From Christiangramia sediminis (GTDB taxonomy: Bacteria; Bacteroidota; Bacteroidia; Flavobacteriales; Flavobacteriaceae): a stretch of 64,000 bases of DNA. Location: positions 62,001 through 126,000 of the forward strand of contig NZ_JAJBZG010000005.1 of assembly GCF_020552705.1 (NCBI RefSeq), in the 5' to 3' direction. Position 1 is the first letter of the stretch. The number at the start of each line of letters is the position of its first letter. The position numbers and the translations under genes are program-made. Below, in pieces: positions 1-64,000 of the stretch. The notes beneath the pieces were generated by a model, which was not told the DNA's origin, searched no databases, and was given only the letters and a program-made list of their open reading frames with translations.

Positions 1-1
1 C

Positions 2-1135
2 TTACCCCTGGGTCTTGCGCCTAATTTTCTTATAAACGGAAAATACTATGTGATCCCCATGGCTATCGAGGAAAGTTCGGTGGTAGCCGCGGCCAGTAAA
101 GCTGCAAAATTCTGGAGTGAGCGGGGCGGGTTTAAAGCCAGCGTGATCAATCAAAAAAAAATAGGACAGGTACATTTTCTGTTTTCAGGAGATTTTTCCA
201 AACTTCAAAGATTATTTAAAATTATCGAACCCAAACTTCGCGAAGCTGTAAAGCCCATTACCCGAAATATGGAGAAAAGAGGGGGCGGAATTCTGAGTAT
301 AGATCTTATCAACAAAACTCAGGATCTTGAAAATTACTACCAGCTTTTTGCAAAGTTTGACACACGGGATTCTATGGGAGCAAATTTCATCAATTCCTGC
401 CTCGAAAAATTTGCCGAAGTACTTCAGGAAGAAGCTTCAAAATTTGAAGAATTCAGTGCGAAAGAAAAGGAGCTTCAAATAATTATGAGCATACTTTCTA
501 ATTATGTGCCTGAGTGCATTGTTAGAGCTGAAGTTTCCTGCCCCGTAGCCGAGCTTTCAGAAGATAAAAACATGACAGGCGAACAGTTTACCGAGAAATT
601 CATCCAGGCCGTTAGAATAGCCGAAATTGAACCTTATCGAGCTGTCACGCATAATAAAGGAGCTATGAACGGGATTGATGCTGTCGTGCTGGCCACAGGG
701 AACGATTTTAGAGCTGTAGAAGCCGGGATCCATGCCTACGCATCAAGAAATGGTAGTTACTCAAGCCTTACGCACGCTTCAGTTGAAGACGGGATCTTTA
801 AATTCTGGATGGAAATTCCTCTAGCGCTTGGAACGGTGGGCGGATTAACAAGTTTGCATCCACTGGTAAAGCTGGCGCTGGATATTCTTCAAAAACCATC
901 TGCAAGTGAATTAATGGAGATCACCGCAGTTGCCGGACTGGCGCAAAATTTTGCTGCACTTAGATCCCTCACCACTACAGGAATTCAGCAGGGTCATATG
1001 AAAATGCACCTTATGAATATTCTAAATCAACACAAGGCTTCCGAAATTGAAAAGAAAGAGATGGTGGAGTATTTTACACATCATACCATTACCCATAGCA
1101 GTGTTATTGAGCAATTGGAAAAAATGAGATCTTAA
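2..1135 (+). CDS. Hydroxymethylglutaryl-CoA reductase, class II (5' end outside window)
   Basis: HMG-CoA reductase interconverts HMG-CoA and mevalonate; in flavobacteria the class II ('degradative') type is thought to supply the mevalonate route to isoprenoids. Visible family motifs are EESSVVAAAS (catalytic Glu), HNKGAMNGIDAV (catalytic Lys), TGNDFRAVEAG (catalytic Asp) and QQGHMKMH (catalytic His near the C-terminus). The frame is open to base 2, and the residues before the first GTG at 50 (LPLGLAPNFLINGKYYVIPM) match the conserved family segment. That GTG is therefore an internal Val codon and the gene is cut by the window edge. Its stop overlaps the ATG of the next gene by one base (TAATG), so the two are translationally coupled. 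Confidence 0.95.
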   Translation, partial: LPLGLAPNFLINGKYYVIPMAIEESSVVAAASKAAKFWSERGGFKASVINQKKIGQVHFLFSGDFSKLQRLFKIIEPKLREAVKPITRNMEKRGGGILSIDLINKTQDLENYYQLFAKFDTRDSMGANFINSCLEKFAEVLQEEASKFEEFSAKEKELQIIMSILSNYVPECIVRAEVSCPVAELSEDKNMTGEQFTEKFIQAVRIAEIEPYRAVTHNKGAMNGIDAVVLATGNDFRAVEAGIHAYASRNGSYSSLTHASVEDGIFKFWMEIPLALGTVGGLTSLHPLVKLALDILQKPSASELMEITAVAGLAQNFAALRSLTTTGIQQGHMKMHLMNILNQHKASEIEKKEMVEYFTHHTITHSSVIEQLEKMRS

Positions 1136-2067
1136 TGCAGGAATTTAAAAGCAACGGAAAAATCTTATTAACTGGAGAATATGCTGTCCTAAACGGAGCA
1201 AAATCTCTAGCCTTACCTACAAAAATGGGTCAGAGTCTGGAAGTTTCTAAAACTGAAGGGAATAAAATTTCCTGGACTAGTTATGAAGAAAACGGGGAAG
1301 CATGGTTTCAATCAGAATTTGCAATAGAAAATGGAACTTTCTCTCCCCTATTACCTAAGCAAGATCAAAATCAGCCCGAAATAAAGGAAACCTCCAAACG
1401 CCTGCAACAGATCCTCGCGGCTGCTTATAAAAAAAATCCCCAAGCTTTTTCAGACCAGGGATATACAATAAATACCAGACTTGAGTTCAACAGGAAGTGG
1501 GGTCTTGGCACTTCTTCTACTCTAATTTACAATCTTGCCCAATGGCTAGAGATAGATGCATATTATCTATTAGAAGATAGTTTTGGAGGGAGCGGATATG
1601 ATATCGCCGCTGCAGGGAGTAATTTTCCTATCACTTATCAATTAACAAAAAATGGTCCCGCTAGTTTTACTGCTGATTTTGATCCCTCTTTTAAAGACGA
1701 GTTATTCTTTGTTTACCTAAACAGAAAACAAAATAGTAGAGAAGCCATTGCTCATTATAAAAATCAGCCAAAAAAAGATCTGCAGAGTCTTACCGAAAGG
1801 ATTTCAGGAATTACAGAGCAGATCATTAGTTGCGGAAACCTTGAGGAATTTAAATTATTAGTGCAGGCACATGAAAGTCTTATCTCAAAAGCTATTAATC
1901 TACCAAGGATACAAACCCAACTATTTAGAGACTATCCCGGGACGATCAAAAGTCTAGGAGGTTGGGGAGGAGACTTTATTCTTGCTACAGGCAGAGAAGA
2001 AGAAAAAGAATATTTCAGGAAAATAGGATATACAACGATCTTTGATTATCAGGATTTGATCAAATAA
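1135..2067 (+). CDS. GYDIA-type GHMP kinase (mevalonate pathway kinase candidate)
   Basis: A 310-residue GHMP-superfamily small-molecule kinase. GEYAVLNGAKSLALP at the N-terminus is the substrate-side motif of mevalonate and phosphomevalonate kinases, KWGLGTSSTLIYNL near residue 125 is the ATP-binding glycine/serine loop, and GGSGYDIAAAGS near residue 150 is the signature that names the flavobacterial GYDIA family. It is coupled by a one-base overlap to HMG-CoA reductase, which supports a role in mevalonate metabolism; which step it phosphorylates cannot be read from the sequence. A strong terminator follows within 10 bases. Confidence 0.9.
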   Translation: MQEFKSNGKILLTGEYAVLNGAKSLALPTKMGQSLEVSKTEGNKISWTSYEENGEAWFQSEFAIENGTFSPLLPKQDQNQPEIKETSKRLQQILAAAYKKNPQAFSDQGYTINTRLEFNRKWGLGTSSTLIYNLAQWLEIDAYYLLEDSFGGSGYDIAAAGSNFPITYQLTKNGPASFTADFDPSFKDELFFVYLNRKQNSREAIAHYKNQPKKDLQSLTERISGITEQIISCGNLEEFKLLVQAHESLISKAINLPRIQTQLFRDYPGTIKSLGGWGGDFILATGREEEKEYFRKIGYTTIFDYQDLIK

Positions 2068-2100
2068 AAAAAGCCTCAACAGATGTTGAGGCTTTTTTTA
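2067..2100. terminator. Bidirectional terminator between convergent genes
   Basis: Perfect 8-bp stem GCCTCAAC / GTTGAGGC (2073-2080 and 2085-2092) with an AGAT loop, an A-run on the left and a T-run on the right. It can terminate both the mevalonate operon and the converging PpiD operon. Confidence 0.9.
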
Positions 2101-2117
2101 TATATACTTTCAGAAAT

Positions 2118-4238
2118 CTAGTAGAATCTAGCTCTGTTATCTTCAATTTCAGCTTTCTCCTTAAGAGCATCAAATACCCTCATAGTTGCCTGGGCTCTAC
2201 GAGCAGCACTTTCCTGTTGAGCAAAACCTTTATAGGAGTCCATGGCCGGAGCTTCGAATTTACTCACTAATTCTGCCACATACACACCTTTTTCACCAGC
2301 GATTGGAGAGCTTACTTTACCTGGTTCTAGAGAGAAAACAGCTCCCACTACTTCAGGCTCTTCACCCGCACCGGCCAAAGTAGGATTACTAAGGTTCACC
2401 GCATCTGCAGTTTGAACGCTCACTCCCTGGTTACCTGCAATTTCCTGCAGAGAATTTCCTTTAATTCTTTCTTTGATCAATTCAGCTTTTTTCTTTTTTC
2501 TAAGAATTGGAGTAACTTCTGATGAAGCTTCTTCCACGCTCATTAATCCTTTATCTTTCTTTGAAGTTAATTGAGCTACGATATAGCCGTTATTGGTATC
2601 AAATCTTCTTACATCCCCAACACTCGCTTCATCTTCAAAAGCCCACTGGATCACTCTACGCTGTGCTCCGGCACCAGGAATATTTTCCTCTAAAGCCTTC
2701 ACATCCTTTACTGTACGCACCTCGTAATTGCCTTCTTTAGCAACCTCTTCAAAATCACCTTCAGCAGCTGAAATTTCAAATTTCGTTACTTCATTAAAAA
2801 GGTTATTCATTGTTTTCTCAGAAGCCTGGATCTCTCTGGCAATTGTTGCAACTTTTACTGCTCTGGCAGCTTCAGTTTGATCATCTATAGAGATCACATG
2901 ATATCCAAGCGGAGTCTCCACAACTCCAACATCTCCTGTTGAATTATCAAAAACGTAATTGTTAAATGCAGGGATCATAGTTCCCGGAGAAAAATATCCA
3001 AGATCTCCACCCTGTTCTTTATTTGAACCATCAGCAGAAAATTCAGAAGCCAGTTCAGCAAATTTCGCATTATCATTTCTTACCACTCCAGCAATACTAT
3101 CTGCTAAAGCCTGAGCTTCTTCTTTAGAACGGCTCACACCTGCTCCAAGTTGAGATCCCTGATAGGTTACAAGAATATGACTTGCTTTTACTGAATCTGG
3201 AATATTTTTAGTTTCAACCACCTTACTTAACTTCCAGTATCCGTTTTCTTCATAAGGACCATAAGTTTCACCTTCATTTAAATTGAAGATGGCTTCCGCA
3301 TTCTCTCCAGAGAAATCATTTCTGAATTTAAACCTGTTATCAAAAGGCAAATCTGAGTTATTACCAACAAAATCAGCATAATCCTCAGTATTATCAAATC
3401 CAGGCAGCGTATCGTTAGCTCCAACGGCAGCATTATATTCCACACGCTGATCTCTTAATGAATTTAAAGAAGCCTGGGCTTCGGTCTTATCATCACCAGA
3501 AGCGCTTTCTTCAAATATCACATACTGGATATTTCTTGAAGCTTCAGTCTCAAAACGAGAAGAGTGTTCTTCAATATAAGTTTTAATATCAGACTTTGTT
3601 ACTTCCACCTCAGAATCGGGAATTGAAGAATAAGGGATCTGAACAAACTTCATGTTGATATTATCATTTTGAAGTCTATATGCCTGTTCTCCTTCTAAAA
3701 GTGTGGCGCCTACTCCCGCACCTACCATATTATAGTAGCTGTTCATTTTGGCAGTTTGAGCAAGATTGGAAGTAAATTGCTGCCATTGCTCGTAAGCTTG
3801 CGGAGAAGTCTCCTTTAAATTTGCAACATATTCTCTTAACCTGTTCTCATCAAACATTCCAGCTTCATTCATGAAGTTTGGATTATTAGCCATTTGAGAA
3901 CGCACAAGCTGTGTTACCTGCGCTTCTCCAGCTCTAATTCCAAGTTTTTCAACTTCTTCTTCGAGAATCACCTGTCTTAACTTTTGCTCCCAGATACGAT
4001 TTACCGCCTGAGTTGTGCTCATGTTGTTACCCATGTTTCTCTCGAAAGCTTCTACTTCACGTGCAAACTCTTCTCTACTAATTTCGTTACCATTCACGGT
4101 AGCGATTACGTTTTGCGAGCTTTGAGAAGCCATGCCTCCATTTCTAATCACATCTGCCAATACAAAAGAGAATAAAGCCAGTGCAATGATGATAATCAAG
4201 AAAACAGACCTTTGTCTGATTTTATTTAATACTGCCAT
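2118..4238 (-). CDS. PpiD/SurA-like peptidyl-prolyl isomerase, membrane-anchored
   Basis: A 706-residue periplasmic foldase anchored by one N-terminal transmembrane helix (about residues 12-30, after a basic RQR), with the bulk on the periplasmic side. A SurA_N-like chaperone region covers about residues 40-200. A parvulin (PPIC) domain covers about 350-455, with KASHILVTY at its start, the GGDLGYFSPGTM segment and GYHVISI at its end. A second, degenerate parvulin-like region may follow near 560-690. The layout is that of PpiD, which helps outer membrane and secreted proteins fold. It is the last gene of the minus-strand envelope operon and ends at a bidirectional terminator. Confidence 0.92.
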   Translation of the reverse strand: MAVLNKIRQRSVFLIIIIALALFSFVLADVIRNGGMASQSSQNVIATVNGNEISREEFAREVEAFERNMGNNMSTTQAVNRIWEQKLRQVILEEEVEKLGIRAGEAQVTQLVRSQMANNPNFMNEAGMFDENRLREYVANLKETSPQAYEQWQQFTSNLAQTAKMNSYYNMVGAGVGATLLEGEQAYRLQNDNINMKFVQIPYSSIPDSEVEVTKSDIKTYIEEHSSRFETEASRNIQYVIFEESASGDDKTEAQASLNSLRDQRVEYNAAVGANDTLPGFDNTEDYADFVGNNSDLPFDNRFKFRNDFSGENAEAIFNLNEGETYGPYEENGYWKLSKVVETKNIPDSVKASHILVTYQGSQLGAGVSRSKEEAQALADSIAGVVRNDNAKFAELASEFSADGSNKEQGGDLGYFSPGTMIPAFNNYVFDNSTGDVGVVETPLGYHVISIDDQTEAARAVKVATIAREIQASEKTMNNLFNEVTKFEISAAEGDFEEVAKEGNYEVRTVKDVKALEENIPGAGAQRRVIQWAFEDEASVGDVRRFDTNNGYIVAQLTSKKDKGLMSVEEASSEVTPILRKKKKAELIKERIKGNSLQEIAGNQGVSVQTADAVNLSNPTLAGAGEEPEVVGAVFSLEPGKVSSPIAGEKGVYVAELVSKFEAPAMDSYKGFAQQESAARRAQATMRVFDALKEKAEIEDNRARFY

Positions 4239-4332
4239 TTGAATGTATAATTTATCAAAATATAGGGGGCGAAAATAAGGTTTTTAGGCTAATAATAAAA
4301 TTTAAAATTAGCAAATTCTTAACTTTAAAGCT

Positions 4333-5619
4333 TTAATCTTCAGTATTGATTTTTAGCTCTACCAATTCGATTTTGGTATTGGAAGTTTCCAGGATTTTTA
4401 TTTCGAAATCCTCAATATTAATAACCTCTCCCTGCTGTGGAATTTCCTCGGTATGATTCACGATAAAACCACTTAAGGTCTCATAGTTTTCTCCCACGGG
4501 AATTTCAGTTTTATAGGTTTCATTAAGATAATCTACTTCGAGTCTGGCTGAAAATTTAAAATGATCTTCCGCAATCTTCTCTTCAATAAGAACCGCGGAA
4601 TCATGTTCATCTTCAATTTCACCAAATAACTCCTCCACGATATCTTCAACGGTCATCATTCCACTGGTACCTCCATATTCATCAATCACCACCGCGATAC
4701 TTTTCCTCTTTTTAATAAGGATGTTCAACACGTCTTTTACCCACATGGTCTCTGGAACGAATACCACCGGAAGTAAAATTGATTTTATGGATTTTGGCCT
4801 TTTGAAAAGTTCAAAGGAATGTACATATCCTATGATATCATCTATCGTTTCATTATAAATGAGGATCTTTGAGAGTCCTGTCTCAGTAAATGTTTCAACC
4901 AAATCATCTGGCGCCTGATCCTTATCTACCGCGATGATTTCTGTACGCGGGATCATTACCTCCCTGGCCTTGATCTCTGAAAACTGCAAGGCATTCTGAA
5001 AAATCTGTATCTCACTATCCACATTTTCATGCTCTTCTACAGTTTCCATTTGCTCACTTATGAAATTCCCCAGTTCAACCTTACTAAATGCCAGTTGAAC
5101 TTCATCGCCATCGGTCTTGAAGAAACGTTTTAAAATAATATCTGAGATCCAGATCACAAAGGAAGACACAAAACTGAAAAGCAGGTAGAAGATGTATGCC
5201 GGAACTGCAAAAAATTTCAGCATTGTATTTGCATAGATCTGGAAAAAAACCTTCGGAAGAAATTCAGCTGTAAAAAGTATAATTAGAGTAGAAATGATGG
5301 TTTGAGTAATAAGACTAAGATCGTCTATAAGATATTGTACAAAACCACTTTCAGTCTCTATTCCGGTTAACCAGGCCATGAGCAGGTCTCCCATGAAAAA
5401 ACCATAGACTACCAGGGCAATATTGTTACCCACCAGCATAGTCGCAATGAACTTTGATGGTTTTTTGGTGAGCTTTTTTAGAACCTTGGCCAGAAAATCA
5501 TTCTGCCTTTTTTCTATTTCAATATAGATCTTGTTAGACGAAACGTAAGCGATCTCCATGCCTGAAAAAAAAGCAGAAAGTACTAAAGAGCAAACTATAA
5601 TAAGTATATCAACCTCCAT
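4333..5619 (-). CDS. CNNM/CBS-domain (CorC-HlyC family) membrane protein
   Basis: A 428-residue protein with the layout of the so-called hemolysin/CorC family. There is an N-terminal CNNM (DUF21) domain of three to four membrane helices to about residue 190, then a CBS pair (about 200-335, containing VMIPRTEIIAVD and VVIDEYGGTSGMMTVEDIVEELFGEI), then a C-terminal CorC_HlyC domain. The family is linked to Mg/Co efflux; the hemolysin name is historical. The gliding protein GldE shares this architecture, but the usual gldD neighbour is absent, so no symbol is given. It follows a small membrane protein gene by 5 bases in the coaX-lptC-ppiD operon. Confidence 0.9.
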   Translation of the reverse strand: MEVDILIIVCSLVLSAFFSGMEIAYVSSNKIYIEIEKRQNDFLAKVLKKLTKKPSKFIATMLVGNNIALVVYGFFMGDLLMAWLTGIETESGFVQYLIDDLSLITQTIISTLIILFTAEFLPKVFFQIYANTMLKFFAVPAYIFYLLFSFVSSFVIWISDIILKRFFKTDGDEVQLAFSKVELGNFISEQMETVEEHENVDSEIQIFQNALQFSEIKAREVMIPRTEIIAVDKDQAPDDLVETFTETGLSKILIYNETIDDIIGYVHSFELFKRPKSIKSILLPVVFVPETMWVKDVLNILIKKRKSIAVVIDEYGGTSGMMTVEDIVEELFGEIEDEHDSAVLIEEKIAEDHFKFSARLEVDYLNETYKTEIPVGENYETLSGFIVNHTEEIPQQGEVINIEDFEIKILETSNTKIELVELKINTED

Positions 5620-5624
5620 TCAGG

Positions 5625-5816
5625 TTATTTGTTACGATCTTCATATTTGCGCCTAAAACGTCTTTTAAAGAAGAACATAAAAATGGCGACACAAACAAAG
5701 AATATAAACAGGTAAGCTCTATTTCTCTCTGTGCTCCATATTCTAACGGCTTCAAAAAGAAAGAACGCGGCAAACATGAGATATGCGTATTCAAAATACC
5801 TAAAAAACTTATTCAT
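5625..5816 (-). CDS. Small two-helix membrane protein
   Basis: A 63-residue protein with two hydrophobic segments (about residues 8-24 and 34-50) separated by RIWSTERNR and ending in a basic tail (KRRFRRKYEDRNK), so the C-terminus is probably cytoplasmic. No family with known function is recognised. Its ATG overlaps the end of lptC by 8 bases and its stop is 5 bases before the CNNM gene, so it sits in frame with the operon's tight packing and is very likely real. Confidence 0.75.
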   Translation of the reverse strand: MNKFFRYFEYAYLMFAAFFLFEAVRIWSTERNRAYLFIFFVCVAIFMFFFKRRFRRKYEDRNK

Positions 5817-6378
5817 CTTTTTCTTCTTCTATAATTTGTATCCCCGTATTGGTTCTTGAACGAAAATTAGTGAAATCCTGATTAGAATCAAAACCAAGAT
5901 CTTCAGTATAAGATCCATCTGGAAATCTAATGGTATTTGGTTTATCTGTAAAAATCCAGTTTCTTTCCTGATCCCAGAATAACTGACTTGCTTCAAGCAC
6001 GGTACTATCAGCGGTAATAACCACAACATTCCCCTGTAAATCTATAAGCTTGGTTTGTTCATATACAATACCGTAATCTGCGGTCACTGTATTTTTTCTA
6101 TCCTGCTCATCGAAAAACTCTACTTCTACTCCGTCAGGAAATTCCCGGTACGCAAATGATTTATTGGTATAATCCAGCATTTTAGGACTTTTTAATGTGG
6201 CCACCAGTCTGCCGGAATCTGTGAATTTCAAGTTAATACCTTCGGCAATTGCCTGAGGGGCATCTTCCTCTAAACTAAAGGCTCTTACTTCCTGAAGATT
6301 ACCTTCACATGAAAAAAGCATTGTCACGCCTAAGAGCGTGACAATGCCTGAAATTATATTACTATATGTTAGTTTCAT
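5809..6378 (-). CDS. lptC: LptC-like LPS export lipoprotein
   Basis: A 189-residue protein starting MKLTYSN with a lipoprotein signal (MLFSC lipobox near residue 25). The rest is a beta-rich OstA/LptC-type domain, including LVATLKSPKMLDY, VEFFDEQ..NTVTADYG and LIDLQGNVVVITADSTVLEA, the repeat pattern seen in proteins that carry LPS across the periplasm. The ATG at 6378 is preferred to an upstream one because it begins the signal sequence and lies one base after the stop of the TPR gene. LptC normally has an N-terminal membrane anchor; in Bacteroidota a lipid anchor at this place is common. Confidence 0.85.
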   Translation of the reverse strand: MKLTYSNIISGIVTLLGVTMLFSCEGNLQEVRAFSLEEDAPQAIAEGINLKFTDSGRLVATLKSPKMLDYTNKSFAYREFPDGVEVEFFDEQDRKNTVTADYGIVYEQTKLIDLQGNVVVITADSTVLEASQLFWDQERNWIFTDKPNTIRFPDGSYTEDLGFDSNQDFTNFRSRTNTGIQIIEEEKDE

Positions 6379-6379
6379 C

Positions 6380-7753
6380 TTATAGGTTCGGGATACGAAC
6401 ACTCTCGCCGATCCAGCATCCAATTGGAATTGCATCTCCAGCATTTCTACTAGACTGGAATACATCCGATTTCTGTGGAGCTCTACCTCTATAAGCAGCA
6501 GCAGCCTGACTGGCGTTGCTTGAAATAGATGGATCTACTCTTGCAGCTCTGGAAGCATAATCTGCAGCTAACCAGTACACAGCTCTTTTCGTAAATGTAT
6601 CATCACCACAGTTATTCGCACTCTTAGCATACATGTTAGCGATCTGTAGGTAAGCACTACCTAGAGATGGCTTGGCTTCTAAGGCCTTTCTATAGAAACT
6701 TCTTGCCTGACCATACTGACCTTTATCTTTATAGTTATTTGCAATTCTATAGTAGATCTTTGATTTATCAGACTTGTTAGTTTCAAGTTCAGCAGCCTGG
6801 TTATAATACTGTAATGCTTTTGAAGAGTTACCTTCAGATTCAGCTAACTGACCTAATGAATATGCAGATTTAGCAGATGGCTCTAATTTATGAAGCGCTT
6901 CAGACACCTGGATAAACAATGGGTCTTCAGTACAATCTTTAGCAGAAAGCCTCGCGTTTACATTTTTCAACCAACTAACTTCAGTTTTCTTAGCTTCGAA
7001 ATCTTTCTTATATAATGGAACCAGGTTATCACAATCTGCACGTGCTCCAAGCTTGGCATTAAGCGCAGCTTTTACGTTACTATAGTTCTTAAGATTGATC
7101 TCTGCATACTTAATCTGCTTTTCTTCCTTGGAAGTAAGATCCTCTCCCTCTTCCTGCTTCTTTAATAAAGGAGCCAGATTTTCAGCAGCCGCATTTTCTT
7201 CTGTTTCGATCTTAGCGAATACTTTATCATACATATCGAAAACATCCTGAAGAGTTCTCTCTCCTCCATCCTGCATTTCCACCACTAAATCAAAATAGGC
7301 ATATAGACCTTTAGGACTCGTGAAGTTTTCTTTATCTTCTACCCAAACTTTATCAAAAGCTTTGAAGAGTTCTTCCTTAGATCCTAGTTTATTGTCATAT
7401 TTAAGCTGGGCGATATCTGTATAAACTTTACCTTTTTCAGTTTTCCCAGGATAAAGCTCCAGTCTGGTTTCCCAAACACCAATTAGTTCTTCTATTAATT
7501 CAGCTTTATCGCCTTCTTCAGCTTTATCAATTTTTGATTCAATTGCTCTTTCAAGATACTGGTAGGTTGCAAGGCTATATTTAGGACAATCTTCTTTAAC
7601 TTTCATTAAAGCAGGATATGCTGCATCATAGTTTTTTGCTTTGGCATCATCATATGCTAAAGCCGCCATAGTAGCACAATCCCCTGACTGTGCACTCACA
7701 GCTCCTGAACCTAACATGGTAAGCGTTATTAGTGCTAGAAATTTGTTTTTCAT
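6380..7753 (-). CDS. Secreted tetratricopeptide-repeat protein
   Basis: A 457-residue protein with a signal peptide (MKNKFLALITLTMLGSGAVSAQ). The N-terminal two thirds are helical and Lys/Glu-rich. The C-terminal part holds clear TPR units: AYSLGQLAESEGNSSKALQY, YRIANNYKDKGQYGQARSFY and AYLQIANMYAKSANN. The start at 7753 is chosen because the signal peptide begins there; the longer reading adds 18 residues upstream without a signal. It is probably a periplasmic or envelope scaffold. It sits between an outer membrane protein and lptC, an order I recall as common in flavobacteria. Confidence 0.88.
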   Translation of the reverse strand: MKNKFLALITLTMLGSGAVSAQSGDCATMAALAYDDAKAKNYDAAYPALMKVKEDCPKYSLATYQYLERAIESKIDKAEEGDKAELIEELIGVWETRLELYPGKTEKGKVYTDIAQLKYDNKLGSKEELFKAFDKVWVEDKENFTSPKGLYAYFDLVVEMQDGGERTLQDVFDMYDKVFAKIETEENAAAENLAPLLKKQEEGEDLTSKEEKQIKYAEINLKNYSNVKAALNAKLGARADCDNLVPLYKKDFEAKKTEVSWLKNVNARLSAKDCTEDPLFIQVSEALHKLEPSAKSAYSLGQLAESEGNSSKALQYYNQAAELETNKSDKSKIYYRIANNYKDKGQYGQARSFYRKALEAKPSLGSAYLQIANMYAKSANNCGDDTFTKRAVYWLAADYASRAARVDPSISSNASQAAAAYRGRAPQKSDVFQSSRNAGDAIPIGCWIGESVRIPNL

Positions 7754-7772
7754 CTTTTTGTTTATTGTATGG

Positions 7773-9017
7773 TTAATCAAATTTTCTTTTCGTGAACCAT
7801 TTGTCATTTAAAGAGAGTCCTATAGACAATCTTAGAAAGTTCTCCTGAATTAAACCAGAATCCTTGGTACCTCTTTGTCCAAGCTCGATTCCGAGGTTTG
7901 CATTAGAGAAAAATGTTCCGACTGGTAATCCTAGTCCAAAAGATATGCCAAACTCATTAATAGATTCATCATTGACTATCAATCCAGTTTCATCATATCT
8001 AAATCCAGCCCTGTAAACCACTCTCTCCAGGTAACTTGTAAAAGAATTATAATTAGGTATATAAAATCCTCCTACCGAGAATTCAGAAGCATCTTCATAT
8101 GTACCTCCATCCCCTCTAAATCTAAAGCTATTCTCATAAGAAGAAGAGCCAACATTAGAATATTCAGCTCCGGCAAACCACTTATTCTCTTCTCCAAGAC
8201 CCGCTCCAATAGTTAGTTTAGAAGGAAATTTGAATTGTGTATCTGTCAGATCCAGTTCTCTAAAATCTATTACTCTACCTGTTCCTAAGGAAAAATCTAC
8301 TGTGGAAATAGCTCTTGAGTTCTCAGAATCAAGATCCATTCCCGGTGCATAGGTTCCTGAAACATGTAAATTAAGTTTTTCACTGATCTCCGTTTGATAG
8401 TTAGCTCCAAAATTAAAGCTAAAACCTTTAATATCAGACCTATTTACATCTGTTGTTCCGTATTGAAGTTCCTCACGGTTGATGCTTTGAGAATTTTGAA
8501 AATTTCCGAAGTTATAATTGGCATCCACACCTAAACTCAGTTCATCAGTTATAGAAACACCAGCAGAAATAAAAACCTTATTCATTCCACCTCTACCGTT
8601 CAAAAGACTGGCAGAACCATCGTCCATATCAAGAATACGATACCCTACCGAGGTATAAGGCAGCACTCCAAATCCAATTCCCACTCTATCACTAACAGGA
8701 AATGCCAGCGCCAGGTAGTCAAGAGATGTGATCTTAGCGTTATCACTTGCCTGATCTGATTCAAGTTTTATTCTATCATGACTTGCACCAACCGTAAAAT
8801 TTGTAAGCTTAAGAGTCCCGTAACTGGCAGGATTTTGAATATTCATATGAATGCTATCATTGAATATACTTAAACCACCCATAGACCTATTCTCTACAGT
8901 TCCCTTGAAGTTTGTTAAACCAATACCGTAATAAGAATAAGGTGAGGATACGTTTTCCTGCGCTTGTGCAGTAAAAGCTAAAAATAAAGCTACGATTACT
9001 ATAAATCGTTTTATCAT
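7773..9017 (-). CDS. Outer membrane beta-barrel protein of unknown role
   Basis: A 414-residue protein with a Sec signal (IVIVALFLAFTAQAQ). It is followed by SSPYSYYGIGLTNFKG and by many alternating strands (VGIGFGVLPYTSVGYR, SLGVDANYNFGNF, FSFNFGANY, EFGISFGLGLPVGTFF) typical of a FadL/PorV-sized outer membrane barrel. Substrate is unknown. Its ATG overlaps the coaX stop by 4 bases (ATGA), so the two genes are coupled; the functional reason for pairing it with coenzyme A synthesis is not evident. Confidence 0.82.
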   Translation of the reverse strand: MIKRFIVIVALFLAFTAQAQENVSSPYSYYGIGLTNFKGTVENRSMGGLSIFNDSIHMNIQNPASYGTLKLTNFTVGASHDRIKLESDQASDNAKITSLDYLALAFPVSDRVGIGFGVLPYTSVGYRILDMDDGSASLLNGRGGMNKVFISAGVSITDELSLGVDANYNFGNFQNSQSINREELQYGTTDVNRSDIKGFSFNFGANYQTEISEKLNLHVSGTYAPGMDLDSENSRAISTVDFSLGTGRVIDFRELDLTDTQFKFPSKLTIGAGLGEENKWFAGAEYSNVGSSSYENSFRFRGDGGTYEDASEFSVGGFYIPNYNSFTSYLERVVYRAGFRYDETGLIVNDESINEFGISFGLGLPVGTFFSNANLGIELGQRGTKDSGLIQENFLRLSIGLSLNDKWFTKRKFD

Positions 9018-9745
9018 TGAGTCTTGTTAAATTCTAGAATGAAATTAAGTCCTTCTAACAAAAAATTTGAGTTGGCAAATATGCTATTTTTTAATGGTAT
9101 AGACAAAATTTGACTATCTCCTCCTGTAAAAATAATTGTTAAATCTTCAAATTTAGTGTTGTAGGTTTCTATGGTACCTTTTAATTCCATTTTAATTCCG
9201 TTAATAATCCCGGATAAAATACTGGATTCCGTAGAATCACCTATCAGTTTGGCTTCCGGCTTCGGTTTAACTAACGGTAAATTTGCAGTAAACTTGTGCA
9301 GACTTTGAAATCTCATTTCCATTCCTGGTGAAATCGCCCCGCCCAGATAAACCTCTTCCTTAGTTTTAAGATCATACGTGATACAGGTTCCCGCATCAAT
9401 AATCAACACATTCTTCCCCGGATAAGTGTTAACGGCGGCCGCAACCAAGGCTATCCTATCCTTCCCCAATGTCTCCGGGGTAGCATATTGATTTTTGAAT
9501 GGAAGTCTGATTTTGTCATCTAATCGAAGAAGGGAATAAGACTCATGAACTATATTTTCTAGTTCAGCATCGATGGAAGAAACACTGGAAAGTATGGATT
9601 TTTTTATCTCAGGAAATTTTTTTTGCAGATTCGAGAAATTTTTTAAAAAATCTTCCTTTCTAAAAATCTGCTTTTCCAGAAGCCTATTGTTTTGAAAAAC
9701 AGCGGTCTTTACAAAGGAATTCCCGGCATCGATAACTAAATTCAT
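9014..9745 (-). CDS. coaX: Type III pantothenate kinase
   Basis: A 243-residue ASKHA-fold kinase for the first step of coenzyme A synthesis, with normal family length. Motifs: DAGNSFVKTAVF (phosphate 1), GKDRIALVAAA, NVLIIDAGTCITYDL (phosphate 2 with the catalytic Asp region), YLGGAISPGMEMRFQSLHKFTANLP, and FTGGDSQ (adenosine). It is the promoter-proximal gene of the envelope operon. Confidence 0.95.
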   Translation of the reverse strand: MNLVIDAGNSFVKTAVFQNNRLLEKQIFRKEDFLKNFSNLQKKFPEIKKSILSSVSSIDAELENIVHESYSLLRLDDKIRLPFKNQYATPETLGKDRIALVAAAVNTYPGKNVLIIDAGTCITYDLKTKEEVYLGGAISPGMEMRFQSLHKFTANLPLVKPKPEAKLIGDSTESSILSGIINGIKMELKGTIETYNTKFEDLTIIFTGGDSQILSIPLKNSIFANSNFLLEGLNFILEFNKTQ

Positions 9746-9764
9746 TCAAGTTTTCTTTGAAAGA

Positions 9765-9772
9765 CAAAAATA
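9765..9772 (-). promoter_or_regulatory. Likely -7 box of the coaX operon
   Basis: On the minus strand the bases read TATTTTTG, a full match to the Bacteroidota -7 consensus TAnnTTTG, about 20 bases before the coaX ATG. No clear TTG -33 element is seen at the expected distance. Confidence 0.5.
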
Positions 9773-9849
9773 CAAAAGCATTTTTTTAATATTTCCTTTG
9801 TGAGTTCCTAAAAATGAAATTATATTTGCCACCGCTTAAACAAGCAACT

Positions 9850-9922
9850 GGTGCCTTAGCTCAGTTGGTAGAGCAAAGGACTGAAAATCCTTGTGTCCCT
9901 GGTTCGATTCCTGGAGGCACCA
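9850..9922 (+). tRNA. tRNA-Phe (anticodon GAA)
   Basis: A full cloverleaf folds by eye: acceptor GGTGCCT/AGGCACC, D arm GCTC/GAGC with an AGTTGGTA loop, anticodon stem AAGGA/TCCTT with loop CTGAAAA (GAA), variable GTGTC, T loop TTCGATT, discriminator A. CCA is not encoded. The T stem CCTGG/CCTGG contains a T-T mismatch in its middle pair, which is unusual but leaves four pairs. Confidence 0.95.
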
Positions 9923-9928
9923 CCTTAA

Positions 9929-9962
9929 AAGCCCGATACACAATGTGTTTTCGGGCTTTTTT
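9929..9962 (+). terminator. Terminator after tRNA-Phe
   Basis: Stem AGCCCGA (9930-9936 region) with TCGGGCT (9951-9957), then a run of T. It lies directly after the tRNA. Confidence 0.8.
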
Positions 9963-10110
9963 AATTTTTGTAAATAGTCATATATCTTCTTCCCATTATA
10001 TGCTCGATAAATTTTCAAATTAGCCCAGTTCTGACCTATTCGTTCCTCATATTTATTGCCTTGCGCATAGCTTAAAGTCAGCATTAGCGAAAAAAATAAT
10101 ACACAAAAAG
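9960..10110 (-). pseudogene. Remnant of a secreted protein gene beside tRNA-Phe
   Basis: The minus strand encodes a hydrophobic signal-like stretch, PFCVLFFSLMLTLSYAQG, followed by NKYEERIGQNWANLKIYRAY. The frame then runs into the tRNA terminator and the tRNA itself, so the natural 3' end is missing. The only good upstream ATG (about 10119) is in the other frame, separated by a T7 run. I read this as the decayed 5' part of a gene. The product is not recognised. Confidence 0.35.
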
Positions 10111-10420
10111 GTCCTCCATTTTTTGCTTGGTTTTAGTATATAGGATAAATAAAAAAAACAGCTTATTACAGCGACTGTAATTTCATAAAATTTGACAGAA
10201 AATAAGAAAATCAACCAGGATAAATCTGAGCTCTGCCAGTCGTAATAAATTTAAATGAAATAAAAAGCACTTTGCTTAGTAAGAATTTAGGATATGGAGA
10301 TATATAGGCTAATAATGAGGAATAGGTACGGTCAATTTTAAAACAAAAAACCATCTATCGACCTGTAAAATAGATCAATTAATGGTCTTGTAACGAAGAC
10401 GCTAAGTCTGTAATTCAAAA
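10110..10420. other. Gene-poor stretch
   Basis: AT-rich sequence with no convincing reading frame, hairpin terminator or RNA gene on either strand. It is flanked by two remnants and may be a decayed region between tRNA-Phe and nhaA. Confidence 0.5.
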
Positions 10421-10421
10421 A

Positions 10422-10572
10422 TTATAAATTAAGAGCAATTACATTAACGATCGCGCCAATTACCGCAGCAAAAATCGCAAATAACGTTAGGGTAATTAAA
10501 ATCTTTGCCCAGATATTTAAACCTTTTAGGGAACTGTTATAATTATGAACAAAATCTGTAAAAATTTCCATA
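10422..10572 (-). pseudogene. Small single-helix membrane protein ORF with a frameshift at a T6 run
   Basis: Reading the minus strand, ATG at 10572 gives MEIF and then hits a T6 run. One base out of frame from there, a clean frame gives TDFVHNYNSSLKGLNIWAK followed by a transmembrane helix (ILITLTLFAIFAAVIGAIV) and a stop at 10422. The good frame has no start codon of its own. Either the T6 run has gained a base (decay or sequencing error) or the two parts are joined by slippage. About 49 residues if repaired. Confidence 0.35.
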
Positions 10573-10780
10573 AGCCTTTCTTTTAAGATTAATATTCAAC
10601 TCTCTTAAATTTAATGACTTAAAGATGTTTTTCAAAAATTAATCGTTGAATACACAATAAATTAGTTATAAGACTCGTTGCCCGATTTTTAACAGGAATT
10701 TTTCATTCAAATTGACCAAATGCCTTTCTAAAAATCCTTCTCTAGTATTTTCAATTCAACCTAAAATAGATGTATAAATA

Positions 10781-10792
10781 TGATATTCATCA
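10781..10792 (+). promoter_or_regulatory. Weak candidate Crp/Fnr-type site upstream of nhaA
   Basis: TGAT-ATTC-ATCA followed by TTTTA. Like the four sites in the 36-44 kb cluster, its end lies 24 bases before a -7-like box (GAATTTTA, 10816-10823), which matches TAnnTTTG only in A and TTT. nhaA starts at 10868. Support is weaker than for the other sites. Confidence 0.35.
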
Positions 10793-10867
10793 TTTTACAC
10801 ACGGGCTTTAAAGCCGAATTTTAAAGACTGCTTAGATTTTTGCTCAAGCATCCAAAACACCAGAGAC

Positions 10868-12187
10868 ATGAAAAAATCCAACCTAGATGTGTATCTGCTG
10901 TTGCCCATCAAGAATTTTATTGAAAAGCAAACCTCGGTGGGGATAAGCCTTATCATCTCCACGATCCTTGCGCTTGGTATTGCCAATTCTCCTCTGGCTG
11001 GTTACTATCATGAATTCTGGAAACAGGAAATCTATGTGGGACTTAATGAATTTTTAATAAGCAAAAGTCTGTTACACTGGATAAATGACGGCCTTATGTC
11101 CATGTTCTTTTTTCTGATAGGCCTGGAACTAAAAAAAGAAATTTTAAAGGGGGAACTATCAAGTTTAAGAGGAGCTATTTTACCTGTGGCTGCGGCTGTA
11201 GGCGGAATGTTATTTCCGGCATTGATCTATTTTATTTTAAACTCCGGTACCGATTCCATTTCAGGTTGGGGTATCCCAATGGCAACCGATATCGCCTTTG
11301 CACTGGGAATCCTCTATATTCTAAACGATAAAGTTCCGGTTTCACTCAAAATATTCTTAACCGCCATTGCAATTGCTGATGACATGGGGGCGGTACTCGT
11401 GATTGCTTTCTTTTATACCGAACAGATCTCAATCCAAAGTCTGGGCATAGGTATATTCTTTCTTCTTGTTCTAATTGCTGCCAACTTTATAGGCATAAGA
11501 AATACGCTATTTTATGCCGTCATGGGAATTGGCGGACTCTGGCTAGCCATTCTGCTTTCCGGTATTCATGCTACCATTGCTGCGGTTCTGGCGGCATTTG
11601 CAATTCCCACCAGCAAGAGAATAGATACTCCCATCTTTCTTAGGAAGGCTAAATTGCTATCTTTTCATATTAAGAATCAGCTTAAAAAAACGTTTCAAAG
11701 ACCCGAAAAAAAGGAGGAAGAGATTTCCAATACCATTGAGAAATTCTCACTGCTTACCGAGGATGCGACCCCTCCCCTGCAGAGGCTTGAACATGCTTTA
11801 TATCCTTTTGTAAGTTTTGTCGTTTTACCTTTGTTCGCCTTTGCCAATGCGGGCGTAAGCTTTACTAGTGAATCCTTTTCGCTTTTTCTGAAACCCGTGA
11901 GTCTGGGAATTTTTTTAGGATTGATCTTTGGCAAATTCTTCGGAATTGTTTTATTCACCAGACTCATGGTAAGCCTTAAAATATCTAAACTTCCCAAAGG
12001 TGTGAAATGGGATCATATTTACGGTGTAGGTTTACTAGGTGCAATTGGATTTACCATGTCCCTTTTTATAACAGATCTGGCGTTTGATACTGCAACCTAT
12101 ATGAACCAGGCCAAGATTGGTATTTTCTCAGCCTCTCTTCTTGCAGGTATTCTTGGTTATTTTTACCTCAAGCGCATAAACCCATAA
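10868..12187 (+). CDS. nhaA: Na+/H+ antiporter NhaA
   Basis: A 439-residue inner membrane antiporter that exchanges Na+ for protons. The Asp pair of the ion-binding site is visible in AIADDMGAVLVIAFF (Asp171-Asp172), along with MATDIAFALGILYIL and PLFAFANAGVSF, all diagnostic of NhaA. About 12 membrane helices are evident. A charged insert near residues 265-300 (KTFQRPEKKEEE) lengthens the loop relative to the E. coli protein (388 residues), as in many Bacteroidota NhaA. Monocistronic; a marine, salt-exposed habit fits. Confidence 0.96.
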   Translation: MKKSNLDVYLLLPIKNFIEKQTSVGISLIISTILALGIANSPLAGYYHEFWKQEIYVGLNEFLISKSLLHWINDGLMSMFFFLIGLELKKEILKGELSSLRGAILPVAAAVGGMLFPALIYFILNSGTDSISGWGIPMATDIAFALGILYILNDKVPVSLKIFLTAIAIADDMGAVLVIAFFYTEQISIQSLGIGIFFLLVLIAANFIGIRNTLFYAVMGIGGLWLAILLSGIHATIAAVLAAFAIPTSKRIDTPIFLRKAKLLSFHIKNQLKKTFQRPEKKEEEISNTIEKFSLLTEDATPPLQRLEHALYPFVSFVVLPLFAFANAGVSFTSESFSLFLKPVSLGIFLGLIFGKFFGIVLFTRLMVSLKISKLPKGVKWDHIYGVGLLGAIGFTMSLFITDLAFDTATYMNQAKIGIFSASLLAGILGYFYLKRINP

Positions 12188-12323
12188 ATCCCAGAAACCT
12201 TAGCTTTCTCTATAGCCTTTATTATTCACAAAACTGGTATCTCTGGAGGTGAAACTCCAGACGGATAAGATATGAATTAGCCTAAAAAATTTGTATTCAT
12301 AAAAAAGGACCCAAACATTTTTT

Positions 12324-15083
12324 TTACATTCTTATGATTCCATTTCCTCTGCGCGGAGGCGCCTTCCCGCCGCCAAAACTACTCAGCTTATAGGTAAAAC
12401 TCAGCATCGCATATCTTTGTAACACAAGATTATTGACATCCTGAATATAGTCGTCACCAACAAGTCGCCTTGTATCCACATTTTGATCCAGGAGATCATA
12501 TACCTTTACCTTAAGGGTGGCATTATCTTTTAAGAACTGATATCCCAGACTCATATTCCAAAGCAACGAAGTATTATCGAATCCCGGAGCTACATTTCCA
12601 AATTGATTGTAAGAAATATCATTACCGAAAACCACATTTTCTGGCCAGTAAGTAGTAGTCTCTAAAGATAAGGTGTGATTCGTATAGCTTTGGTCTCTTC
12701 CGCTATTTATATCGTAGGTGATATCATTATAGTTGAGCGTATAACCGGGATTGATCTCCAATACCTCATCTATAGCATAGGTCATTTGAAATCCAGGGCT
12801 CAGATTGAATTGATCAGATTTATATTTCACCGCGTTTATAAAACCAACATTTCGATTATAACCCGTATTCATTCGTAAACGCAAACGGAGCTCCCGGGCA
12901 TCCTTTTTAAAAGTTTTGCTGTAAGAGCCTCCCAGATTACCGTTTACCACCCCATCTACGTTGGTATAGGTAGTTGTTCTTACAAAATCTTCTACACTAC
13001 TGGTAGCTACCACCTGGTTATTTGTGAAATTGGCATACATATAACCAAAAAAGCCGCTACGGGTAGCAAAGTCAAAGTTTCTGAAATTAAAGTTTATCCG
13101 CTGGTTAAAAGTTGGCTTCAATTCAGGATTACCTACGATGATATTGAGAGGATTGGTGCGGTCTTCTACCGGTTGTAACTGCCTCACCGATGGCACATCG
13201 GCGTTTGTACTATATCCCAGGCTTATGCTCTTAGACCGCTCAATAGAATATCGAATATCGGCATCTACAAAAATATTATTATAGGTATTATCAAAGCTGA
13301 CCTCATCAATAAAGTTTTCAGTTTTAAGACTGGTGCTTAAAAGGCCAATTTCAGTATCTATCCTCCATACTTCTCCTTCATAATTTATAGCGGCGTTCGG
13401 AGTATGCGTATAACTTTTTACTTCAAAATCATTACTTAGGAGCTCATTGAAATTTGTATAATTTCCGTCCACCGCATCAAAGACATTTCTGGTGTTACGG
13501 CTTTTTGAAGTTGAAAAATCATAATTAAGATCCAGGAATAACTTTTCGGCGAGTACACTTCTCTTGGAAATTCCAGCCCCAAAAGAATTTGAATTTTCAT
13601 CCTGATCTATCAGCTGATCCTGAATCATATTATTTTCAGGAGTATTTATGAAAGTACTTTGTGAGAAATAAATATTCTCATTTTCCTGTTTAGAATGTGA
13701 ATGGTCCAGGTCCAGTTGAAGGTAAGAACCACGGCTGCCAAAGCGTTTTATAAAATCGACATTATTTGAAAAATCTGCACTGGTCAATTCTTCCATTTCG
13801 TCTACATTAGAAGTATTCTGCAAATTCATATTCTCATCTAAAGTTTCTTCCTGACGATCTCTAAAGGAAGTTCCAATATTCGCATTAAATCGTGGAGCGA
13901 TGGAAAGTTTCGTAAGCGTGTCAAATTCTACTTCATAACGCAGGTTTGCTCTGTGACTGTCATTAATAAGATTACTGGAGCTAAGGGAATTTGTGAAATA
14001 TCTGGAATCTGGAAGTATATTTTCACGCTCCACCCTGGTCCTGGTTTCCGTATCATTTCTTCCGTAGAAATAATCGGTACTTAATTCCATATCATTATCC
14101 CATTCATTCACAAAATTAAAGCCGGCTGTTTCAGATTTTGTAATTCCGTTACTACTGCCAAAACCATTTCCGTTAATACTAAAAGAGCCATTGCTATTAA
14201 ATCTTATAGTTCTTGCGTTCCCGCCCATCATATCAAAAACTTCATCAAAACTAAAGCCTGAACTATTGATATTATTGGAACTCGCTAAAACACTTAGCCT
14301 AAGATCATCCTTAAAATAATTGCCAATCCCGCTAAGCTCGTAACGATCGTCTGTACCTCCACCGGCAGTTAATCGAGAAAAATATCCTTTATTCTTATCT
14401 TCTTTCAGCTCGATATTAATGGTTTTATTATCAGGATCCCCGGCCTTTCCCGTGAATTCTTCACTTTTGGTCTTGGTATCGGTCACCTGAATTTTATCTA
14501 TGATCTCCTTCGGAAGGTTTTTTGTAGCGATCTTTGGATCATTTCCGAAGAATTCCTTCCCATTTACGAGAATACGGGAAACGGGTTTTCCATTTACTGT
14601 TATATTTCCGTCTGAATCTACCTCAACTCCCGGCAGCTTCTTCATTAATTCTTCCAGATTTGCATCCTGCCTGGTATCGAAAGAACCAGCATTAAACTCC
14701 AGGGTATCTTTCTTTATAGTAATTGGAGCTCGGCTAGCGGTAAGAGTGACCTCATCAAGTGCGTTATCCATAAGTTGAAGCTGAATATCATCAAGAACGA
14801 TACTCTTCTGAATTTTTACCACCTGTTGATGGGGAGCATATCCATTGTAACTTACAATAAGATTAAGCTTTTCAGCTGCGGTGTTTCCCTGCAGTATAAA
14901 TTCACCATTCTTTTCAGAAATAGTATAGACAACCAGGCTACTGTCACCCGGCTTTTCAGTATAAATGGTAGCAGACTCTAAAGGATTTGAAGAATCATCC
15001 AAGACTTTTCCGGTGATTTGGAATTCCTGGGAATAACTAAAACTGGCAATAAAGATTGACAGCAGACTTAATATAAAACGCAT
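12324..15083 (-). CDS. Outer membrane barrel protein with carboxypeptidase-like N-domain (OMP_b-brl_3 type)
   Basis: A 919-residue TonB-receptor-like protein. It has a signal peptide (FILSLLSIFIASFSYSQ) and a CarboxypepD_reg-like domain (about residues 21-105, ITGKVLDDSSNPLESATIY). A short plug-like region follows (about 115-225, with LPGVEVDSDGNITVNGKPVS and ILVNGKEFFGNDPKIATKNLP), then a barrel of about 20 strands ending in SFTYKLSSFGGGK. This is the flavobacterial 'outer membrane beta-barrel protein' family rather than a SusC: there is no SusD partner. Cargo is unknown. It is transcribed alone between nhaA and der. Confidence 0.88.
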   Translation of the reverse strand: MRFILSLLSIFIASFSYSQEFQITGKVLDDSSNPLESATIYTEKPGDSSLVVYTISEKNGEFILQGNTAAEKLNLIVSYNGYAPHQQVVKIQKSIVLDDIQLQLMDNALDEVTLTASRAPITIKKDTLEFNAGSFDTRQDANLEELMKKLPGVEVDSDGNITVNGKPVSRILVNGKEFFGNDPKIATKNLPKEIIDKIQVTDTKTKSEEFTGKAGDPDNKTINIELKEDKNKGYFSRLTAGGGTDDRYELSGIGNYFKDDLRLSVLASSNNINSSGFSFDEVFDMMGGNARTIRFNSNGSFSINGNGFGSSNGITKSETAGFNFVNEWDNDMELSTDYFYGRNDTETRTRVERENILPDSRYFTNSLSSSNLINDSHRANLRYEVEFDTLTKLSIAPRFNANIGTSFRDRQEETLDENMNLQNTSNVDEMEELTSADFSNNVDFIKRFGSRGSYLQLDLDHSHSKQENENIYFSQSTFINTPENNMIQDQLIDQDENSNSFGAGISKRSVLAEKLFLDLNYDFSTSKSRNTRNVFDAVDGNYTNFNELLSNDFEVKSYTHTPNAAINYEGEVWRIDTEIGLLSTSLKTENFIDEVSFDNTYNNIFVDADIRYSIERSKSISLGYSTNADVPSVRQLQPVEDRTNPLNIIVGNPELKPTFNQRINFNFRNFDFATRSGFFGYMYANFTNNQVVATSSVEDFVRTTTYTNVDGVVNGNLGGSYSKTFKKDARELRLRLRMNTGYNRNVGFINAVKYKSDQFNLSPGFQMTYAIDEVLEINPGYTLNYNDITYDINSGRDQSYTNHTLSLETTTYWPENVVFGNDISYNQFGNVAPGFDNTSLLWNMSLGYQFLKDNATLKVKVYDLLDQNVDTRRLVGDDYIQDVNNLVLQRYAMLSFTYKLSSFGGGKAPPRRGNGIIRM

Positions 15084-15107
15084 TAAGTAAGCATATTAGG
15101 TTAAAAT

Positions 15108-15150
15108 GAAAGCCAATAATCTGCCGTTAAAGCAAATTATTGGCTGTACT
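15108..15150 (-). terminator. Hairpin after der
   Basis: A 10-bp perfect stem AGCCAATAAT / ATTATTGGCT (15111-15120, 15136-15145), followed on the minus strand by a T-rich tract. It lies just beyond the der stop and before the next minus-strand gene. Confidence 0.65.
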
Positions 15151-15188
15151 TAAGACGCAAAATACTAGTAATAGTTTAACCGAGACCG

Positions 15189-16493
15189 TTATTTTTTTCT
15201 GAAGAATATAGAGATTGGTACTCCCTGAAAATCAAATTCCTGTCGTAACTTATTCTCAATAAACCTTTTATACGGATCCCGCACGTACTGAGGAAGGTTA
15301 CAGAAAAAGGCAAATTGGGGATGTGGCGTTGGCAACTGCATACAGAATTTGATCTTTACATACTTTCCTTTATAGGCCGGTGGAGGATTTTTTTCAATGA
15401 TCGGTAGCATCACGTCGTTTAACTGGCGTGTTTTAATTTTCTTGCTCCTGCTTTCAAATACTTTTACCGCAGTTTCGATCGCTTTGAAAACACGTTGCTT
15501 GGTCAATACTGAAATAAAGATAATAGGCACATCTGTAAAAGGCTCTATCTCACGACGTATCATCGCTTCATATTCTTTCATGGTATTGGTTTCCTTATCT
15601 ACAAGGTCCCATTTGTTCACCAGGATCACGATCCCCTTATGGTTTCTCTGTGCCAGCCAGAAGATATTCTGAACCTGACCATCAAAACCTCTGGTCGCAT
15701 CTAAGACCACGAGACAAACATCACAATTCTCAATCGCACGAACAGACCGCATTACCGAGTAAAATTCAAGGTTTTCCTTTACCTTACTTTTTCTTCGGAT
15801 TCCTGCAGTATCCACAAGGTTAAATTCAAATCCGTATCTGTTATATTTAGTATCAATAGAATCACGGGTTGTTCCCGCTATATCTGTAACGATATAGCGA
15901 TCTTCCCCGATCAATGCATTTATAAATGAAGATTTACCAGCATTTGGTCTTCCCACTACTGCAAATCTTGGCAATTCAGATTCTTCTTCCTCTTCTATTT
16001 CGGGTAAAGCCTCAATAAGAGCATCTAAAAGATCTCCGGTTCCACTTCCATTTGTACTGGCGATTGGAAAATAATCACCCAAACCAAGCGAATAGAATTC
16101 TACGGCATTAGCCAGACGTTTGTTATTATCCACTTTATTTACTGCAAGAAGCACAGGTTTGTTAACTCTTCTAAGAAGATTTGCCACTTCTTCATCCATA
16201 GACGTAACTCCGCTTTCTACATCAACAATAAAAATAATAGCATCTGCCTCATCAATGGCCAGTTCTACCTGCTTATCAATTTCAGCTTCAAAGATATCAT
16301 CGCTACCTTTTACATACCCACCGGTATCTATTAATGAAAATTTCTTTCCATTCCAGTCAGATTTACCGTAATGCCTGTCACGGGTTACCCCGCTTACAGA
16401 ATCAATAATGGCTTCACGACGCTGTATAAGTCGGTTAAAAAAAGTTGATTTACCTACATTAGGTCTACCCACAATGGCGACAATATTGCCCAT
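15189..16493 (-). CDS. der: Ribosome assembly GTPase Der (EngA)
   Basis: 434 residues with two consecutive G domains, unique to Der: the first P-loop [12 protein letters not shown] starts near residue 8 and the second, [12 protein letters not shown], near residue 182. Both have DTGGY/DTAGI switch II and NKVD/NKWD motifs. The C-terminal KH-like domain ends in [13 protein letters not shown]. Der acts in 50S subunit maturation. The stop lies about 105 bases from the next minus-strand gene, with a hairpin between. era lies 78 bases upstream on the same strand, so era and der may be co-transcribed. Confidence 0.97.
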
Positions 16494-16570
16494 AACTATA
16501 AATTGATTTCAGGGAGCAAAATTAATGGTTTTAAACAAATTAACATGCTCTCTGTATTATGCTGAAAAGT

Positions 16571-17458
16571 TTATTTTTTATCGTTGTATCCGAATCTTCG
16601 GAGCTGTTGTGAATCGCTACGCCAGTTTTTATTCACTTTTACGTACAATTCCAGGTGTACCTGTTTACCGAAGAATTTTTCCAGGTCTTTTCTGGCCTCA
16701 ACTCCTACCCTTTTAAGCGCAGCCCCTTTGTGACCTATAATGATGCCTTTTTGGGTTTCACGCTCTACCATAATCACGCTACGCATTCTTATGATATTTT
16801 CTTCTTCAAAAAATTCACCTGTTTCGATCTCAACACTGTAAGGGATCTCCTTTTTATAGTGAATTAGGATCTTTTCCCGAATGATCTCATTCACAAAAAA
16901 ACGTTCCGGTTTATCAGTAAGGGTATCTTTGGGATAAAAAGCTGGTGATTCTGGAAGTAACTCTATAATTCTATTAAAAACTTCAGAAACATTAAATCCT
17001 TCTAATGCTGAAATTGGATGGATCTCTGCGGTAGGAACTTTTTCAGACCAGTATTTCACCTGCTCCTCCAATTGTTCCTGGTTAGATTTATCAATCTTAT
17101 TCAAAAGCAAGAGTACCGGAACTTCTGAGTGTGCGATCTTATTAAAGAATGCTTCATCTTTTAATCCCTGTTCTCCTATTTCTACAATATAAATAAGCAC
17201 ATCTGCATCTTCAAAAGCAGATTTCACAAAATCCATCATGGACGCCTGCAATTCGTAAGCCGGTTTAATAATTCCCGGCGTATCGCTTAAGATGACCTGA
17301 AAATCCTCGCCATTTACAATTCCTAAAATCCTGTGACGCGTAGTCTGGGCTTTAGAAGTAATAATAGAAAGTCTTTCCCCAACGAAAGCATTCATCAGGG
17401 TTGATTTTCCCACGTTGGGATTACCAATAATATTTACAAATCCGGCCTTATGTGCCAT
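16571..17458 (-). CDS. era: GTPase Era
   Basis: A 295-residue essential GTPase that binds 16S rRNA in 30S maturation. P-loop GNPNVGKSTLMNAF, switch II DTPGI, NKID and a C-terminal KH domain with IIGHKGAALKRVGVEARKDLEKFFGKQVHLELYVKV. The start at 17458 (MAHKAGFV) matches the family; a longer reading upstream has no homology-like sequence. A second GTPase, der, follows on the same strand. Confidence 0.97.
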   Translation of the reverse strand: MAHKAGFVNIIGNPNVGKSTLMNAFVGERLSIITSKAQTTRHRILGIVNGEDFQVILSDTPGIIKPAYELQASMMDFVKSAFEDADVLIYIVEIGEQGLKDEAFFNKIAHSEVPVLLLLNKIDKSNQEQLEEQVKYWSEKVPTAEIHPISALEGFNVSEVFNRIIELLPESPAFYPKDTLTDKPERFFVNEIIREKILIHYKKEIPYSVEIETGEFFEEENIIRMRSVIMVERETQKGIIIGHKGAALKRVGVEARKDLEKFFGKQVHLELYVKVNKNWRSDSQQLRRFGYNDKK

Positions 17459-17620
17459 AATGATAATTTTTGCAAAGGTATTTCTTTTTGGATACTGTGA
17501 CCTAATCTTTATTGAATTTCTAACAACTGGCACTCAGTTACTTCCAAAACTAAACTTTTTACGTGCTTAATTGCTAAATAAATAAACATAAGTAGTTGAA
17601 AATCATAATTTAATAAAAAT

Positions 17621-17683
17621 ATGAACCTCCCCATTCAAAGACTTGCGCTTCTATTTTTAATAACTATTTTTGCCGCTTCTTAA
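17621..17683 (+). CDS. Possible 20-residue hydrophobic leader peptide upstream of the SulP gene
   Basis: ATG at 17621 opens a 20-codon frame, MNLPIQRLALLFLITIFAAS, closed by TAA 23 bases before the SulP start. It looks like a signal peptide or a single membrane helix without a mature part. It could be a translated leader, a very small membrane protein, or chance. No ribosome-site evidence helps in this group of bacteria. Confidence 0.3.
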   Translation: MNLPIQRLALLFLITIFAAS

Positions 17684-17706
17684 AATCAAGCTGAAAAAGC
17701 CTTATT

Positions 17707-19245
17707 ATGAAAAAAGTGTTGAACTTATTCGACTTCAAACAACAGGTTAATTATAGAACGGAAGTGCTTGCGGGATTAACCGTGGCAATGACCATGATCC
17801 CTGAGTCATTATCTTTCGCTATTCTAGCCGGATTCCCTCCACTAATGGGACTATACGCTTCATTTATAATGGGTTTGATCACGGCAATATTTGGAGGAAG
17901 ACCTGGAATGATCTCCGGTGGTGCCGGCGCGACGGTTATAGTTCTAATAGCTTTAATGAAATCTGATGGCCTGGAATACGTTCTTGCTGCAGTGGCTCTA
18001 GCAGGGCTTATTCAGATTGTAATTGGAGTTTTTAAGCTTGGAAAGTTTATACGTTTAGTACCTCATCCTGTAATGTTCGGATTTGTGAACGGCTTAGCCA
18101 TTATCATATTTATGTCTCAGTTAGACCAGTTTAAGACCGTTGTCAATGGCGATATAGTATGGCTAACCGGAACCTCATTATATATTATGGCCGGTTTAGT
18201 GGCCTTAACTATTGCGATTGTAGTACTGCTCCCAAAGATTACTAAAGCAGTTCCTTCTTCACTAGTTGCCATAATTGTCGTATTCGTATTGGTATATTTC
18301 CTGGGTATAGATACTAAAACAGTTGAAGATATCGCCTCTGTAAGTGGTGGTTTCCCTCCTTTTCATATTCCTAATATTCCATTGAATTTTGAAACCCTGA
18401 AACTAATCGCACCATATTCTATGATCATGGCAGCCGTTGGATTAACCGAAGGCTTGCTTACTTTAAACCTAGTTGATGAAATTACTGAGACTAAAGGAAA
18501 TGGTAACAGAGAATGTATTGCACAAGGGAGCGCAAACGTATTAAATGGATTTTTCTTCGGAATGGGTGGCTGTCCAATGATCGCTCAAACCTTAGTGAAC
18601 CTGTCGGCTGGATCCAGAGCTAGATTATCCGGGATAATTGCAGCTTTTACCATTCTGGCAATTATTTTATTTGGTGCTCCAATAATAGAACAAGTACCAA
18701 TGGCAGCTCTTGTAGGAGTAATGATCATGGTAGCAATTGGAACTTTTGAGTGGGCCAGTTTAAAGATTTTCAATAAAGTCCCTAAGAAAGATATTTTCCT
18801 GGTAATCATAGTTGCTGTAATAACAGTTCTTCTACACAATTTAGCCTTAGCGGTTTTAATTGGAGTAATACTTTCTGCATTGTTCTTTGCATGGGAAAGC
18901 GCCAAAAGAATTAGAGCCAGAAAATTTATTGATGAAAATGGAGTGAAGCATTATGAAATATATGGCCCCTTATTCTTTGCCTCTACCACTAACTTTGCAG
19001 AGAAATTTGATGCTGTAAATGATCCGGAAGAGATCATAATCGACTTTAAGGATAGCCGGGTTTCAGACATGTCGGCCATTGAAGCCTTAAACGCAGTGAC
19101 TCACCGCTATAGTAAGGTTGGTAAAAAAGTACATTTGAGACATTTGAGCGATGACTGCCGAAGATTATTGAAAAATGCTGACGCCATAATAGAAGTTAAC
19201 ATTCTGGAAGACCCTGATTACAAGGTCGCTGCAGACAAGCACTAG
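17707..19245 (+). CDS. SulP-family anion transporter with STAS domain
   Basis: A 512-residue SLC26/SulP transporter. The signature region is visible near the N-terminus (AGLTVAMTMIPESLSFAILAGFPPLMGLYASF) and in QGSANVLNGFFFGMGGCPMIAQTLVNL. About 12-14 membrane segments end near residue 395. A cytoplasmic STAS domain follows (about 410-505, EEIIIDFKDSRVSDMSAIEAL). The transported ion (sulfate, bicarbonate or another) cannot be decided from the sequence. The stop overlaps that of the converging VOC gene by 4 bases. Confidence 0.92.
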   Translation: MKKVLNLFDFKQQVNYRTEVLAGLTVAMTMIPESLSFAILAGFPPLMGLYASFIMGLITAIFGGRPGMISGGAGATVIVLIALMKSDGLEYVLAAVALAGLIQIVIGVFKLGKFIRLVPHPVMFGFVNGLAIIIFMSQLDQFKTVVNGDIVWLTGTSLYIMAGLVALTIAIVVLLPKITKAVPSSLVAIIVVFVLVYFLGIDTKTVEDIASVSGGFPPFHIPNIPLNFETLKLIAPYSMIMAAVGLTEGLLTLNLVDEITETKGNGNRECIAQGSANVLNGFFFGMGGCPMIAQTLVNLSAGSRARLSGIIAAFTILAIILFGAPIIEQVPMAALVGVMIMVAIGTFEWASLKIFNKVPKKDIFLVIIVAVITVLLHNLALAVLIGVILSALFFAWESAKRIRARKFIDENGVKHYEIYGPLFFASTTNFAEKFDAVNDPEEIIIDFKDSRVSDMSAIEALNAVTHRYSKVGKKVHLRHLSDDCRRLLKNADAIIEVNILEDPDYKVAADKH

Positions 19246-19688
19246 AGCTTATTGTCATTAATCTCGATCCAGTATCCATCAGGGTCCTGGAGATAGATCT
19301 GTTTGATACCATCTGGTCGGGTATTAGTAATCTCTTTTTCACCTGTCCAGTTTTCAAAAGGAATCTCTTTTTTCTTCAAAAATTCCATAAATGTTTCAAG
19401 CTTAGAAGTGTTCAGCGCCATATGTACGCCTTTATGCTTTTCAGGCAGTTCTTTACTCTCTATAAGATGTAGCTGAACTTCATTTCCCAGTTCAAACCAT
19501 CTAATATGCACTGGCAAACCTCCATTAGGAATTTCTTTCAATCCAAGAATCTCAGCATAGAACTTTGCTGAGGCATTTACATCTTTCACCTGTATGGCAT
19601 CGTGATCTTTATTGAATTCAACTTTGGTTTGCGCATTCATCATGGTTGTGAAATATAATAAGAAACTTAGTGCAAATAGTTTATACAT
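19242..19688 (-). CDS. Exported VOC/glyoxalase-fold protein
   Basis: 148 residues. A VOC (bleomycin resistance/dioxygenase) fold is shown by HDAIQVKDVNASAKFYAEILGLKEI and by the C-terminal KQIYLQDPDGYWIEIND (metal-ligand Glu). Unusually for this cytoplasmic family, it begins with a signal peptide (LFALSFLLYFTTMMNAQ), so the protein should be periplasmic. Substrate unknown. It converges on the SulP gene with a 4-base overlap of the 3' ends. Confidence 0.85.
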   Translation of the reverse strand: MYKLFALSFLLYFTTMMNAQTKVEFNKDHDAIQVKDVNASAKFYAEILGLKEIPNGGLPVHIRWFELGNEVQLHLIESKELPEKHKGVHMALNTSKLETFMEFLKKKEIPFENWTGEKEITNTRPDGIKQIYLQDPDGYWIEINDNKL

Positions 19689-19850
19689 AATTCAGGAACT
19701 TGAACAATAAAAATAGGTAATTTATAGGAATCTTTACTTAAGTCCGGAAAGCTTTAAAATCTGGATTTTTCTTTTAAACATTACTTAAAATGACCAATCA
19801 GAAAATTTAATATTCCTAACTTTCAGAAACCAAAATAAAAATTTTTTTAG

Positions 19851-21290
19851 ATGGCTGAGCTTAGTGAAGATGAATTTAAGAATATACTATCTATTCAGAA
19901 TAAATGTACCCGCCTAAACCTCAACGAAAATATCTACGGGACTTTCGCTGAAATAGGGGCGGGTCAGGAAACAGTTCGTCATTTTTTCAGAGCAAGCAAT
20001 CCTAAGGGAACTATCGCCAAAACTTTAAGTGCTTATGACAAGGATTTTAGCGATGCCATCTATGGTCTGGACCCACAAAACAGGTATGTTACCGAAACCC
20101 GCTTAAAGCGAATGATAGATTATGAGGCTGAGCTCATCGAACAACGACTTTCCCGAAAGAAATATCCCAATAAACTCTTTTTTAGTTATGCCAATACAGT
20201 GGCTACAATAGATTGGGCGAAAAAATACAAGGGTCACGGCTGGCTGGGCATCAAATTTCAACGTGAGCCTAAACAAGATTATAGCGAGATCATACTTCAT
20301 GTTCAGTTTCATGAAAACAATGCTTCTCAACAGCAAATTAGCCTGGGTGTAATGGGGGTGAATTTGATCTATGCCGCGTTCTACCAGAGTGACAATCCCA
20401 AAGAGCTTATTAAAAAACTTTATGACCATTTAAGTGTAGACAAAATTGAGATCGATTCCATTAATTTTAAGGGACCGGTATTTAAAGATGTAGATAACAG
20501 ATTAATGAGCCTGGAACTGGTAAAAGAAGGAATCACAGAGGCGGTAATGTTTTCTACGGAAGGGAATAATATATTACCGGCCAATGTCCTGTATAAAAAA
20601 AACATTCTGGCCTTGAGAGGAAGTTTTAGACCGGTGACAAATTTGAATCTGAATATGTTCACCTCTGCACGAAAGCTGTTTCTTGAAGAGGAGGAGGTAA
20701 ATCCTGATAAAACAGTCATTATTTTTGAGATGACTTTAAATAATTTAAAAGCCGAAGGAGAAATAGATGAAAAGGATTTTCTGGACCGGGCAGATCTGTT
20801 ATGCGCTTCGGGGCACACTGTTATGATCTCAAATTTTCAGGAATATTATAAAGTAGTGGAATACTTTTCCTTACACACTAAAAAGCAACTTGGTCTGGCG
20901 ATGGGAGTGGATAATCTTATTGATATTTTTAATGAGAAATATTATCGCCATCTAAGTGGTGGAATCCTGGAGGCTTTTGGAAAATTATTCTTTAAAAGCC
21001 TAAAAGTTTACCTGTATCCCTTAAAAGATGAAAAAACTGGAGAGATTATTACCAGCAAAAATTTAAAGGTGCATCCAAGAGTAAAGGAATTATATAAGTT
21101 TTTCGTAGATAATGGGAAAGTGATAGATATTGAAGACTACGAAGAGAAATATTTAGATATTCATCCAAGAAAGGTATATGAAATGATTCGGGAAGGCAAT
21201 CCTGAATGGGAAAATATGGTTCCGGGATTAACCGCTAAAATGATCAAGGAAAAGAATCTTTTTCAGGAAGAAAAAGCTTCACACAGCTAA
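19851..21290 (+). CDS. Conserved cytoplasmic protein of unknown function
   Basis: 479 residues with no signal peptide or membrane helix. Strongly ordered sequence with conserved-looking blocks: NIYGTFAEIGAGQETVRHFFRA, SAYDKDFSDAIYG, LFFSYANTVATIDWAKKYKGHGWLGIKFQ and VISNFQEYYKVVEYF. I recall close relatives throughout Bacteroidota, sometimes labelled TonB-dependent receptor, which this sequence does not support because it lacks a signal, plug and barrel. Only general enzyme-like character can be claimed. It is transcribed alone and converges with the SpoU methylase. Confidence 0.8.
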   Translation: MAELSEDEFKNILSIQNKCTRLNLNENIYGTFAEIGAGQETVRHFFRASNPKGTIAKTLSAYDKDFSDAIYGLDPQNRYVTETRLKRMIDYEAELIEQRLSRKKYPNKLFFSYANTVATIDWAKKYKGHGWLGIKFQREPKQDYSEIILHVQFHENNASQQQISLGVMGVNLIYAAFYQSDNPKELIKKLYDHLSVDKIEIDSINFKGPVFKDVDNRLMSLELVKEGITEAVMFSTEGNNILPANVLYKKNILALRGSFRPVTNLNLNMFTSARKLFLEEEEVNPDKTVIIFEMTLNNLKAEGEIDEKDFLDRADLLCASGHTVMISNFQEYYKVVEYFSLHTKKQLGLAMGVDNLIDIFNEKYYRHLSGGILEAFGKLFFKSLKVYLYPLKDEKTGEIITSKNLKVHPRVKELYKFFVDNGKVIDIEDYEEKYLDIHPRKVYEMIREGNPEWENMVPGLTAKMIKEKNLFQEEKASHS

Positions 21291-21295
21291 ATTTT

Positions 21296-21760
21296 CTAGG
21301 TGGAAAACTCAGTTTTCATCCCACGATCATACATCACGATACTTCCCGCAACAGATACATTTAAACTTAAAGTAGATTTAAACTTTACCAGGTAATGTGC
21401 TTTTTCAATGGCCGCATTAGAGAGGCCATGATCTTCAGCTCCTAACAAATAAACGCAACGCCTCGGGTGCTTGAATTTTTCTAAAGGCTGTGCATCTTCG
21501 GTTAGTTCTACCCCCACCAGCATAGCTCCTTTAGGTAAATGAGCATAAAAGTCCTCAAAATTATCATAATGAAAATAAGGCATAGCTCCCACTGCCTTGT
21601 GTGTATCACAGGCTTGTTTTGAATAGCGGTTCCCAATTGTGTAAATAAAGCTCGCTCCCATATTTTGAGCCGAACGCCATAAAACTCCAAGATTTTCTGG
21701 CGTCTTACCGTTTTGGATACCTATTCCAAAAAAACCCTGTTTCAGATTATCTGTTTGCAT
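21296..21760 (-). CDS. SpoU/TrmH-family RNA 2'-O-methyltransferase
   Basis: A 154-residue SPOUT methyltransferase consisting of the catalytic fold only. Motif 1 is GKTPENLGVLWRSAQNMGASFIYTIG (Asn and Arg), motif 2 is YLLGAEDHGLSN, and motif 3 is STLSLNVSVAGSIVMYDRG (the knot). The substrate RNA (tRNA or rRNA position) is not determinable. The size is like TrmL, but sequence details differ, so no symbol is given. Confidence 0.9.
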   Translation of the reverse strand: MQTDNLKQGFFGIGIQNGKTPENLGVLWRSAQNMGASFIYTIGNRYSKQACDTHKAVGAMPYFHYDNFEDFYAHLPKGAMLVGVELTEDAQPLEKFKHPRRCVYLLGAEDHGLSNAAIEKAHYLVKFKSTLSLNVSVAGSIVMYDRGMKTEFST

Positions 21761-21914
21761 AATGCAAAAGTAATATTCTAAGTGCTTTATCCCTAAAATA
21801 CCTGATTACAGGTATTCCATATTAGCAACTTTCAAATGAGATTTGTCAGTTACTTCGCTGTATTTCAAAAAGCTGAAGTGGCTAAAAAGAACTAACAGTC
21901 AATTTTTAATCAAT

Positions 21915-22544
21915 ATGCGAAACTCATTTTTAAAATTTGAAACAGGGAATAGAAAGTACCTGACTGTATTTTTAGTAATATTCCTCCTTATTTTAACTTC
22001 ATGTAATGATAAAGATTACAAAGAAGTTCCGGAAGAAAAGAAAATGACTATGAACGATAGTATAAAACGAGGTGAATACCTTGTAAAAACTATTGGATGT
22101 CATGATTGTCACTCTCCAAAGAGAATGACGGAAAGGGGCCCGGAAGAGATCCCAGAACTTGCCTTGAGCGGACATCAGGCGGGAGACTCTCTACCTCCTC
22201 TTAATCCAGAAACGCTAAAAAATGGCTGGATGTTAATGACGGGCGATCTAACTGCAGCAGTTGGCCCCTGGGGAGTTTCTTTTGCTGCAAATATAACTTC
22301 TGATGACACAGGCCTTGGAAACTGGAACATGGAAAGATTTAAAACAGCGATGCGCGAAGGTAAGATTAAAGGTGATAAGGGAGGCAGAATGATGCTTCCT
22401 CCCATGCCATGGCAAAATTTCGGCAAATTATCTGATGAAGATCTGGAATCTATGTTCAAATATTTGCATAGTACAAAACCGGTAAATAATGCGGTTCCTC
22501 CGCCTATACCCCCTAATAAACTGGATAGTTTAAAAACGAAATGA
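21915..22544 (+). CDS. Lipoprotein cytochrome c, one haem site
   Basis: 209 residues. The start at 21915 (MRNSFLKF) opens a lipoprotein signal with lipobox LILTSC. A haem-binding CHDCH (CxxCH) motif follows in KRGEYLVKTIGCHDCHSPK, with MMLPPMPWQNFGKLSDEDLESMFKYLHS supplying a likely axial Met and the typical class I cytochrome C-terminal helix. It is probably a membrane-bound periplasmic electron carrier. It converges with the next gene, 7 bases apart. Confidence 0.88.
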   Translation: MRNSFLKFETGNRKYLTVFLVIFLLILTSCNDKDYKEVPEEKKMTMNDSIKRGEYLVKTIGCHDCHSPKRMTERGPEEIPELALSGHQAGDSLPPLNPETLKNGWMLMTGDLTAAVGPWGVSFAANITSDDTGLGNWNMERFKTAMREGKIKGDKGGRMMLPPMPWQNFGKLSDEDLESMFKYLHSTKPVNNAVPPPIPPNKLDSLKTK

Positions 22545-22551
22545 ATAAATT

Positions 22552-23532
22552 TTATTCCACTTTAAAAGTCTTTAGCATGCCTTTAGTTTGTGAATCTGGT
22601 ATTTCAGAGATCAATGCATAATTACCCGGTTTTAATTCTGCAGTGAAGTAACCGGTCCCTCCTTCATTTAATTCCTGCATACCTCCCAAAAACTTAAATC
22701 CTGCCGGCGCCGGGGTTTGTAATCCTTCTGGATTTGCCCAGTTCATCCAGCTATTTAATGCTGATAAATCGGCTCCCTGATCTACCCAAACCAAATGCAC
22801 ATCATGCTTAGAAAAATTTTCATGAATCTTTTGTTCTCCAAATTTAACTTTAAAAGTTTTCTTACCGGGAGAAACTCTTTCATCAAAACTAATCCCGGTT
22901 TTGGCATCAATAGATATGCTGTAATCTTCAGTAATATTCACATCAGAACTATCTCCCGGTGTTACCTGAATCTCCTTGATCATACCTTGAGTTGAATGAA
23001 AAATACCTCCCGGCATTTTTACATAACATTCTATAATATAAGTCCCCGGCTCGAGATACAAAGTAGACTGAGCCTCACTTTTAGCAGAAATAAGACCCAC
23101 ACCTCCGCTGAATTCAACTTCCTGGAACCATTCTGGTATTTTGGCAAAAGCAGCATTAGTCTGTTCTGGATTGCCTGATATAATCGCATTCATTCCCTCC
23201 TGAAAAGCTGGTATTATCTCAGATTTTGCATTTTCTACTCCCTTCCCTTCCGGATATTTTTCAAAGACCACAAAATGGGTTTCATTTGATTTGTTTTTGT
23301 ACTTAAATGTATGCCATCCAGACTCTAATTGATCTCTGGTTTTAAATTCCATAGAGTTGGTCACGATCTCTATCATATTGCTTTTAGAAACCTCATTTTC
23401 TTTCTTATTTTCGGAGAGAACCTCATTCTTTTCTTCTTTCTTCTCTTTATCCTGGCAAGCAACAATTGATATCCCCAGAAAAATTAATAGAATGAATCTG
23501 GTAAAAAATAAACTCAATTTCCTGATTTTCAT
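22552..23532 (-). CDS. Lipoprotein with two cupredoxin-like or beta-sandwich halves, unknown role
   Basis: 326 residues with a lipoprotein signal (FLGISIVAC) and a charged linker. The two halves resemble each other: each has a GTYIIECYVKMPGG or GNYALISEIPDSQ strand pair and a G(W/K)xTFK(Y/V)K segment, so an internal duplication of a beta-sandwich is likely. The text pattern recalls plastocyanin-like periplasmic proteins, but the metal ligands are not clearly present. Function unknown. It converges on the cytochrome c gene. Confidence 0.75.
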   Translation of the reverse strand: MKIRKLSLFFTRFILLIFLGISIVACQDKEKKEEKNEVLSENKKENEVSKSNMIEIVTNSMEFKTRDQLESGWHTFKYKNKSNETHFVVFEKYPEGKGVENAKSEIIPAFQEGMNAIISGNPEQTNAAFAKIPEWFQEVEFSGGVGLISAKSEAQSTLYLEPGTYIIECYVKMPGGIFHSTQGMIKEIQVTPGDSSDVNITEDYSISIDAKTGISFDERVSPGKKTFKVKFGEQKIHENFSKHDVHLVWVDQGADLSALNSWMNWANPEGLQTPAPAGFKFLGGMQELNEGGTGYFTAELKPGNYALISEIPDSQTKGMLKTFKVE

Positions 23533-23759
23533 ATCTGTAAAATTTGATTGGTTGAATAAATTATCCGGGAGCTTCTAACTAAATTCTTAAAATTCCATCC
23601 CATTTCAAAGGAAAAACTTTATTAATAAGCATAATTAACCACCTAAACCTTAATTAATTGTCAAAATATTAAACAAGTTCTGAAATCAATACGATTTTCA
23701 GAAATCGTTTATTAAATTTAAGATTCTGACCATTAAAAAAATTAAACTTTCAAGTTGGT

Positions 23760-25703
23760 ATGCTAGAAAAAAGCAGAATTGTAATTGAAAATATAAGTCC
23801 CGTTATTAATTGCGGTGATTATGCGGTAAAAAGAGTCGTGAATGAAATTGTTGATGTCCAGGCCGTTATTTTTGGAGATGGCCATGATATCATACAGGCT
23901 TCGGTATTTTATAAACATTCCGGTAAACCTACCTGGAACGAATCCAGAATGCACCCAGCCGAAAACGATATCTGGAAAGGTCTATTTAAAGTAGAAAAGC
24001 AGGGCGAATATGAATATTACATTCAGGGCTGGGAAGATCATGGACTCAACTGGCGTCACGGGATCATAAAAAAAATAGAGGATGCTCAAAAAGTAACTTC
24101 AGAATTATTAGAAGGTGCTGAAATTTTAAAACCTGTTTTACAAAAATGCACTAAAACAGAGGCTGTCCTGGTAAAACGTGCCATTGCTGCTTTTAGCGAT
24201 GCCGGGAAATATGAGGAGGCGGTTAGCATTTGTCTGGATACGCAGCTGGAAGAAATACTTTTAAAATATCCGCATAAAGCTGTACCATTTGAATCGGAGA
24301 AATTCCCGATCTACGTAGACAGGCAAAAAGCAAGATTCAGTACCTGGTATGAATTCTTTCCTCGTTCGGCTTCTTCAGAAGAAGGGAAGCACGGTACTTT
24401 TAAGGATTGTGAAGATATTCTTCCAAGAGTGGCAGAAATGGGGTTTGACACCTTATATTTTCCACCCATCCACCCAATAGGCGAGGTTAACCGAAAAGGG
24501 AAAAATAATGCTACTAATGCGGAAAATAATGATGTGGGCTCTCCATGGGGAATAGGTTCAGAGAAAGGCGGGCATAAAGATATCCATCCAGAATTAGGGA
24601 ATATAAAAGATTTCAAGTCGCTGATAAAAAAAGCAAAAGACCTGGGCATTGAAGTGGCTATGGATTTTGCTCTACAGGCTGCGCCAGACCACCCCTATGT
24701 AAAAAAACATCCTAACTGGTTTAAATGGAGACCGGATGGAAGCATTCAGTATGCTGAAAATCCTCCAAAAAAATACCAGGATATTCTTCCCATCTATTTT
24801 GAATCTGAAGAATGGAAGAAAATGTGGAAAGAATTTCTGGACATTGTTCTATACTGGGTAGAGGAAGCAGGAATTCAGGTTTTTAGAGTTGACAATCCGC
24901 ATACCAAACCATTCTATTTCTGGGGATGGTTGATTGCCGAAGTAAAGAAAAAGCATCCTGATGTACTTTTTCTGGCAGAAGCATTTGCCAGACCAAAAAT
25001 AATGGAACAGTTGGGGAAACAGGGATTTACCCAGTCTTACACTTACTTTACCTGGAGAACCAATAAACATGAACTTATAGAATATGTAAACCAGTTAACC
25101 AAAACAGAATTAAAAGAATATTTCAGGCCGAATTTCTGGCCAAATACGCCAGATATCAACCCTTATCATCTTCAGGGAGCAAATGAGTCCATGTTTATGA
25201 TCAGATACTTCCTGGCGGCAACTTTAAGCTCCAATACAGGTATCTACGGGCCGGTTTTCGAATATATGATCTCTGATGCCGTACCCGGAAAAGAGGAATA
25301 TCTTGATTCCGAAAAATATCAGATAAGCCACTGGGACTGGAAAGCAGAAAATAAATTAATGCGCGTGATCACCAAGATCAATGAAGCCAGAAAAAATAAC
25401 ATTTCCCTGCAGCAAACCAATAACATTCAGTTTTGCGAAATTCATGAAGACGCCTTAATGGCTTATTACAAATATGATCAGGAAAAGGAAAACCAAACAC
25501 TTATGATCGTAAGCTTAGATCCATATTATACTATGCAGGGTTCTGTAAAAGTGCCACGACATGAACTTGGTTTACACGAGGGAGAATCAATAAGGGTTGA
25601 AGATCAAATCACAGGTAATTCTTACCATTGGGACCAGGAATGGTGCTACGTGGAATTACATCCGGGAATGCCATTCCACCTATTTACAATTCATAAAAAC
25701 TAA
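23760..25703 (+). CDS. glgE: Alpha-1,4-glucan:maltose-1-phosphate maltosyltransferase
   Basis: A 647-residue GH13 enzyme that extends alpha-1,4-glucan from maltose 1-phosphate. The N-terminal DUF3416-type domain covers about residues 1-110, followed by a helical insert and the catalytic barrel. RVDNPHTKPFYFW carries the nucleophile (Asp378) and FLAEAFARP the acid/base (Glu407). HPIGEVNRKGKNN and NPYHLQGANES match the family. It starts a four-gene operon; the following maltokinase makes its substrate. Confidence 0.94.
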   Translation: MLEKSRIVIENISPVINCGDYAVKRVVNEIVDVQAVIFGDGHDIIQASVFYKHSGKPTWNESRMHPAENDIWKGLFKVEKQGEYEYYIQGWEDHGLNWRHGIIKKIEDAQKVTSELLEGAEILKPVLQKCTKTEAVLVKRAIAAFSDAGKYEEAVSICLDTQLEEILLKYPHKAVPFESEKFPIYVDRQKARFSTWYEFFPRSASSEEGKHGTFKDCEDILPRVAEMGFDTLYFPPIHPIGEVNRKGKNNATNAENNDVGSPWGIGSEKGGHKDIHPELGNIKDFKSLIKKAKDLGIEVAMDFALQAAPDHPYVKKHPNWFKWRPDGSIQYAENPPKKYQDILPIYFESEEWKKMWKEFLDIVLYWVEEAGIQVFRVDNPHTKPFYFWGWLIAEVKKKHPDVLFLAEAFARPKIMEQLGKQGFTQSYTYFTWRTNKHELIEYVNQLTKTELKEYFRPNFWPNTPDINPYHLQGANESMFMIRYFLAATLSSNTGIYGPVFEYMISDAVPGKEEYLDSEKYQISHWDWKAENKLMRVITKINEARKNNISLQQTNNIQFCEIHEDALMAYYKYDQEKENQTLMIVSLDPYYTMQGSVKVPRHELGLHEGESIRVEDQITGNSYHWDQEWCYVELHPGMPFHLFTIHKN

Positions 25704-25707
25704 GAGA

Positions 25708-27354
25708 ATGTCAAAGAAGGCAAAACCTAACGTGAATACTTCAGATTTTCAGTTTAAGAATACCTGGGACACCGCATTTGAGGACCAGGAATTCATCAAG
25801 ACTTTCAGTACAGAGATTCTTGAGGATTATATTCTGAAGAAACGTTGGTATGCCGGCAAGTCGAGTACATTAAAATATATTGAAGTGGTGGACCACTGTA
25901 AGCTGAGTTCTGAAAAGAATACTTTTTATGGGGTCCTTATCCAGATCAACTTCAGCGAGGCATTTTTTCAGGATTATTTTATCCCCGTTAGTTTTATTCC
26001 CGGAGATAAGGAAAATCTTGAAACGAATACCATTATTGCCCCGGTAACTTTTAATGCTGTACAAGGACATCTCATAGATGCTTTGCACATAGAAGATTTT
26101 AGAATACTTGTCTTTAACAGGATCATGGGTTATCCGGAAGAGAGTGCACATAAAAAGATCCTTTTTCACCGATCGGATACTATGAAACCTGCAAAGTATA
26201 AATCTTCAGGATTTATGGGAGGTGAACAAAGCAATACTTCTATAATTTATAATGACAAGCTGGTCATGAAATTCTTCCGAAGAATATACACCAGTAAAAA
26301 TCCCGACTATGAAATAAGCCGTTTTTTAACAGAAAAGAGCACTTTCCGTAATATCCCTGCCTACGTGGGTAGTATCAATCTCGCCCTGGATAACGGGGAT
26401 ACCATTACCCTTGCCCTGATGCAGGATCTTATAGAGAACGAAGGGGATGCGTGGAAATACATGTTGGAAGAATTGAAGTCGGTTTTTAGCAATCTCGAGA
26501 AGAAGAAGATCAAAGTAAAAAAACTACCCGATATTCCGCTTTATCAAAGGCAGCCAATAAATTCTATTCCTCCTGAAATTATTGATTTTGCAGGCTTGAA
26601 TATCTTTCTAAAAGTTTCCAAACTTGCTCTTAGAACTGCTGAAATGCATATCGCCCTGGGTAGTGATATGCAGGATACGGCCTTTACCCCCACAAAATAT
26701 AATGGAGATTATGCAGTATGGCTGAAAAACCGTCTTATTTATATGTTTCAGAATAGATTGAATACTATCGAGAATAATATGCATAAACTTGAAGGAGAAG
26801 CTCTGGAACTGGCCAAGGAATTTCTGGACAAGAAAAAAGAGATCAGGGAACATTTCCTTAATTTCAACTGGACCCGGATGAAGAGTGAAAGAATTAGAAT
26901 TCATGGGGATTATCACCTTGGACAGGTACTGGTAGATCATGATGATTTTTACCTTCTGGACTTCGAAGGAGAACCTGAAAGTACCATTCAGGACAGAAAA
27001 GTGAAACAACCTCCGTTAAAAGATGTGGCAGGAATGTTCAGATCATTTCATTATGCCATATATTCAACGATCTTTAATAATGACGGAAGTTTCTCTACCT
27101 CGCAGGAAGATATGTTCGATGCCGGCGAAGTGCTTTATAAATATATGATTGGTGTTTTTATGGAAACATATGTACATAAGGTACAATCTGAAAACCTGAA
27201 TATAGGTTATAAACAGGAAATTGAATTTCTACTGGATTACTGCCTGCTGGAAAAGGCTGTTTATGAACTTGGTTATGAACTAAATTCAAGGCCTCGCTGG
27301 ACCATTATTCCTCTACGAGGTATTTCCAGTATTTTAAAGAATAAGAAAAATTAA
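25708..27354 (+). CDS. Maltokinase (Pep2-like)
   Basis: 548 residues; phosphorylates maltose to maltose 1-phosphate for GlgE. The start at 25708 (MSKKAKPN) lies 4 bases after the glgE stop; a longer frame starts inside glgE and is not credible. The N-terminal cap contains ILKKRWYAGKSSTLKYIEV. The kinase part has FMGGEQSNTSIIYNDKLVMKFFRR (nucleotide-binding Lys), RIHGDYHLGQVLVDHDDFYLLDFEGEP (catalytic Asp and metal Asp) and KDVAGMFRSFHYA. In many bacteria this enzyme is fused to trehalose synthase; here it stands alone. Confidence 0.92.
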   Translation: MSKKAKPNVNTSDFQFKNTWDTAFEDQEFIKTFSTEILEDYILKKRWYAGKSSTLKYIEVVDHCKLSSEKNTFYGVLIQINFSEAFFQDYFIPVSFIPGDKENLETNTIIAPVTFNAVQGHLIDALHIEDFRILVFNRIMGYPEESAHKKILFHRSDTMKPAKYKSSGFMGGEQSNTSIIYNDKLVMKFFRRIYTSKNPDYEISRFLTEKSTFRNIPAYVGSINLALDNGDTITLALMQDLIENEGDAWKYMLEELKSVFSNLEKKKIKVKKLPDIPLYQRQPINSIPPEIIDFAGLNIFLKVSKLALRTAEMHIALGSDMQDTAFTPTKYNGDYAVWLKNRLIYMFQNRLNTIENNMHKLEGEALELAKEFLDKKKEIREHFLNFNWTRMKSERIRIHGDYHLGQVLVDHDDFYLLDFEGEPESTIQDRKVKQPPLKDVAGMFRSFHYAIYSTIFNNDGSFSTSQEDMFDAGEVLYKYMIGVFMETYVHKVQSENLNIGYKQEIEFLLDYCLLEKAVYELGYELNSRPRWTIIPLRGISSILKNKKN

Positions 27355-27363
27355 AAACCAACT

Positions 27364-29271
27364 ATGAAGAAAGAAGTAAAAGTACACTCTTTATTTTCAG
27401 ATTTCGATATATCCCTTTTCAGAGCAGGAAAACATTACCGACTCTATGAAAAATTTGGCGCTCACATCATGGAAGTAGATGGAGAAAAAGGGGTTTATTT
27501 TGCAGTCTGGGCACCTTCAGCAAAGGCTGTCTCAGTGATCGGAGATTTTAATTACTGGATGGAAGGCGAACATCCCTTAAATGTAAGATGGGATGAGAGC
27601 GGTATCTGGGAGGGTTTTATCCCCGGGGTTGAAAAAGGATCGAAATATAAATACAAGATACATTCCAATAACAATGATATGAAGCTTGAAAAGGCAGACC
27701 CTTATGCCTTAAAATGTGAGCATCCGCCCAACACGGCTTCTATCGTTTGGGAACTTGACTATAAGTGGAATGATAAAAAATATATGTCTTCCAGAAAGGA
27801 CAAAAATGGTCTTGATAATCCCTATTCTGTCTACGAGGTCCACTTAGGTTCCTGGAGAAAGAATATGGATGAGAATCGATCGCTTACCTATGTTGAAATG
27901 GCCGATGAACTGGTTTCCTATGTAAAAGAAATCGGATTCACCCATGTAGAGTTTATGCCAATTATGGAATATCCTTATGATCCTTCGTGGGGATATCAAT
28001 TAACCGGGTACTTTGCACCCACATCGCGTTTTGGTGATCCTCAGGAATTCATGTATTTAATGGATGCATTTCACAAAGCCGGGATTGGAGTTATACTGGA
28101 CTGGGTTCCCTCCCATTTCCCGGAAGACAAACATGGTTTAGGTCAATTTGACGGCTCACACCTTTACGAACATCCAGATCCTCGCAAAGGTTATCATCCC
28201 GATTGGAAAAGTTTGATCTTTAACTACGGAAGAAACGAGGTAAGATCATTCCTTATAAGTAATGCTGTTTTCTGGCTGGATAAATATCATGCCGATGGAT
28301 TAAGAGTAGATGCGGTAGCTTCTATGCTTTATCTGGATTATTCCCGTGGGGATGGAGAATGGGAACCAAATGAACATGGTGGTAGAGAAAACCTGGACGC
28401 CATTAGCTTTGTTCGCGATCTAAATACTGAAATTTATAAAAGCTTTGAAGGAGTGCAGACCATTGCCGAAGAATCGACCTCGTTCCCGATGGTTTCAAAA
28501 CCTGTAGATCTTGGCGGGTTAGGTTTTGGAATGAAATGGATGATGGGATGGATGCATGACACGCTGGAATATTTTAAGAAAGACCCTATCTACAGGCAAC
28601 ATCATCAAAATGATATTACCTTTAGTATGACCTATACCTTTACCGAAAATTTTGTACTTCCACTAAGTCACGATGAAGTTGTGTATGGTAAGAGATCATT
28701 ACTGGTAAGAATGCCCGGTGACGACTGGCAAAGATTTGCCAATTTAAGACTGCTTTATTCATATATGTTTACCCATCCGGGAGCGAAACTTCTATTTATG
28801 GGAGCTGAAATAGGGCAGTATGAAGAATGGAATTTTGACACCAGTTTAGACTGGCATTTACTGGAATATGAACCTCATCTAGGCATCAAAAAAGTTCTTA
28901 CAGATCTTAATAAACTTTATAAGACCAGGCCTGCCCTTCATGAAAAACAATTCTCAGCAGAAGGATTTGAGTGGATCGCTTATGATGATAGTCAGAACTC
29001 CGTTTTAAGTTTTATTAGAAACGGCAAAGATCCTAAGAATTCCTTGGTGATCGTCTGCAATTTCACCCCCACCGTCTTAAAAAATTACAGTGTTGGATTA
29101 CCTGCAGGCGGAAAACTGAAGGAAATTTTCAATTCAGATGATAAGAAATACGGAGGTTCAGGATTAAAAAACAAAGTACTTAAAATTGAAAAAGAATCAT
29201 TTCACGGTCGGGAGCACTCAGCTCAGATAAACATTCCGCCATTAGGAACAGTTGTTTTTGAAATTTTATGA
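27364..29271 (+). CDS. glgB: 1,4-alpha-glucan branching enzyme
   Basis: A 635-residue branching enzyme, which is the short form. A CBM48 domain occupies about residues 25-125 (GVYFAVWAPSAKAVSVIGDFNYW). The GH13 barrel follows, with GLRVDAVASM (nucleophile Asp316), TIAEESTSFP (acid/base Glu369) and LPLSHDEVVYGKRSL (transition-state Asp). It branches the chains made by GlgE. The gap to the maltokinase is 9 bases. Confidence 0.96.
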   Translation: MKKEVKVHSLFSDFDISLFRAGKHYRLYEKFGAHIMEVDGEKGVYFAVWAPSAKAVSVIGDFNYWMEGEHPLNVRWDESGIWEGFIPGVEKGSKYKYKIHSNNNDMKLEKADPYALKCEHPPNTASIVWELDYKWNDKKYMSSRKDKNGLDNPYSVYEVHLGSWRKNMDENRSLTYVEMADELVSYVKEIGFTHVEFMPIMEYPYDPSWGYQLTGYFAPTSRFGDPQEFMYLMDAFHKAGIGVILDWVPSHFPEDKHGLGQFDGSHLYEHPDPRKGYHPDWKSLIFNYGRNEVRSFLISNAVFWLDKYHADGLRVDAVASMLYLDYSRGDGEWEPNEHGGRENLDAISFVRDLNTEIYKSFEGVQTIAEESTSFPMVSKPVDLGGLGFGMKWMMGWMHDTLEYFKKDPIYRQHHQNDITFSMTYTFTENFVLPLSHDEVVYGKRSLLVRMPGDDWQRFANLRLLYSYMFTHPGAKLLFMGAEIGQYEEWNFDTSLDWHLLEYEPHLGIKKVLTDLNKLYKTRPALHEKQFSAEGFEWIAYDDSQNSVLSFIRNGKDPKNSLVIVCNFTPTVLKNYSVGLPAGGKLKEIFNSDDKKYGGSGLKNKVLKIEKESFHGREHSAQINIPPLGTVVFEIL

Positions 29272-29336
29272 ACAAGCATATAATTATTCAAGGGAATAAA
29301 CTTCTTTTGTAACTGGCTAAAAAAGATTGCAAGACT

Positions 29337-31736
29337 ATGATTACCAACACAGAACTAGAACACAAGGGGAATCTATACCCCAGCGGATTAATATCATTTG
29401 AGCACGACCAGGATACTATAAATTTTATCACCAAGAACGGAGTTAGACTTCAAATTACGGTTCTTCGGGATAATATGTTAAGACTTCGTTATTCTACAAA
29501 TGGCATTTTTGAGAACGATTTCTCTTATGCGGTAGATGAAGATCATCCACATGGATTCAATCAGCTTAAAGTTGATGAAACTGAAACCCATATTGTGATC
29601 ACCACAGAAAAATTTCTTTGCAGGGTAGCAAAAGACGATATCAGGGTGGGAATGTATGAACTCAACGGAAAACCGATTCTTGAAGACGAATTGGGTTTCC
29701 ATTGGGAAGAAAGCTTTGAGTTTGGAGGGAATTTCGTCAAGATGAGTAAATCTTCCAAAGAACAGGAGAATTTCTTCGGTTTGGGGGATAAACCTACTAA
29801 TTTCAACCTTAAGGGAAAACGTCTCAGTTTATGGAATACAGACCAGTATGCCTACGGAAAGGATACTAACGAGCTTTATAAAGCAGTTCCTTTCTATATG
29901 GGACTTCACAATAATCTTTCCTACGGAATATTCTTTGACAATACCTTTAAAACTCATTTCGATTTTTGCAGTGAAAGAAGGCATGTCACCAGCTTTTGGG
30001 CAGATGGTGGAGAGATGAATTACTATTTCATCTACGGCCCGCAAATGGCCGATGTACTTACTACCTATACCGATCTCACCGGTAAACCTGAATTACCCCC
30101 AATGTGGGCTTTAGGTTTTCACCAGTGTAAATGGAGCTATTATCCGGAAAGCAAGGTAAAAGAGATCACTTCAAGATTCAGGGAATTGAATTTTCCCTGT
30201 GACGCGATCTATCTGGACATTGATTATATGGACGGTTTTCGATGTTTCACCTGGAATAAGGAATATTTTCCAGATCCAAAACGGATGGTACGTGAGCTGG
30301 AAGAAGATGGTTTTAAAACCGTTGCGATCATAGATCCCGGAATTAAGATTGACCTCAGTTACGATATTTTTAAAGAAGCCCTGGAAAATGATTATTTCTG
30401 TCGAAGAGCAGATGGGCCTTATATGAGAGGTAAAGTATGGCCCGGGGAATGTTATTTCCCAGATTTTACCAATCCTGAAGTTAGAGAATGGTGGAGCGGA
30501 TTATACAGAGAGCTAATTGGAGACATCGGTGTTAAAGGCGTGTGGAATGACATGAATGAACCTGCTGTAATGGAGGTTCCGGGAAAAACTTTTCCGCTTG
30601 ACGTGAGACATGATTATGATGGTCACAGATGTAGCCATCGTAAAGCTCATAATATTTACGGGATGCAGATGGCTCGCGCGACTTATGAGGGAGTGAAGAA
30701 ATTTAATTTCCCAAAAAGACCATTTATCATTACCCGTGCGAATTATTCAGGAGGACAACGATATACCTCAACCTGGACCGGGGATAACGTGGCTAGCTGG
30801 GAACATTTATGGCTGGCAAACGTTCAAATCCAGCGACTTTGCATGAGTGGAATGAGTTTTTCAGGCTCTGATATTGGAGGATTTGCCGAGCAGCCTTCGG
30901 GAGAACTTTACACCCGATGGTTACAATTAGGGATTTTCCATCCTTTTTGTAGAGTTCACTCTTCCGGAGATCACGGAGAGCAGGAACCATGGTTCTTTGG
31001 TGAGGAAGTACTTGATATTGCCAGAAAATATGTAGAATTGAGATATCAGCTTTTACCATATTTGTATACCGCATTCCATAAATATGTGCAGGAAGGCTCC
31101 CCAATTTTAAAACCACTGGTATATTACGATCAGGAAGATGTACAAACCCACTATAGGGCAGATGAATTCATTTTTGGAAATCAGATTCTTGTATGTCCTG
31201 TTCAGGAGCCAAACGTACAGGGAAGAAGAATGTATATCCCTCGTGGGAAGTGGTACAACTTCTGGAATGATAAACTGGTGACCGGAGGTAAGGAAATGTG
31301 GGTAGATGCGCCTTTAGACACGATCCCTATTTATATAAAGGAAGGAGCTATAATTCCAAAATATCCGGTTCAGCAATATGTTGATGAATTGAAAATTGAA
31401 GAAATAAGCCTGGATGTTTATTTTAAGCTGGGTAAGGAAAGTTCTGAATTTTATGAGGATGCGCATGATGGATATGAGTATCGCCAAAATATTTACAGCC
31501 TGCGTACTTTCAAACTTACGGGAAGAGAAGATGCGATCATTGTTCAGCAACATAAAAGCGGTAGATATTCTGCTTCTTACACAAGATTCAAACTGAAATT
31601 TCACGGCCTGCCTTTTGAAGTCAAAAAAGTGATCTTCGAGAATGAAGAAGTTCCTTTAGAGAAGCTTCAGTATAATGCTGAAGAAAAAACGATTATCGTA
31701 GACAAAGAATTCAGCGATATTCATCTGGTAGGATAA
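29337..31736 (+). CDS. GH31 alpha-glucosidase, cytoplasmic
   Basis: 799 residues without a signal peptide. The GH31 nucleophile lies in GVWNDMNEPAVM (Asp405) and the acid/base in TSTWTGDNVASW (Asp483). IYLDIDYMDGFRCFTW and the N-terminal galactose-mutarotase-like beta domain (GLGDKPTNFNLKGKRLSLWN) are typical of family alpha-glucosidases. It probably degrades or trims internal alpha-glucan or maltose. Last gene of the operon, 65 bases after glgB, before a strong terminator. Confidence 0.93.
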   Translation: MITNTELEHKGNLYPSGLISFEHDQDTINFITKNGVRLQITVLRDNMLRLRYSTNGIFENDFSYAVDEDHPHGFNQLKVDETETHIVITTEKFLCRVAKDDIRVGMYELNGKPILEDELGFHWEESFEFGGNFVKMSKSSKEQENFFGLGDKPTNFNLKGKRLSLWNTDQYAYGKDTNELYKAVPFYMGLHNNLSYGIFFDNTFKTHFDFCSERRHVTSFWADGGEMNYYFIYGPQMADVLTTYTDLTGKPELPPMWALGFHQCKWSYYPESKVKEITSRFRELNFPCDAIYLDIDYMDGFRCFTWNKEYFPDPKRMVRELEEDGFKTVAIIDPGIKIDLSYDIFKEALENDYFCRRADGPYMRGKVWPGECYFPDFTNPEVREWWSGLYRELIGDIGVKGVWNDMNEPAVMEVPGKTFPLDVRHDYDGHRCSHRKAHNIYGMQMARATYEGVKKFNFPKRPFIITRANYSGGQRYTSTWTGDNVASWEHLWLANVQIQRLCMSGMSFSGSDIGGFAEQPSGELYTRWLQLGIFHPFCRVHSSGDHGEQEPWFFGEEVLDIARKYVELRYQLLPYLYTAFHKYVQEGSPILKPLVYYDQEDVQTHYRADEFIFGNQILVCPVQEPNVQGRRMYIPRGKWYNFWNDKLVTGGKEMWVDAPLDTIPIYIKEGAIIPKYPVQQYVDELKIEEISLDVYFKLGKESSEFYEDAHDGYEYRQNIYSLRTFKLTGREDAIIVQQHKSGRYSASYTRFKLKFHGLPFEVKKVIFENEEVPLEKLQYNAEEKTIIVDKEFSDIHLVG

Positions 31737-31756
31737 CGATCATAATCCCTAAAAAT

Positions 31757-31799
31757 CAATTAGCCTGTCTCATCATTGGATAAAGACAGGCTAATTTTT
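31757..31799. terminator. Bidirectional terminator between GH31 and the HTCS-like regulator
   Basis: A 12-bp perfect stem ATTAGCCTGTCT / AGACAGGCTAAT (31759-31770, 31784-31795) with flanking A- and T-runs. It serves the convergent glgE operon and the regulator gene. Confidence 0.9.
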
Positions 31800-31811
31800 G
31801 TCAGGGTAATA

Positions 31812-34800
31812 TTAAATAGATTTATCTTCTACGGCATCGGTTAAACTGTAGCCATAAAATTTCTTAAAGGAACTGTAGAAAAGCTTAGGGCTCGAAAAGC
31901 CAGATTTATAGGCCACTTCCATCACATTCATATCTGTATGTTCCATCAGGTCCCTGGCATAATTGAGCCTTGTGAACTCCATAAAATCCTGAGGTGAAAG
32001 ATTTACCAGGCTTTTCAGTTTCATAAATAAAGTATTACTGGTAATTCCCAGTGCAGCGCTGAGGTCATGGACTGAAAAATTCTCATTCCTGATATTTTGT
32101 ACCACGATATCGCTAAGATTGGTAATAAATTTTTCATCGCTCTCATTTCTGAACTTTACCTCCACCGCTTCTATATGCGATCTCACATATGAATTTCTCA
32201 AATCCATTTGCCAGGTAAGGATCCGGGTGATCTTAGCAAGTAGTAAATTAATATCTATAGGTTTTCTAAGAACTTCTACCATCTCCTCCAACTGATCATT
32301 TCCAAGAACCTGATCTTCTTCAGCAATCAGAAAGATATTGATGTGATTAAGACCAATATTTCTTTTCAGCATTTTTGAAAGCTGAAAGGCATTCATATCT
32401 GGAAGAACCATAGCTGAAATGATAATATCAGGAAATATCATCCCGGCTTTCTCAATTCCTTCTTCTGCAGTCCCGGCCTGATATATCTGGCAATATTTAC
32501 CAATATTGTTTACCAGCAGATTTCTTGTTTCCACATCGTTTTCTATGATCAGGATCTTGCTTTCGCTAAAATTGGTGATCTCTACAGGAAACTCGGTTTT
32601 TTGCACCGGTTTGGTCTTTTCGGCTTTAAAAATAGCCGCCGCTCTTTCCGGCACTTTTCGATAATCTTCCTTCTTATTTTTTAGAACCGCTGTAAAAGTT
32701 GAACCTTCATTTTTTTCAGTTTCATAACTAAAGCTTCCTCCCGCCTTCGATATGAGATCCTGCGCTTTCAAAATATATTTTAAACCACCTTTATCGCGGA
32801 ACTTCGTTTTTGGATTTAAAGATTTTTTCTTTTCAAGGACCTTAATATCATGTTCAGGGATTCCCCTTCCATTGTCAGTGATCTGTAGTTTAAGATCTCC
32901 CACACTGGTCTGGATAAGATTAATGATAAGTTTACCCTTATTGAAGGAATATCCGGCGCTTCCTGAAATAAGACTGAAAATTATCTTATCCAGCATTTCC
33001 ATATTATAATAGAATTCTGAATTCCCCCATTGATTGTTCATGATCACTTCCAGTTCTTTCATCTTATAAACCGGCTCAATATCTTTTATCACCTGCGGAA
33101 GATGATTTTGGATATTGATCTTTGAGATCTCATAAACCGATTGCTGATAATTAAAATTTAGTATCTGGTTAAAAAGTTCATCAAACCTGGCGGCATAACG
33201 TTGAAGATCCTCCGTGTTGCCTGCATCGGCTGAGGCTGAAATTTTACTTAAAGATTGTACAGCGCTCTCTACAGGCTTCTTAAATTCCTTTTGAAGCTGA
33301 TCTCTAAGTTCTGCCTTTGCAAGTTGATCAGCATTTTTAGAACGTCTTAAAAAGACAAAGACAAAGATCGCTACCATAGCCAGAACACTAACTCCCATAA
33401 ATAAATAAACACTACTTACAGTACCTCCAATGGCTTCTACATTTACTTTAAGCTCTTCCGGATTTGACCAGGCTGCGTCACCTAACTTCGCACGAACTTT
33501 GAAAATATAATTTCCAGGAGCCAGATTTGAATAACTTGCAGTATTGACTTGAGAAGGATTACTCCATTCCTCATCCAGGCCTTCCATCTTCCAGGAATAT
33601 AAGATAGACTCAGGATCAAGATGTGAGATCCCGGCAAACTCGATCTTAAAGCCTTTTGTTTCATCAATTTCTACCTGTTCTCTTCCTGCCAGGTCAATAT
33701 TCGCCTTTTTACCATCCTTTTCTGAAGGCAGGCTCATTTTCTTCAATTTCAGTTCTGGCTTGAATTCCTGCTGAGCCAGCATCGTTTTTGGTCTGAAAAC
33801 ATTGATCCCTTTGGAACTTCCAATTACCAACGATCCGTTTTTCAGTTCTGTAATATCGGCGGTAAGTTCATTTGTACTTAAACCATTCAATTCTGAAAAT
33901 ACTTTTACAGAACCGTTACCGGCATCATAAAAGGCCAGACCCTTATCTGTTGCCAGCCAAAGACCTTCATTGAGATCCCCTTGAATTCCTGTTACATTAT
34001 TGGAAGGTAAGCTCGAATCCTCACCCAGTATTTCTAATTTTTCCGATTCAAAATCATAGGTCAATAGACCAGAACCTTCTGTTGCAAATAATCCAAGGCC
34101 TTCTCTGGTGATCTTTAGATCGTTTATAGAATAATATAAAAGCTCTTCATTTGCCGTTAACTCATCCAGATCTGTAATACGGCCTGAATATGGATCTAAT
34201 GAATGTACCCTGGATTTTGTAGCGATAATGATCTTTTTAGGACCTAATTCAGCAATAGCTTTTACTCCTTTTATGGGATAGGTCTTTATCTCGTTATTCG
34301 GTTTAATCATATTTAAGTAAGCCTCTTCTCCACCAATCCAGACATTGGCCTTGGCATCTACAAAAAGTGAACTTGCCGACTGAATCTCTGTTTTGTATAG
34401 CGCATCGACTGAGTAATGAGCACGAAGCAGCGTATGTATATTGATCTTATATACACCATCATCTGCCGTGGCCACCCATAAATGATCACCGGTAGCTACG
34501 ATATCTGTAATATCATCCGGCTTATTCATATGCCGGGTATAATTAAGGTTCTTTATATGTCTCCAACGATCGGTCTCAGGATTCCAGATACTCAAGCCTT
34601 TCCCGGTTCCAAACCAGACGTTTCCCTGGGAATCGGTTTCAGAGGCCGTCACAAAATCATCGGCAAGACTGGAATAGACCGCAGGATCATTTCTGAATTT
34701 TTGTATTGCAAAGCTGGAAAAATTCTGAAGATATAAACCTTCTTTTGCCACCATCCACAAAAGGTTCTGATCATTCAGATGAATTCTATAGATATTTTCC

Positions 34801-35672
34801 GGATATGTTGCATCCTTACCGCTTATAAGATTTAGATCCTCATCCAGACGAAAGATTCCGGAGCCATTCGTAGAAACAATAATTTCATCATCAAATTTTT
34901 CCAGGTCTGTGATCTGTTCTCTGGAAAGAGCATAGACTAAGGAATATATTTTCTGGACAGATTTGAGATCAGCAGTAGCCATGAACATTCCTCCGCTTTT
35001 AGTTCCGAAGATCAGCTTATCGTTTAGAGGGAGTGCTGCGGTAATATCCAGATCATGATATCCCATATCCAGCTTATTAAATTTGCCGGATCGCCTGTTG
35101 ATAGTGAGGATGCCATTTGGACCTGCGAATACTATATTATTATTGAATAAAACAATATCTGAAGCCATCGTGTTCTCTGAAAGAAAACGTGAAATTCCAA
35201 AATCTTTTTTATCAGAATCGACGTTCAGCTTAAAAATACCGTTCTCTGCAGCCAGCCATAATTGTTTAGCCGGATCTTCCAGCATAGCATATATCCTTCC
35301 GGTTATATTACTTACAAACTGAAATTCATTTTTATGAGCATTAAAAACAGCTAGACCCTGATTACCCGAAAGCCATATTTTATTTTCAGAATCGGTATAG
35401 GTTTCAATGAATTCTGTCCCTATCTCCTTCGGTACGCCTCTGAATTTATTGTAATCTTTTACCTCTATCGAATTATAGGCCATCACCTTTACCGGAGTAG
35501 TGATCCAGAGATTATCGCCGAAATCCTGCTGGATATGCACCTCTTCAGCTTTAATAAATGATTGAACAGCTTTTATCCTCTTAACTGAATTTACTTCCTG
35601 CCCGATACCCATACCGGTACACCCCAAAATTACCAGTAAGGAATACAGAAATCTCAATTTAAAATGCCCCAA
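31812..35672 (-). CDS. HTCS-like sensor/AraC regulator with degenerate phosphorelay domains
   Basis: 1286 residues with the order of a hybrid two-component system: signal peptide, two-bladed-propeller-type sensor repeats (about 30-650), Y_Y_Y domain (about 670-745), membrane helix (about 757-778), kinase region, receiver (about 1040-1160) and AraC-type DNA-binding domain (about 1185-1286). The key residues are missing. The HisKA motif reads QKEFKKPV, with Lys795 in place of the phospho-His. The N-box reads SLISGSAG, without its Asn. The receiver reads IISAMVLPD, with Ala1087 in place of the phospho-Asp. The start is TTG, since a stop lies two codons upstream and no ATG is in frame before Met20. 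It faces the glgE-GH31 operon, so control of alpha-glucan genes by a periplasmic sugar is a reasonable guess. Confidence 0.9.
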   Translation of the reverse strand: MGHFKLRFLYSLLVILGCTGMGIGQEVNSVKRIKAVQSFIKAEEVHIQQDFGDNLWITTPVKVMAYNSIEVKDYNKFRGVPKEIGTEFIETYTDSENKIWLSGNQGLAVFNAHKNEFQFVSNITGRIYAMLEDPAKQLWLAAENGIFKLNVDSDKKDFGISRFLSENTMASDIVLFNNNIVFAGPNGILTINRRSGKFNKLDMGYHDLDITAALPLNDKLIFGTKSGGMFMATADLKSVQKIYSLVYALSREQITDLEKFDDEIIVSTNGSGIFRLDEDLNLISGKDATYPENIYRIHLNDQNLLWMVAKEGLYLQNFSSFAIQKFRNDPAVYSSLADDFVTASETDSQGNVWFGTGKGLSIWNPETDRWRHIKNLNYTRHMNKPDDITDIVATGDHLWVATADDGVYKINIHTLLRAHYSVDALYKTEIQSASSLFVDAKANVWIGGEEAYLNMIKPNNEIKTYPIKGVKAIAELGPKKIIIATKSRVHSLDPYSGRITDLDELTANEELLYYSINDLKITREGLGLFATEGSGLLTYDFESEKLEILGEDSSLPSNNVTGIQGDLNEGLWLATDKGLAFYDAGNGSVKVFSELNGLSTNELTADITELKNGSLVIGSSKGINVFRPKTMLAQQEFKPELKLKKMSLPSEKDGKKANIDLAGREQVEIDETKGFKIEFAGISHLDPESILYSWKMEGLDEEWSNPSQVNTASYSNLAPGNYIFKVRAKLGDAAWSNPEELKVNVEAIGGTVSSVYLFMGVSVLAMVAIFVFVFLRRSKNADQLAKAELRDQLQKEFKKPVESAVQSLSKISASADAGNTEDLQRYAARFDELFNQILNFNYQQSVYEISKINIQNHLPQVIKDIEPVYKMKELEVIMNNQWGNSEFYYNMEMLDKIIFSLISGSAGYSFNKGKLIINLIQTSVGDLKLQITDNGRGIPEHDIKVLEKKKSLNPKTKFRDKGGLKYILKAQDLISKAGGSFSYETEKNEGSTFTAVLKNKKEDYRKVPERAAAIFKAEKTKPVQKTEFPVEITNFSESKILIIENDVETRNLLVNNIGKYCQIYQAGTAEEGIEKAGMIFPDIIISAMVLPDMNAFQLSKMLKRNIGLNHINIFLIAEEDQVLGNDQLEEMVEVLRKPIDINLLLAKITRILTWQMDLRNSYVRSHIEAVEVKFRNESDEKFITNLSDIVVQNIRNENFSVHDLSAALGITSNTLFMKLKSLVNLSPQDFMEFTRLNYARDLMEHTDMNVMEVAYKSGFSSPKLFYSSFKKFYGYSLTDAVEDKSI

Positions 35673-36022
35673 ATCTCAAATTTTAGTTGATATAAACAGG
35701 GATAATTTAGGAATTAAAAGACTTATAAATCACTGTTTATTAAAGTTTTGGAGGCGATTTATTAAGACGATATTAACAATATAAAGAAAGAATTTTCAGA
35801 CAGAAATTTTAATTGGTATAAAAAAAGGCTAACCAATATACAAACGCATATTCAGTTAGCCTTCGTGTTATCGTTTTACCGAATAACAACATATAAATAT
35901 ACGGTGCAAACTTTTTATTTCCAATCGGTAAACTCAAAATGACGAAAACTACGGGATTTCCCCTATTATTCCTTTAAACTATTAGGCTAAAAATCCAGGA
36001 TTAGACAAAATCATCTTAAAGC
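35673..36022. other. Divergent intergenic region between the HTCS-like gene and yceI
   Basis: It holds the minus-strand hairpin at 35820-35863 and AT-rich spacer. No reading frame of note is seen on either strand. Confidence 0.5.
35820..35863 (-). terminator. Terminator-like hairpin in the leader of the HTCS-like gene
   Basis: On the minus strand AAGGCTAAC pairs with GTTAGCCTT (35855-35863 with 35825-35833) and an inner AATAT/ATATT pair extends it, followed by seven T. It lies about 150 bases upstream of the TTG start of the HTCS-like gene, with no gene before it on that strand. It could be a leader attenuator or the end of a short RNA. Confidence 0.55.
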
Positions 36023-36034
36023 TGATAACGGTCA
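36023..36034 (+). promoter_or_regulatory. Crp/Fnr-type site A, upstream of yceI
   Basis: TGAT-AACG-GTCA, followed by TAATTT. Its end is 24 bases from a -7-like box CACCTTTG (36058-36065); the ATG is at 36090. It shares sequence and spacing with sites at 40115, 41876 and 44364. Confidence 0.65.
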
Positions 36035-36089
36035 TAATTTAATAAGTACTCCTACCCCACCTTTGTACTGATTTTAAAACGCAATTGAT

Positions 36090-36668
36090 ATGAAACTTTA
36101 CAGCTCTTTAAGGATTTTGATCGCAACACTTCTAATAAGTACTGGAATAAATGCTCAATCCTACAAACTAGATAATCAATCTTCCAGTCTTATAGTAGAT
36201 GGAACTTCAAATATCCATGACTGGACCATTGAAGCAGAAAATACCAGCGGGACTATTAATATTGATCTTGATGAAGGAAAAATAGACGACATCGAAAATC
36301 TTGAATTTTCAGTAATAGCCGAAAGTTTAATGAGTGGGAAAAGCGGAATGGATAAAAACACTTACAAAGCTTTAAACACAGATAAATATAAGTCTATTAC
36401 TTACCAGCTTCAAAAAGTAAATAGTATTGAAAATACTTCTGGTAACACTTATAAAGTATCAACTAAAGGAAACCTAACGATCGCAGGAGTAAAAAAAGAG
36501 ATCAACCTCAATTTTAATCTGAAATCAGACAGCAATAAAATTGTTCTCTCCGGCGAACACAAACTCAAAATGACCGATTTCGAAATAGACCCTCCTACAG
36601 CGATGTTTGGCTCCATAAAAACCGGTGATATGGTTAAAATAAAATTTACTACTCAATTTAATAAATAA
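36090..36668 (+). CDS. YceI-family periplasmic protein
   Basis: 192 residues with signal peptide (RILIATLLISTGINAQ) and a YceI lipocalin-like beta-barrel. Family features include LIVDGTSNIHDWTIEAENTSG, a MSGKSGMDKNTYKALNTDKYKSITY middle segment, and GNLTIAGVKKEINLNFNL near the end. YceI proteins bind isoprenoid or amphiphilic molecules and are induced by stress. It leads an apparent operon with the barrel protein 26 bases downstream and has candidate site A in its promoter. Confidence 0.92.
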   Translation: MKLYSSLRILIATLLISTGINAQSYKLDNQSSSLIVDGTSNIHDWTIEAENTSGTINIDLDEGKIDDIENLEFSVIAESLMSGKSGMDKNTYKALNTDKYKSITYQLQKVNSIENTSGNTYKVSTKGNLTIAGVKKEINLNFNLKSDSNKIVLSGEHKLKMTDFEIDPPTAMFGSIKTGDMVKIKFTTQFNK

Positions 36669-36694
36669 AAACTTCAACCTTAATAATTATAGAT

Positions 36695-37966
36695 ATGAAA
36701 ACTATTACTAAATACATCAGTATAATGCTTATCGCACTGATAGCAACCTCTGCAATTGGACAAAATAACCGTGACCTGGACAATTTCCGTGCACGTGACC
36801 AAAGAGGAATCAATGAATTTGAAGCACCAAAAGACAGTGTAACTACCTTTGACGGAGTACACGTTAGAATTGGAGGTGCATCCACAATCCAGTTTCAGGC
36901 ATTAGATCATGAAAATTCAGGCAATGAAGCAACCCCTGTATTGCAGGAAATAGGTGATAACTTCAACCTTGCTACTGCCAACCTGGACCTTGATGTGGTA
37001 CTTTACAGTGGTGTTCGTATGCATCTTAGAACTTATCTTTCTTCTCAGCACCATACCGAAACCTATGTAAAAGGCGGGTATATCCAGATAGATAAACTGG
37101 ATTTTATAAGCCAGGGTTTTGCTGAAGATCTTATGGATCACCTTAGAGTGAAAATTGGACATATGGAAAATAACTACGGGGACGCTCACTTTAGAAGAAC
37201 CGACAATGCGATGTCGCTTTATAATCCTTTCATCGGTAATTACTTGATGGACAGTTTCACTACAGAAGTAGGTGCAGAAGTTTACTACTTCAATAATGGA
37301 TGGCTTGGAATGTTGGGACTTACAAACGGAAAACTAAATCAGGCAGTGACCAATCCTGAAACTACCAGCCCTTCCCTTTTGGCTAAATTGGGATACGATA
37401 ATTATCTTACAGAAGATTTAAGATTTAGATTAACAGGATCACTTTACCATACCAACCAGACCGGAAGTGCTTATTTGTATAGTGGAGACCGTGCAGGATC
37501 CAGATACTACAATGTTTTTACCGATATTGACGGCAACGGAGATACTTTTAGAGCAGGTAGAATAAACCCTAACCTTAGAAATGAAATGACTTCTATCATG
37601 ATCAACCCATTCCTAAAATATGGTGGACTTGAATTCTTCGGAATCTATGAAAGAGCGCAGGGAAAAGCTGCTTCAGAAACTGACGAAAGAACCTGGAATC
37701 ACTATGCAGGTGAGCTTATCTACAGATTTGGTGGTGATGACGATCTTTATTTAGGAGGACGATACAGTGTTGCTGATGGAGAACTTCAAGGAGGCGCAGA
37801 TGTAAGCGTAAACAGATTTCAACTTGGAGCGGGATGGTTTATGACTAGAAACATTCTAATGAAGTTAGAATATGTTAACCAAAAATATAATGACTATCCT
37901 GTAACCGATATTCATAATGACGGGAAGTTTAATGGATTGATGGTTGAAGCAGCCATTAGCTTCTAA
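36695..37966 (+). CDS. Outer membrane porin-like barrel protein
   Basis: 423 residues with signal peptide (ISIMLIALIATSAIGQ). After a polar stretch come repeated amphipathic strands (VHVRIGGASTIQFQAL, VVLYSGVRMHLRTYLSS, VKGGYIQIDKLDF, LRFRLTGSLYHT) ending in GLMVEAAISF with a C-terminal Phe, as in porins. Substrate not known. Located between two YceI genes, so it may be an outer membrane partner for their ligand. This link is inference. Confidence 0.8.
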   Translation: MKTITKYISIMLIALIATSAIGQNNRDLDNFRARDQRGINEFEAPKDSVTTFDGVHVRIGGASTIQFQALDHENSGNEATPVLQEIGDNFNLATANLDLDVVLYSGVRMHLRTYLSSQHHTETYVKGGYIQIDKLDFISQGFAEDLMDHLRVKIGHMENNYGDAHFRRTDNAMSLYNPFIGNYLMDSFTTEVGAEVYYFNNGWLGMLGLTNGKLNQAVTNPETTSPSLLAKLGYDNYLTEDLRFRLTGSLYHTNQTGSAYLYSGDRAGSRYYNVFTDIDGNGDTFRAGRINPNLRNEMTSIMINPFLKYGGLEFFGIYERAQGKAASETDERTWNHYAGELIYRFGGDDDLYLGGRYSVADGELQGGADVSVNRFQLGAGWFMTRNILMKLEYVNQKYNDYPVTDIHNDGKFNGLMVEAAISF

Positions 37967-37979
37967 TATTTGGATTGCT

Positions 37980-38016
37980 TTTCGGGTAGAATTCTGTAAT
38001 GGTGTTCTACCCGAAA
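37980..38016 (+). terminator. Intercistronic hairpin after the porin-like gene
   Basis: An 11-bp stem TTCGGGTAGAA / TTCTACCCGAA (37981-37991, 38005-38015). No T-run follows, so it could stabilise the upstream transcript or cause partial termination. Confidence 0.5.
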
Positions 38017-38044
38017 TTATTTATAAGAATCTCAATTCTATATC

Positions 38045-38611
38045 ATGAAAAATCTTTTAATGTGCATAGGAAGTTTTCTTTTTTGCATTTGTGTGAACGC
38101 ACAAAGGGATTTTGAAAAAGGAAGTATAAAAATTCTACCAAGCAGTGAACTCATTATTGCAGGAAGTACTAACGTAAATAAGTTTGACTGCAAGTTTGAT
38201 ATCCAGCTAATAAGTAAACCAAAAAGTTTTGTATATTTTAAAGATGAGGAATATCTCAGGTTCAAAGATCTTGAACTTCATCTTCGCACTGAGGGTTTTG
38301 ATTGTGGGAATCAAAGGATGAACTCTGATTTTCAGGATTTGCTTATGAATGATAAGTATCCTGAAATTGTGATCCATATAGATCATGTGGAGCTGGTTTC
38401 TAAAGAGTATGCCAAAGCCTATATTGAGGTAGATCTCGCCGGAAAGAGTAATAAATATGATTTACCTGTGCTACTTACGGAAGATCGCTTTAAAGGAAAA
38501 TTTAAAATGAATATTCGTGATTTTGGATTGAAACCACCTAAAAAAGCACTGGGTCTTATAGAGGTAGATGAAATCATCGAAGTCCAGTTCGATCTTCAGG
38601 TCGCTCATTAG
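38045..38611 (+). CDS. Second YceI-like periplasmic protein
   Basis: 188 residues with signal peptide (LLMCIGSFLFCICVNA). YceI-like features: LIIAGSTNVNKFDCKFD, FDCGNQRMNSDFQDLLMNDKYPEIVIHI, and the final FKMNIRDFGLKPPKKALGLIEVDEIIEV. It is more divergent than the first copy. It precedes the acyl-CoA hydrolase/transferase gene by 51 bases. Confidence 0.85.
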   Translation: MKNLLMCIGSFLFCICVNAQRDFEKGSIKILPSSELIIAGSTNVNKFDCKFDIQLISKPKSFVYFKDEEYLRFKDLELHLRTEGFDCGNQRMNSDFQDLLMNDKYPEIVIHIDHVELVSKEYAKAYIEVDLAGKSNKYDLPVLLTEDRFKGKFKMNIRDFGLKPPKKALGLIEVDEIIEVQFDLQVAH

Positions 38612-38662
38612 AGACTGCTATAAAGATCTGAGATATTTATAATTCAGTATTAAAATAATTAT

Positions 38663-39940
38663 ATGAAAAGTTTAAAAATTGTTTCCGCCCAGGAAGCGGT
38701 GAAAGAGGTAAAATCTAATCAAAGAGTTTTTTTGCAGGGTGCTGCAATGACTCCTAATGTATTGATAGATGCCCTTTGTGAAAGATATGAGGATCTTAAA
38801 AATGTAGAGATCATCCAGATACATACCGAAGGAAAGGCATTATATACAGAACCACCCTATCAGGATTCTTTTAAAACAAACAGTTGCTTTGTAGGCGGGA
38901 ATGTTAGAAAAGCAGTAAACTCTAATTTTGGAGCATATATTCCCATTTTTCTAAGTGAGATCCATGTGCTATTCCGTAGAAATATACTTCCGCTGGATTT
39001 CGCATTTATCCAGGTTTCTCCGCCAGATAAACATGGGTACTGTTCTTTAGGAGTTTCAGTAGACATCACTTTACCGGCTATTCAAAATGCAAAAAAAGTG
39101 ATTGCACAAATTAATCCCCACGTTCCCCGGACGCACGGTGACGGGATTATTCATATAAGCCAGTTTGATGCAGCCATAGAAGTAGACCAGCCCATACATT
39201 CTGCTCACTTATCTGAACCTACAGATATTGAGAAACAAATAGGGAAGCATGTTGCGGAACTTATTGAAGATGGTGCTACCCTGCAAATGGGTATTGGTGG
39301 TATTCCGAATGTTGTACTCAATAATCTTACGAATCATAAAAGATTAGGAATTCATACCGAAATGTTCTCTGATGGCATTTTGCCGCTTATTGAAAAAGGT
39401 ATTATCACCGGTGAAGAAAAGGCGGTAAAGACCGGAAAACTGGTTACCTGCTTTGCAGTAGGCTCTCCAAAACTGTATGATTTTGTAGATGACAATCCCC
39501 TGGTACATTTTAAAGAAGCGGCCTACACCAATGACACCGCGATCATTAGAAAAAATCCAAAAGTAACTGCGATCAATTCAGCCATTGAAATTGATCTTAC
39601 CGGCCAGGTTTGTGCCGATACTATTGGCAAGATTCAGTATTCCGGTGTTGGTGGCCAAATGGATTTTATACGCGGTGCTGCACTTTCTGAAGGAGGAAAA
39701 GCGATCATAGCCTTACCTTCAGTAACTAAAAATGGAATTTCCAAGATTGTTCCTTACTTAAAAGAAGGAGCCGGCGTAACCACTACCCGTGCTCATGTGC
39801 ACTATATAGCCACCGAATATGGTGTGGTCAATCTTTTTGGAAAAAACCTCAAGCAACGTGCTGAAGCTTTAATTTCAATTTCACATCCAGACCACAGGGA
39901 AGAACTTTCTAGACAGGCGTTTGAAAGATTAAACGCATAA
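38663..39940 (+). CDS. Acetyl-CoA hydrolase/4-hydroxybutyrate CoA-transferase family enzyme
   Basis: 425 residues of the CoA-transferase family I fold with two halves. The family Glu nucleophile lies in GIHTEMFSDGILPLIEKG. Other motifs are LQMGIGGIPNVVLNNL, FIQVSPPDKHGYCSLGVSVD, and GVGGQMDFIRGAALSEGGKAIIALPS. Such enzymes move CoA between acetyl-CoA and other acids or hydrolyse acetyl-CoA. Which acid is used cannot be told. In its setting beside a hemoglobin and USP genes it suits acetate formation under oxygen limitation (inference). Confidence 0.9.
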   Translation: MKSLKIVSAQEAVKEVKSNQRVFLQGAAMTPNVLIDALCERYEDLKNVEIIQIHTEGKALYTEPPYQDSFKTNSCFVGGNVRKAVNSNFGAYIPIFLSEIHVLFRRNILPLDFAFIQVSPPDKHGYCSLGVSVDITLPAIQNAKKVIAQINPHVPRTHGDGIIHISQFDAAIEVDQPIHSAHLSEPTDIEKQIGKHVAELIEDGATLQMGIGGIPNVVLNNLTNHKRLGIHTEMFSDGILPLIEKGIITGEEKAVKTGKLVTCFAVGSPKLYDFVDDNPLVHFKEAAYTNDTAIIRKNPKVTAINSAIEIDLTGQVCADTIGKIQYSGVGGQMDFIRGAALSEGGKAIIALPSVTKNGISKIVPYLKEGAGVTTTRAHVHYIATEYGVVNLFGKNLKQRAEALISISHPDHREELSRQAFERLNA

Positions 39941-39964
39941 TTTTCGAATTGTTTTAACGAGCGA

Positions 39965-40018
39965 GGTTAAGTGCAGCGCAGCAGTCTCTACAAAGAGACA
40001 GCTGCGCTGCACTTCGTT
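39965..40018. repeat. Long palindrome (REP-like or terminator hairpin)
   Basis: AAGTGCAGCGCAGC (39969-39982) pairs perfectly with GCTGCGCTGCACTT (40001-40014). An A-A mismatch and a further 6-bp GTCTCT/AGAGAC stem close on an ACAA loop. It is far more GC-rich than its surroundings. No T-run follows, so it may be a repeat of the REP/BIME kind rather than a plain terminator. Confidence 0.7.
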
Positions 40019-40114
40019 TAGCTCATACTGGCCTATTTATGCCTTCATATCTGCCTGAATAACATTCAACTGTCAAATTTTAAATTTTCATGAATTAATA
40101 TAGTTTGCGTTTCC

Positions 40115-40126
40115 TGACTCCTGTCA
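40115..40126 (+). promoter_or_regulatory. Crp/Fnr-type site B, upstream of the hemoglobin operon
   Basis: TGAC-TCCT-GTCA followed by TATTTT. The end is 24 bases before a -7-like box TAGTTTTA (40150-40157, 7 of 8 with TAnnTTTG if the final G is relaxed). The first gene starts at 40183. Confidence 0.7.
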
Positions 40127-40182
40127 TATTTTAAAAGTACTCTGGTTCATAGTTTTACATAACAAATCAAATATTAGAAATT

Positions 40183-40464
40183 ATGACTTTTTATCAGAAA
40201 CAACTTTCAGAATTTACCCGGGATTTTTACGCAGGAGCCACTACAGGTATTATTGTTTCAAGCTGTCTAGGCTCTATCGCAGCCATGCTGGTACTCATGA
40301 ATGGACATGCTATTGGAGAGATGATACAGCTTGGCGTAATCGTGGTAGCCTGTATGTGGTATAATGCCTCGGTACTGGCACAATTAAAATCCAAATTTGT
40401 CTTCAATTCTCTTATTATTAGCATTCTTATAAGCACTATTTTTATTCTTATCAATATATTATAG
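40183..40464 (+). CDS. Small membrane protein coupled to the truncated hemoglobin gene
   Basis: 93 residues with about three membrane segments (TTGIIVSSCLGSIAAMLVLM, IQLGVIVVACMWYNASVLAQL, LIISILISTIFILINIL). No known family is recognised. Its stop is 3 bases from the ATG of the truncated hemoglobin, which makes co-expression and possibly joint function likely. Site B lies in its promoter. Confidence 0.78.
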   Translation: MTFYQKQLSEFTRDFYAGATTGIIVSSCLGSIAAMLVLMNGHAIGEMIQLGVIVVACMWYNASVLAQLKSKFVFNSLIISILISTIFILINIL

Positions 40465-40467
40465 CCT

Positions 40468-40860
40468 ATGAAAGAAGATTTAAAAGAACGTGCAGATATC
40501 AATAAACTGGTAGTGAATTTTTATAGCAAAGTCCGTAAGAATGAGGAGATAGGTTACTTTTTCAATAATACCATTCACAACTGGGATGATCATTTGGAAA
40601 AGATCACCGATTTTTGGGAAAGTAACCTCTTCTTTACAGGTAGTTTTAGTGGAAATCCTGCCATAGCACATGTAAAAGTGGATAGAACTCACCATAATTC
40701 TATTACTGAATATCACTTTGGGATCTGGCTTAACCTTTGGTTTCAAACCATTGATGAGTTGTTTGAAGGAGAAATGGCTCAACGCCTAAAAAATAATGCC
40801 CGTAAAATGTCAACTCATCTCTTTCTAAGGATCTATCAGGGCAGACAGGCAAATAAATAA
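40468..40860 (+). CDS. Group III truncated hemoglobin
   Basis: 130 residues of the 2-over-2 globin fold. The proximal haem His sits in ITEYHFGIWLNLWFQTIDELF, and DFWESNLFFTGSFSGNPAIAHVKV matches the group III (trHbP) pattern. Group III globins are linked to microaerobic metabolism and oxygen or NO binding; the role here is unproven. Forms an operon with the membrane gene before it. Confidence 0.92.
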   Translation: MKEDLKERADINKLVVNFYSKVRKNEEIGYFFNNTIHNWDDHLEKITDFWESNLFFTGSFSGNPAIAHVKVDRTHHNSITEYHFGIWLNLWFQTIDELFEGEMAQRLKNNARKMSTHLFLRIYQGRQANK

Positions 40861-41052
40861 ATCTGCCGTTTTCCAATACTAAATTGTTTCCAGTTGTAGA
40901 TAAACTGATCGTTCCATTTTTCTAAACTCTTCCTATATTTTTTTCTTCTGGTGTGGTCTCTTTGCAGCAGTTTGTTTTCTCTCACTTAGAAAAACTGAAG
41001 AAAAATCATTTGACACAAGCTCGTAATTTAACTAAAGTTTTCATATAAAAAA

Positions 41053-41820
41053 TTATCCGTGATATACGAAGATGGGAATCTCGATATTCATATTGGCAGA
41101 GAAACCATATTCTGTATGTAAAAGCCGGTCACAGAGACTCAGGTTCTTTCCTATCACAAAAATGATATCATATTGATTTTGAATATCTTTAAAAAGAGAC
41201 CTGGTAAAAGGAATGGGAGTTGTTAAAGGAGTTTCATCAGTATATAAATGAGGGTATTCCACATCGCCATCTTTTACCTCTACAAATGTAAAGTCTGAAG
41301 AATTTAAATAATTAAGGTTTTTGAGTATTTGTCTTTGCTCCTCCATAGATAATATTGAATGATCTACTGGAAATACGGCTTTTCGGGGAGTTTTATAATC
41401 GCATTTACCGGGTACGGCAATGATATTGCATTTTATTTTTCGAACCACCTCGTAGGCATGATCGCCCAGGATGGGATGTGTATGTTCATTCTGGCTAACT
41501 GCACCAATAAAGATAAGGTCTATCTTCTTTTCCTGCAGTGCTTTTCTTACGGCACTAATAAGGTTTTCTGAAGAAAGTATAGTGTGAAATTTATGTGATT
41601 TATTTCCGGCGTATTTCTTTAGTTCTTTTGCTTTCTTTTGGAGTTCACTTAAGGTAATTATCAACTCATTTTCCAGAACATCACTTGCAGATCTGTTAAA
41701 ATTGAAGCTATGTATATTCAATAAATAGAAATTTACGTCTGTTGTTTTCAAGAAATCAACAGCATATCTGCCTGCGTTATCGGAAGTTTCTGAAAAATCG
41801 GTCAGAATTAAAACATTCAT
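41053..41820 (-). CDS. Universal stress protein, degenerate ATP site
   Basis: 255 residues. A USP domain occupies about residues 1-145 (MNVLILTDFSETSDNAGRYAVDFL), ending in IDLIFIGAVSQNEHTHPILGDHAYEVVRKIKCNIIAVPG, where the GxxGx9GS nucleotide motif is altered. A weaker second USP-like half follows (KAVFPVDHS..). Probably a non-ATP-binding USP. It has its own promoter with site C. Confidence 0.82.
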   Translation of the reverse strand: MNVLILTDFSETSDNAGRYAVDFLKTTDVNFYLLNIHSFNFNRSASDVLENELIITLSELQKKAKELKKYAGNKSHKFHTILSSENLISAVRKALQEKKIDLIFIGAVSQNEHTHPILGDHAYEVVRKIKCNIIAVPGKCDYKTPRKAVFPVDHSILSMEEQRQILKNLNYLNSSDFTFVEVKDGDVEYPHLYTDETPLTTPIPFTRSLFKDIQNQYDIIFVIGKNLSLCDRLLHTEYGFSANMNIEIPIFVYHG

Positions 41821-41844
41821 GGAAAATCACTTAATACATTACAG

Positions 41845-41887
41845 CGAAATTAGGTGAAGTCTCCACTAGAAAAAATGATGGAAATCA
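41845..41887 (-). promoter_or_regulatory. Crp/Fnr-type site C and -7 box of the USP gene
   Basis: On the minus strand, TGAT-TTCC-ATCA (41876-41887) is followed after 23 bases by TAATTTCG (41852-41845), one mismatch from TAnnTTTG. The USP start is at 41820. Same spacing as sites A, B and D. Confidence 0.7.
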
Positions 41888-41914
41888 GTTCTTCGTATTT
41901 AATTGAATTTCTTT

Positions 41915-42955
41915 TTATTTAATATTTTTCAGTGCCTCTGAATCCAGTAATTTGATATTTCGGCCTTCGATCTCAATAAGTCCATCCTTTTTAAATTCAG
42001 ACAGGGTCCTTATAAGACTTTCCGGGGCCATTCCAGCTACACCAGCAAGATCTGCACGTGAAATCCTGATACTTTTTAGAGGATGTTTTTTGATCCTTTC
42101 AGCGAAAAGTAAAATAGTATTGGCCGTTTTCTTTTTTACAGAACCATAGGCCATATCCATCAATTGTTGTTTAAGTTCTGAAAGATTATTACTTAATACC
42201 TCTACAAGCTGCATGGTGAGCTTAGGGTTTGTTGAGAGAATATTATAAAATTCTTCACGGGAAACCGCGTAAAGCTGAGTGTCCTCCATAGCAGTCGCAT
42301 AATCTTCAAAGGAACCTTGAGAATTATTGGTATGATTTCCGAAAAAATCATCTTCCTTATATAGCTCGGTGATCAATTCCTTTCCCTGATTATCCATTCT
42401 ATGGGCTTTTACCACCCCCCTTTTGACGAGATAAAAGAAATTTGCGTGCTTTCCTTTTTCATAGATGGCCTCCCCTTTTTTAAAAAACTGCAATTCTTCC
42501 TGACTAAAAACTTCTTTCAGGTCTTCAATACTGCTTAGCTTTTCCTCTTTTTGTGGTGCAACCTGTTCCCGGTGAGAATTAAGGATTTCCACTTTGGCCA
42601 GTCGGCTTTCAATTGCGCTTAAAAGCTCTTCTTCTTCGAAGGGTTTGGTTAGATAATCATCGGCACCAAGATCCATTCCTTTACGAATATCCTTATGTTC
42701 CGTCTTTGCAGAAAGAAAAATAAACGGAATATTTCGTGTGTCAGGATCTTTACTCAATGCATCTAAAACGCCATACCCGTCTATCTCTGGCATCATAATA
42801 TCGCAAACTATAATATCGGGATGGGTTTGCTTTGCTTTTTCAATTCCATGTCTGCCGTTGGAGGCAGTTATTACATCATAATTAGATAGCTCTAGTAATT
42901 CTGCGGTGTTTTCTCTAACAGTAACATCATCTTCAATAAGCAGTAATTTCTTCAT
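41915..42955 (-). CDS. Response regulator fused to a Crp/Fnr DNA-binding module
   Basis: 346 residues. An intact receiver (about 1-120) has LLLIEDDVTVR, the phospho-Asp in IIVCDIMMPEIDGYG, and KPF. A cyclic-nucleotide-binding-like sensor follows (about 150-265) and then a Crp-type helix-turn-helix (about 280-346, SRADLAGVAGMAPESLIRTLSEFKKDGLIEIEG). The recognition helix keeps the Glu and Arg (E-x-x-x-R) that contact the TGA core in Crp/Fnr proteins. It follows the PAS kinase by 11 bases, so the two are a likely pair. It is the best candidate for binding TGAY-N4-RTCA sites. Confidence 0.92.
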   Translation of the reverse strand: MKKLLLIEDDVTVRENTAELLELSNYDVITASNGRHGIEKAKQTHPDIIVCDIMMPEIDGYGVLDALSKDPDTRNIPFIFLSAKTEHKDIRKGMDLGADDYLTKPFEEEELLSAIESRLAKVEILNSHREQVAPQKEEKLSSIEDLKEVFSQEELQFFKKGEAIYEKGKHANFFYLVKRGVVKAHRMDNQGKELITELYKEDDFFGNHTNNSQGSFEDYATAMEDTQLYAVSREEFYNILSTNPKLTMQLVEVLSNNLSELKQQLMDMAYGSVKKKTANTILLFAERIKKHPLKSIRISRADLAGVAGMAPESLIRTLSEFKKDGLIEIEGRNIKLLDSEALKNIK

Positions 42956-42966
42956 TATTCTTTTCT

Positions 42967-44217
42967 TTAGGATTTTTTCAGCGGAACTTTAATGGTAAAT
43001 TCGGTGCCTTCATTCTCTTTACTTTCAAATGAAATAGTTCCACCAAGATTTTCTAAATGTGTCCGGGCAATATTTAGGCCTATTCCTGTTCCCTGGTCCA
43101 GCAAAGCATTCTCAGCCCTGAAATACCTTTCAAAAATATGCTTTTGGTCTTTTTGAGGAATTCCCCTGCCCTGGTCCTCTATTTTAAAGACAATAAATTC
43201 GTTCTCAAAATCAATTTTAAAATTTATTAAAGTGTCTTCTGGAGAATATTTTATCGCATTTCCCAGTAAATTGGAAAGTATAAGTTCCAGGATCTTTTCA
43301 TCCATATAAAGTTGAACATCCTCTATTTCTTTAGGATAAATTATTTCCTGACCGTCCTTTAAGGTGACATTTGCATTATAAACCACTTCATTGATCAACC
43401 TTTTCAGGCTGAAATTTGAAAACTTATACTGCCCTCTGCCACTATCCAGCCTTTCAATTGAAAGAAAATCATTCAGGATATTATTAAGATAATGCACCTT
43501 ATTCCTAATAGTCACCAGGTGCTTCTCTCTTTTTTCCTGCTGCTCTTCCCTGGTGTATTTTTCAGCAAGTGTCGCTGAAGTAAGAATACCGCTTAAAGGA
43601 GTTTTAAATTCATGCGAAACAAGAGAGAGAAATTTGGTTTTCAATTCGTTCAGCTCTTTTTCCTTTTGAAGTGCATCTTTTATTTTCTTTTCAGCTTGCT
43701 TCCTGCGTCTTATTTCGTCTTCCAGGTCCAGATTCAGCTTTTGAAGTTCTTCCACACTGTCACTCAATTCCTGCGTTCGCACTTTAATTTTATCTTCCAG
43801 CCGGGCATTAAGTTCTTTGATCTGCTTCTGAGTCTCCTTTCTAACGGTGATATCTATCACAAGAGACATCACATAATCATTCCCATCCAGACTGAACGGA
43901 TTAAGACCGGCTTCCACTGGAAACAATGTACCGTTTTTCTTTACACCATGCAGGTCCCGACCATGTCCCATTTGCCTCTTCTCACTCTTATCAAGAAATT
44001 TATTGAAATGATTATGATGCTTATGGTGGTATTCTTTAGGAATAAGCATATCGAGATGCTGATTGATAATTTCCCCTTCTTCATAGCCAAACATTTCCTG
44101 GGCGGCCTTATTGGCAGCGACCACTATTTGTTTTGAATTTACCACAATAATACCTTCAGAAGCTGCCTGAAATAGAAGGTTGAAAACATTTTTGTTATCT
44201 ATAAAGTTGTCCTGCAA
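42967..44217 (-). CDS. Cytosolic PAS-domain histidine kinase
   Basis: 416 residues with no membrane helix. A PAS domain covers about residues 10-130 (GIIVVNSKQIVVAANKAAQEMFGYEEGE), followed by a long coiled coil (about 135-195). The kinase has an intact HisKA (SLVSHEFKTPLSGIL), an N-box (LLGNAIKYSPED), DQGRGIP and GTGIGLNIAR. It therefore should autophosphorylate and pass the phosphate to the receiver-Crp protein. A PAS sensor of redox or gas would fit, but no haem or Fe-S ligand is identified. It is read divergently from the USP gene and shares site D. Confidence 0.92.
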   Translation of the reverse strand: MQDNFIDNKNVFNLLFQAASEGIIVVNSKQIVVAANKAAQEMFGYEEGEIINQHLDMLIPKEYHHKHHNHFNKFLDKSEKRQMGHGRDLHGVKKNGTLFPVEAGLNPFSLDGNDYVMSLVIDITVRKETQKQIKELNARLEDKIKVRTQELSDSVEELQKLNLDLEDEIRRRKQAEKKIKDALQKEKELNELKTKFLSLVSHEFKTPLSGILTSATLAEKYTREEQQEKREKHLVTIRNKVHYLNNILNDFLSIERLDSGRGQYKFSNFSLKRLINEVVYNANVTLKDGQEIIYPKEIEDVQLYMDEKILELILSNLLGNAIKYSPEDTLINFKIDFENEFIVFKIEDQGRGIPQKDQKHIFERYFRAENALLDQGTGIGLNIARTHLENLGGTISFESKENEGTEFTIKVPLKKS

Positions 44218-44332
44218 ATTAAATCTCTTTTAAAATACTAAAGGTAAAATCTTTTTTTCAAATCACCTTATAAATAAGCCCACATCCAAAACTGGTTTCT
44301 GCAGAAGATATTTATAAAATCACGAATTACCT

Positions 44333-44340
44333 AAAATCTA
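44333..44340 (-). promoter_or_regulatory. Candidate -7 box of the kinase/regulator operon
   Basis: Minus-strand TAGATTTT, 7 of 8 with TAnnTTTG, lying 24 bases beyond site D on the opposite side from the USP promoter. If used, site D drives both divergent operons. Confidence 0.45.
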
Positions 44341-44363
44341 TTTTCGCAATATTCTAAATATAC

Positions 44364-44406
44364 TGACTATCGTCATATTTCTTAGTTCCATAAATCAGGA
44401 TATTTG
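44364..44406 (+). promoter_or_regulatory. Crp/Fnr-type site D and -7 box of the two-domain USP gene
   Basis: TGAC-TATC-GTCA (44364-44375), then 23 bases, then GATATTTG (44399-44406), one mismatch from TAnnTTTG. The USP start is at 44424. Confidence 0.7.
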
Positions 44407-44423
44407 AGTATAAATTTTTAGTC

Positions 44424-45257
44424 ATGAAAACTATTTTAGTTCCTGTAGATTTTTCAGAACATTCTGAATATGCCCTTGAAGTGGCCGCCAGTATTGCCAA
44501 GAAAAAGGATGCCGAGATTATAGTGATGCATATGATGGGGCTTGCAGATTCGTTTCTTACCAAAGATGAAAAGCAAGAAGTTTTCAATGCTATCTACTTT
44601 ATGAAACTCACCAAACAACGATTTGATAAATTACTTGACAAAGATTACCTGAAAGGAATTGATGTTTCTCAGGTCGTAAAAACCCATAAAGATTTTACAG
44701 AAATAAATGAGATCATAGATGAATATGGAGCCGATCTTATTGTGATGGGTTCAAATGGTGTTGCCGGTGTTAAAGAGGTTTTTGTAGGCTCAAACACCGA
44801 AAAAGTAGTACGCTATTCAGAAATACCCGTTTTGGTTATAAAGGATAGAACTCCTGCATTTAATATTAAGAAGGCTGTTTTTGTAACCGATTTTCAATTA
44901 GAAACTCTTGATTCATTTATCAGAGCAAGAGAATTCTTTAAAATATTTGATGTGCGACCCCAGGTACTGTTTATCAATATTCCTGAAAAATTCATGAGCA
45001 CCCGGGAAATGGAATTAAAGGCCTATAATTTCCTGGTAGATGCAGGATTGGATAACAGTAAATTTAAAGATGAAATTCATTTTTATGATGACTATACCGC
45101 TGAAAAAGGAATTTTTAATTATTGTGCTAAATCCAAGGTAGATGTGGTAGCGATCTCTACTCACGGACGCACAGGCCTGGGACATTTCTTCCTGGGAAGT
45201 ATGGGAGAGGATATTGCCAATCACGCCAATATTCCTGTGATCACTTTTAAAATATAA
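44424..45257 (+). CDS. Two-domain universal stress protein
   Basis: 277 residues made of two USP domains. The first ends in VMGSNGVAGVKEVFVGSNTEKVVRYSEIPVLVIKD and the second in STHGRTGLGHFFLGSMGEDIANHANIPVITFKI. Both keep the GxxGx9G(S/T) ATP-binding motif, unlike the other USP in this cluster. Divergent from the PAS kinase, with site D between them. Confidence 0.92.
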   Translation: MKTILVPVDFSEHSEYALEVAASIAKKKDAEIIVMHMMGLADSFLTKDEKQEVFNAIYFMKLTKQRFDKLLDKDYLKGIDVSQVVKTHKDFTEINEIIDEYGADLIVMGSNGVAGVKEVFVGSNTEKVVRYSEIPVLVIKDRTPAFNIKKAVFVTDFQLETLDSFIRAREFFKIFDVRPQVLFINIPEKFMSTREMELKAYNFLVDAGLDNSKFKDEIHFYDDYTAEKGIFNYCAKSKVDVVAISTHGRTGLGHFFLGSMGEDIANHANIPVITFKI

Positions 45258-45308
45258 GATTAGGACACCTGGCTTTTTTCTGCGGAAGTAATTGTAGAGG
45301 CCTTTTAA

Positions 45309-46400
45309 ATGGATTTTGATATGAGAATCCTATTTATAATCATACTTTTTTTACATCTACTAATTCACCTAATAGGTTTTGGCAAGGCTTACCATTGGTT
45401 CAACGTTAATGAAATCCCGCTGATTTCAAAATCTCAGGGTTTTTTATGGTTACTGGTCTCAATTTTATTGCTCGCAACAATTATAATGTTCCTTCTAAAA
45501 AAGCCTCTGTGGATCATCACTGCAATTCCCGTTATTATAATATCCCAGACCCTAATAATCCTTAATTGGCACGAAGCTAAATTTGGAAGCCTTTTTAATA
45601 TCATCATTCTTATAGCGGGCATTTTATCTTTTGCTGGATGGCGATTTGAAAATTCCTTTAAGAAAGACAAGGTAAATTCTATAATATCATCCCCGCTTAC
45701 GAATGAGATAATTGCCAAATCTGACGTTGCGCATTTACCCGAGGCTGTTCAGCGTTATATAACAACTTCTGGTTTTCTGGGAAAACCGAAAATAGAAAAT
45801 TTTCAGGTCAAATTTTCTGGCAAGATGCGCGAACAGGGAAAGAAATGGTTTAGCTTTAAATCTGAACAGTTGAATACTGTTCAGGCACCGGCGAGATATT
45901 TCTTTATGCGCGCTAACTTCAATGGTATTCCAACTAAAGGCTATCATAAGTATACTGGCAGTTCAGCCCAGATGACCATAAAACCTTTATCAATATTCAG
46001 TATTATTGATCTTAGTTCTGAAGAATTATTGGTTTCAGAAATGGTTACTTATTTAAATGACATTTGCCTTTTTGCTCCCGGGGCTCTCATCAACGATCAA
46101 TTTACCTGGGAGGAAACGGATAAAAACAGGGTTAAGGTTATTTTTACCAATTACGGAAAATCTGTTTCTGCAATTTTGGAGTTTAACGAGAAAGATCAAT
46201 TGGTGAATTTCTTTTCTAACGACCGTTATTCGGTAAACCTAATGAAGAAATTTATGTTCTCTACGCCGGTTGGCAGCTACAAATTTTTTAATAGTTACCA
46301 CCTGGCCAGCTATGGGGAAGCTATATGGCATTATCCTGAAGAAGATTTTGTATATGGTAAATTTGACGTTCTGGAGATAAAATATAATCTAAAAGAATAA
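45309..46400 (+). CDS. Membrane protein with DUF6544-like C-terminal domain
   Basis: 363 residues. Four membrane segments cover about residues 1-115; a soluble domain follows from about 130 (LPEAVQRYITTSGFLGKPKIENFQVKFSGKMR), which resembles the DUF6544 family. Function unknown. An in-frame ATG five codons on (MRILFIII) is an equally good start. It converges with deoD, with 7 bases between the stops. Confidence 0.75.
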   Translation: MDFDMRILFIIILFLHLLIHLIGFGKAYHWFNVNEIPLISKSQGFLWLLVSILLLATIIMFLLKKPLWIITAIPVIIISQTLIILNWHEAKFGSLFNIIILIAGILSFAGWRFENSFKKDKVNSIISSPLTNEIIAKSDVAHLPEAVQRYITTSGFLGKPKIENFQVKFSGKMREQGKKWFSFKSEQLNTVQAPARYFFMRANFNGIPTKGYHKYTGSSAQMTIKPLSIFSIIDLSSEELLVSEMVTYLNDICLFAPGALINDQFTWEETDKNRVKVIFTNYGKSVSAILEFNEKDQLVNFFSNDRYSVNLMKKFMFSTPVGSYKFFNSYHLASYGEAIWHYPEEDFVYGKFDVLEIKYNLKE

Positions 46401-46407
46401 GAGATCA

Positions 46408-47106
46408 TCAATCCAAATTGAGAGCTATCTCTACCATTTCTCCCAACTTTTTTTCACGCATTTCAGCTGAAATTTCCTCTCCATTTACCAAAGAATCTGA
46501 AATGGTAAGTATAGACAAGGCATTAACTCCAAATTTCGCCGCGAGTGTATAGATTCCGGCGGTTTCCATTTCGGCACACAGCACTCCGTGAGCAGCCCAT
46601 TTCTTATAATAATCGGGATCATCATCGTAAAATATATCTGAAGATAAAACATTACCAGCTTTAAAATCTATGCCTTTTTCTTTCGCATAATCAACAGCTT
46701 TTAACAGGAGATCAAAACTTGCGGTAGGAGCAAAATCTGCATCCTTAAAGGTAATCCTGTTCAAACCTGAATTAGTAGATGCAGACATGGCAATAACTAT
46801 ATCCAGCAATCTGAGATCTGGCTGAAATGCGCCGGCACTTCCAACCCGTATAAGGTTTTTAACCTGGTAATCTTTAATAAGTTCATGGCAATAGATCATC
46901 GCTGAAGGAATTCCCATTCCCGTTCCCTGGACTGAGATTCTTCTACCATTATAAGTCCCGGTATATCCCAGCATTCCCCGAATTTTATTATAGCACACTG
47001 TATTTTCGAGGAAAGTTTCTGCAATCCATTTGGCGCGCAATGGATCTCCCGGAAGCAGAACTGTTTCCGCTATGTCTCCTTTTTTAGCTTCAATATGCAA
47101 ACTCAT
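46408..47106 (-). CDS. deoD: Purine-nucleoside phosphorylase, DeoD type
   Basis: 232 residues, the usual length of the hexameric DeoD family. [33 protein letters not shown] gives the phosphate-binding region, [17 protein letters not shown] and VGSAGAF the active-site loops, and [15 protein letters not shown] the ribose-binding Glu and SDSL motif. Cleaves purine (deoxy)ribonucleosides. Eleven bases after deoC, with which it channels deoxyribose 1-phosphate to central metabolism (a phosphopentomutase is also needed and not seen here). Confidence 0.96.
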
Positions 47107-47117
47107 CTGCTGTGTTT

Positions 47118-47759
47118 TTATGAAATGATTTTTATTCCTGAAGAAGTTCCAATACGCTTTACTCCCAAACTAATATACTCCCTCGCTGTTTCAGCATCTC
47201 TGATTCCTCCAGAAGCTTTTATTTTCACTTTATCACCTACAACCCCTTTCATGATCTTCACATCCTTAAGACTTGCTCCACGACTACCAAAGCCAGTGGA
47301 TGTTTTAACAAAGTCGGCTCCGGCATTCATAACAATTTCACTTGCGATACCAATTTCCTTATCGGTGAGATAACAGGTTTCAATGATGACCTTCAGAATT
47401 TTACTACCAATCGCTTTTTTTATGCTTTCGATTTCAGACCCCACAAACTCATATTTTTCATCTTTAAAAAAACCTAAGTTCATTACCATATCTATTTCAT
47501 CTGCACCATCCAAAATCGCAGTTTCTGCTTCAGTAATTTTAGATTTAGTAGAACTGGCTCCTAAAGGAAAACCAATGGTCGCTGCAATTAAAACAGCTGA
47601 ATCATCAAGGTATTTCCTGGCTATTTTAAGGTTACCACTATTAACGCAAACTGCATAAAATTTATATTGTTTTGCTTCAGCACAGAGGTTTTCTATCTCC
47701 TTCTGGGTGGCATTAGCTGCCAGTAGCGTTTGGTCTATATAGCTAGCAAGATCTTCCAT
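47118..47759 (-). CDS. deoC: Deoxyribose-phosphate aldolase
   Basis: 213 residues, a class I aldolase. The Schiff-base Lys is in [15 protein letters not shown] and the second Lys in [29 protein letters not shown] is also family-typical. Splits deoxyribose 5-phosphate into glyceraldehyde 3-phosphate and acetaldehyde. Its ATG directly abuts the stop of the upstream DUF4403-like gene, so one transcript is likely. Confidence 0.95.
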
Positions 47760-48389
47760 CTAAAAATCCAGTTTAGTAAGCTCTACTATACCTGTTCCTT
47801 TAACGGTTACTGAAACCCATAGATCGGCGTCTCCTGCCTTAAGGTTAGATAATTCCATATTTTCCAAAGTTCCTATAAGATGAATTCCCTCCTTTGCTTC
47901 AAGTTTATTTTCAAGCTTTTCATTTAGTGATTTTATATGTTCCTCGATATGAGGCATAAAATCGAAATTCATTTTTCTTTTAAGCTTATCATACATCCAC
48001 TTGTTCACCACCGTTTCCAGCACCTGATCTGCTATCCAGTTCTTTGTCTTACCATCTACTTTATAATCCTGTAAAGAAATTCTTTGTTCTTCTTTATGCA
48101 GCTTCAAAGCAGCGTGAAATAGAATTTTGACCCGTTTATTCTTAAAAAGACTTGTGAGGGTTTGAATATCTATATTAAGGCAAAGATCAAAACCTTCCAG
48201 TTCGCTCTGTCCAATAGTCACATCCAGGATCTGAGCATAGTTCGACTTTTCACCGTCAGAACCTTCTTTGCTGATGATCTCCCCGATCATTTTAGACCGA
48301 AGAAATTTATCCAGAACGGGATAGCCTATTTTTACCGGGATGGTTACATTAACATTGGTATCTGAAATTTTCTCAATTTTTTCCATCAT
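47760..48389 (-). CDS. DUF4403-like protein, half length
   Basis: 209 residues with no signal peptide. MNFDFMPHIEEHIKSLNEKLENKLEAKEGIHLIGTLENMELSNL and DLWVSVTVKGTGIVEL resemble the repeat unit of DUF4403, a lipid-binding (TULIP/SMP-like) group. Full DUF4403 proteins usually hold two such halves; this one has a single unit. It sits at the head of the deoC-deoD operon. No function is assignable. Confidence 0.65.
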   Translation of the reverse strand: MMEKIEKISDTNVNVTIPVKIGYPVLDKFLRSKMIGEIISKEGSDGEKSNYAQILDVTIGQSELEGFDLCLNIDIQTLTSLFKNKRVKILFHAALKLHKEEQRISLQDYKVDGKTKNWIADQVLETVVNKWMYDKLKRKMNFDFMPHIEEHIKSLNEKLENKLEAKEGIHLIGTLENMELSNLKAGDADLWVSVTVKGTGIVELTKLDF

Positions 48390-48499
48390 CTACAATAATC
48401 TCTTTAATTTTTGCTTTTAAGTAAGGTAAATAAAAGATATGCATAAGCAGAACAGGAAACGAATTTTAATAGATAATTATAATTTTGGCACTTAATGAA

Positions 48500-48530
48500 A
48501 AAACCTCCCGTTAGCCCGGAAGGTTTTTTT
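48500..48530. terminator. Hairpin with T-run (bidirectional)
   Basis: AACCTCC pairs with GGAAGGTT (one bulge) between A- and T-runs. It lies upstream of the DUF4403 gene and downstream of the lipoprotein gene, with a second terminator 120 bases on. Confidence 0.6.
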
Positions 48531-48649
48531 CTGGCAATTCAATTTTGAAATTGTAGGTTAAACAGCACATTATTTCTACCCTACATTGAAATAACGTACT
48601 CAATTTCTACTTTTAGAATTACTATTACTAAAATAAGCATTGACTAAGC
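48531..48649. other. Spacer between two terminators
   Basis: 119 bases bounded by hairpins on both sides. No reading frame is seen. A small RNA could fit here, but there is no direct sign of one. Confidence 0.3.
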
Positions 48650-48682
48650 ATAAAAAAATACCCATTTAAGGGTATTTTTTAG
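48650..48682. terminator. Terminator of the 48.7 kb lipoprotein gene
   Basis: AAAAATACCC / GGGTATTTTT with an ATTTAA loop, 10 bases from the stop codon of the minus-strand lipoprotein gene. Confidence 0.75.
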
Positions 48683-48690
48683 ATTATATA

Positions 48691-49248
48691 TTAGTCAGCA
48701 GTAACTTCATATAGATCGCCTTCGAAGCTACCGGTTAATGTTTTACCATCGGCGAAGTTTAAAGTATAATCCAAAGAATAAATACTTCCAGACCTGCTCA
48801 GAACAACCTCAGCTTCAACAGCTTCTTTCAGGCTCCCTTCATCTAAATTAAAATTATAATCTTCTGAGAAATCGGCAAAGGTGATTCCGAAATCACTTTC
48901 CCCATTGCTTAACTTATAAGTACCTTCTTTTAATTCTGAAGACTGGGAAGTCCACATTTCAAAATAAAGAACCTCACCCCTACCATTAATTTCTTCATTT
49001 TCGAAATCAATATCGAAATCATCTGACAGGAGATCTATATCAAAATTATACACTCCTTCATCCCCCTGACCAAATTCAGCGACCACTCCCTGGGTGAAGT
49101 TAAATGTTCTTCCGTCATAAGTCGCGTTTCCATTACCACTTCCGCCTCCGTCGTCGTCATTTGGTGCATCGTCATCTTCGCTACAAGCAGAGAAAGACAG
49201 CAGCGTTAGAAGAAGAAAGAAAATTCTGGGTAAAAAATAATTTTTCAT
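48691..49248 (-). CDS. Acidic lipoprotein of unknown function
   Basis: 185 residues. The lipoprotein signal ends in LLSFSAC, and an Asp/Gly-rich linker (EDDDAPNDDDGGGSGNGN) is followed by a beta-rich domain with many acidic residues (FDIDLLSDDFDIDFENEEINGRGEVLYFEMW). Not related to a known family as far as I can see. It is transcribed alone. Confidence 0.75.
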   Translation of the reverse strand: MKNYFLPRIFFLLLTLLSFSACSEDDDAPNDDDGGGSGNGNATYDGRTFNFTQGVVAEFGQGDEGVYNFDIDLLSDDFDIDFENEEINGRGEVLYFEMWTSQSSELKEGTYKLSNGESDFGITFADFSEDYNFNLDEGSLKEAVEAEVVLSRSGSIYSLDYTLNFADGKTLTGSFEGDLYEVTAD

Positions 49249-49365
49249 TTTACTATAATTTATTGGTTATATCTTAAACAAAATTATAGCGTTTTAAAAA
49301 ATAATAAAATACCCATTTCAAGGTAATTTTAGACTTATCGAATGATTGTTTGGAAAAGAAAAAGG

Positions 49366-49402
49366 GGTCGATTTCCCTACAAGACCGAACCCCTTTATTT
49401 TT
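49366..49402 (-). terminator. Terminator after the amidohydrolase gene
   Basis: Minus-strand stem from AAAGGGGTCG paired with CGAACCCCTTT (49371-49401), followed on the minus strand by T-rich sequence. It lies about 140 bases past the amidohydrolase stop. Confidence 0.6.
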
Positions 49403-49540
49403 AACTAAATTCTATAACAAATATATTTTTATATTCTCATGAACATTAGCTCTAATAATTTAATTATTAGCATTATACATTATTAAACAATTTTAACGTT
49501 TAAAGATCTATTAATATCAAAAATTGACCGTTTCATCATA

Positions 49541-50968
49541 TTAATTTTTAAAATCTTCAGCATCTCTGACATTTCTCAGGATCCCTTTTCGCATTACATG
49601 AGAAATAGACCTGAGATTAGAAATATTTGCAGAGGGATCTTTTTCCAGGACTATCAGGTCTGCTATTTTTCCAGCTTCTAATGTACCAAAATCATCCAGT
49701 CGCTCCATTGCCAGTGCACCATTACGTGTGGCCATTACTATTAGATCACTAGGAGGAATCCCGGCTTCCTGCATTGCTTCAATTTCATTATAATAAGAAA
49801 TTCCATGTAATGTTCCTGGATTACCGGCATCTGTCCCTACTACGATCGTTCCGCCCTCATCATAGACCTTTTTAAGATTGGCCAGCATATTTTTCTTTCT
49901 TTTCTTCAAGCCTTCATCCATTGTTTCCAAACCGCCTTCCATTGCTTCTACACGTTCCTCACTAAGAATTTTTCTAAATTCAGCTGCATTCTCAAGCATA
50001 TGTCTGGTTTTCGAATCTACCACCTGGTTTTGATCGTCAATTACAAAATCTTCTCCTAAGACAGCTTTGAAAGTATTATAATACCCTCTGGCAACCACTA
50101 TGGTAGGATTATAAATTGTTTTGTTTGCTTTCATTAATTGGATAAATTCATCGTCAATCAAAGTATCTTCAACACTATGCACCAAAAGTTCAGCACCTAA
50201 TTTCATCGCCATTTTCGCTTCGGAAAGATTGGTCGCATGAGCGATCATTTTATTATCCTGGTTTTTTATTTCCTCTGCGACCGCATTGATATTTTTGAGG
50301 AATTCTTCATCGCCAGGACTAAATCCCCAAATTTTGATACCCGTAGTACCTGCTTTTGAATTTTCTCTTACCGCATTACGTCCCTGTTCTTCTGAGCCCA
50401 GATGAACAAATGTACTTTCACCATTTACATCAAATATCCCGATCATCTGCTCTGGAGCCGGTGTAATAAGTCGTCCGGCTGAGGCTGTATGAGGAGCAAG
50501 CGGATTCATATCATTATTCTTCTGAAAATCCAGTGTCCACATATAATCCCCAACATCATAAACTGCAGTAATTCCTGAACGTAAATATGATTGATAATAC
50601 CTTTCAGGATTATTTTTCTGATATTTTATTACCTCTTCTAGTGGAATTGAATCCCTTAGGTCGGCAGCATCCGGGCGGGAGTCAAAGAATCCGGTCTGAA
50701 AAAAATGTATGTGTGCATCTACAAGTCCCGGCATTATATACTTTCCTGAAACATCTATTATCTGGGTATTTTCCGGGATTTCAGTCTCACTATTTCCAAC
50801 ATGAGTGATCTTGTCATTGTTAATAATAATTACAGCATTTTGGATACTTTCACCATTTCCATCATATAAAGTAGCTCCCTTTAAGGCTACAGAAGAAATT
50901 CCGTTTTGTGCAATAGAATTGCAAGTGAAGAATAAGATGAAGAACTGGAATAATAATCTGTATTTCAT
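49541..50968 (-). CDS. Secreted amidohydrolase-superfamily metalloenzyme
   Basis: 475 residues with a signal peptide (FFILFFTCNSIAQ). Metal-binding motif DAHIHF sits near residue 84, a carboxylation/second-site region around AAGTTGIKIWG, MIAHATN and LLVHSVED, and GTDAGNPGTLHGI provides the conserved Asp. IADLIVLEKDP at the C-terminus is the classic amidohydrolase sandwich strand. The fold covers imidazolonepropionase-like and prolidase-like enzymes; the substrate is unknown. Periplasmic. Confidence 0.9.
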   Translation of the reverse strand: MKYRLLFQFFILFFTCNSIAQNGISSVALKGATLYDGNGESIQNAVIIINNDKITHVGNSETEIPENTQIIDVSGKYIMPGLVDAHIHFFQTGFFDSRPDAADLRDSIPLEEVIKYQKNNPERYYQSYLRSGITAVYDVGDYMWTLDFQKNNDMNPLAPHTASAGRLITPAPEQMIGIFDVNGESTFVHLGSEEQGRNAVRENSKAGTTGIKIWGFSPGDEEFLKNINAVAEEIKNQDNKMIAHATNLSEAKMAMKLGAELLVHSVEDTLIDDEFIQLMKANKTIYNPTIVVARGYYNTFKAVLGEDFVIDDQNQVVDSKTRHMLENAAEFRKILSEERVEAMEGGLETMDEGLKKRKKNMLANLKKVYDEGGTIVVGTDAGNPGTLHGISYYNEIEAMQEAGIPPSDLIVMATRNGALAMERLDDFGTLEAGKIADLIVLEKDPSANISNLRSISHVMRKGILRNVRDAEDFKN

Positions 50969-51194
50969 AGTAAACAGGATTAATTAATAAGATCTAGGTA
51001 ATTTACAATTATTAATAATAGAACTTGAAAATGACAGTTTATTAGTTAAAATTGAGATATCTATTCATTTTATTAAAATCTATTCACTTTTTTGTTCTTA
51101 AAATCATTAAAATTTGATAAAATCCTGTAAAATAGCCGTTATTAATAAATTTTTACACACATTGCTAAGATATCAACAATAACCACGCATAATT

Positions 51195-52772
51195 ATGGAG
51201 CCTTATAACCATGCAAAAAATTCTCATCATCAACTAGATGCTAGTGAATTAATTAAGATTATAGAAGAAAAGAAAGAAGGTAAAAGAACAGATTCTGGGA
51301 GCATTGCTATTAATACCGGTGAATTTACCGGCAGATCTCCTAAAGATCGGTTTATTGTAGAGGAAAGTATTACGAAAGAGAAAGTGAACTGGGGCGAAAT
51401 AAATCTTCCCATCTCTGCTGAAAATTATAAAAAATTAAAGAAAGACGTTCTCCAATATCTTGAAGATAAAGAGATCTATACCAGGTATGCCAATGCAGGA
51501 GCCCTGGAAAAATATCAATTAAAGCTAGAGGTGATCACAGAATATGCCTGGTCAAATCTTTTCGCTTATAATATGTTCATCAGACCTACAGAAAAAGAGC
51601 TGGAAAATTTTGAAAAAGACTGGACAGTCATTGATGCACCGGGTTTTATGGCAGATCCAGCGCTACATGGAACCAGACAGTCAAACTTTGCCATATTATG
51701 TTTTTCTGAAAAAACAGTTTTAATTGGGGGTACTGGTTATACCGGAGAAATTAAAAAAGGAATTTTCTCGGCATTAAATTTTATACTACCTACTGAACAT
51801 AACGTATTACCAATGCACTGCTCTGCCAACGTTGGTGAGAATAATGATACCGCTATATTCTTTGGCCTTTCGGGAACCGGAAAAACTACTTTATCTGCCG
51901 ATCCCAGTAGAAAACTGATCGGAGATGATGAACATGGCTGGACCCCGGAAGATAAAATTTTCAATTTTGAAGGGGGCTGCTATGCAAAAGTGATTAACCT
52001 GAGCAAAGAGTCAGAACCAGATATTTATAATGCTATTCGGGAAGGTGCCTTACTTGAAAACGTGATCGTGAAGGATGGGAAAGTTGATTTTTCAGATACT
52101 TCCATCACTCAAAACACACGGGTGAGTTACCCAATTCATCATATAGATAACATTAAAATCCCTTCTGTTGGTGAGAATCCTGAAAATATATTCTTTTTAA
52201 CCGCAGATGCCTTTGGCGTCTTACCTCCTGTTTCAAAACTTACCGCACATCAGGCGGCTTATCATTTTATTTCAGGATATACCTCAAAAATTGCAGGAAC
52301 TGAGGCCGGGATAGATGAGCCTGTACCTTCATTTTCCGCATGCTTTGGAGCACCATTTATGCCGCTTCATCCAACTGTTTACGCGGAGATGCTTAGTGAT
52401 AAAATTAAAAAAAGCGGTGCGAATGTCTGGCTTATTAATACCGGATGGACCGGCGGTGCCTATGGAGTTGGGTCCAGGATTCAGTTAAAATATACCCGGG
52501 CGATGTTAAATGCAATTCTGGAAGGAAAACTTGATAAAACTTATTCTTATGAAAAATATCATATACATTCCGTGTTTGGAGTTGCACAGCCAAGGTCCTG
52601 TCCTGGAGTACCTGATAAGGTATTAAGCCCAAGAGCAACCTGGGCTAATGATGAAGCTTACTACAAAGCAGCATTTAAACTTTCAAATGCTTTCAGAAAG
52701 AATTTTGAAAAATTTGAGTCTTACGCCAATGAAGAAATAAGACGTGGAGGACCTCAGCGATTTGACTTTTAG
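51195..52772 (+). CDS. pckA: Phosphoenolpyruvate carboxykinase (ATP)
   Basis: 525 residues, normal length. P-loop in IFFGLSGTGKTTLSADP, substrate loop FEGGCYAKVI, metal and oxaloacetate motifs HCSANVGEN (His) and GDDEHGW, plus NTGWTGGAYGVG. First step of gluconeogenesis from oxaloacetate. It starts with ATG at 51195 after a 226-base AT-rich upstream region and is transcribed alone. Confidence 0.97.
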   Translation: MEPYNHAKNSHHQLDASELIKIIEEKKEGKRTDSGSIAINTGEFTGRSPKDRFIVEESITKEKVNWGEINLPISAENYKKLKKDVLQYLEDKEIYTRYANAGALEKYQLKLEVITEYAWSNLFAYNMFIRPTEKELENFEKDWTVIDAPGFMADPALHGTRQSNFAILCFSEKTVLIGGTGYTGEIKKGIFSALNFILPTEHNVLPMHCSANVGENNDTAIFFGLSGTGKTTLSADPSRKLIGDDEHGWTPEDKIFNFEGGCYAKVINLSKESEPDIYNAIREGALLENVIVKDGKVDFSDTSITQNTRVSYPIHHIDNIKIPSVGENPENIFFLTADAFGVLPPVSKLTAHQAAYHFISGYTSKIAGTEAGIDEPVPSFSACFGAPFMPLHPTVYAEMLSDKIKKSGANVWLINTGWTGGAYGVGSRIQLKYTRAMLNAILEGKLDKTYSYEKYHIHSVFGVAQPRSCPGVPDKVLSPRATWANDEAYYKAAFKLSNAFRKNFEKFESYANEEIRRGGPQRFDF

Positions 52773-52940
52773 ATCACCTGCAAATATTATTAATGTACTG
52801 CTCTTCTAAAACAATCTACGAGCAATTCAGTAAGGACCGATTTTAATAGATAATCGTGAATTTTGTAATTCCGGAAAGGGGTACATTTTTAAGACAACTG
52901 GTAGAAGGTTTCGAAATAGAATAATTTAAAGAGCACATTA

Positions 52941-54419
52941 TTGAAGTTTAGTAAGAACATATTTTTGATCCTGGGACCGGTTTTATTTCTGATCCTGCAA
53001 AGTATTGGTGGCCCTGAAGGAATGCCCGAACCGGCTTATGATGTATTGTGTGCCACTATATGGATAGCTTTATGGTGGGTAACCGAAGCAGTCCCTATTG
53101 CTGTTACCGCCCTACTCCCCATTATATTGTTTCCATTAACTGGTGCCCTGGAACTCTCCACGACCACGGCTTCTTACGGTCATAAATATATCTTCCTGTA
53201 TATGGGAGGATTTATTCTGGCTATTGCCATAGAGAAATGGAACCTACATAAACGTATCGCGCTTCATATTATTAAACTCATTGGAACCAACGTAAAAAAT
53301 ATCATTCTGGGCTTTATGGTCGCAACTGCATTTTTATCTATGTGGATTTCTAATACCGCAACATCGGTAATGATGCTCCCCATTGGAATGTCTATAGTTT
53401 CTCAGTTAAAAGATAACCCGTCCACCAAACAGAATGAACATAGACTCTTTGGAAAAGCTTTGATGCTAAGTATTGCTTATAGCGCATCTATTGGGGGGAT
53501 TGCGACTTTAATCGGCACGCCTCCAAATCTTGTATTTGCAGGATATATTCAAGAAGTCTATAATATCGAAATTACTTTTTTCCAATGGCTGAAATTCGGA
53601 CTCCCCATTTCTATTACGTTATTGATAATTTCCTGGTTCTATATCACCCATATCGCCTTCAATTTTAAACAGAAAGAATTTCCCGGGGGAAAAGAAGAAA
53701 TCCAGCGACTTATCTCTGCCCTTGGACCCATGAAAAAGGAAGAAAAAATTGTAATGAGTGTATTTGTTCTCACAGCCATCTGCTGGATCACCAGATCTTT
53801 TATACTGGAGAAATTCCTTCCGGGAATAGACGATACCATTATTGCCATGATCGCGGGAATTAGCCTTTTTACTTTAAGTTCTGGTAAGGAAGGCCAACGA
53901 ATTATTAACTGGAAAGAAGCCGTGAAAATGCCCTGGGGCATCATCCTGCTTTTTGGTGGTGGTATGGCCCTGGCTTCTGGATTTGAAGTTACGGGACTGG
54001 CTCAATGGTTTGGGGTACAAATGACCTTACTCGATGCACTGCCGCTATTATTGCTGATTTTAATTGTGATCTTCAGTGTAAACTTTATCACTGAGCTCAC
54101 TTCAAACCTGGCCACTACTGCAATGCTTCTACCCATCCTGGCCCCTATTGCTTTAAAATTAGATTTGAATCCTTATATGCTCCTCGTGGCCACCACCGTA
54201 GCAGCTTCCTGTGCATTTATGTTACCCGTGGCCACGCCACCAAACGCCGTAGTATTTGGTTCTGGATATCTTCGCATCCCAGATATGGTTAGAACAGGTA
54301 TCTGGATGAATTTAATTTCAATCCTGATCCTGACCGCTATGGTATATCTCATGCTACCAATCCTTTGGGATTTTGATCCATTCGGATTCAGTGAACAATT
54401 TATTATAGAAAAACCATAA
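52941..54419 (+). CDS. DASS (SLC13) family sodium-coupled anion symporter
   Basis: 492 residues, about 11-12 membrane helices. Motifs typical of dicarboxylate or sulfate DASS proteins: SMWISNTATSVMMLPIGMSIV, ASIGGIATLIGTPPNLVFAGY, ELTSNLATTAMLLPILAPIA, ATPPNAVVFGSGYL. A TTG start at 52941 (LKFSKNIF) is used because a stop lies seven codons upstream and the next ATG would remove the first membrane helix. Substrate unknown; its position after pckA suggests C4-dicarboxylate uptake (inference). Confidence 0.92.
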   Translation: MKFSKNIFLILGPVLFLILQSIGGPEGMPEPAYDVLCATIWIALWWVTEAVPIAVTALLPIILFPLTGALELSTTTASYGHKYIFLYMGGFILAIAIEKWNLHKRIALHIIKLIGTNVKNIILGFMVATAFLSMWISNTATSVMMLPIGMSIVSQLKDNPSTKQNEHRLFGKALMLSIAYSASIGGIATLIGTPPNLVFAGYIQEVYNIEITFFQWLKFGLPISITLLIISWFYITHIAFNFKQKEFPGGKEEIQRLISALGPMKKEEKIVMSVFVLTAICWITRSFILEKFLPGIDDTIIAMIAGISLFTLSSGKEGQRIINWKEAVKMPWGIILLFGGGMALASGFEVTGLAQWFGVQMTLLDALPLLLLILIVIFSVNFITELTSNLATTAMLLPILAPIALKLDLNPYMLLVATTVAASCAFMLPVATPPNAVVFGSGYLRIPDMVRTGIWMNLISILILTAMVYLMLPILWDFDPFGFSEQFIIEKP

Positions 54420-54628
54420 TTCATGCAGAAGCATTATTTTACACTTTTCTAAAAAATAAAAAAGGTACTTATTTCGAGTGGCTTTTTTCTTTCAATTATA
54501 TAGCGACTTATTACTTATATCCCGGATTTGAATCCATTAAAGTAATTTTGTTTAAAGTTTAGTTAATATAATTAAACAATATTGTAATTGTCTCTATATT
54601 AGACTCATAATCAAAAAAAATATGGTCT

Positions 54629-55228
54629 ATGAAAACTTCTATTACATTATCAAAAGTATTATTTAAGAGCTTATTTCTGGCATTTGTATTCGTTTTTACA
54701 TCCTGTGAAAAAGAAGCAGTTCCAGAAGATATTCAGGCAGTTGATGCCAGTACAAAAGCCTCTCCGGCTTCACAAAAAAGTGATAAATCTATAGTCGCAA
54801 TCGCAGAAGATGATGGCAGATTTACTTTATTATTAGCAGCCCTGGAATACACTGATTTAAAGGATATCTTCGAAAATGGAACCGATCAATATACTGTCTT
54901 CGCCCCTACAGATGATGCCTTTATCGCTTTGTTAGGAGAAGATATAGATCTAAACAGCTTAGATCCTGCGTTCCTGGCAAATATCCTTACTTATCATGTT
55001 ACCGAGGGTAGAAGATTTAGTAACAGTGTACTTGGAAAAAATAACTGGAAAGAGATCGAAACATTACAAGGGTCTAACATATACATTAACAGTACAGGTG
55101 GAATAGACACCAACGATGCAGATATGCAAGTTGACTCCGCTATCCTTGTGGAAGCAGGATTATTTGATATTGCCGCAAGTAATGGGGTGATCCATGTAAT
55201 CAATAAAGTTCTTATACCTGAAGAATAA
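54629..55228 (+). CDS. Fasciclin-domain lipoprotein
   Basis: 199 residues with a lipoprotein signal (FVFVFTSC). One FAS1 domain covers about residues 50-198 (DDGRFTLLLAALEYTDLKDIFENGTDQYTVFAPTDDAFIALL, NILTYHVTEGRRFS, NGVIHVINKVLIPEE). FAS1 domains mediate adhesion. It is transcribed alone, and its terminator follows closely. Confidence 0.92.
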   Translation: MKTSITLSKVLFKSLFLAFVFVFTSCEKEAVPEDIQAVDASTKASPASQKSDKSIVAIAEDDGRFTLLLAALEYTDLKDIFENGTDQYTVFAPTDDAFIALLGEDIDLNSLDPAFLANILTYHVTEGRRFSNSVLGKNNWKEIETLQGSNIYINSTGGIDTNDADMQVDSAILVEAGLFDIAASNGVIHVINKVLIPEE

Positions 55229-55249
55229 TAAACTTTGCCCTTTTTTTGC

Positions 55250-55293
55250 CCGATATATAAAAGCTATTCAATAGAGTGGCTTTTATATATTAT
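55250..55293 (+). terminator. Terminator after the fasciclin gene
   Basis: A 12-bp stem ATATATAAAAGC / GCTTTTATATAT (55253-55264, 55279-55290). The T-run is part of the stem. Confidence 0.55.
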
Positions 55294-55433
55294 AGCCTAA
55301 ACAACTGATATTCAATAGATAAATATTAACATCCTTTTAGAAAATCAATTAAAGTAATATTAAATAACTTCCGATTAACAACCTGCATGCCTTCAAACCA
55401 CTAAATTCGAGTAACCAAAAAATAGTAATTATT

Positions 55434-55973
55434 ATGAAAAATTTAAGCAGATTAGGTCTATTCGTGATGTTTATAACATTGATAAGTTGTGGACCAGGAA
55501 AGAATGGAAGCGGAGACGCTAATGCGCTAATGCAGGATGCGATGGAGGCTAAAACAGCTATGATCCAGGCAGATAAAGGTGTTGAGGAATTATTTAATAC
55601 TTCCGCAGGTTATGCTGTTTTCCCAAATGTTGGAAAAGGAGCTTATATCATTGGTGGAGCATCAGGTAATGGTGTGGTTTACCAAAATGGAACTGCCGTG
55701 GGATATTCAAATTTAAAGCAGGTAGATGTAGGACTTCAGGTAGGTGGAAAAGCTTATAGAGAAGTACTGTTCTTTAAAACTCAGGAAGCTCTTGAGGATT
55801 TTAAAGATGGAGAATATGAACTTTCAGGTAATGCCAGTGCGGTGATTATTGAAAAAGGTAAATCTAAAACTATTAAATTCCAGGATGGAATTGCGGTAGC
55901 TACCATGCCAAAAGCAGGAGCTATGGTAGGAGTATCTGTTGCCGGACAGAGATTTGGATATACTGCCAAGTAA
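55434..55973 (+). CDS. SYLF/YSC84-domain lipoprotein
   Basis: 179 residues with a lipoprotein signal (MFITLISC). The SYLF domain includes GYAVFPNVGKGAYIIGGASGNGVVY, VDVGLQVGGKAYREVLFFKTQEAL and AVATMPKAGAMVGVSVAGQRFGY. SYLF proteins bind lipids; the bacterial role is unknown. Confidence 0.92.
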   Translation: MKNLSRLGLFVMFITLISCGPGKNGSGDANALMQDAMEAKTAMIQADKGVEELFNTSAGYAVFPNVGKGAYIIGGASGNGVVYQNGTAVGYSNLKQVDVGLQVGGKAYREVLFFKTQEALEDFKDGEYELSGNASAVIIEKGKSKTIKFQDGIAVATMPKAGAMVGVSVAGQRFGYTAK

Positions 55974-55995
55974 TCTAAACATTCAACAAAAAATT

Positions 55996-56025
55996 TAAGC
56001 CGACTTAATTGTCGGCTTTTTTTTG
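55996..56025 (+). terminator. Terminator after the SYLF gene
   Basis: AAGCCGAC / GTCGGCTT stem (55997-56004, 56011-56018) followed by eight T. It also faces the converging antiporter gene. Confidence 0.9.
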
Positions 56026-56054
56026 CTCGAACTTTTCAGCTATAGAGCATCAGT

Positions 56055-57008
56055 TTAAATTTCGTTCTGTATAAGAATAGTGGTGTAAACCAGATAAGAT
56101 ACAAGGAGAATCAGAGCTTCCCATCTATCCAGCCTCTTTCTAGCTCCCGTAAACATAAAGATCATAAGGAACAGAGTACCGCCCAGTAATAAAAACACCT
56201 CGTTATTGAAGATGGGGTCATATACCAAAGGACGAACCACAGCACTGGAACCAAGAATAAGCAGCATATTGAATATGTTGGAACCAATTATATTACCAAC
56301 GGCAATATCAGTATTTTTCTTTAAGGCCGCCATAACAGACGTGGCAAGTTCTGGTAGAGATGTACCGGCAGCTACAATGGTAAGCCCGATTATCTTCTCA
56401 CTTAATCCAAAAAAACCGGCTATACTTGAAGCACTATCCACCACCAGTTTTCCTCCCAGTACAAGCCCAATTAAGCCAATAATGATCAATCCGGTGATCT
56501 TCAGGGAAGATACTGTCTTAGTTTCTGCTGGTCTCTCAACTGGTTTATTAGCTAACTGTCTTTTAATATAAAATAAGAACCCACCAAACAAAACTAGCAG
56601 AAAAACTCCTTCAAACCTGCTCAATATAGCCTGTTCACTTAAAAAACTATTTCCAAGAATATAGAATATTATTACAGCTCCCAATGAAATAGGAATTTCC
56701 ATTCTTATAGTACTTCTTTGAACTACTAGTGGGCTTATCAAACCGGTAATTCCAAGAATAATAAATAAGTTGAAGTTATTGCTACCTAATACATTCCCAA
56801 ATACCAGATCTTCTCTTTCCTGAAAAGCCGCCACAATATTTACCACCAGCTCCGGCGCAGAGGTACCAAAGGCCACTATGGTCAAACCGATAATTAGATC
56901 TGATACATTTTTAGCTTTTGCAAGGCTTGAAGCTCCTTTAATTAGCCAGTCAGCTCCTTTTATCAAAAGCAAAAAACCCAGGATTAAAAGTGAAATTTGT
57001 AACAACAT
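56055..57008 (-). CDS. Calcium/sodium antiporter, CaCA family
   Basis: 317 residues, 10 membrane helices in two inverted halves. The alpha repeats are in LIIGLTIVAFGTSAPELVVNIVAAFQ and KIIGLTIVAAGTSLPELATSVMAALK, with GNVLGSNNFN and GNIIGSNIFNMLLILG. YrbG-like. Exchanges Ca2+ for Na+ or H+. It is transcribed alone. Confidence 0.93.
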   Translation of the reverse strand: MLLQISLLILGFLLLIKGADWLIKGASSLAKAKNVSDLIIGLTIVAFGTSAPELVVNIVAAFQEREDLVFGNVLGSNNFNLFIILGITGLISPLVVQRSTIRMEIPISLGAVIIFYILGNSFLSEQAILSRFEGVFLLVLFGGFLFYIKRQLANKPVERPAETKTVSSLKITGLIIIGLIGLVLGGKLVVDSASSIAGFFGLSEKIIGLTIVAAGTSLPELATSVMAALKKNTDIAVGNIIGSNIFNMLLILGSSAVVRPLVYDPIFNNEVFLLLGGTLFLMIFMFTGARKRLDRWEALILLVSYLVYTTILIQNEI

Positions 57009-57275
57009 ACTCTATAAGCTAAGTATTTTCAGGATAAGCCTGATACTTTATTATTATCCGATTCATTTATTAATTACATCTAAAAAACAGCGCTAATGTA
57101 TAAAAGGCTTTCGTTAAAATTTCAGAAAAAAATCAGACGAGATCAATTTTTTTAAAACTAAAATGTCTCATACCACTCTAGTTTTGAGTACCTAAAATTA
57201 TTTTTATCGATTTGTAAAAGTGATTTAATTTTGATTTACATTTGACCCGTTTAACAATTAATATTTCATTATAAA

Positions 57276-57512
57276 ATGAAAAAATCAATTATGACTGTTG
57301 CAGCTATCGCAATGGTTTTAAGCTTTAGTTCTTGTAAAGAAACTACTGCTGAAACTACAGAAGAAACTGTAGAGGAAGTATCAACAATGAACGCTACTCA
57401 AGAAGAAATTATTGAGGAAGAAACCCAGTTGGAAGTAGAGCAAGACTCAACAACTCAGGTTGACAGCGCAGAGATTACTCCTGCAGAAGTTCCAGGTTCC
57501 GATAAGATATAA
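57276..57512 (+). CDS. Small acidic lipoprotein
   Basis: 78 residues: lipoprotein signal (IAMVLSFSSC) and a mature part made almost only of Glu, Thr, Val, Gln and Ser (TAETTEETVEEVS, EEIIEEETQLEVEQDSTTQ). No fold is expected; an acidic surface peptide is the simplest reading. A strong terminator follows at 57544, which supports a real gene. Confidence 0.65.
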   Translation: MKKSIMTVAAIAMVLSFSSCKETTAETTEETVEEVSTMNATQEEIIEEETQLEVEQDSTTQVDSAEITPAEVPGSDKI

Positions 57513-57541
57513 ATTATTAGGATAATTTGCCAATACTAGAT

Positions 57542-57572
57542 CTAACCGTGGTTTTTGCCACGGTTTTTTTAT
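57542..57572 (+). terminator. Terminator after the acidic lipoprotein gene
   Basis: An 8-bp stem AACCGTGG / CCACGGTT (57544-57551, 57558-57565) with T-run. Confidence 0.9.
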
Positions 57573-57667
57573 TTTTAATATTTTCCTTCTTTGCTCAGGT
57601 AGTATTATTATTGAGCATAAAAATTCCTGAGGTTCCGGAAATCGGAAATCACTCTAAACATATAGGT

Positions 57668-57745
57668 ATAAAAAAAGGCCTCACATTTCTGTGAAGCCTT
57701 GTCTTTGCTAGTAGCGAGGAATTGTGAAATATCGAACCAGTTCAT
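57668..57745 (-). other. Decayed tRNA 3' end with its terminator (copy 1)
   Basis: Reading the minus strand, ACTGGTTCGATATTTCACAA is followed by TTCCTCGCTACT (57737-57708), then a hairpin with T-run (57700-57671). The real initiator tRNA has ACTGGTTCGAGTCCAGTTCC...GCTACT followed by its own hairpin. The T arm is broken and no full cloverleaf remains. Confidence 0.5.
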
Positions 57746-57910
57746 ACAGGATTTAACGGATGTGGCTGCGTTAGAATATTAAGGAAGGAAGAGTTATATA
57801 TCACTACAGTTGTCTCTCATATGTTTTAACCAATACAAGGCTATATCAAACAATAAAATAGAATGAACCAATCGCTGTAATTGAAAAATAAATTATTTTA
57901 GATTGGAACA
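57746..57910. other. Gene-poor spacer
   Basis: No reading frame or RNA is evident on either strand between the two decayed tRNA-like copies. Confidence 0.4.
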
Positions 57911-57975
57911 AAAAAAAAGCCACTCAGACTGAGTGGCTTTTGATTTATTATCGGAAAATCCGAAATATCGAACAA
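57909..57975 (-). other. Decayed tRNA-like 3' end with terminator (copy 2); terminator of the YegP-like gene
   Basis: Minus strand: GTTCGATATTTCGGATTTTCC (57973-57953) shares GTTCGATATTTC with copy 1. A 10-bp hairpin AAGCCACTCA / TGAGTGGCTT (57917-57926, 57930-57939) follows, with eight T. The tRNA relation is weaker than for copy 1. The hairpin can end the YegP-like transcript. Confidence 0.4.
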
Positions 57976-58027
57976 AATTATCCTTGATATTCAAGCTATC
58001 ATTTATATTAAATTTGCCCAGGAAGGT

Positions 58028-58354
58028 TTATGATTGGTCATCGACTTTAGCATCTGGAGCATTTTTACCTACTGAAGCTATACCATTTTCCATGGCTGAA
58101 ACAGTTGTATAAACCTCACTGGTACCAATCACCTGACCATTAGTAGATTTCAGGTTAAATTTGTGTCCCGTTGCCGTTTCTTTACGTTCGAAGCGTTCAT
58201 CAGATTGTGAATTTGTACGTACAGACTCGATACCATTCATACATGAAGGTTTAGCTTTATAACCTTCACTACTTAAAATAACCTGGCCATTACCTGCTTT
58301 TAAATTAAAACGAAATTCTCCCGCTTTATCTTTTTTAATTTCAAATTTTCCCAT
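58028..58354 (-). CDS. YegP-family (DUF1508) protein
   Basis: 108 residues made of two DUF1508 repeats: FEIKKDKAGEFRFNLKAGNGQVILSSEGYKAK...MNGIESVRTN and FERKETATGHKFNLKSTNGQVIGTSEVYTT...MENGIASVGKN. A small soluble beta-rich protein of unknown function, widespread in bacteria. Lies between the initiator tRNA and decayed tRNA copies. Confidence 0.92.
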   Translation of the reverse strand: MGKFEIKKDKAGEFRFNLKAGNGQVILSSEGYKAKPSCMNGIESVRTNSQSDERFERKETATGHKFNLKSTNGQVIGTSEVYTTVSAMENGIASVGKNAPDAKVDDQS

Positions 58355-58444
58355 TAATAATAGTTGTTTTAGTTAATTTATTTTAAATATACAAAAAACA
58401 GACGATTAGGGTTTTGCACTTTTAAAAAAGCAAAAAGGGAATAA

Positions 58445-58476
58445 CGAAAAAACCACCTCAAAAAGGCGGTTTTTAA
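58445..58476 (-). terminator. Terminator of the initiator tRNA
   Basis: AAAACCACCT / AGGCGGTTTT, with one A-C mismatch and a short CAAAA loop, followed on the minus strand by T-run. Confidence 0.8.
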
Positions 58477-58481
58477 TTCAG

Positions 58482-58554
<73 letters not shown>

Positions 58555-58577
58555 ATGTATTTTCCAATATCTGTCAA

Positions 58578-58644
58578 AGCTTCGGGTTATAATCCCGATG
58601 TGCGGACTTTAAATCGAGTTTGCAAAAGCTAACTCTATCCCGCG
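58578..58644 (-). pseudogene. Degenerate copy of the initiator tRNA (copy 3)
   Basis: On the minus strand CGCGGGATAGAG is identical to the tRNA 5' end. The D region then diverges and is expanded, and the anticodon arm is back as TCGGG-ATTATAA-CCCGA, whose loop would read TAT instead of CAT. The T arm and 3' acceptor strand are absent. It lies 23 bases 5' of the real tRNA. Probably a decayed tandem copy. Confidence 0.6.
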
Positions 58645-58830
58645 ATATTGGACGGCAAATATAAGACAGAAAAAAGGATTCTTCCAAACTTTTTTGAGAA
58701 AATATTTACTTGAAAATTCATTGAATTGCTTTACGTCTGTTTTCCAGTATGTATGTCCATCATTGTGATCTTAAATAAGGATTTGAACCCTATTTACGGT
58801 AGAATTATGTAACATCAATACTTGATTTTC
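58645..58830. other. Spacer upstream of the tRNA copies
   Basis: AT-rich, no reading frame; probably holds the tRNA promoter on the minus strand, but no clear box is picked out. Confidence 0.3.
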
Positions 58831-59184
58831 TTACTGAGAGATCCAATTAATCGCTTCTAAACGATCATTGTTAGAAAAAGATCGTACATCTGCATCCATG
58901 AATACATCTTTCATAGATGCATAGGCTTTAAACCATTCCAGATTGGTTACTATAGCTATTTTCCCAAACTGTCCTGAATGCTTTGTCTTAAAAACAATAT
59001 CCTTCATGAGAGCAGAAAATGAAAACTGGTTCCCCTCTGTGATTTCCACAAAGAGATTTACCATTTCATGCTTCCTCAATTTTGAATCAATAGCCTCATG
59101 AATCTTTTCAATAAGTTCTTTATCAATATCATCATTAACTAAGAAACCTACTACATGATCGGCAAATTCGAAGGTGGAAATCAT
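58831..59184 (-). CDS. SpoIIAA/STAS-like protein
   Basis: 117 residues from the ATG at 59184 (MISTFEFADHVV). DIDKELIEKIHEAIDSKLRKHEMVNLFVEI and GKIAIVTNLEWFKAYASMKDVFMDADVRSFSNNDRLEAINWI match the SpoIIAA-like (STAS_2) family. An upstream in-frame ATG adds nine residues. Function unknown. 65 bases after the CPXCG gene, so it may be the last gene of the efflux operon. Confidence 0.82.
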   Translation of the reverse strand: MISTFEFADHVVGFLVNDDIDKELIEKIHEAIDSKLRKHEMVNLFVEITEGNQFSFSALMKDIVFKTKHSGQFGKIAIVTNLEWFKAYASMKDVFMDADVRSFSNNDRLEAINWISQ

Positions 59185-59249
59185 TGGAAATTGTTTATTA
59201 CAATATAACAAATAGATTGACCCCTCCTTCTCAAAAACCAGTTAAATGA

Positions 59250-59432
59250 TTATTGCTCAATATCTAAAGACTGAAATTCCACCAGTTCATTTTCTTCAAA
59301 AGCTACCTTGAATTCGATAGGCCGGCAGCAAACTTCACAATCTTCAATATAAGTTTGTCGGGTGACTGAAGGATCTAGAAGTACCGATATTTCCTCCCAG
59401 CAATATGGACATTGAAAAAAATGTTCGTACAT
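59250..59432 (-). CDS. CPXCG-motif cysteine-rich small protein
   Basis: 60 residues with a CPYC near residue 8 and CEVCC near residue 32, spaced as in a four-Cys zinc ribbon; the family is CPXCG-motif proteins of unknown role. Its start is 3 bases after the TolC stop, so it is in the same operon. Confidence 0.85.
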   Translation of the reverse strand: MYEHFFQCPYCWEEISVLLDPSVTRQTYIEDCEVCCRPIEFKVAFEENELVEFQSLDIEQ

Positions 59433-59435
59433 ACA

Positions 59436-60773
59436 TTATAATTCTATATTCAACAACTGCCCGGTTAATTGCAGCAGTTGTAATTCTGAAAGTTTTGCGT
59501 CATATTTTGCAAGATTCAGGCTGGTTCTTGCATCAATAAGGTTTATTTGTGCCTGTCTGAATTCTATAGAGCTTATTCTACCAAGCTTATACTGTTCTTC
59601 AGAACGATTAAAATTATCGAGATTAGTCTTAACATTCTGTTCCTGAACTTGTAAAATATAAAGCTTATTCCGGTAATTTCCGAGGGCATTTTGAATATCC
59701 CGACGTATTTCGTTCTCCAGTTGCTGCTTTAGCAACTCCTGACTGTTATACCTTATCTTTGAATTTTTAATCTGAACATTCGTAGCCCCGCCATCAAAAA
59801 TATCCCATCTAAGACTTACCCCTGCCGCAAAACCATCGGTTGTGGTGGTAGAACCTGGAAAGAATGCCGTCGCGGCGCTTCGATTCCTGTTCCAGCCATA
59901 GGACCCGGTAAGATCTACGCTTGGCAGGTAACCAGATTTGCTTATTTTGATATCGTAATCGCTTATTTCCAAATTTTGCTCTATTTGAAGCAAGGAAACA
60001 TTATTCATTTCAGCTTTATCAATAAAACTTTCCAACTCAAGTTCTGTAACAAAATAAACCGTGGTATCTACTTCAAATTCATTTGCACTGATCTCCCTAT
60101 TCAACAATACATTAAGATCTCGTTTGGTATTTTTTAATTGCTGGGCAGTTTCCAGTAAGGCAATACTATCATTATTCACATCTACCCTCGCATTTAGAAC
60201 TACCAGATTATTGGCCTGTCCATACTCAAATTGATATTGTGCCCTGGTGACCCTGTTCTTTGATATTTCAAGAGTTTCTTCCAGCACCCCTATATTTTCA
60301 GAAAGCCGGGCAATCTCATAATAAACACTCATGATCTGCAAAACAGAATTCTCAATTGTTTCCCTGGCCTGAAGCTGAGAGAGATCATACTGTTCCTTTA
60401 AGCTCTTATAGTTATAATACCTTCCCAAGCCGTCAAAAAGCGTATAGCCCATGTTGATGGATGCATTATACCTGTTGCTTTCAATACCTCTCTGGTCTAC
60501 GATATCCCCCTCATTTGGCTCGGTAAGCCTGTCATTAAGATCATAATCTGCTCCAGCGAGTCCGGTTAAAGTCGGCAGGTAACCTGAATTCCAAATGCTC
60601 TGATTATTTTCCGCAATTTCAACTTCGTTATTTGCCAGTCTGATTCCGAAATTTTCTTCAAGAGCCCGGGCAATTACCTCTTCTTTAGTAAGAACCTTTT
60701 GTTGCGCAAAACTATTAGCAGTACTAAAAAATATGATCGAACAATAAAAAATGAATTGTATTAATCTCATCAA
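59436..60773 (-). CDS. TolC-family outer membrane efflux protein
   Basis: 445 residues with signal peptide (FIFYCSIIFFSTANSFAQQ). TolC repeats are shown by EENFGIRLANNEVEIAENNQSIWNSGYLPTLTG and GYLPSVDLTGSYGWN, with long helices such as QLENEIRRDIQNALGNYRNKLYIL. Forms the outer membrane channel for the RND pump, whose gene lies 3 bases upstream. Confidence 0.94.
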   Translation of the reverse strand: MMRLIQFIFYCSIIFFSTANSFAQQKVLTKEEVIARALEENFGIRLANNEVEIAENNQSIWNSGYLPTLTGLAGADYDLNDRLTEPNEGDIVDQRGIESNRYNASINMGYTLFDGLGRYYNYKSLKEQYDLSQLQARETIENSVLQIMSVYYEIARLSENIGVLEETLEISKNRVTRAQYQFEYGQANNLVVLNARVDVNNDSIALLETAQQLKNTKRDLNVLLNREISANEFEVDTTVYFVTELELESFIDKAEMNNVSLLQIEQNLEISDYDIKISKSGYLPSVDLTGSYGWNRNRSAATAFFPGSTTTTDGFAAGVSLRWDIFDGGATNVQIKNSKIRYNSQELLKQQLENEIRRDIQNALGNYRNKLYILQVQEQNVKTNLDNFNRSEEQYKLGRISSIEFRQAQINLIDARTSLNLAKYDAKLSELQLLQLTGQLLNIEL

Positions 60774-60776
60774 AGC

Positions 60777-63700
60777 TTATTTATCTTGAGGTTGAAATTT
60801 CTTTTCCTGAGAATTTCTCTGGCCATTTGCCTCATTGAGTTCATCCTGACGCTTGTTTTCCTCATTTTGTTCCTTTATAGCTCGCTCCACAGATTCCCTG
60901 CTCACCTTTTCACCGGTTTTTAACCACTTTATTTTCGTCTTTGTAGTATTTGTCAAAGACAACAGCAGCGGTAATACCAATAAGGTTAGAAAGGTTGCTA
61001 TAAAAATACCGTAGGCAATTGAAATAGCCATTGGTTTTAAAAACTGAGCCTGACGGCTTTTCTCCAATAAAAGTGGTGCAATACCGGCAATAGTTGTTAA
61101 TGAAGTAAGGAAAATTGCTCTAAAACGTGATTTACCAGCTTCAATAAGAGCTTTATCATAGCGCATACCATCCCTGAGGTAAGTATTGAACTTTCCTATT
61201 AATACTAAGCCATCATTTACCATAATCCCGACTAAAGCAATGATTCCCAAAAGGGAAAGAATATTTACCGGAAAACCGTGTATGAAATGACCCCAGGCAA
61301 CACCAATAATACTAAATGGAATCATTAGGATCAATAAAAATGGCTGACTGTAACTTCTAAATGTAAAGGCTATTACAGCATAGATCAAAAATAGAATTAC
61401 AGGAAACACTTTCTGCGCGGACTTCGTCAGTTTTTCTGCCTCACGGTTCTGCCCTTCGTAAGAAACCGATACACTTGGATATTTAGAAAGAATGCCTGGT
61501 AGAATGTTCTCATCTATATTGGCAATAGCATCGGTAGCACTTGCATCTGGATCCTCCATGTCTGCCTCTACCCTAATTTCCCGCAATCCTTCTAAATGAC
61601 TTATTGACTCCGTGCCTCGACGAATACTGTAACTGGCGATCTCACCAAATGGAACACGGTCCCCTTGCGGAGTTACAATACGCATGTCATCAAGATCATT
61701 AATAGATTCCCTATTTTCACGATCGTATCTTACCCAAACACGAATCTCATCCTGTCCCCTCTGAAATCGCTGAGCCTGAAGACCGAAAAATCCGGCACGA
61801 ACCTGACTCATTACCGTGCTTAAATTTAGTCCAAGGGCATACGCATTTTCTTTTAGATCTATCGTTATCTCCTTAATACCATCTGGATCAGTGTCAGTAA
61901 CGTCTTTAAGACTTGAATTTTCATCCATAGCCTCCTTCAACTCCTCCTTCGCATTTTCAAGCTCCTCCATATTATTACCTAATAAGGATACCGAGACAGG
62001 TTTTCCTCCAAAATTTCCACCTGAACCAAATGTTAAGCGTTCCACACCATAGACTTCACCCACTTCATCTCTTATGGCATTGGTAATTTCAGGAGAACCA
62101 AAATCGCGTTCTTCACCAGGTAACAAATTCACTCTAAGAGAGGCCTTATTATTTCCAGGCCCTACGCGACGAACTATATTTTGTACCACTTCTTTATTAC
62201 CGGTTTGACGAGCGGTAAAATCTTCATTTACGCGCCATGCGGCATCTTCAACCATAGATATGATACTATCTGTCTTTTTAGGATTTGTTCCTTCCGGCAT
62301 CAATAGATCAATACTAACCCTGTCACTTGCAATACTTGGGAAAAGTGTTACATTCACTACTCCACCCATTACTGAGCCAATAGTTAGAATAAACAAGGTG
62401 ATTAGAATAGACAGACTCAAGAAACGATTGGCTACCGTTGCACGAATTACCGGTTCATATAGCCTATCCCGCAAATACTGCATAAAACGGTCACCGTATT
62501 CGTTAAATTTCCTCAATTTCAGAAATAATTTCGCCAGACCCTTCTTTTTTTGTTTTTCTTCCTCAGTTTCCCTTACCAGAGCTTTGGAGTGCGCAATATG
62601 AGCGGGGAGAATAATTAAAGCTTCAACCAGGGAAACCACCAGCGTCAAAATTACAACAGTACTAACCTCCCCAAAGAATTGACCTATACGGCTATCTAAA
62701 AATAAGAAAGTGGAAAAAGCCAGAACGGTAGTAATTATTGCTGAAAGGATTGGCGGTAAAACTTCCAGAGTTCCGTCTATGGCTGCCTGTACAGGTTTTT
62801 TACCTCTTTCATAATGCTGGTAAATATTTTCTGAAATCACAATACCGTCATCCACCAAGATCCCGATTACGATGATCATTCCAAAAAGAGAGAGTACATT
62901 GATAGTCACACCAAATGACCCTGCAAAAATGAACATTCCTAAGAAAGAAATAGGCAACCCAAAAGCTACCCAAAATGCCAGACGAGTATTTAGGAAGAAT
63001 GATAGGAATAGCAATACCAGAATAATTCCAACAGCTCCATTTTCAATAAGCAGCTGTGTTCTTTGATTCAAAGTGATACTACGATCATCTTCTACAATGA
63101 TCTGCAGCGTATCGTTTTTCTGATTAAACTCTTCTACATAGGCACGCACTTTTTCGGCGGCAGAGATAAGGTCCTCATTATTGGTAGTGGAAATATTAAC
63201 ACTTACAGCAATTTGACCATTTATATAGGAAGCATTCGGTGTTTCTGAGAAACGGTCTCTAATTGTAGCTACATCATCTAATGTAACCGTAGTTCCATCA
63301 GGCTGAGACTTAACCACCAGGTTATTTAGTTCTTTACCGTAATAAGACCTGTTATCGGCTCGAATTAAAAAGTCTTCTTGCTGGGTTTTAATACTTCCAC
63401 CAGTAGTTAAAATATTTGCCTGAGATACAGCCTGTGCTACTTCAGTAAAAGTAAGATTATAAGCTAGCAGATCATTTTCGTTTACTGCGATCTCGATCTC
63501 TTCTTCGGGAAATCCTGACAATTCAATTTGCGAAAGGCCATCCATGTTACGCAAATCATATTCTATCTGCCTCCCAATTTGTTTAAGTGTGGCCAGGTCA
63601 ACCCCTTCTCCACTAACAAAAAAATCGAAAGTCTCTCTAATGTTTTCCTGCTTGGCGACGACCAGCGGCTCCATACCGGTTGGAAAGTTAGGGACGCGGT

Positions 63701-64000
63701 CTACCGCATTCTTAACTTCAGAAAGCATCACATCAATATTTTCATCAGCATCTATTTCTACGGTAATACTACCTCCATTTTCCCTGGAAACAGAGGTTAC
63801 CCGCTCAACTCCAACCAAACCTTTGAGGTTATCTTCAATTTTAAGAACAATACCTTCTTCTATTTCTTCAGGAGCTGCTCCAGGATACGCAATATTGATA
63901 TTGATTATTTCAGATTCTATCAGAGGAAAGAAAGATGACTGCATACGCAACATCCCTATCACCCCAAATATCAAAAAGGCGATAAGCATTATATTTACCG
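60777..64000 (-). CDS. RND efflux pump permease (AcrB/CusA-like), 5' end outside window
   Basis: More than 1070 residues of an inner membrane proton-driven pump. Two similar halves each begin with a membrane helix and a large periplasmic loop, with motifs such as FLSFFLNTRLAFWVAFGLPISFLGMFI and NVLSLFGMIIVIGILVDDGIVISENI (proton-relay Asp pair), and in the second half NILSLLGIIALVGIMVNDGLVLIGKF. The frame stays open to base 64000 and the first Met (63989) is in the middle of the first helix (VNIMLIAFLIFGVIGM), so the true start and probably the adaptor gene lie beyond the window. Followed by tolC in the same operon. Confidence 0.95.
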   Translation of the reverse strand, partial: VNIMLIAFLIFGVIGMLRMQSSFFPLIESEIININIAYPGAAPEEIEEGIVLKIEDNLKGLVGVERVTSVSRENGGSITVEIDADENIDVMLSEVKNAVDRVPNFPTGMEPLVVAKQENIRETFDFFVSGEGVDLATLKQIGRQIEYDLRNMDGLSQIELSGFPEEEIEIAVNENDLLAYNLTFTEVAQAVSQANILTTGGSIKTQQEDFLIRADNRSYYGKELNNLVVKSQPDGTTVTLDDVATIRDRFSETPNASYINGQIAVSVNISTTNNEDLISAAEKVRAYVEEFNQKNDTLQIIVEDDRSITLNQRTQLLIENGAVGIILVLLFLSFFLNTRLAFWVAFGLPISFLGMFIFAGSFGVTINVLSLFGMIIVIGILVDDGIVISENIYQHYERGKKPVQAAIDGTLEVLPPILSAIITTVLAFSTFLFLDSRIGQFFGEVSTVVILTLVVSLVEALIILPAHIAHSKALVRETEEEKQKKKGLAKLFLKLRKFNEYGDRFMQYLRDRLYEPVIRATVANRFLSLSILITLFILTIGSVMGGVVNVTLFPSIASDRVSIDLLMPEGTNPKKTDSIISMVEDAAWRVNEDFTARQTGNKEVVQNIVRRVGPGNNKASLRVNLLPGEERDFGSPEITNAIRDEVGEVYGVERLTFGSGGNFGGKPVSVSLLGNNMEELENAKEELKEAMDENSSLKDVTDTDPDGIKEITIDLKENAYALGLNLSTVMSQVRAGFFGLQAQRFQRGQDEIRVWVRYDRENRESINDLDDMRIVTPQGDRVPFGEIASYSIRRGTESISHLEGLREIRVEADMEDPDASATDAIANIDENILPGILSKYPSVSVSYEGQNREAEKLTKSAQKVFPVILFLIYAVIAFTFRSYSQPFLLILMIPFSIIGVAWGHFIHGFPVNILSLLGIIALVGIMVNDGLVLIGKFNTYLRDGMRYDKALIEAGKSRFRAIFLTSLTTIAGIAPLLLEKSRQAQFLKPMAISIAYGIFIATFLTLLVLPLLLSLTNTTKTKIKWLKTGEKVSRESVERAIKEQNEENKRQDELNEANGQRNSQEKKFQPQDK

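Follow-up and report, generated by a model that had tools for sequence, protein, structure and literature searches.

The window, as we call the whole 64,000-nucleotide stretch of DNA that was analyzed, contains four palindromes that precede a yceI-like gene, a membrane protein/hemoglobin gene pair, and two universal stress protein (USP) genes, together with the genes for a receiver-Crp fusion regulator and a histidine kinase (Table 1). The four palindromes had been claimed in a sequence-only reading of this DNA, and their coordinates and orientations were all confirmed. The distance from palindrome to -7 box, which that reading held to be identical, is indeed the same at all four sites: the first base of the box is the 24th base past the palindrome, leaving a spacer of 23. 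Also as described, each palindrome is followed by a T and then an A/T-rich run. The boxes CACCTTTG, TAGTTTTA, TAATTTCG, and GATATTTG, which had been called TAnnTTTG-like, each carry 5 of the 6 fixed bases, and none is perfect. A further copy before nhaA had been described as weaker; this needs correction, as the nhaA site has the top matrix score, though its box matches at only 4 of 6 bases.

Among the products, the 423-aa protein downstream of yceI had no match in Pfam, and neither the 93-aa hydrophobic protein nor the hemoglobin had a match in Pfam or NCBIfam. The hemoglobin's sole PDB match at an E value of 0.01 was 2ig3. In all nine loci listed (L046 to L054), a palindrome lies just after the receiver-Crp gene, the same place as the 41876 site.

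Table 1. Sites and genes in the window
Feature	Position	Strand	Remarks
Palindrome TGATATTCATCA before nhaA	10781..10792	+	23.4 bits, highest matrix score in the window
Box GAATTTTA of nhaA site	10816-10823	+	4/6 fixed bases
nhaA	10868-12187		Gene after 10781 site; NhaA identified
Palindrome TGATAACGGTCA before yceI	36023..36034	+	Matrix score 20.4 bits
-7 box CACCTTTG of yceI site	36058..36065	+	Spacer 23 after palindrome
yceI-like protein	36090..36668	+	First gene after 36023 site; Pfam
Possible operon with yceI	36695-39940		423-aa protein, second YceI, acetyl-CoA hydrolase/transferase family; inferred from spacing
Palindrome TGACTCCTGTCA before membrane protein/hemoglobin pair	40115..40126	+	Exact composite match; 22.5 bits
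-7 box TAGTTTTA of membrane protein/hemoglobin site	40150..40157	+
93-aa hydrophobic protein	40183..40464	+	First gene after 40115 site
Group III truncated hemoglobin	40468..40860	+	PDB match 2ig3, E 5.7e-13
USP (255 aa)	41053..41820	-	First gene after 41876 site; Pfam Usp
-7 box TAATTTCG of 255-aa USP site	41845..41852	-
Palindrome TGATTTCCATCA before USP (255 aa)	41876..41887	-	22.1 bits
Receiver-Crp fusion regulator (346 aa)	41915..42955	-	Pfam: REC, cNMP-binding-like fold, Crp HTH; conserved residues
Histidine kinase with FixL-like PAS	42967..44217	-	Candidate heme oxygen sensor
Weak box TAGATTTT facing kinase	44333..44340	-	Same spacing from 44364 palindrome; one-mismatch composite match (L143); 13.1 bits
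Palindrome TGACTATCGTCA between USP and kinase genes	44364..44375	+	20.9 bits
-7 box GATATTTG facing 277-aa USP gene	44399..44406	+
USP (277 aa)	44424..45257	+	First gene after 44364 site; Pfam Usp

Motif, spacing, and conservation

The palindrome alone occurs 10 times in the window versus 4.6 expected, and 1 of 100 shuffles reached 10; in the whole genome it occurs 211 times, versus 137 for the pattern read backwards. Because these counts show it to be too common, the palindrome alone was rejected as evidence. The composite TGAYNNNNRTCAT-N22-TANNTTT gave 14 exact matches in the whole genome and 0 for the reversed control, and when up to one mismatch was allowed, the numbers were 42 and 8. A scoring matrix was then applied; its training set was 420 distinct sites drawn from 80 loci of relatives, with the window's own genome left out. 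The four sites (20.4 to 22.5 bits) and the nhaA site (23.4 bits) were the five best places in the window, followed by two of the same sites read in reverse (15.7 and 13.1 bits) and then by a score of 9.2. The best score in 100 Markov-shuffled windows had a mean of 8.0 and a maximum of 21.3.

The relatives' 80 loci contain 427 intergenic TGAY-N4-RTCA palindromes, compared with 6 to 17 for other gaps. Sequence information peaks at offset 23 without any alignment of the boxes, and a box with at least 5 of 6 fixed bases stands at exactly 23 bases in 373 of 423 sites, against 4 to 18 at other offsets between 10 and 44. A smaller excess at offset 23 was also seen for coding palindromes (23/100) and for palindromes with other gaps (16/114). 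Across 120 genomes, a spacer of 23 gave 1466 matches, while spacers of 22 and 24 gave 137 and 138. In the window protein's own clade (11 loci) there are 33 palindromes, versus 0 to 5 for other gaps, and the box lies at 23 in 29 of the 33, spread over all 11 loci. The 80 loci were rejected as orthologues of the window gene by a tree of 58 of the 96 collected proteins and are homologues. Among the checks that the earlier reading had named were a genome-wide count of motif plus spacing and conservation of the promoters in relatives; the count is above chance, with spacer 23 far above 22 and 24, and the promoters are conserved. The four palindromes are real sites, and the case for them is stronger than that reading could show.

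In a partial text of PMC9723704, the TAnnTTTG box of another species is placed at -12 to -5. With the box in this position and a 23-base spacer, the palindrome would span -47 to -36, and its center would fall at -41.5. The claim that these are Crp/Fnr-type sites at a probable class II spacing is supported by the constant spacer and by the counts in relatives. When the 44364 site is read backwards, it has the right spacing to a box facing the kinase gene, but the score is 13.1 bits, and kinase autoregulation through this site was set aside, though it may occur. A site precedes a kinase-like gene in 4 of the 80 loci, and the kinase-facing box at 23-base spacing is absent from L046.

Predicted regulon, regulator, and kinase

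In the window's own genome, sites precede genes for USPs, CcoS (before ccoNO and ccoP), a CcoI-like ATPase, HemN, RIC, a cytochrome c (before nosZ), and HSP20. Predicted targets include stress proteins, cbb3 oxidase, HemN, nitrous oxide reductase, and hemoglobin. The cluster had been proposed to be a regulon. The regulon itself is supported, but it is not limited to the cluster, as 12 of the 13 intergenic exact composite sites in the genome lie outside the window, including those of the cbb3 and nos genes. A possible link to oxygen limitation had also been suggested, and the predicted targets fit it. In Flavobacterium psychrophilum, cbb3 and heme synthesis go up when oxygen is low, according to the partial text of PMC9723704.

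The receiver-Crp protein at 41915 matches PF00027 (57.8 bits) and PF13545 (50.4 bits), both above the cut-off, which places it in the Crp/Fnr superfamily. The association of the sites with receiver-Crp loci suggests an operator of the superfamily type TGAY-N4-RTCA. Receiver residues D9, D10, D52, S82, and K104 (the acidic pair, phosphoryl Asp, Ser/Thr, and Lys) and HTH residues Glu312 and Arg316 are kept in all 80 loci. FNR proper has cysteine ligands for its Fe-S cluster, and FixJ has a LuxR-type output domain. The output domain here is a Crp HTH by Pfam and not LuxR type, and residues 135 to 346 contain no cysteine and therefore no FNR-type cluster; among the 80 homologues, the Crp half has no cysteine in 43, one in 32, and two in 5. 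The structure model of the fusion is uncertain between the domains (pTM 0.40), and PDB matches among the 50 rows listed align over 122 to 219 columns, one half at a time.

A homology match to the kinase lies directly upstream in 79 of the 80 loci. By sequence, the best PAS matches of the kinase's PAS domain in the PDB are FixL and DosP, and by fold FixL ranks first. His67 and Arg87 align with two FixL residues that have heme-PAS roles, the proximal His and an Arg located 20 residues further along. The proximal His is present in 72 of 76 kinases, 5 of 77 PAS domains have no His at that column, and the Arg is kept in 62 of 77; both residues are present in 11/11 of the window clade. At the heme helix itself (residues 67 to 86), confidence in the PAS model is low (pLDDT under 50). 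No second such PAS was found in the window's own genome at an E value of 1e-6, and the kinase scored 103.4 bits against the NCBIfam FixL model NF041777, which did not pass the cut-off of 850. This PAS, absent from the earlier account, is likely the oxygen sensor, with predicted heme binding. Since the kinase carries a FixL-like heme-PAS, we read the system as FixL signaling to an FNR/FixK-like protein with a fused receiver.

The explanation that we hold with good confidence is that these are class II FNR/FixK-type activator sites, with receiver-Crp (41915 and/or its paralogue) as the activator and the predicted heme-PAS kinase as the oxygen switch. We infer that a Crp-type dimer, most likely receiver-Crp, would bind at -41.5, where the -33 element would be, and would help the RNA polymerase that holds the Bacteroidota -7 box. 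Phosphorylation of receiver-Crp by the neighboring kinase would be the switch. The FixL-like PAS probably binds heme, and falling oxygen would release the kinase. The FixL signal would then reach, without an intermediate step, a single protein that joins a FixJ-like receiver to a FixK/FNR-like DNA-binding half.

Regulation had been ascribed to the receiver-Crp at 41915; the type of regulator is upheld but not the 41915 protein alone, as a paralogue in the same genome (G000:C3:602353) has the same E-S-L-I-R recognition helix (ESLIRTLS identical). That the sites belong to this paralogue, or to both equally, and not specifically to the 41915 product, is a possibility of some weight that we nevertheless doubt. 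Around the paralogue there is a separate cluster of sites and USPs. Most Flavobacteriaceae receiver-Crps group with it and not with the window protein (same tree, midpoint root), so what the counts across the family show applies to receiver-Crps generally more than to the 41915 protein, and the wide conservation may be the paralogue's heritage. However, the grammar is as strong in the window protein's own clade. The operator centers also differ: G/C at center positions 7-8, picked post hoc after the window-clade sites had been viewed, occurs in 17/29 window-clade sites versus 37/363 others, and in the window's own genome in 0/7 sites near the paralogue versus 10/11 elsewhere, including the window. 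A search of the 20 kb surrounding the paralogue gave no homologue of the window kinase, and the pairing of the paralogue with a kinase of its own was rejected on this ground.

The signal might instead be nitric oxide or redox state, received through the heme PAS or another partner, but we regard this as improbable. The predicted targets do include RIC, the nosZ genes, and hemoglobin, and NO can be a ligand of heme PAS domains (title of 1dp8), whereas cbb3 oxidase, HemN, and the F. psychrophilum response are in keeping with oxygen limitation.

The median number of sites per genome is 16 with receiver-Crp (54 genomes), 8 with only another Crp/Fnr relative (48 genomes), and 0 with neither (18 genomes), in raw counts that ignore the kinship of the genomes. 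Ten genomes with one receiver-Crp as the only relative (E value of 1e-8) have 127 sites versus 2 reversed; G114, the only one of the ten that the tree lists under its own handle, groups with the paralogue. G048 (82% complete) has 27 sites, yet no Crp/Fnr relative was found in it. Outside Flavobacteriaceae, receiver-Crp does not raise the count (median of 2 in 27 genomes versus 2 in 16 without it). Exclusive ownership of the motif by receiver-Crp was rejected at the Flavobacteriaceae level by the 48 genomes and is unsupported outside the family.

These 48 genomes have 420 sites with the same grammar, as would be expected if the grammar were that of a general Fe-S FNR-like regulator of the family and the adjacent receiver-Crp were incidental. 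FNR-like proteins of G110 and G061 that are close relatives of receiver-Crp, carry CxxC, and have an E-S-A-I-R helix also favor this reading. We consider it quite unlikely, as sites are twice as dense with receiver-Crp (5.34 per Mb versus 2.56 per Mb with another relative only), and among the six cNMP-fold proteins of the window's own genome, none but the two receiver-Crps gives a match to the Crp half at an E value of 1e-8. Chance, with palindromes in A/T-rich promoters merely happening to precede -7 boxes, has next to no credibility: the palindrome on its own is common, but the spacing controls, other-gap counts, composite counts, and matrix scan contradict it.

Comparison with known oxygen-responsive systems

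FNR (Fe-S) regulons are known for their half-sites, class II position, cbb3/hemN targets, and the Glu and Arg of the recognition helix, and the system described here resembles them in its half-sites (TGAY..RTCA) and helix residues and in its predicted class II position and targets. It differs in its cysteine-free Crp half and in its input through a receiver domain. FixL-FixJ-FixK2 of rhizobia is similar in that the kinase PAS is nearest the FixL heme PAS, the predicted targets include cbb3 and denitrification genes, and the palindrome is close to the FixK2 box TTG(A/C)-N6-(T/G)CAA (PMC9104804, partial text). In contrast to the rhizobial cascade, the receiver and the Crp-type activator are one protein, and there is therefore no induction of fixK2 by FixJ as a separate step. 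The kinase is also far below the NCBIfam FixL cut-off (103 versus 850 bits), USPs and hemoglobin are added to the predicted targets, and the sigma factor is another one. In Myxococcus xanthus, the cbb3 and hemN promoters are under the control of NmpRSTU, a pathway with a heme kinase, and the paper on it names USPs 12 times (PMC11841059, partial text); NmpRSTU is unlike the present system in having a globin-coupled sensor, a phosphorelay, and an NtrC-like regulator. Among the literature matches listed, from a collection with few subscription journals, no title or opening of an abstract dealt with a receiver-Crp in Bacteroidota or with this promoter spacing.

On balance, we lean toward the view that the oxygen-limitation response in much of Flavobacteriaceae is a collapsed FixL-FixJ-FixK cascade, in which a heme-PAS kinase would phosphorylate a receiver joined directly to an FNR-like activator, replacing Fe-S FNR in some lineages, including that of the window. 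The class II grammar, rigid to one base, would serve the Bacteroidota sigma factor, and USPs would be core targets. The regulator would be present twice in the window's lineage, with operator centers starting to diverge. This view suggests a route by which the three-step rhizobial cascade may be shortened, through fusion of two of its proteins. For a large bacterial family, it points to the likely sensor of oxygen and the likely regulator of genes for respiration, denitrification, and stress. For a phylum whose sigma factor is unusual, it offers a genome-wide rule for promoters of activated transcription that can be put to the test. With this rule, low-oxygen regulons would become predictable in many unstudied genomes.

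Palindromes, boxes and their spacing

The sequence-only reading had described four TGAY-N4-RTCA palindromes at a fixed distance from a TAnnTTTG-like -7 box, and this arrangement was borne out: in each case a 23-base spacer is followed by an 8-base box carrying five of the six fixed bases of TAnnTTTG. The palindrome alone was mildly over-represented, both in the window (10 found, 4.6 expected) and in the 3.25-Mb genome (211 versus 137 in the control). When spacing and box were added, the whole Christiangramia sediminis genome gave 14 exact matches versus 0 in the reversed control, in which the pattern is read backwards; with up to one mismatch, the counts were 42 and 8. Thirteen exact matches were intergenic and ahead of a gene, and one lay within an open frame. 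Of the 28 one-mismatch matches, 16 were placed in a locus: 9 were intergenic, 8 of them ahead of a gene, and 7 lay in open frames. The composite of palindrome, spacer and box was also searched in 120 genomes, one per genus, with spacers of 22, 23 and 24 bases, yielding 137, 1,466 and 138 matches, respectively; reversed controls at 23 bases gave 53 in total. The proposed genome-wide excess over control was found in C. sediminis and across the 120 genomes alike.

Relatives were examined in a single scan of 80 named loci around receiver-Crp homologues (the best 80 of 563 relatives), with intergenic and coding parts separated by a simple purpose-made frame caller. The intergenic parts held 427 copies of the palindrome, whereas gaps of 0 to 14 other than 4 gave 6 to 17 each; in coding parts, gap 4 was not special (100 versus 34 to 125). 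When 529 sites were read towards a gene with the box unaligned, a second information peak appeared at exactly 23 bases. A box matching at least 5 of 6 bases stood at offset 23 on one side of 373 of the 423 usable intergenic palindromes, compared with 4 to 18 at every other offset between 10 and 44. At least one such pair was present in all 80 loci. Smaller excesses at offset 23 in the controls (23 of 100 coding palindromes, 16 of 114 other-gap palindromes) may reflect true sites that lie in wrongly called frames or differ by a single base. The median distance from box to gene start was 23 bases (middle half, 19 to 27; 381 pairs).

CRP and FNR occupy -41.5 at class II promoters. The T-rich run 3' of the palindrome presumably sits at the place of a -33 element. 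In PMC9723704, start mapping in Flavobacterium psychrophilum assigns the TAnnTTTG box to positions -12 to -5; carried over from that other species, this position and the 23-base spacer put the palindrome at -47 to -36, centered at -41.5. The sites are almost certainly genuine activator sites.

Features and side observations (window coordinates unless a locus or contig is named)
Feature	Coordinates	Observation
Site before yceI	36023	
Site before hydrophobic protein/hemoglobin pair	40115	
Site before USP gene	41876 (-)	
Site before USP gene	44364	
nhaA promoter	10781-10823	top matrix score of window despite box matching only 4/6
Histidine kinase gene	42967-44217 (-)	apparent TTG start; first in-frame ATG within PAS domain
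Inverted repeat	39971-40012	long, GC-rich, terminator-like; 3' of CoA-transferase gene
Phosphorylase-superfamily and deoC-like genes	46408-47759	adjacent to each other; a deoC-like gene follows a site in 2/80 loci
Paralogue of receiver-Crp	G000:C3:602353-603399; L031 9354-10400	own USP/HSP20 cluster of sites, centers A/T only
CxxC-bearing FNR-like genes	L039 11475-12152; L042 7907-8584	close downstream of receiver-Crp; E-S-A-I-R helix
S30AE (ribosome hibernation type) gene	L046 7986-8282	immediately 3' of a site

Candidate regulators and possibly two kinds of site center

The protein encoded at 41915 is a receiver fused to a Crp/Fnr protein, and its nearest named relatives are from Christiangramia lutea (84%) and Gramella species (82%). 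All 80 homologues share the active-site residues of the receiver as well as the Glu and Arg of the recognition helix. The Crp half of the 41915 protein contains no cysteines. The genome encodes six cNMP-fold proteins; the E-S-L-I-R helix occurs together with a full Crp HTH only in the 41915 protein and a 47%-identical paralogue. A 194-amino-acid protein with the related PESLSR is a possible further candidate.

Genomes with a receiver-Crp (E 1e-40; n = 54) held 1,011 sites (median 16; 5.34 per Mb), those with only another Crp-half relative (E 1e-8; n = 48) held 420 (median 8; 2.56 per Mb), and the 18 with neither held 35 (median 0), 27 of them in one 82%-complete assembly (G048) in which a Crp/Fnr relative was not found at 1e-8. 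Ten genomes with one receiver-Crp as sole relative had 127 sites versus 2 in the control; G114, the one of these placed in the tree under its own handle, falls on the paralogue's side. Because of these single-relative genomes and the grouped counts, a receiver-Crp alone can account for the grammar, yet it is not the sole user. The CxxC FNR-like proteins of two relatives possibly have operators in common with it. Outside the family, in a phylum draw, site numbers were no higher with a receiver-Crp (27 order or class members with, 16 without; median 2 for both). Of 296 genomes in a phylum draw, 46 matched at E 1e-40, three matches spanning the receiver only. G387, from another family of the phylum and far removed from this one, carried 24 composite sites, and a receiver-Crp was not found in it at 1e-40. 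In C. sediminis, the sites are very probably bound by a receiver-Crp.

A midpoint-rooted tree of 58 of the 96 collected receiver-Crps placed the 41915 protein in a well-supported group of 15 (Gramella/Christiangramia, Gillisia, Salinimicrobium, Psychroflexus and Mesohalobacter). The remaining family, 41 rows, includes the paralogue; strict orthologues of the 41915 gene are thus a minority among the 80 loci. A third, deep-branching pair (G007b and G031b; L037 and L038, genomes G007 and G031) lay outside both groups. The window's group alone (11 named loci) held 33 intergenic palindromes versus 0 to 5 for other gaps, with the box at 23 in 29 of 33 and in 11 of 11 loci; no other offset exceeded 3.

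Palindrome positions 7 and 8, chosen post hoc after viewing the window-group loci, were G/C in 17 of 29 sites of this group versus 37 of the 363 remaining sites (Fisher, 3e-9), or 14 of 24 versus 28 of 104 distinct 12-mers (0.007). In C. sediminis, with reverse readings, one broken-palindrome site and one site without a gene excluded, none of the 7 sites near the paralogue had G/C, compared with 10 of 11 elsewhere, including all four window sites and nhaA. By this post hoc comparison, the window sites, the cbb3 sites and most of those in the nos region would belong to the 41915 protein, and the paralogue would serve its own cluster. The tree lowers and the center bases raise the odds for the 41915 protein in particular, and our estimate is unchanged: it is probably the binder.

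The kinase and the predicted targets

A kinase match lies directly upstream of the receiver-Crp gene in 79 of 80 loci; no window-kinase homologue was found in the 20 kb taken around the paralogue. FixL was the best match of the kinase PAS by sequence, followed by DosP, and also by fold; the predicted model was good apart from the heme helix. The proximal His of FixL is present, as is the Arg that lies 20 residues further on. The His is kept in 72 of 76 kinases and the Arg in 62 of 77, with the two residues flanking the His on either side variable; both are retained in 11 of 11 kinases of the window's group. A search of the genome at E 1e-6 found no second PAS of this kind. The signal is likely to be oxygen, sensed through heme. 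The simplest overall account is that a FixL-type oxygen kinase would act on the receiver-Crp, which would bind FNR/FixK-like sites at -41.5. The comparison with rhizobia draws on PMC9104804 and on general background.

Genes that follow exact sites in C. sediminis are the hemoglobin pair, RIC iron-sulfur repair, a thioredoxin-like gene, HSP20, a 138-amino-acid protein, an MlaE permease, five universal stress protein (USP) genes, a cytochrome c gene immediately 5' of nosZ, and CcoS, adjoining ccoNO and ccoP. One-mismatch sites precede yceI, both window USP genes, nhaA, HemN and a CcoI-like P-ATPase of the copper type. Across the 80 loci, 164 of 381 site-gene pairs fall in one linked protein cluster, represented by a window-type USP and found in 78 loci. 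Smaller target clusters, with one member each scanned, were S30AE (18 loci), HSP20, CcoS, copper-type ATPase and thioredoxin, and several were without a Pfam match. We predict with good confidence that the targets are activated at low oxygen. By gene position, they resemble a set for respiration and survival at low oxygen, and the S30AE gene after a site would tie the predicted regulon to dormancy.
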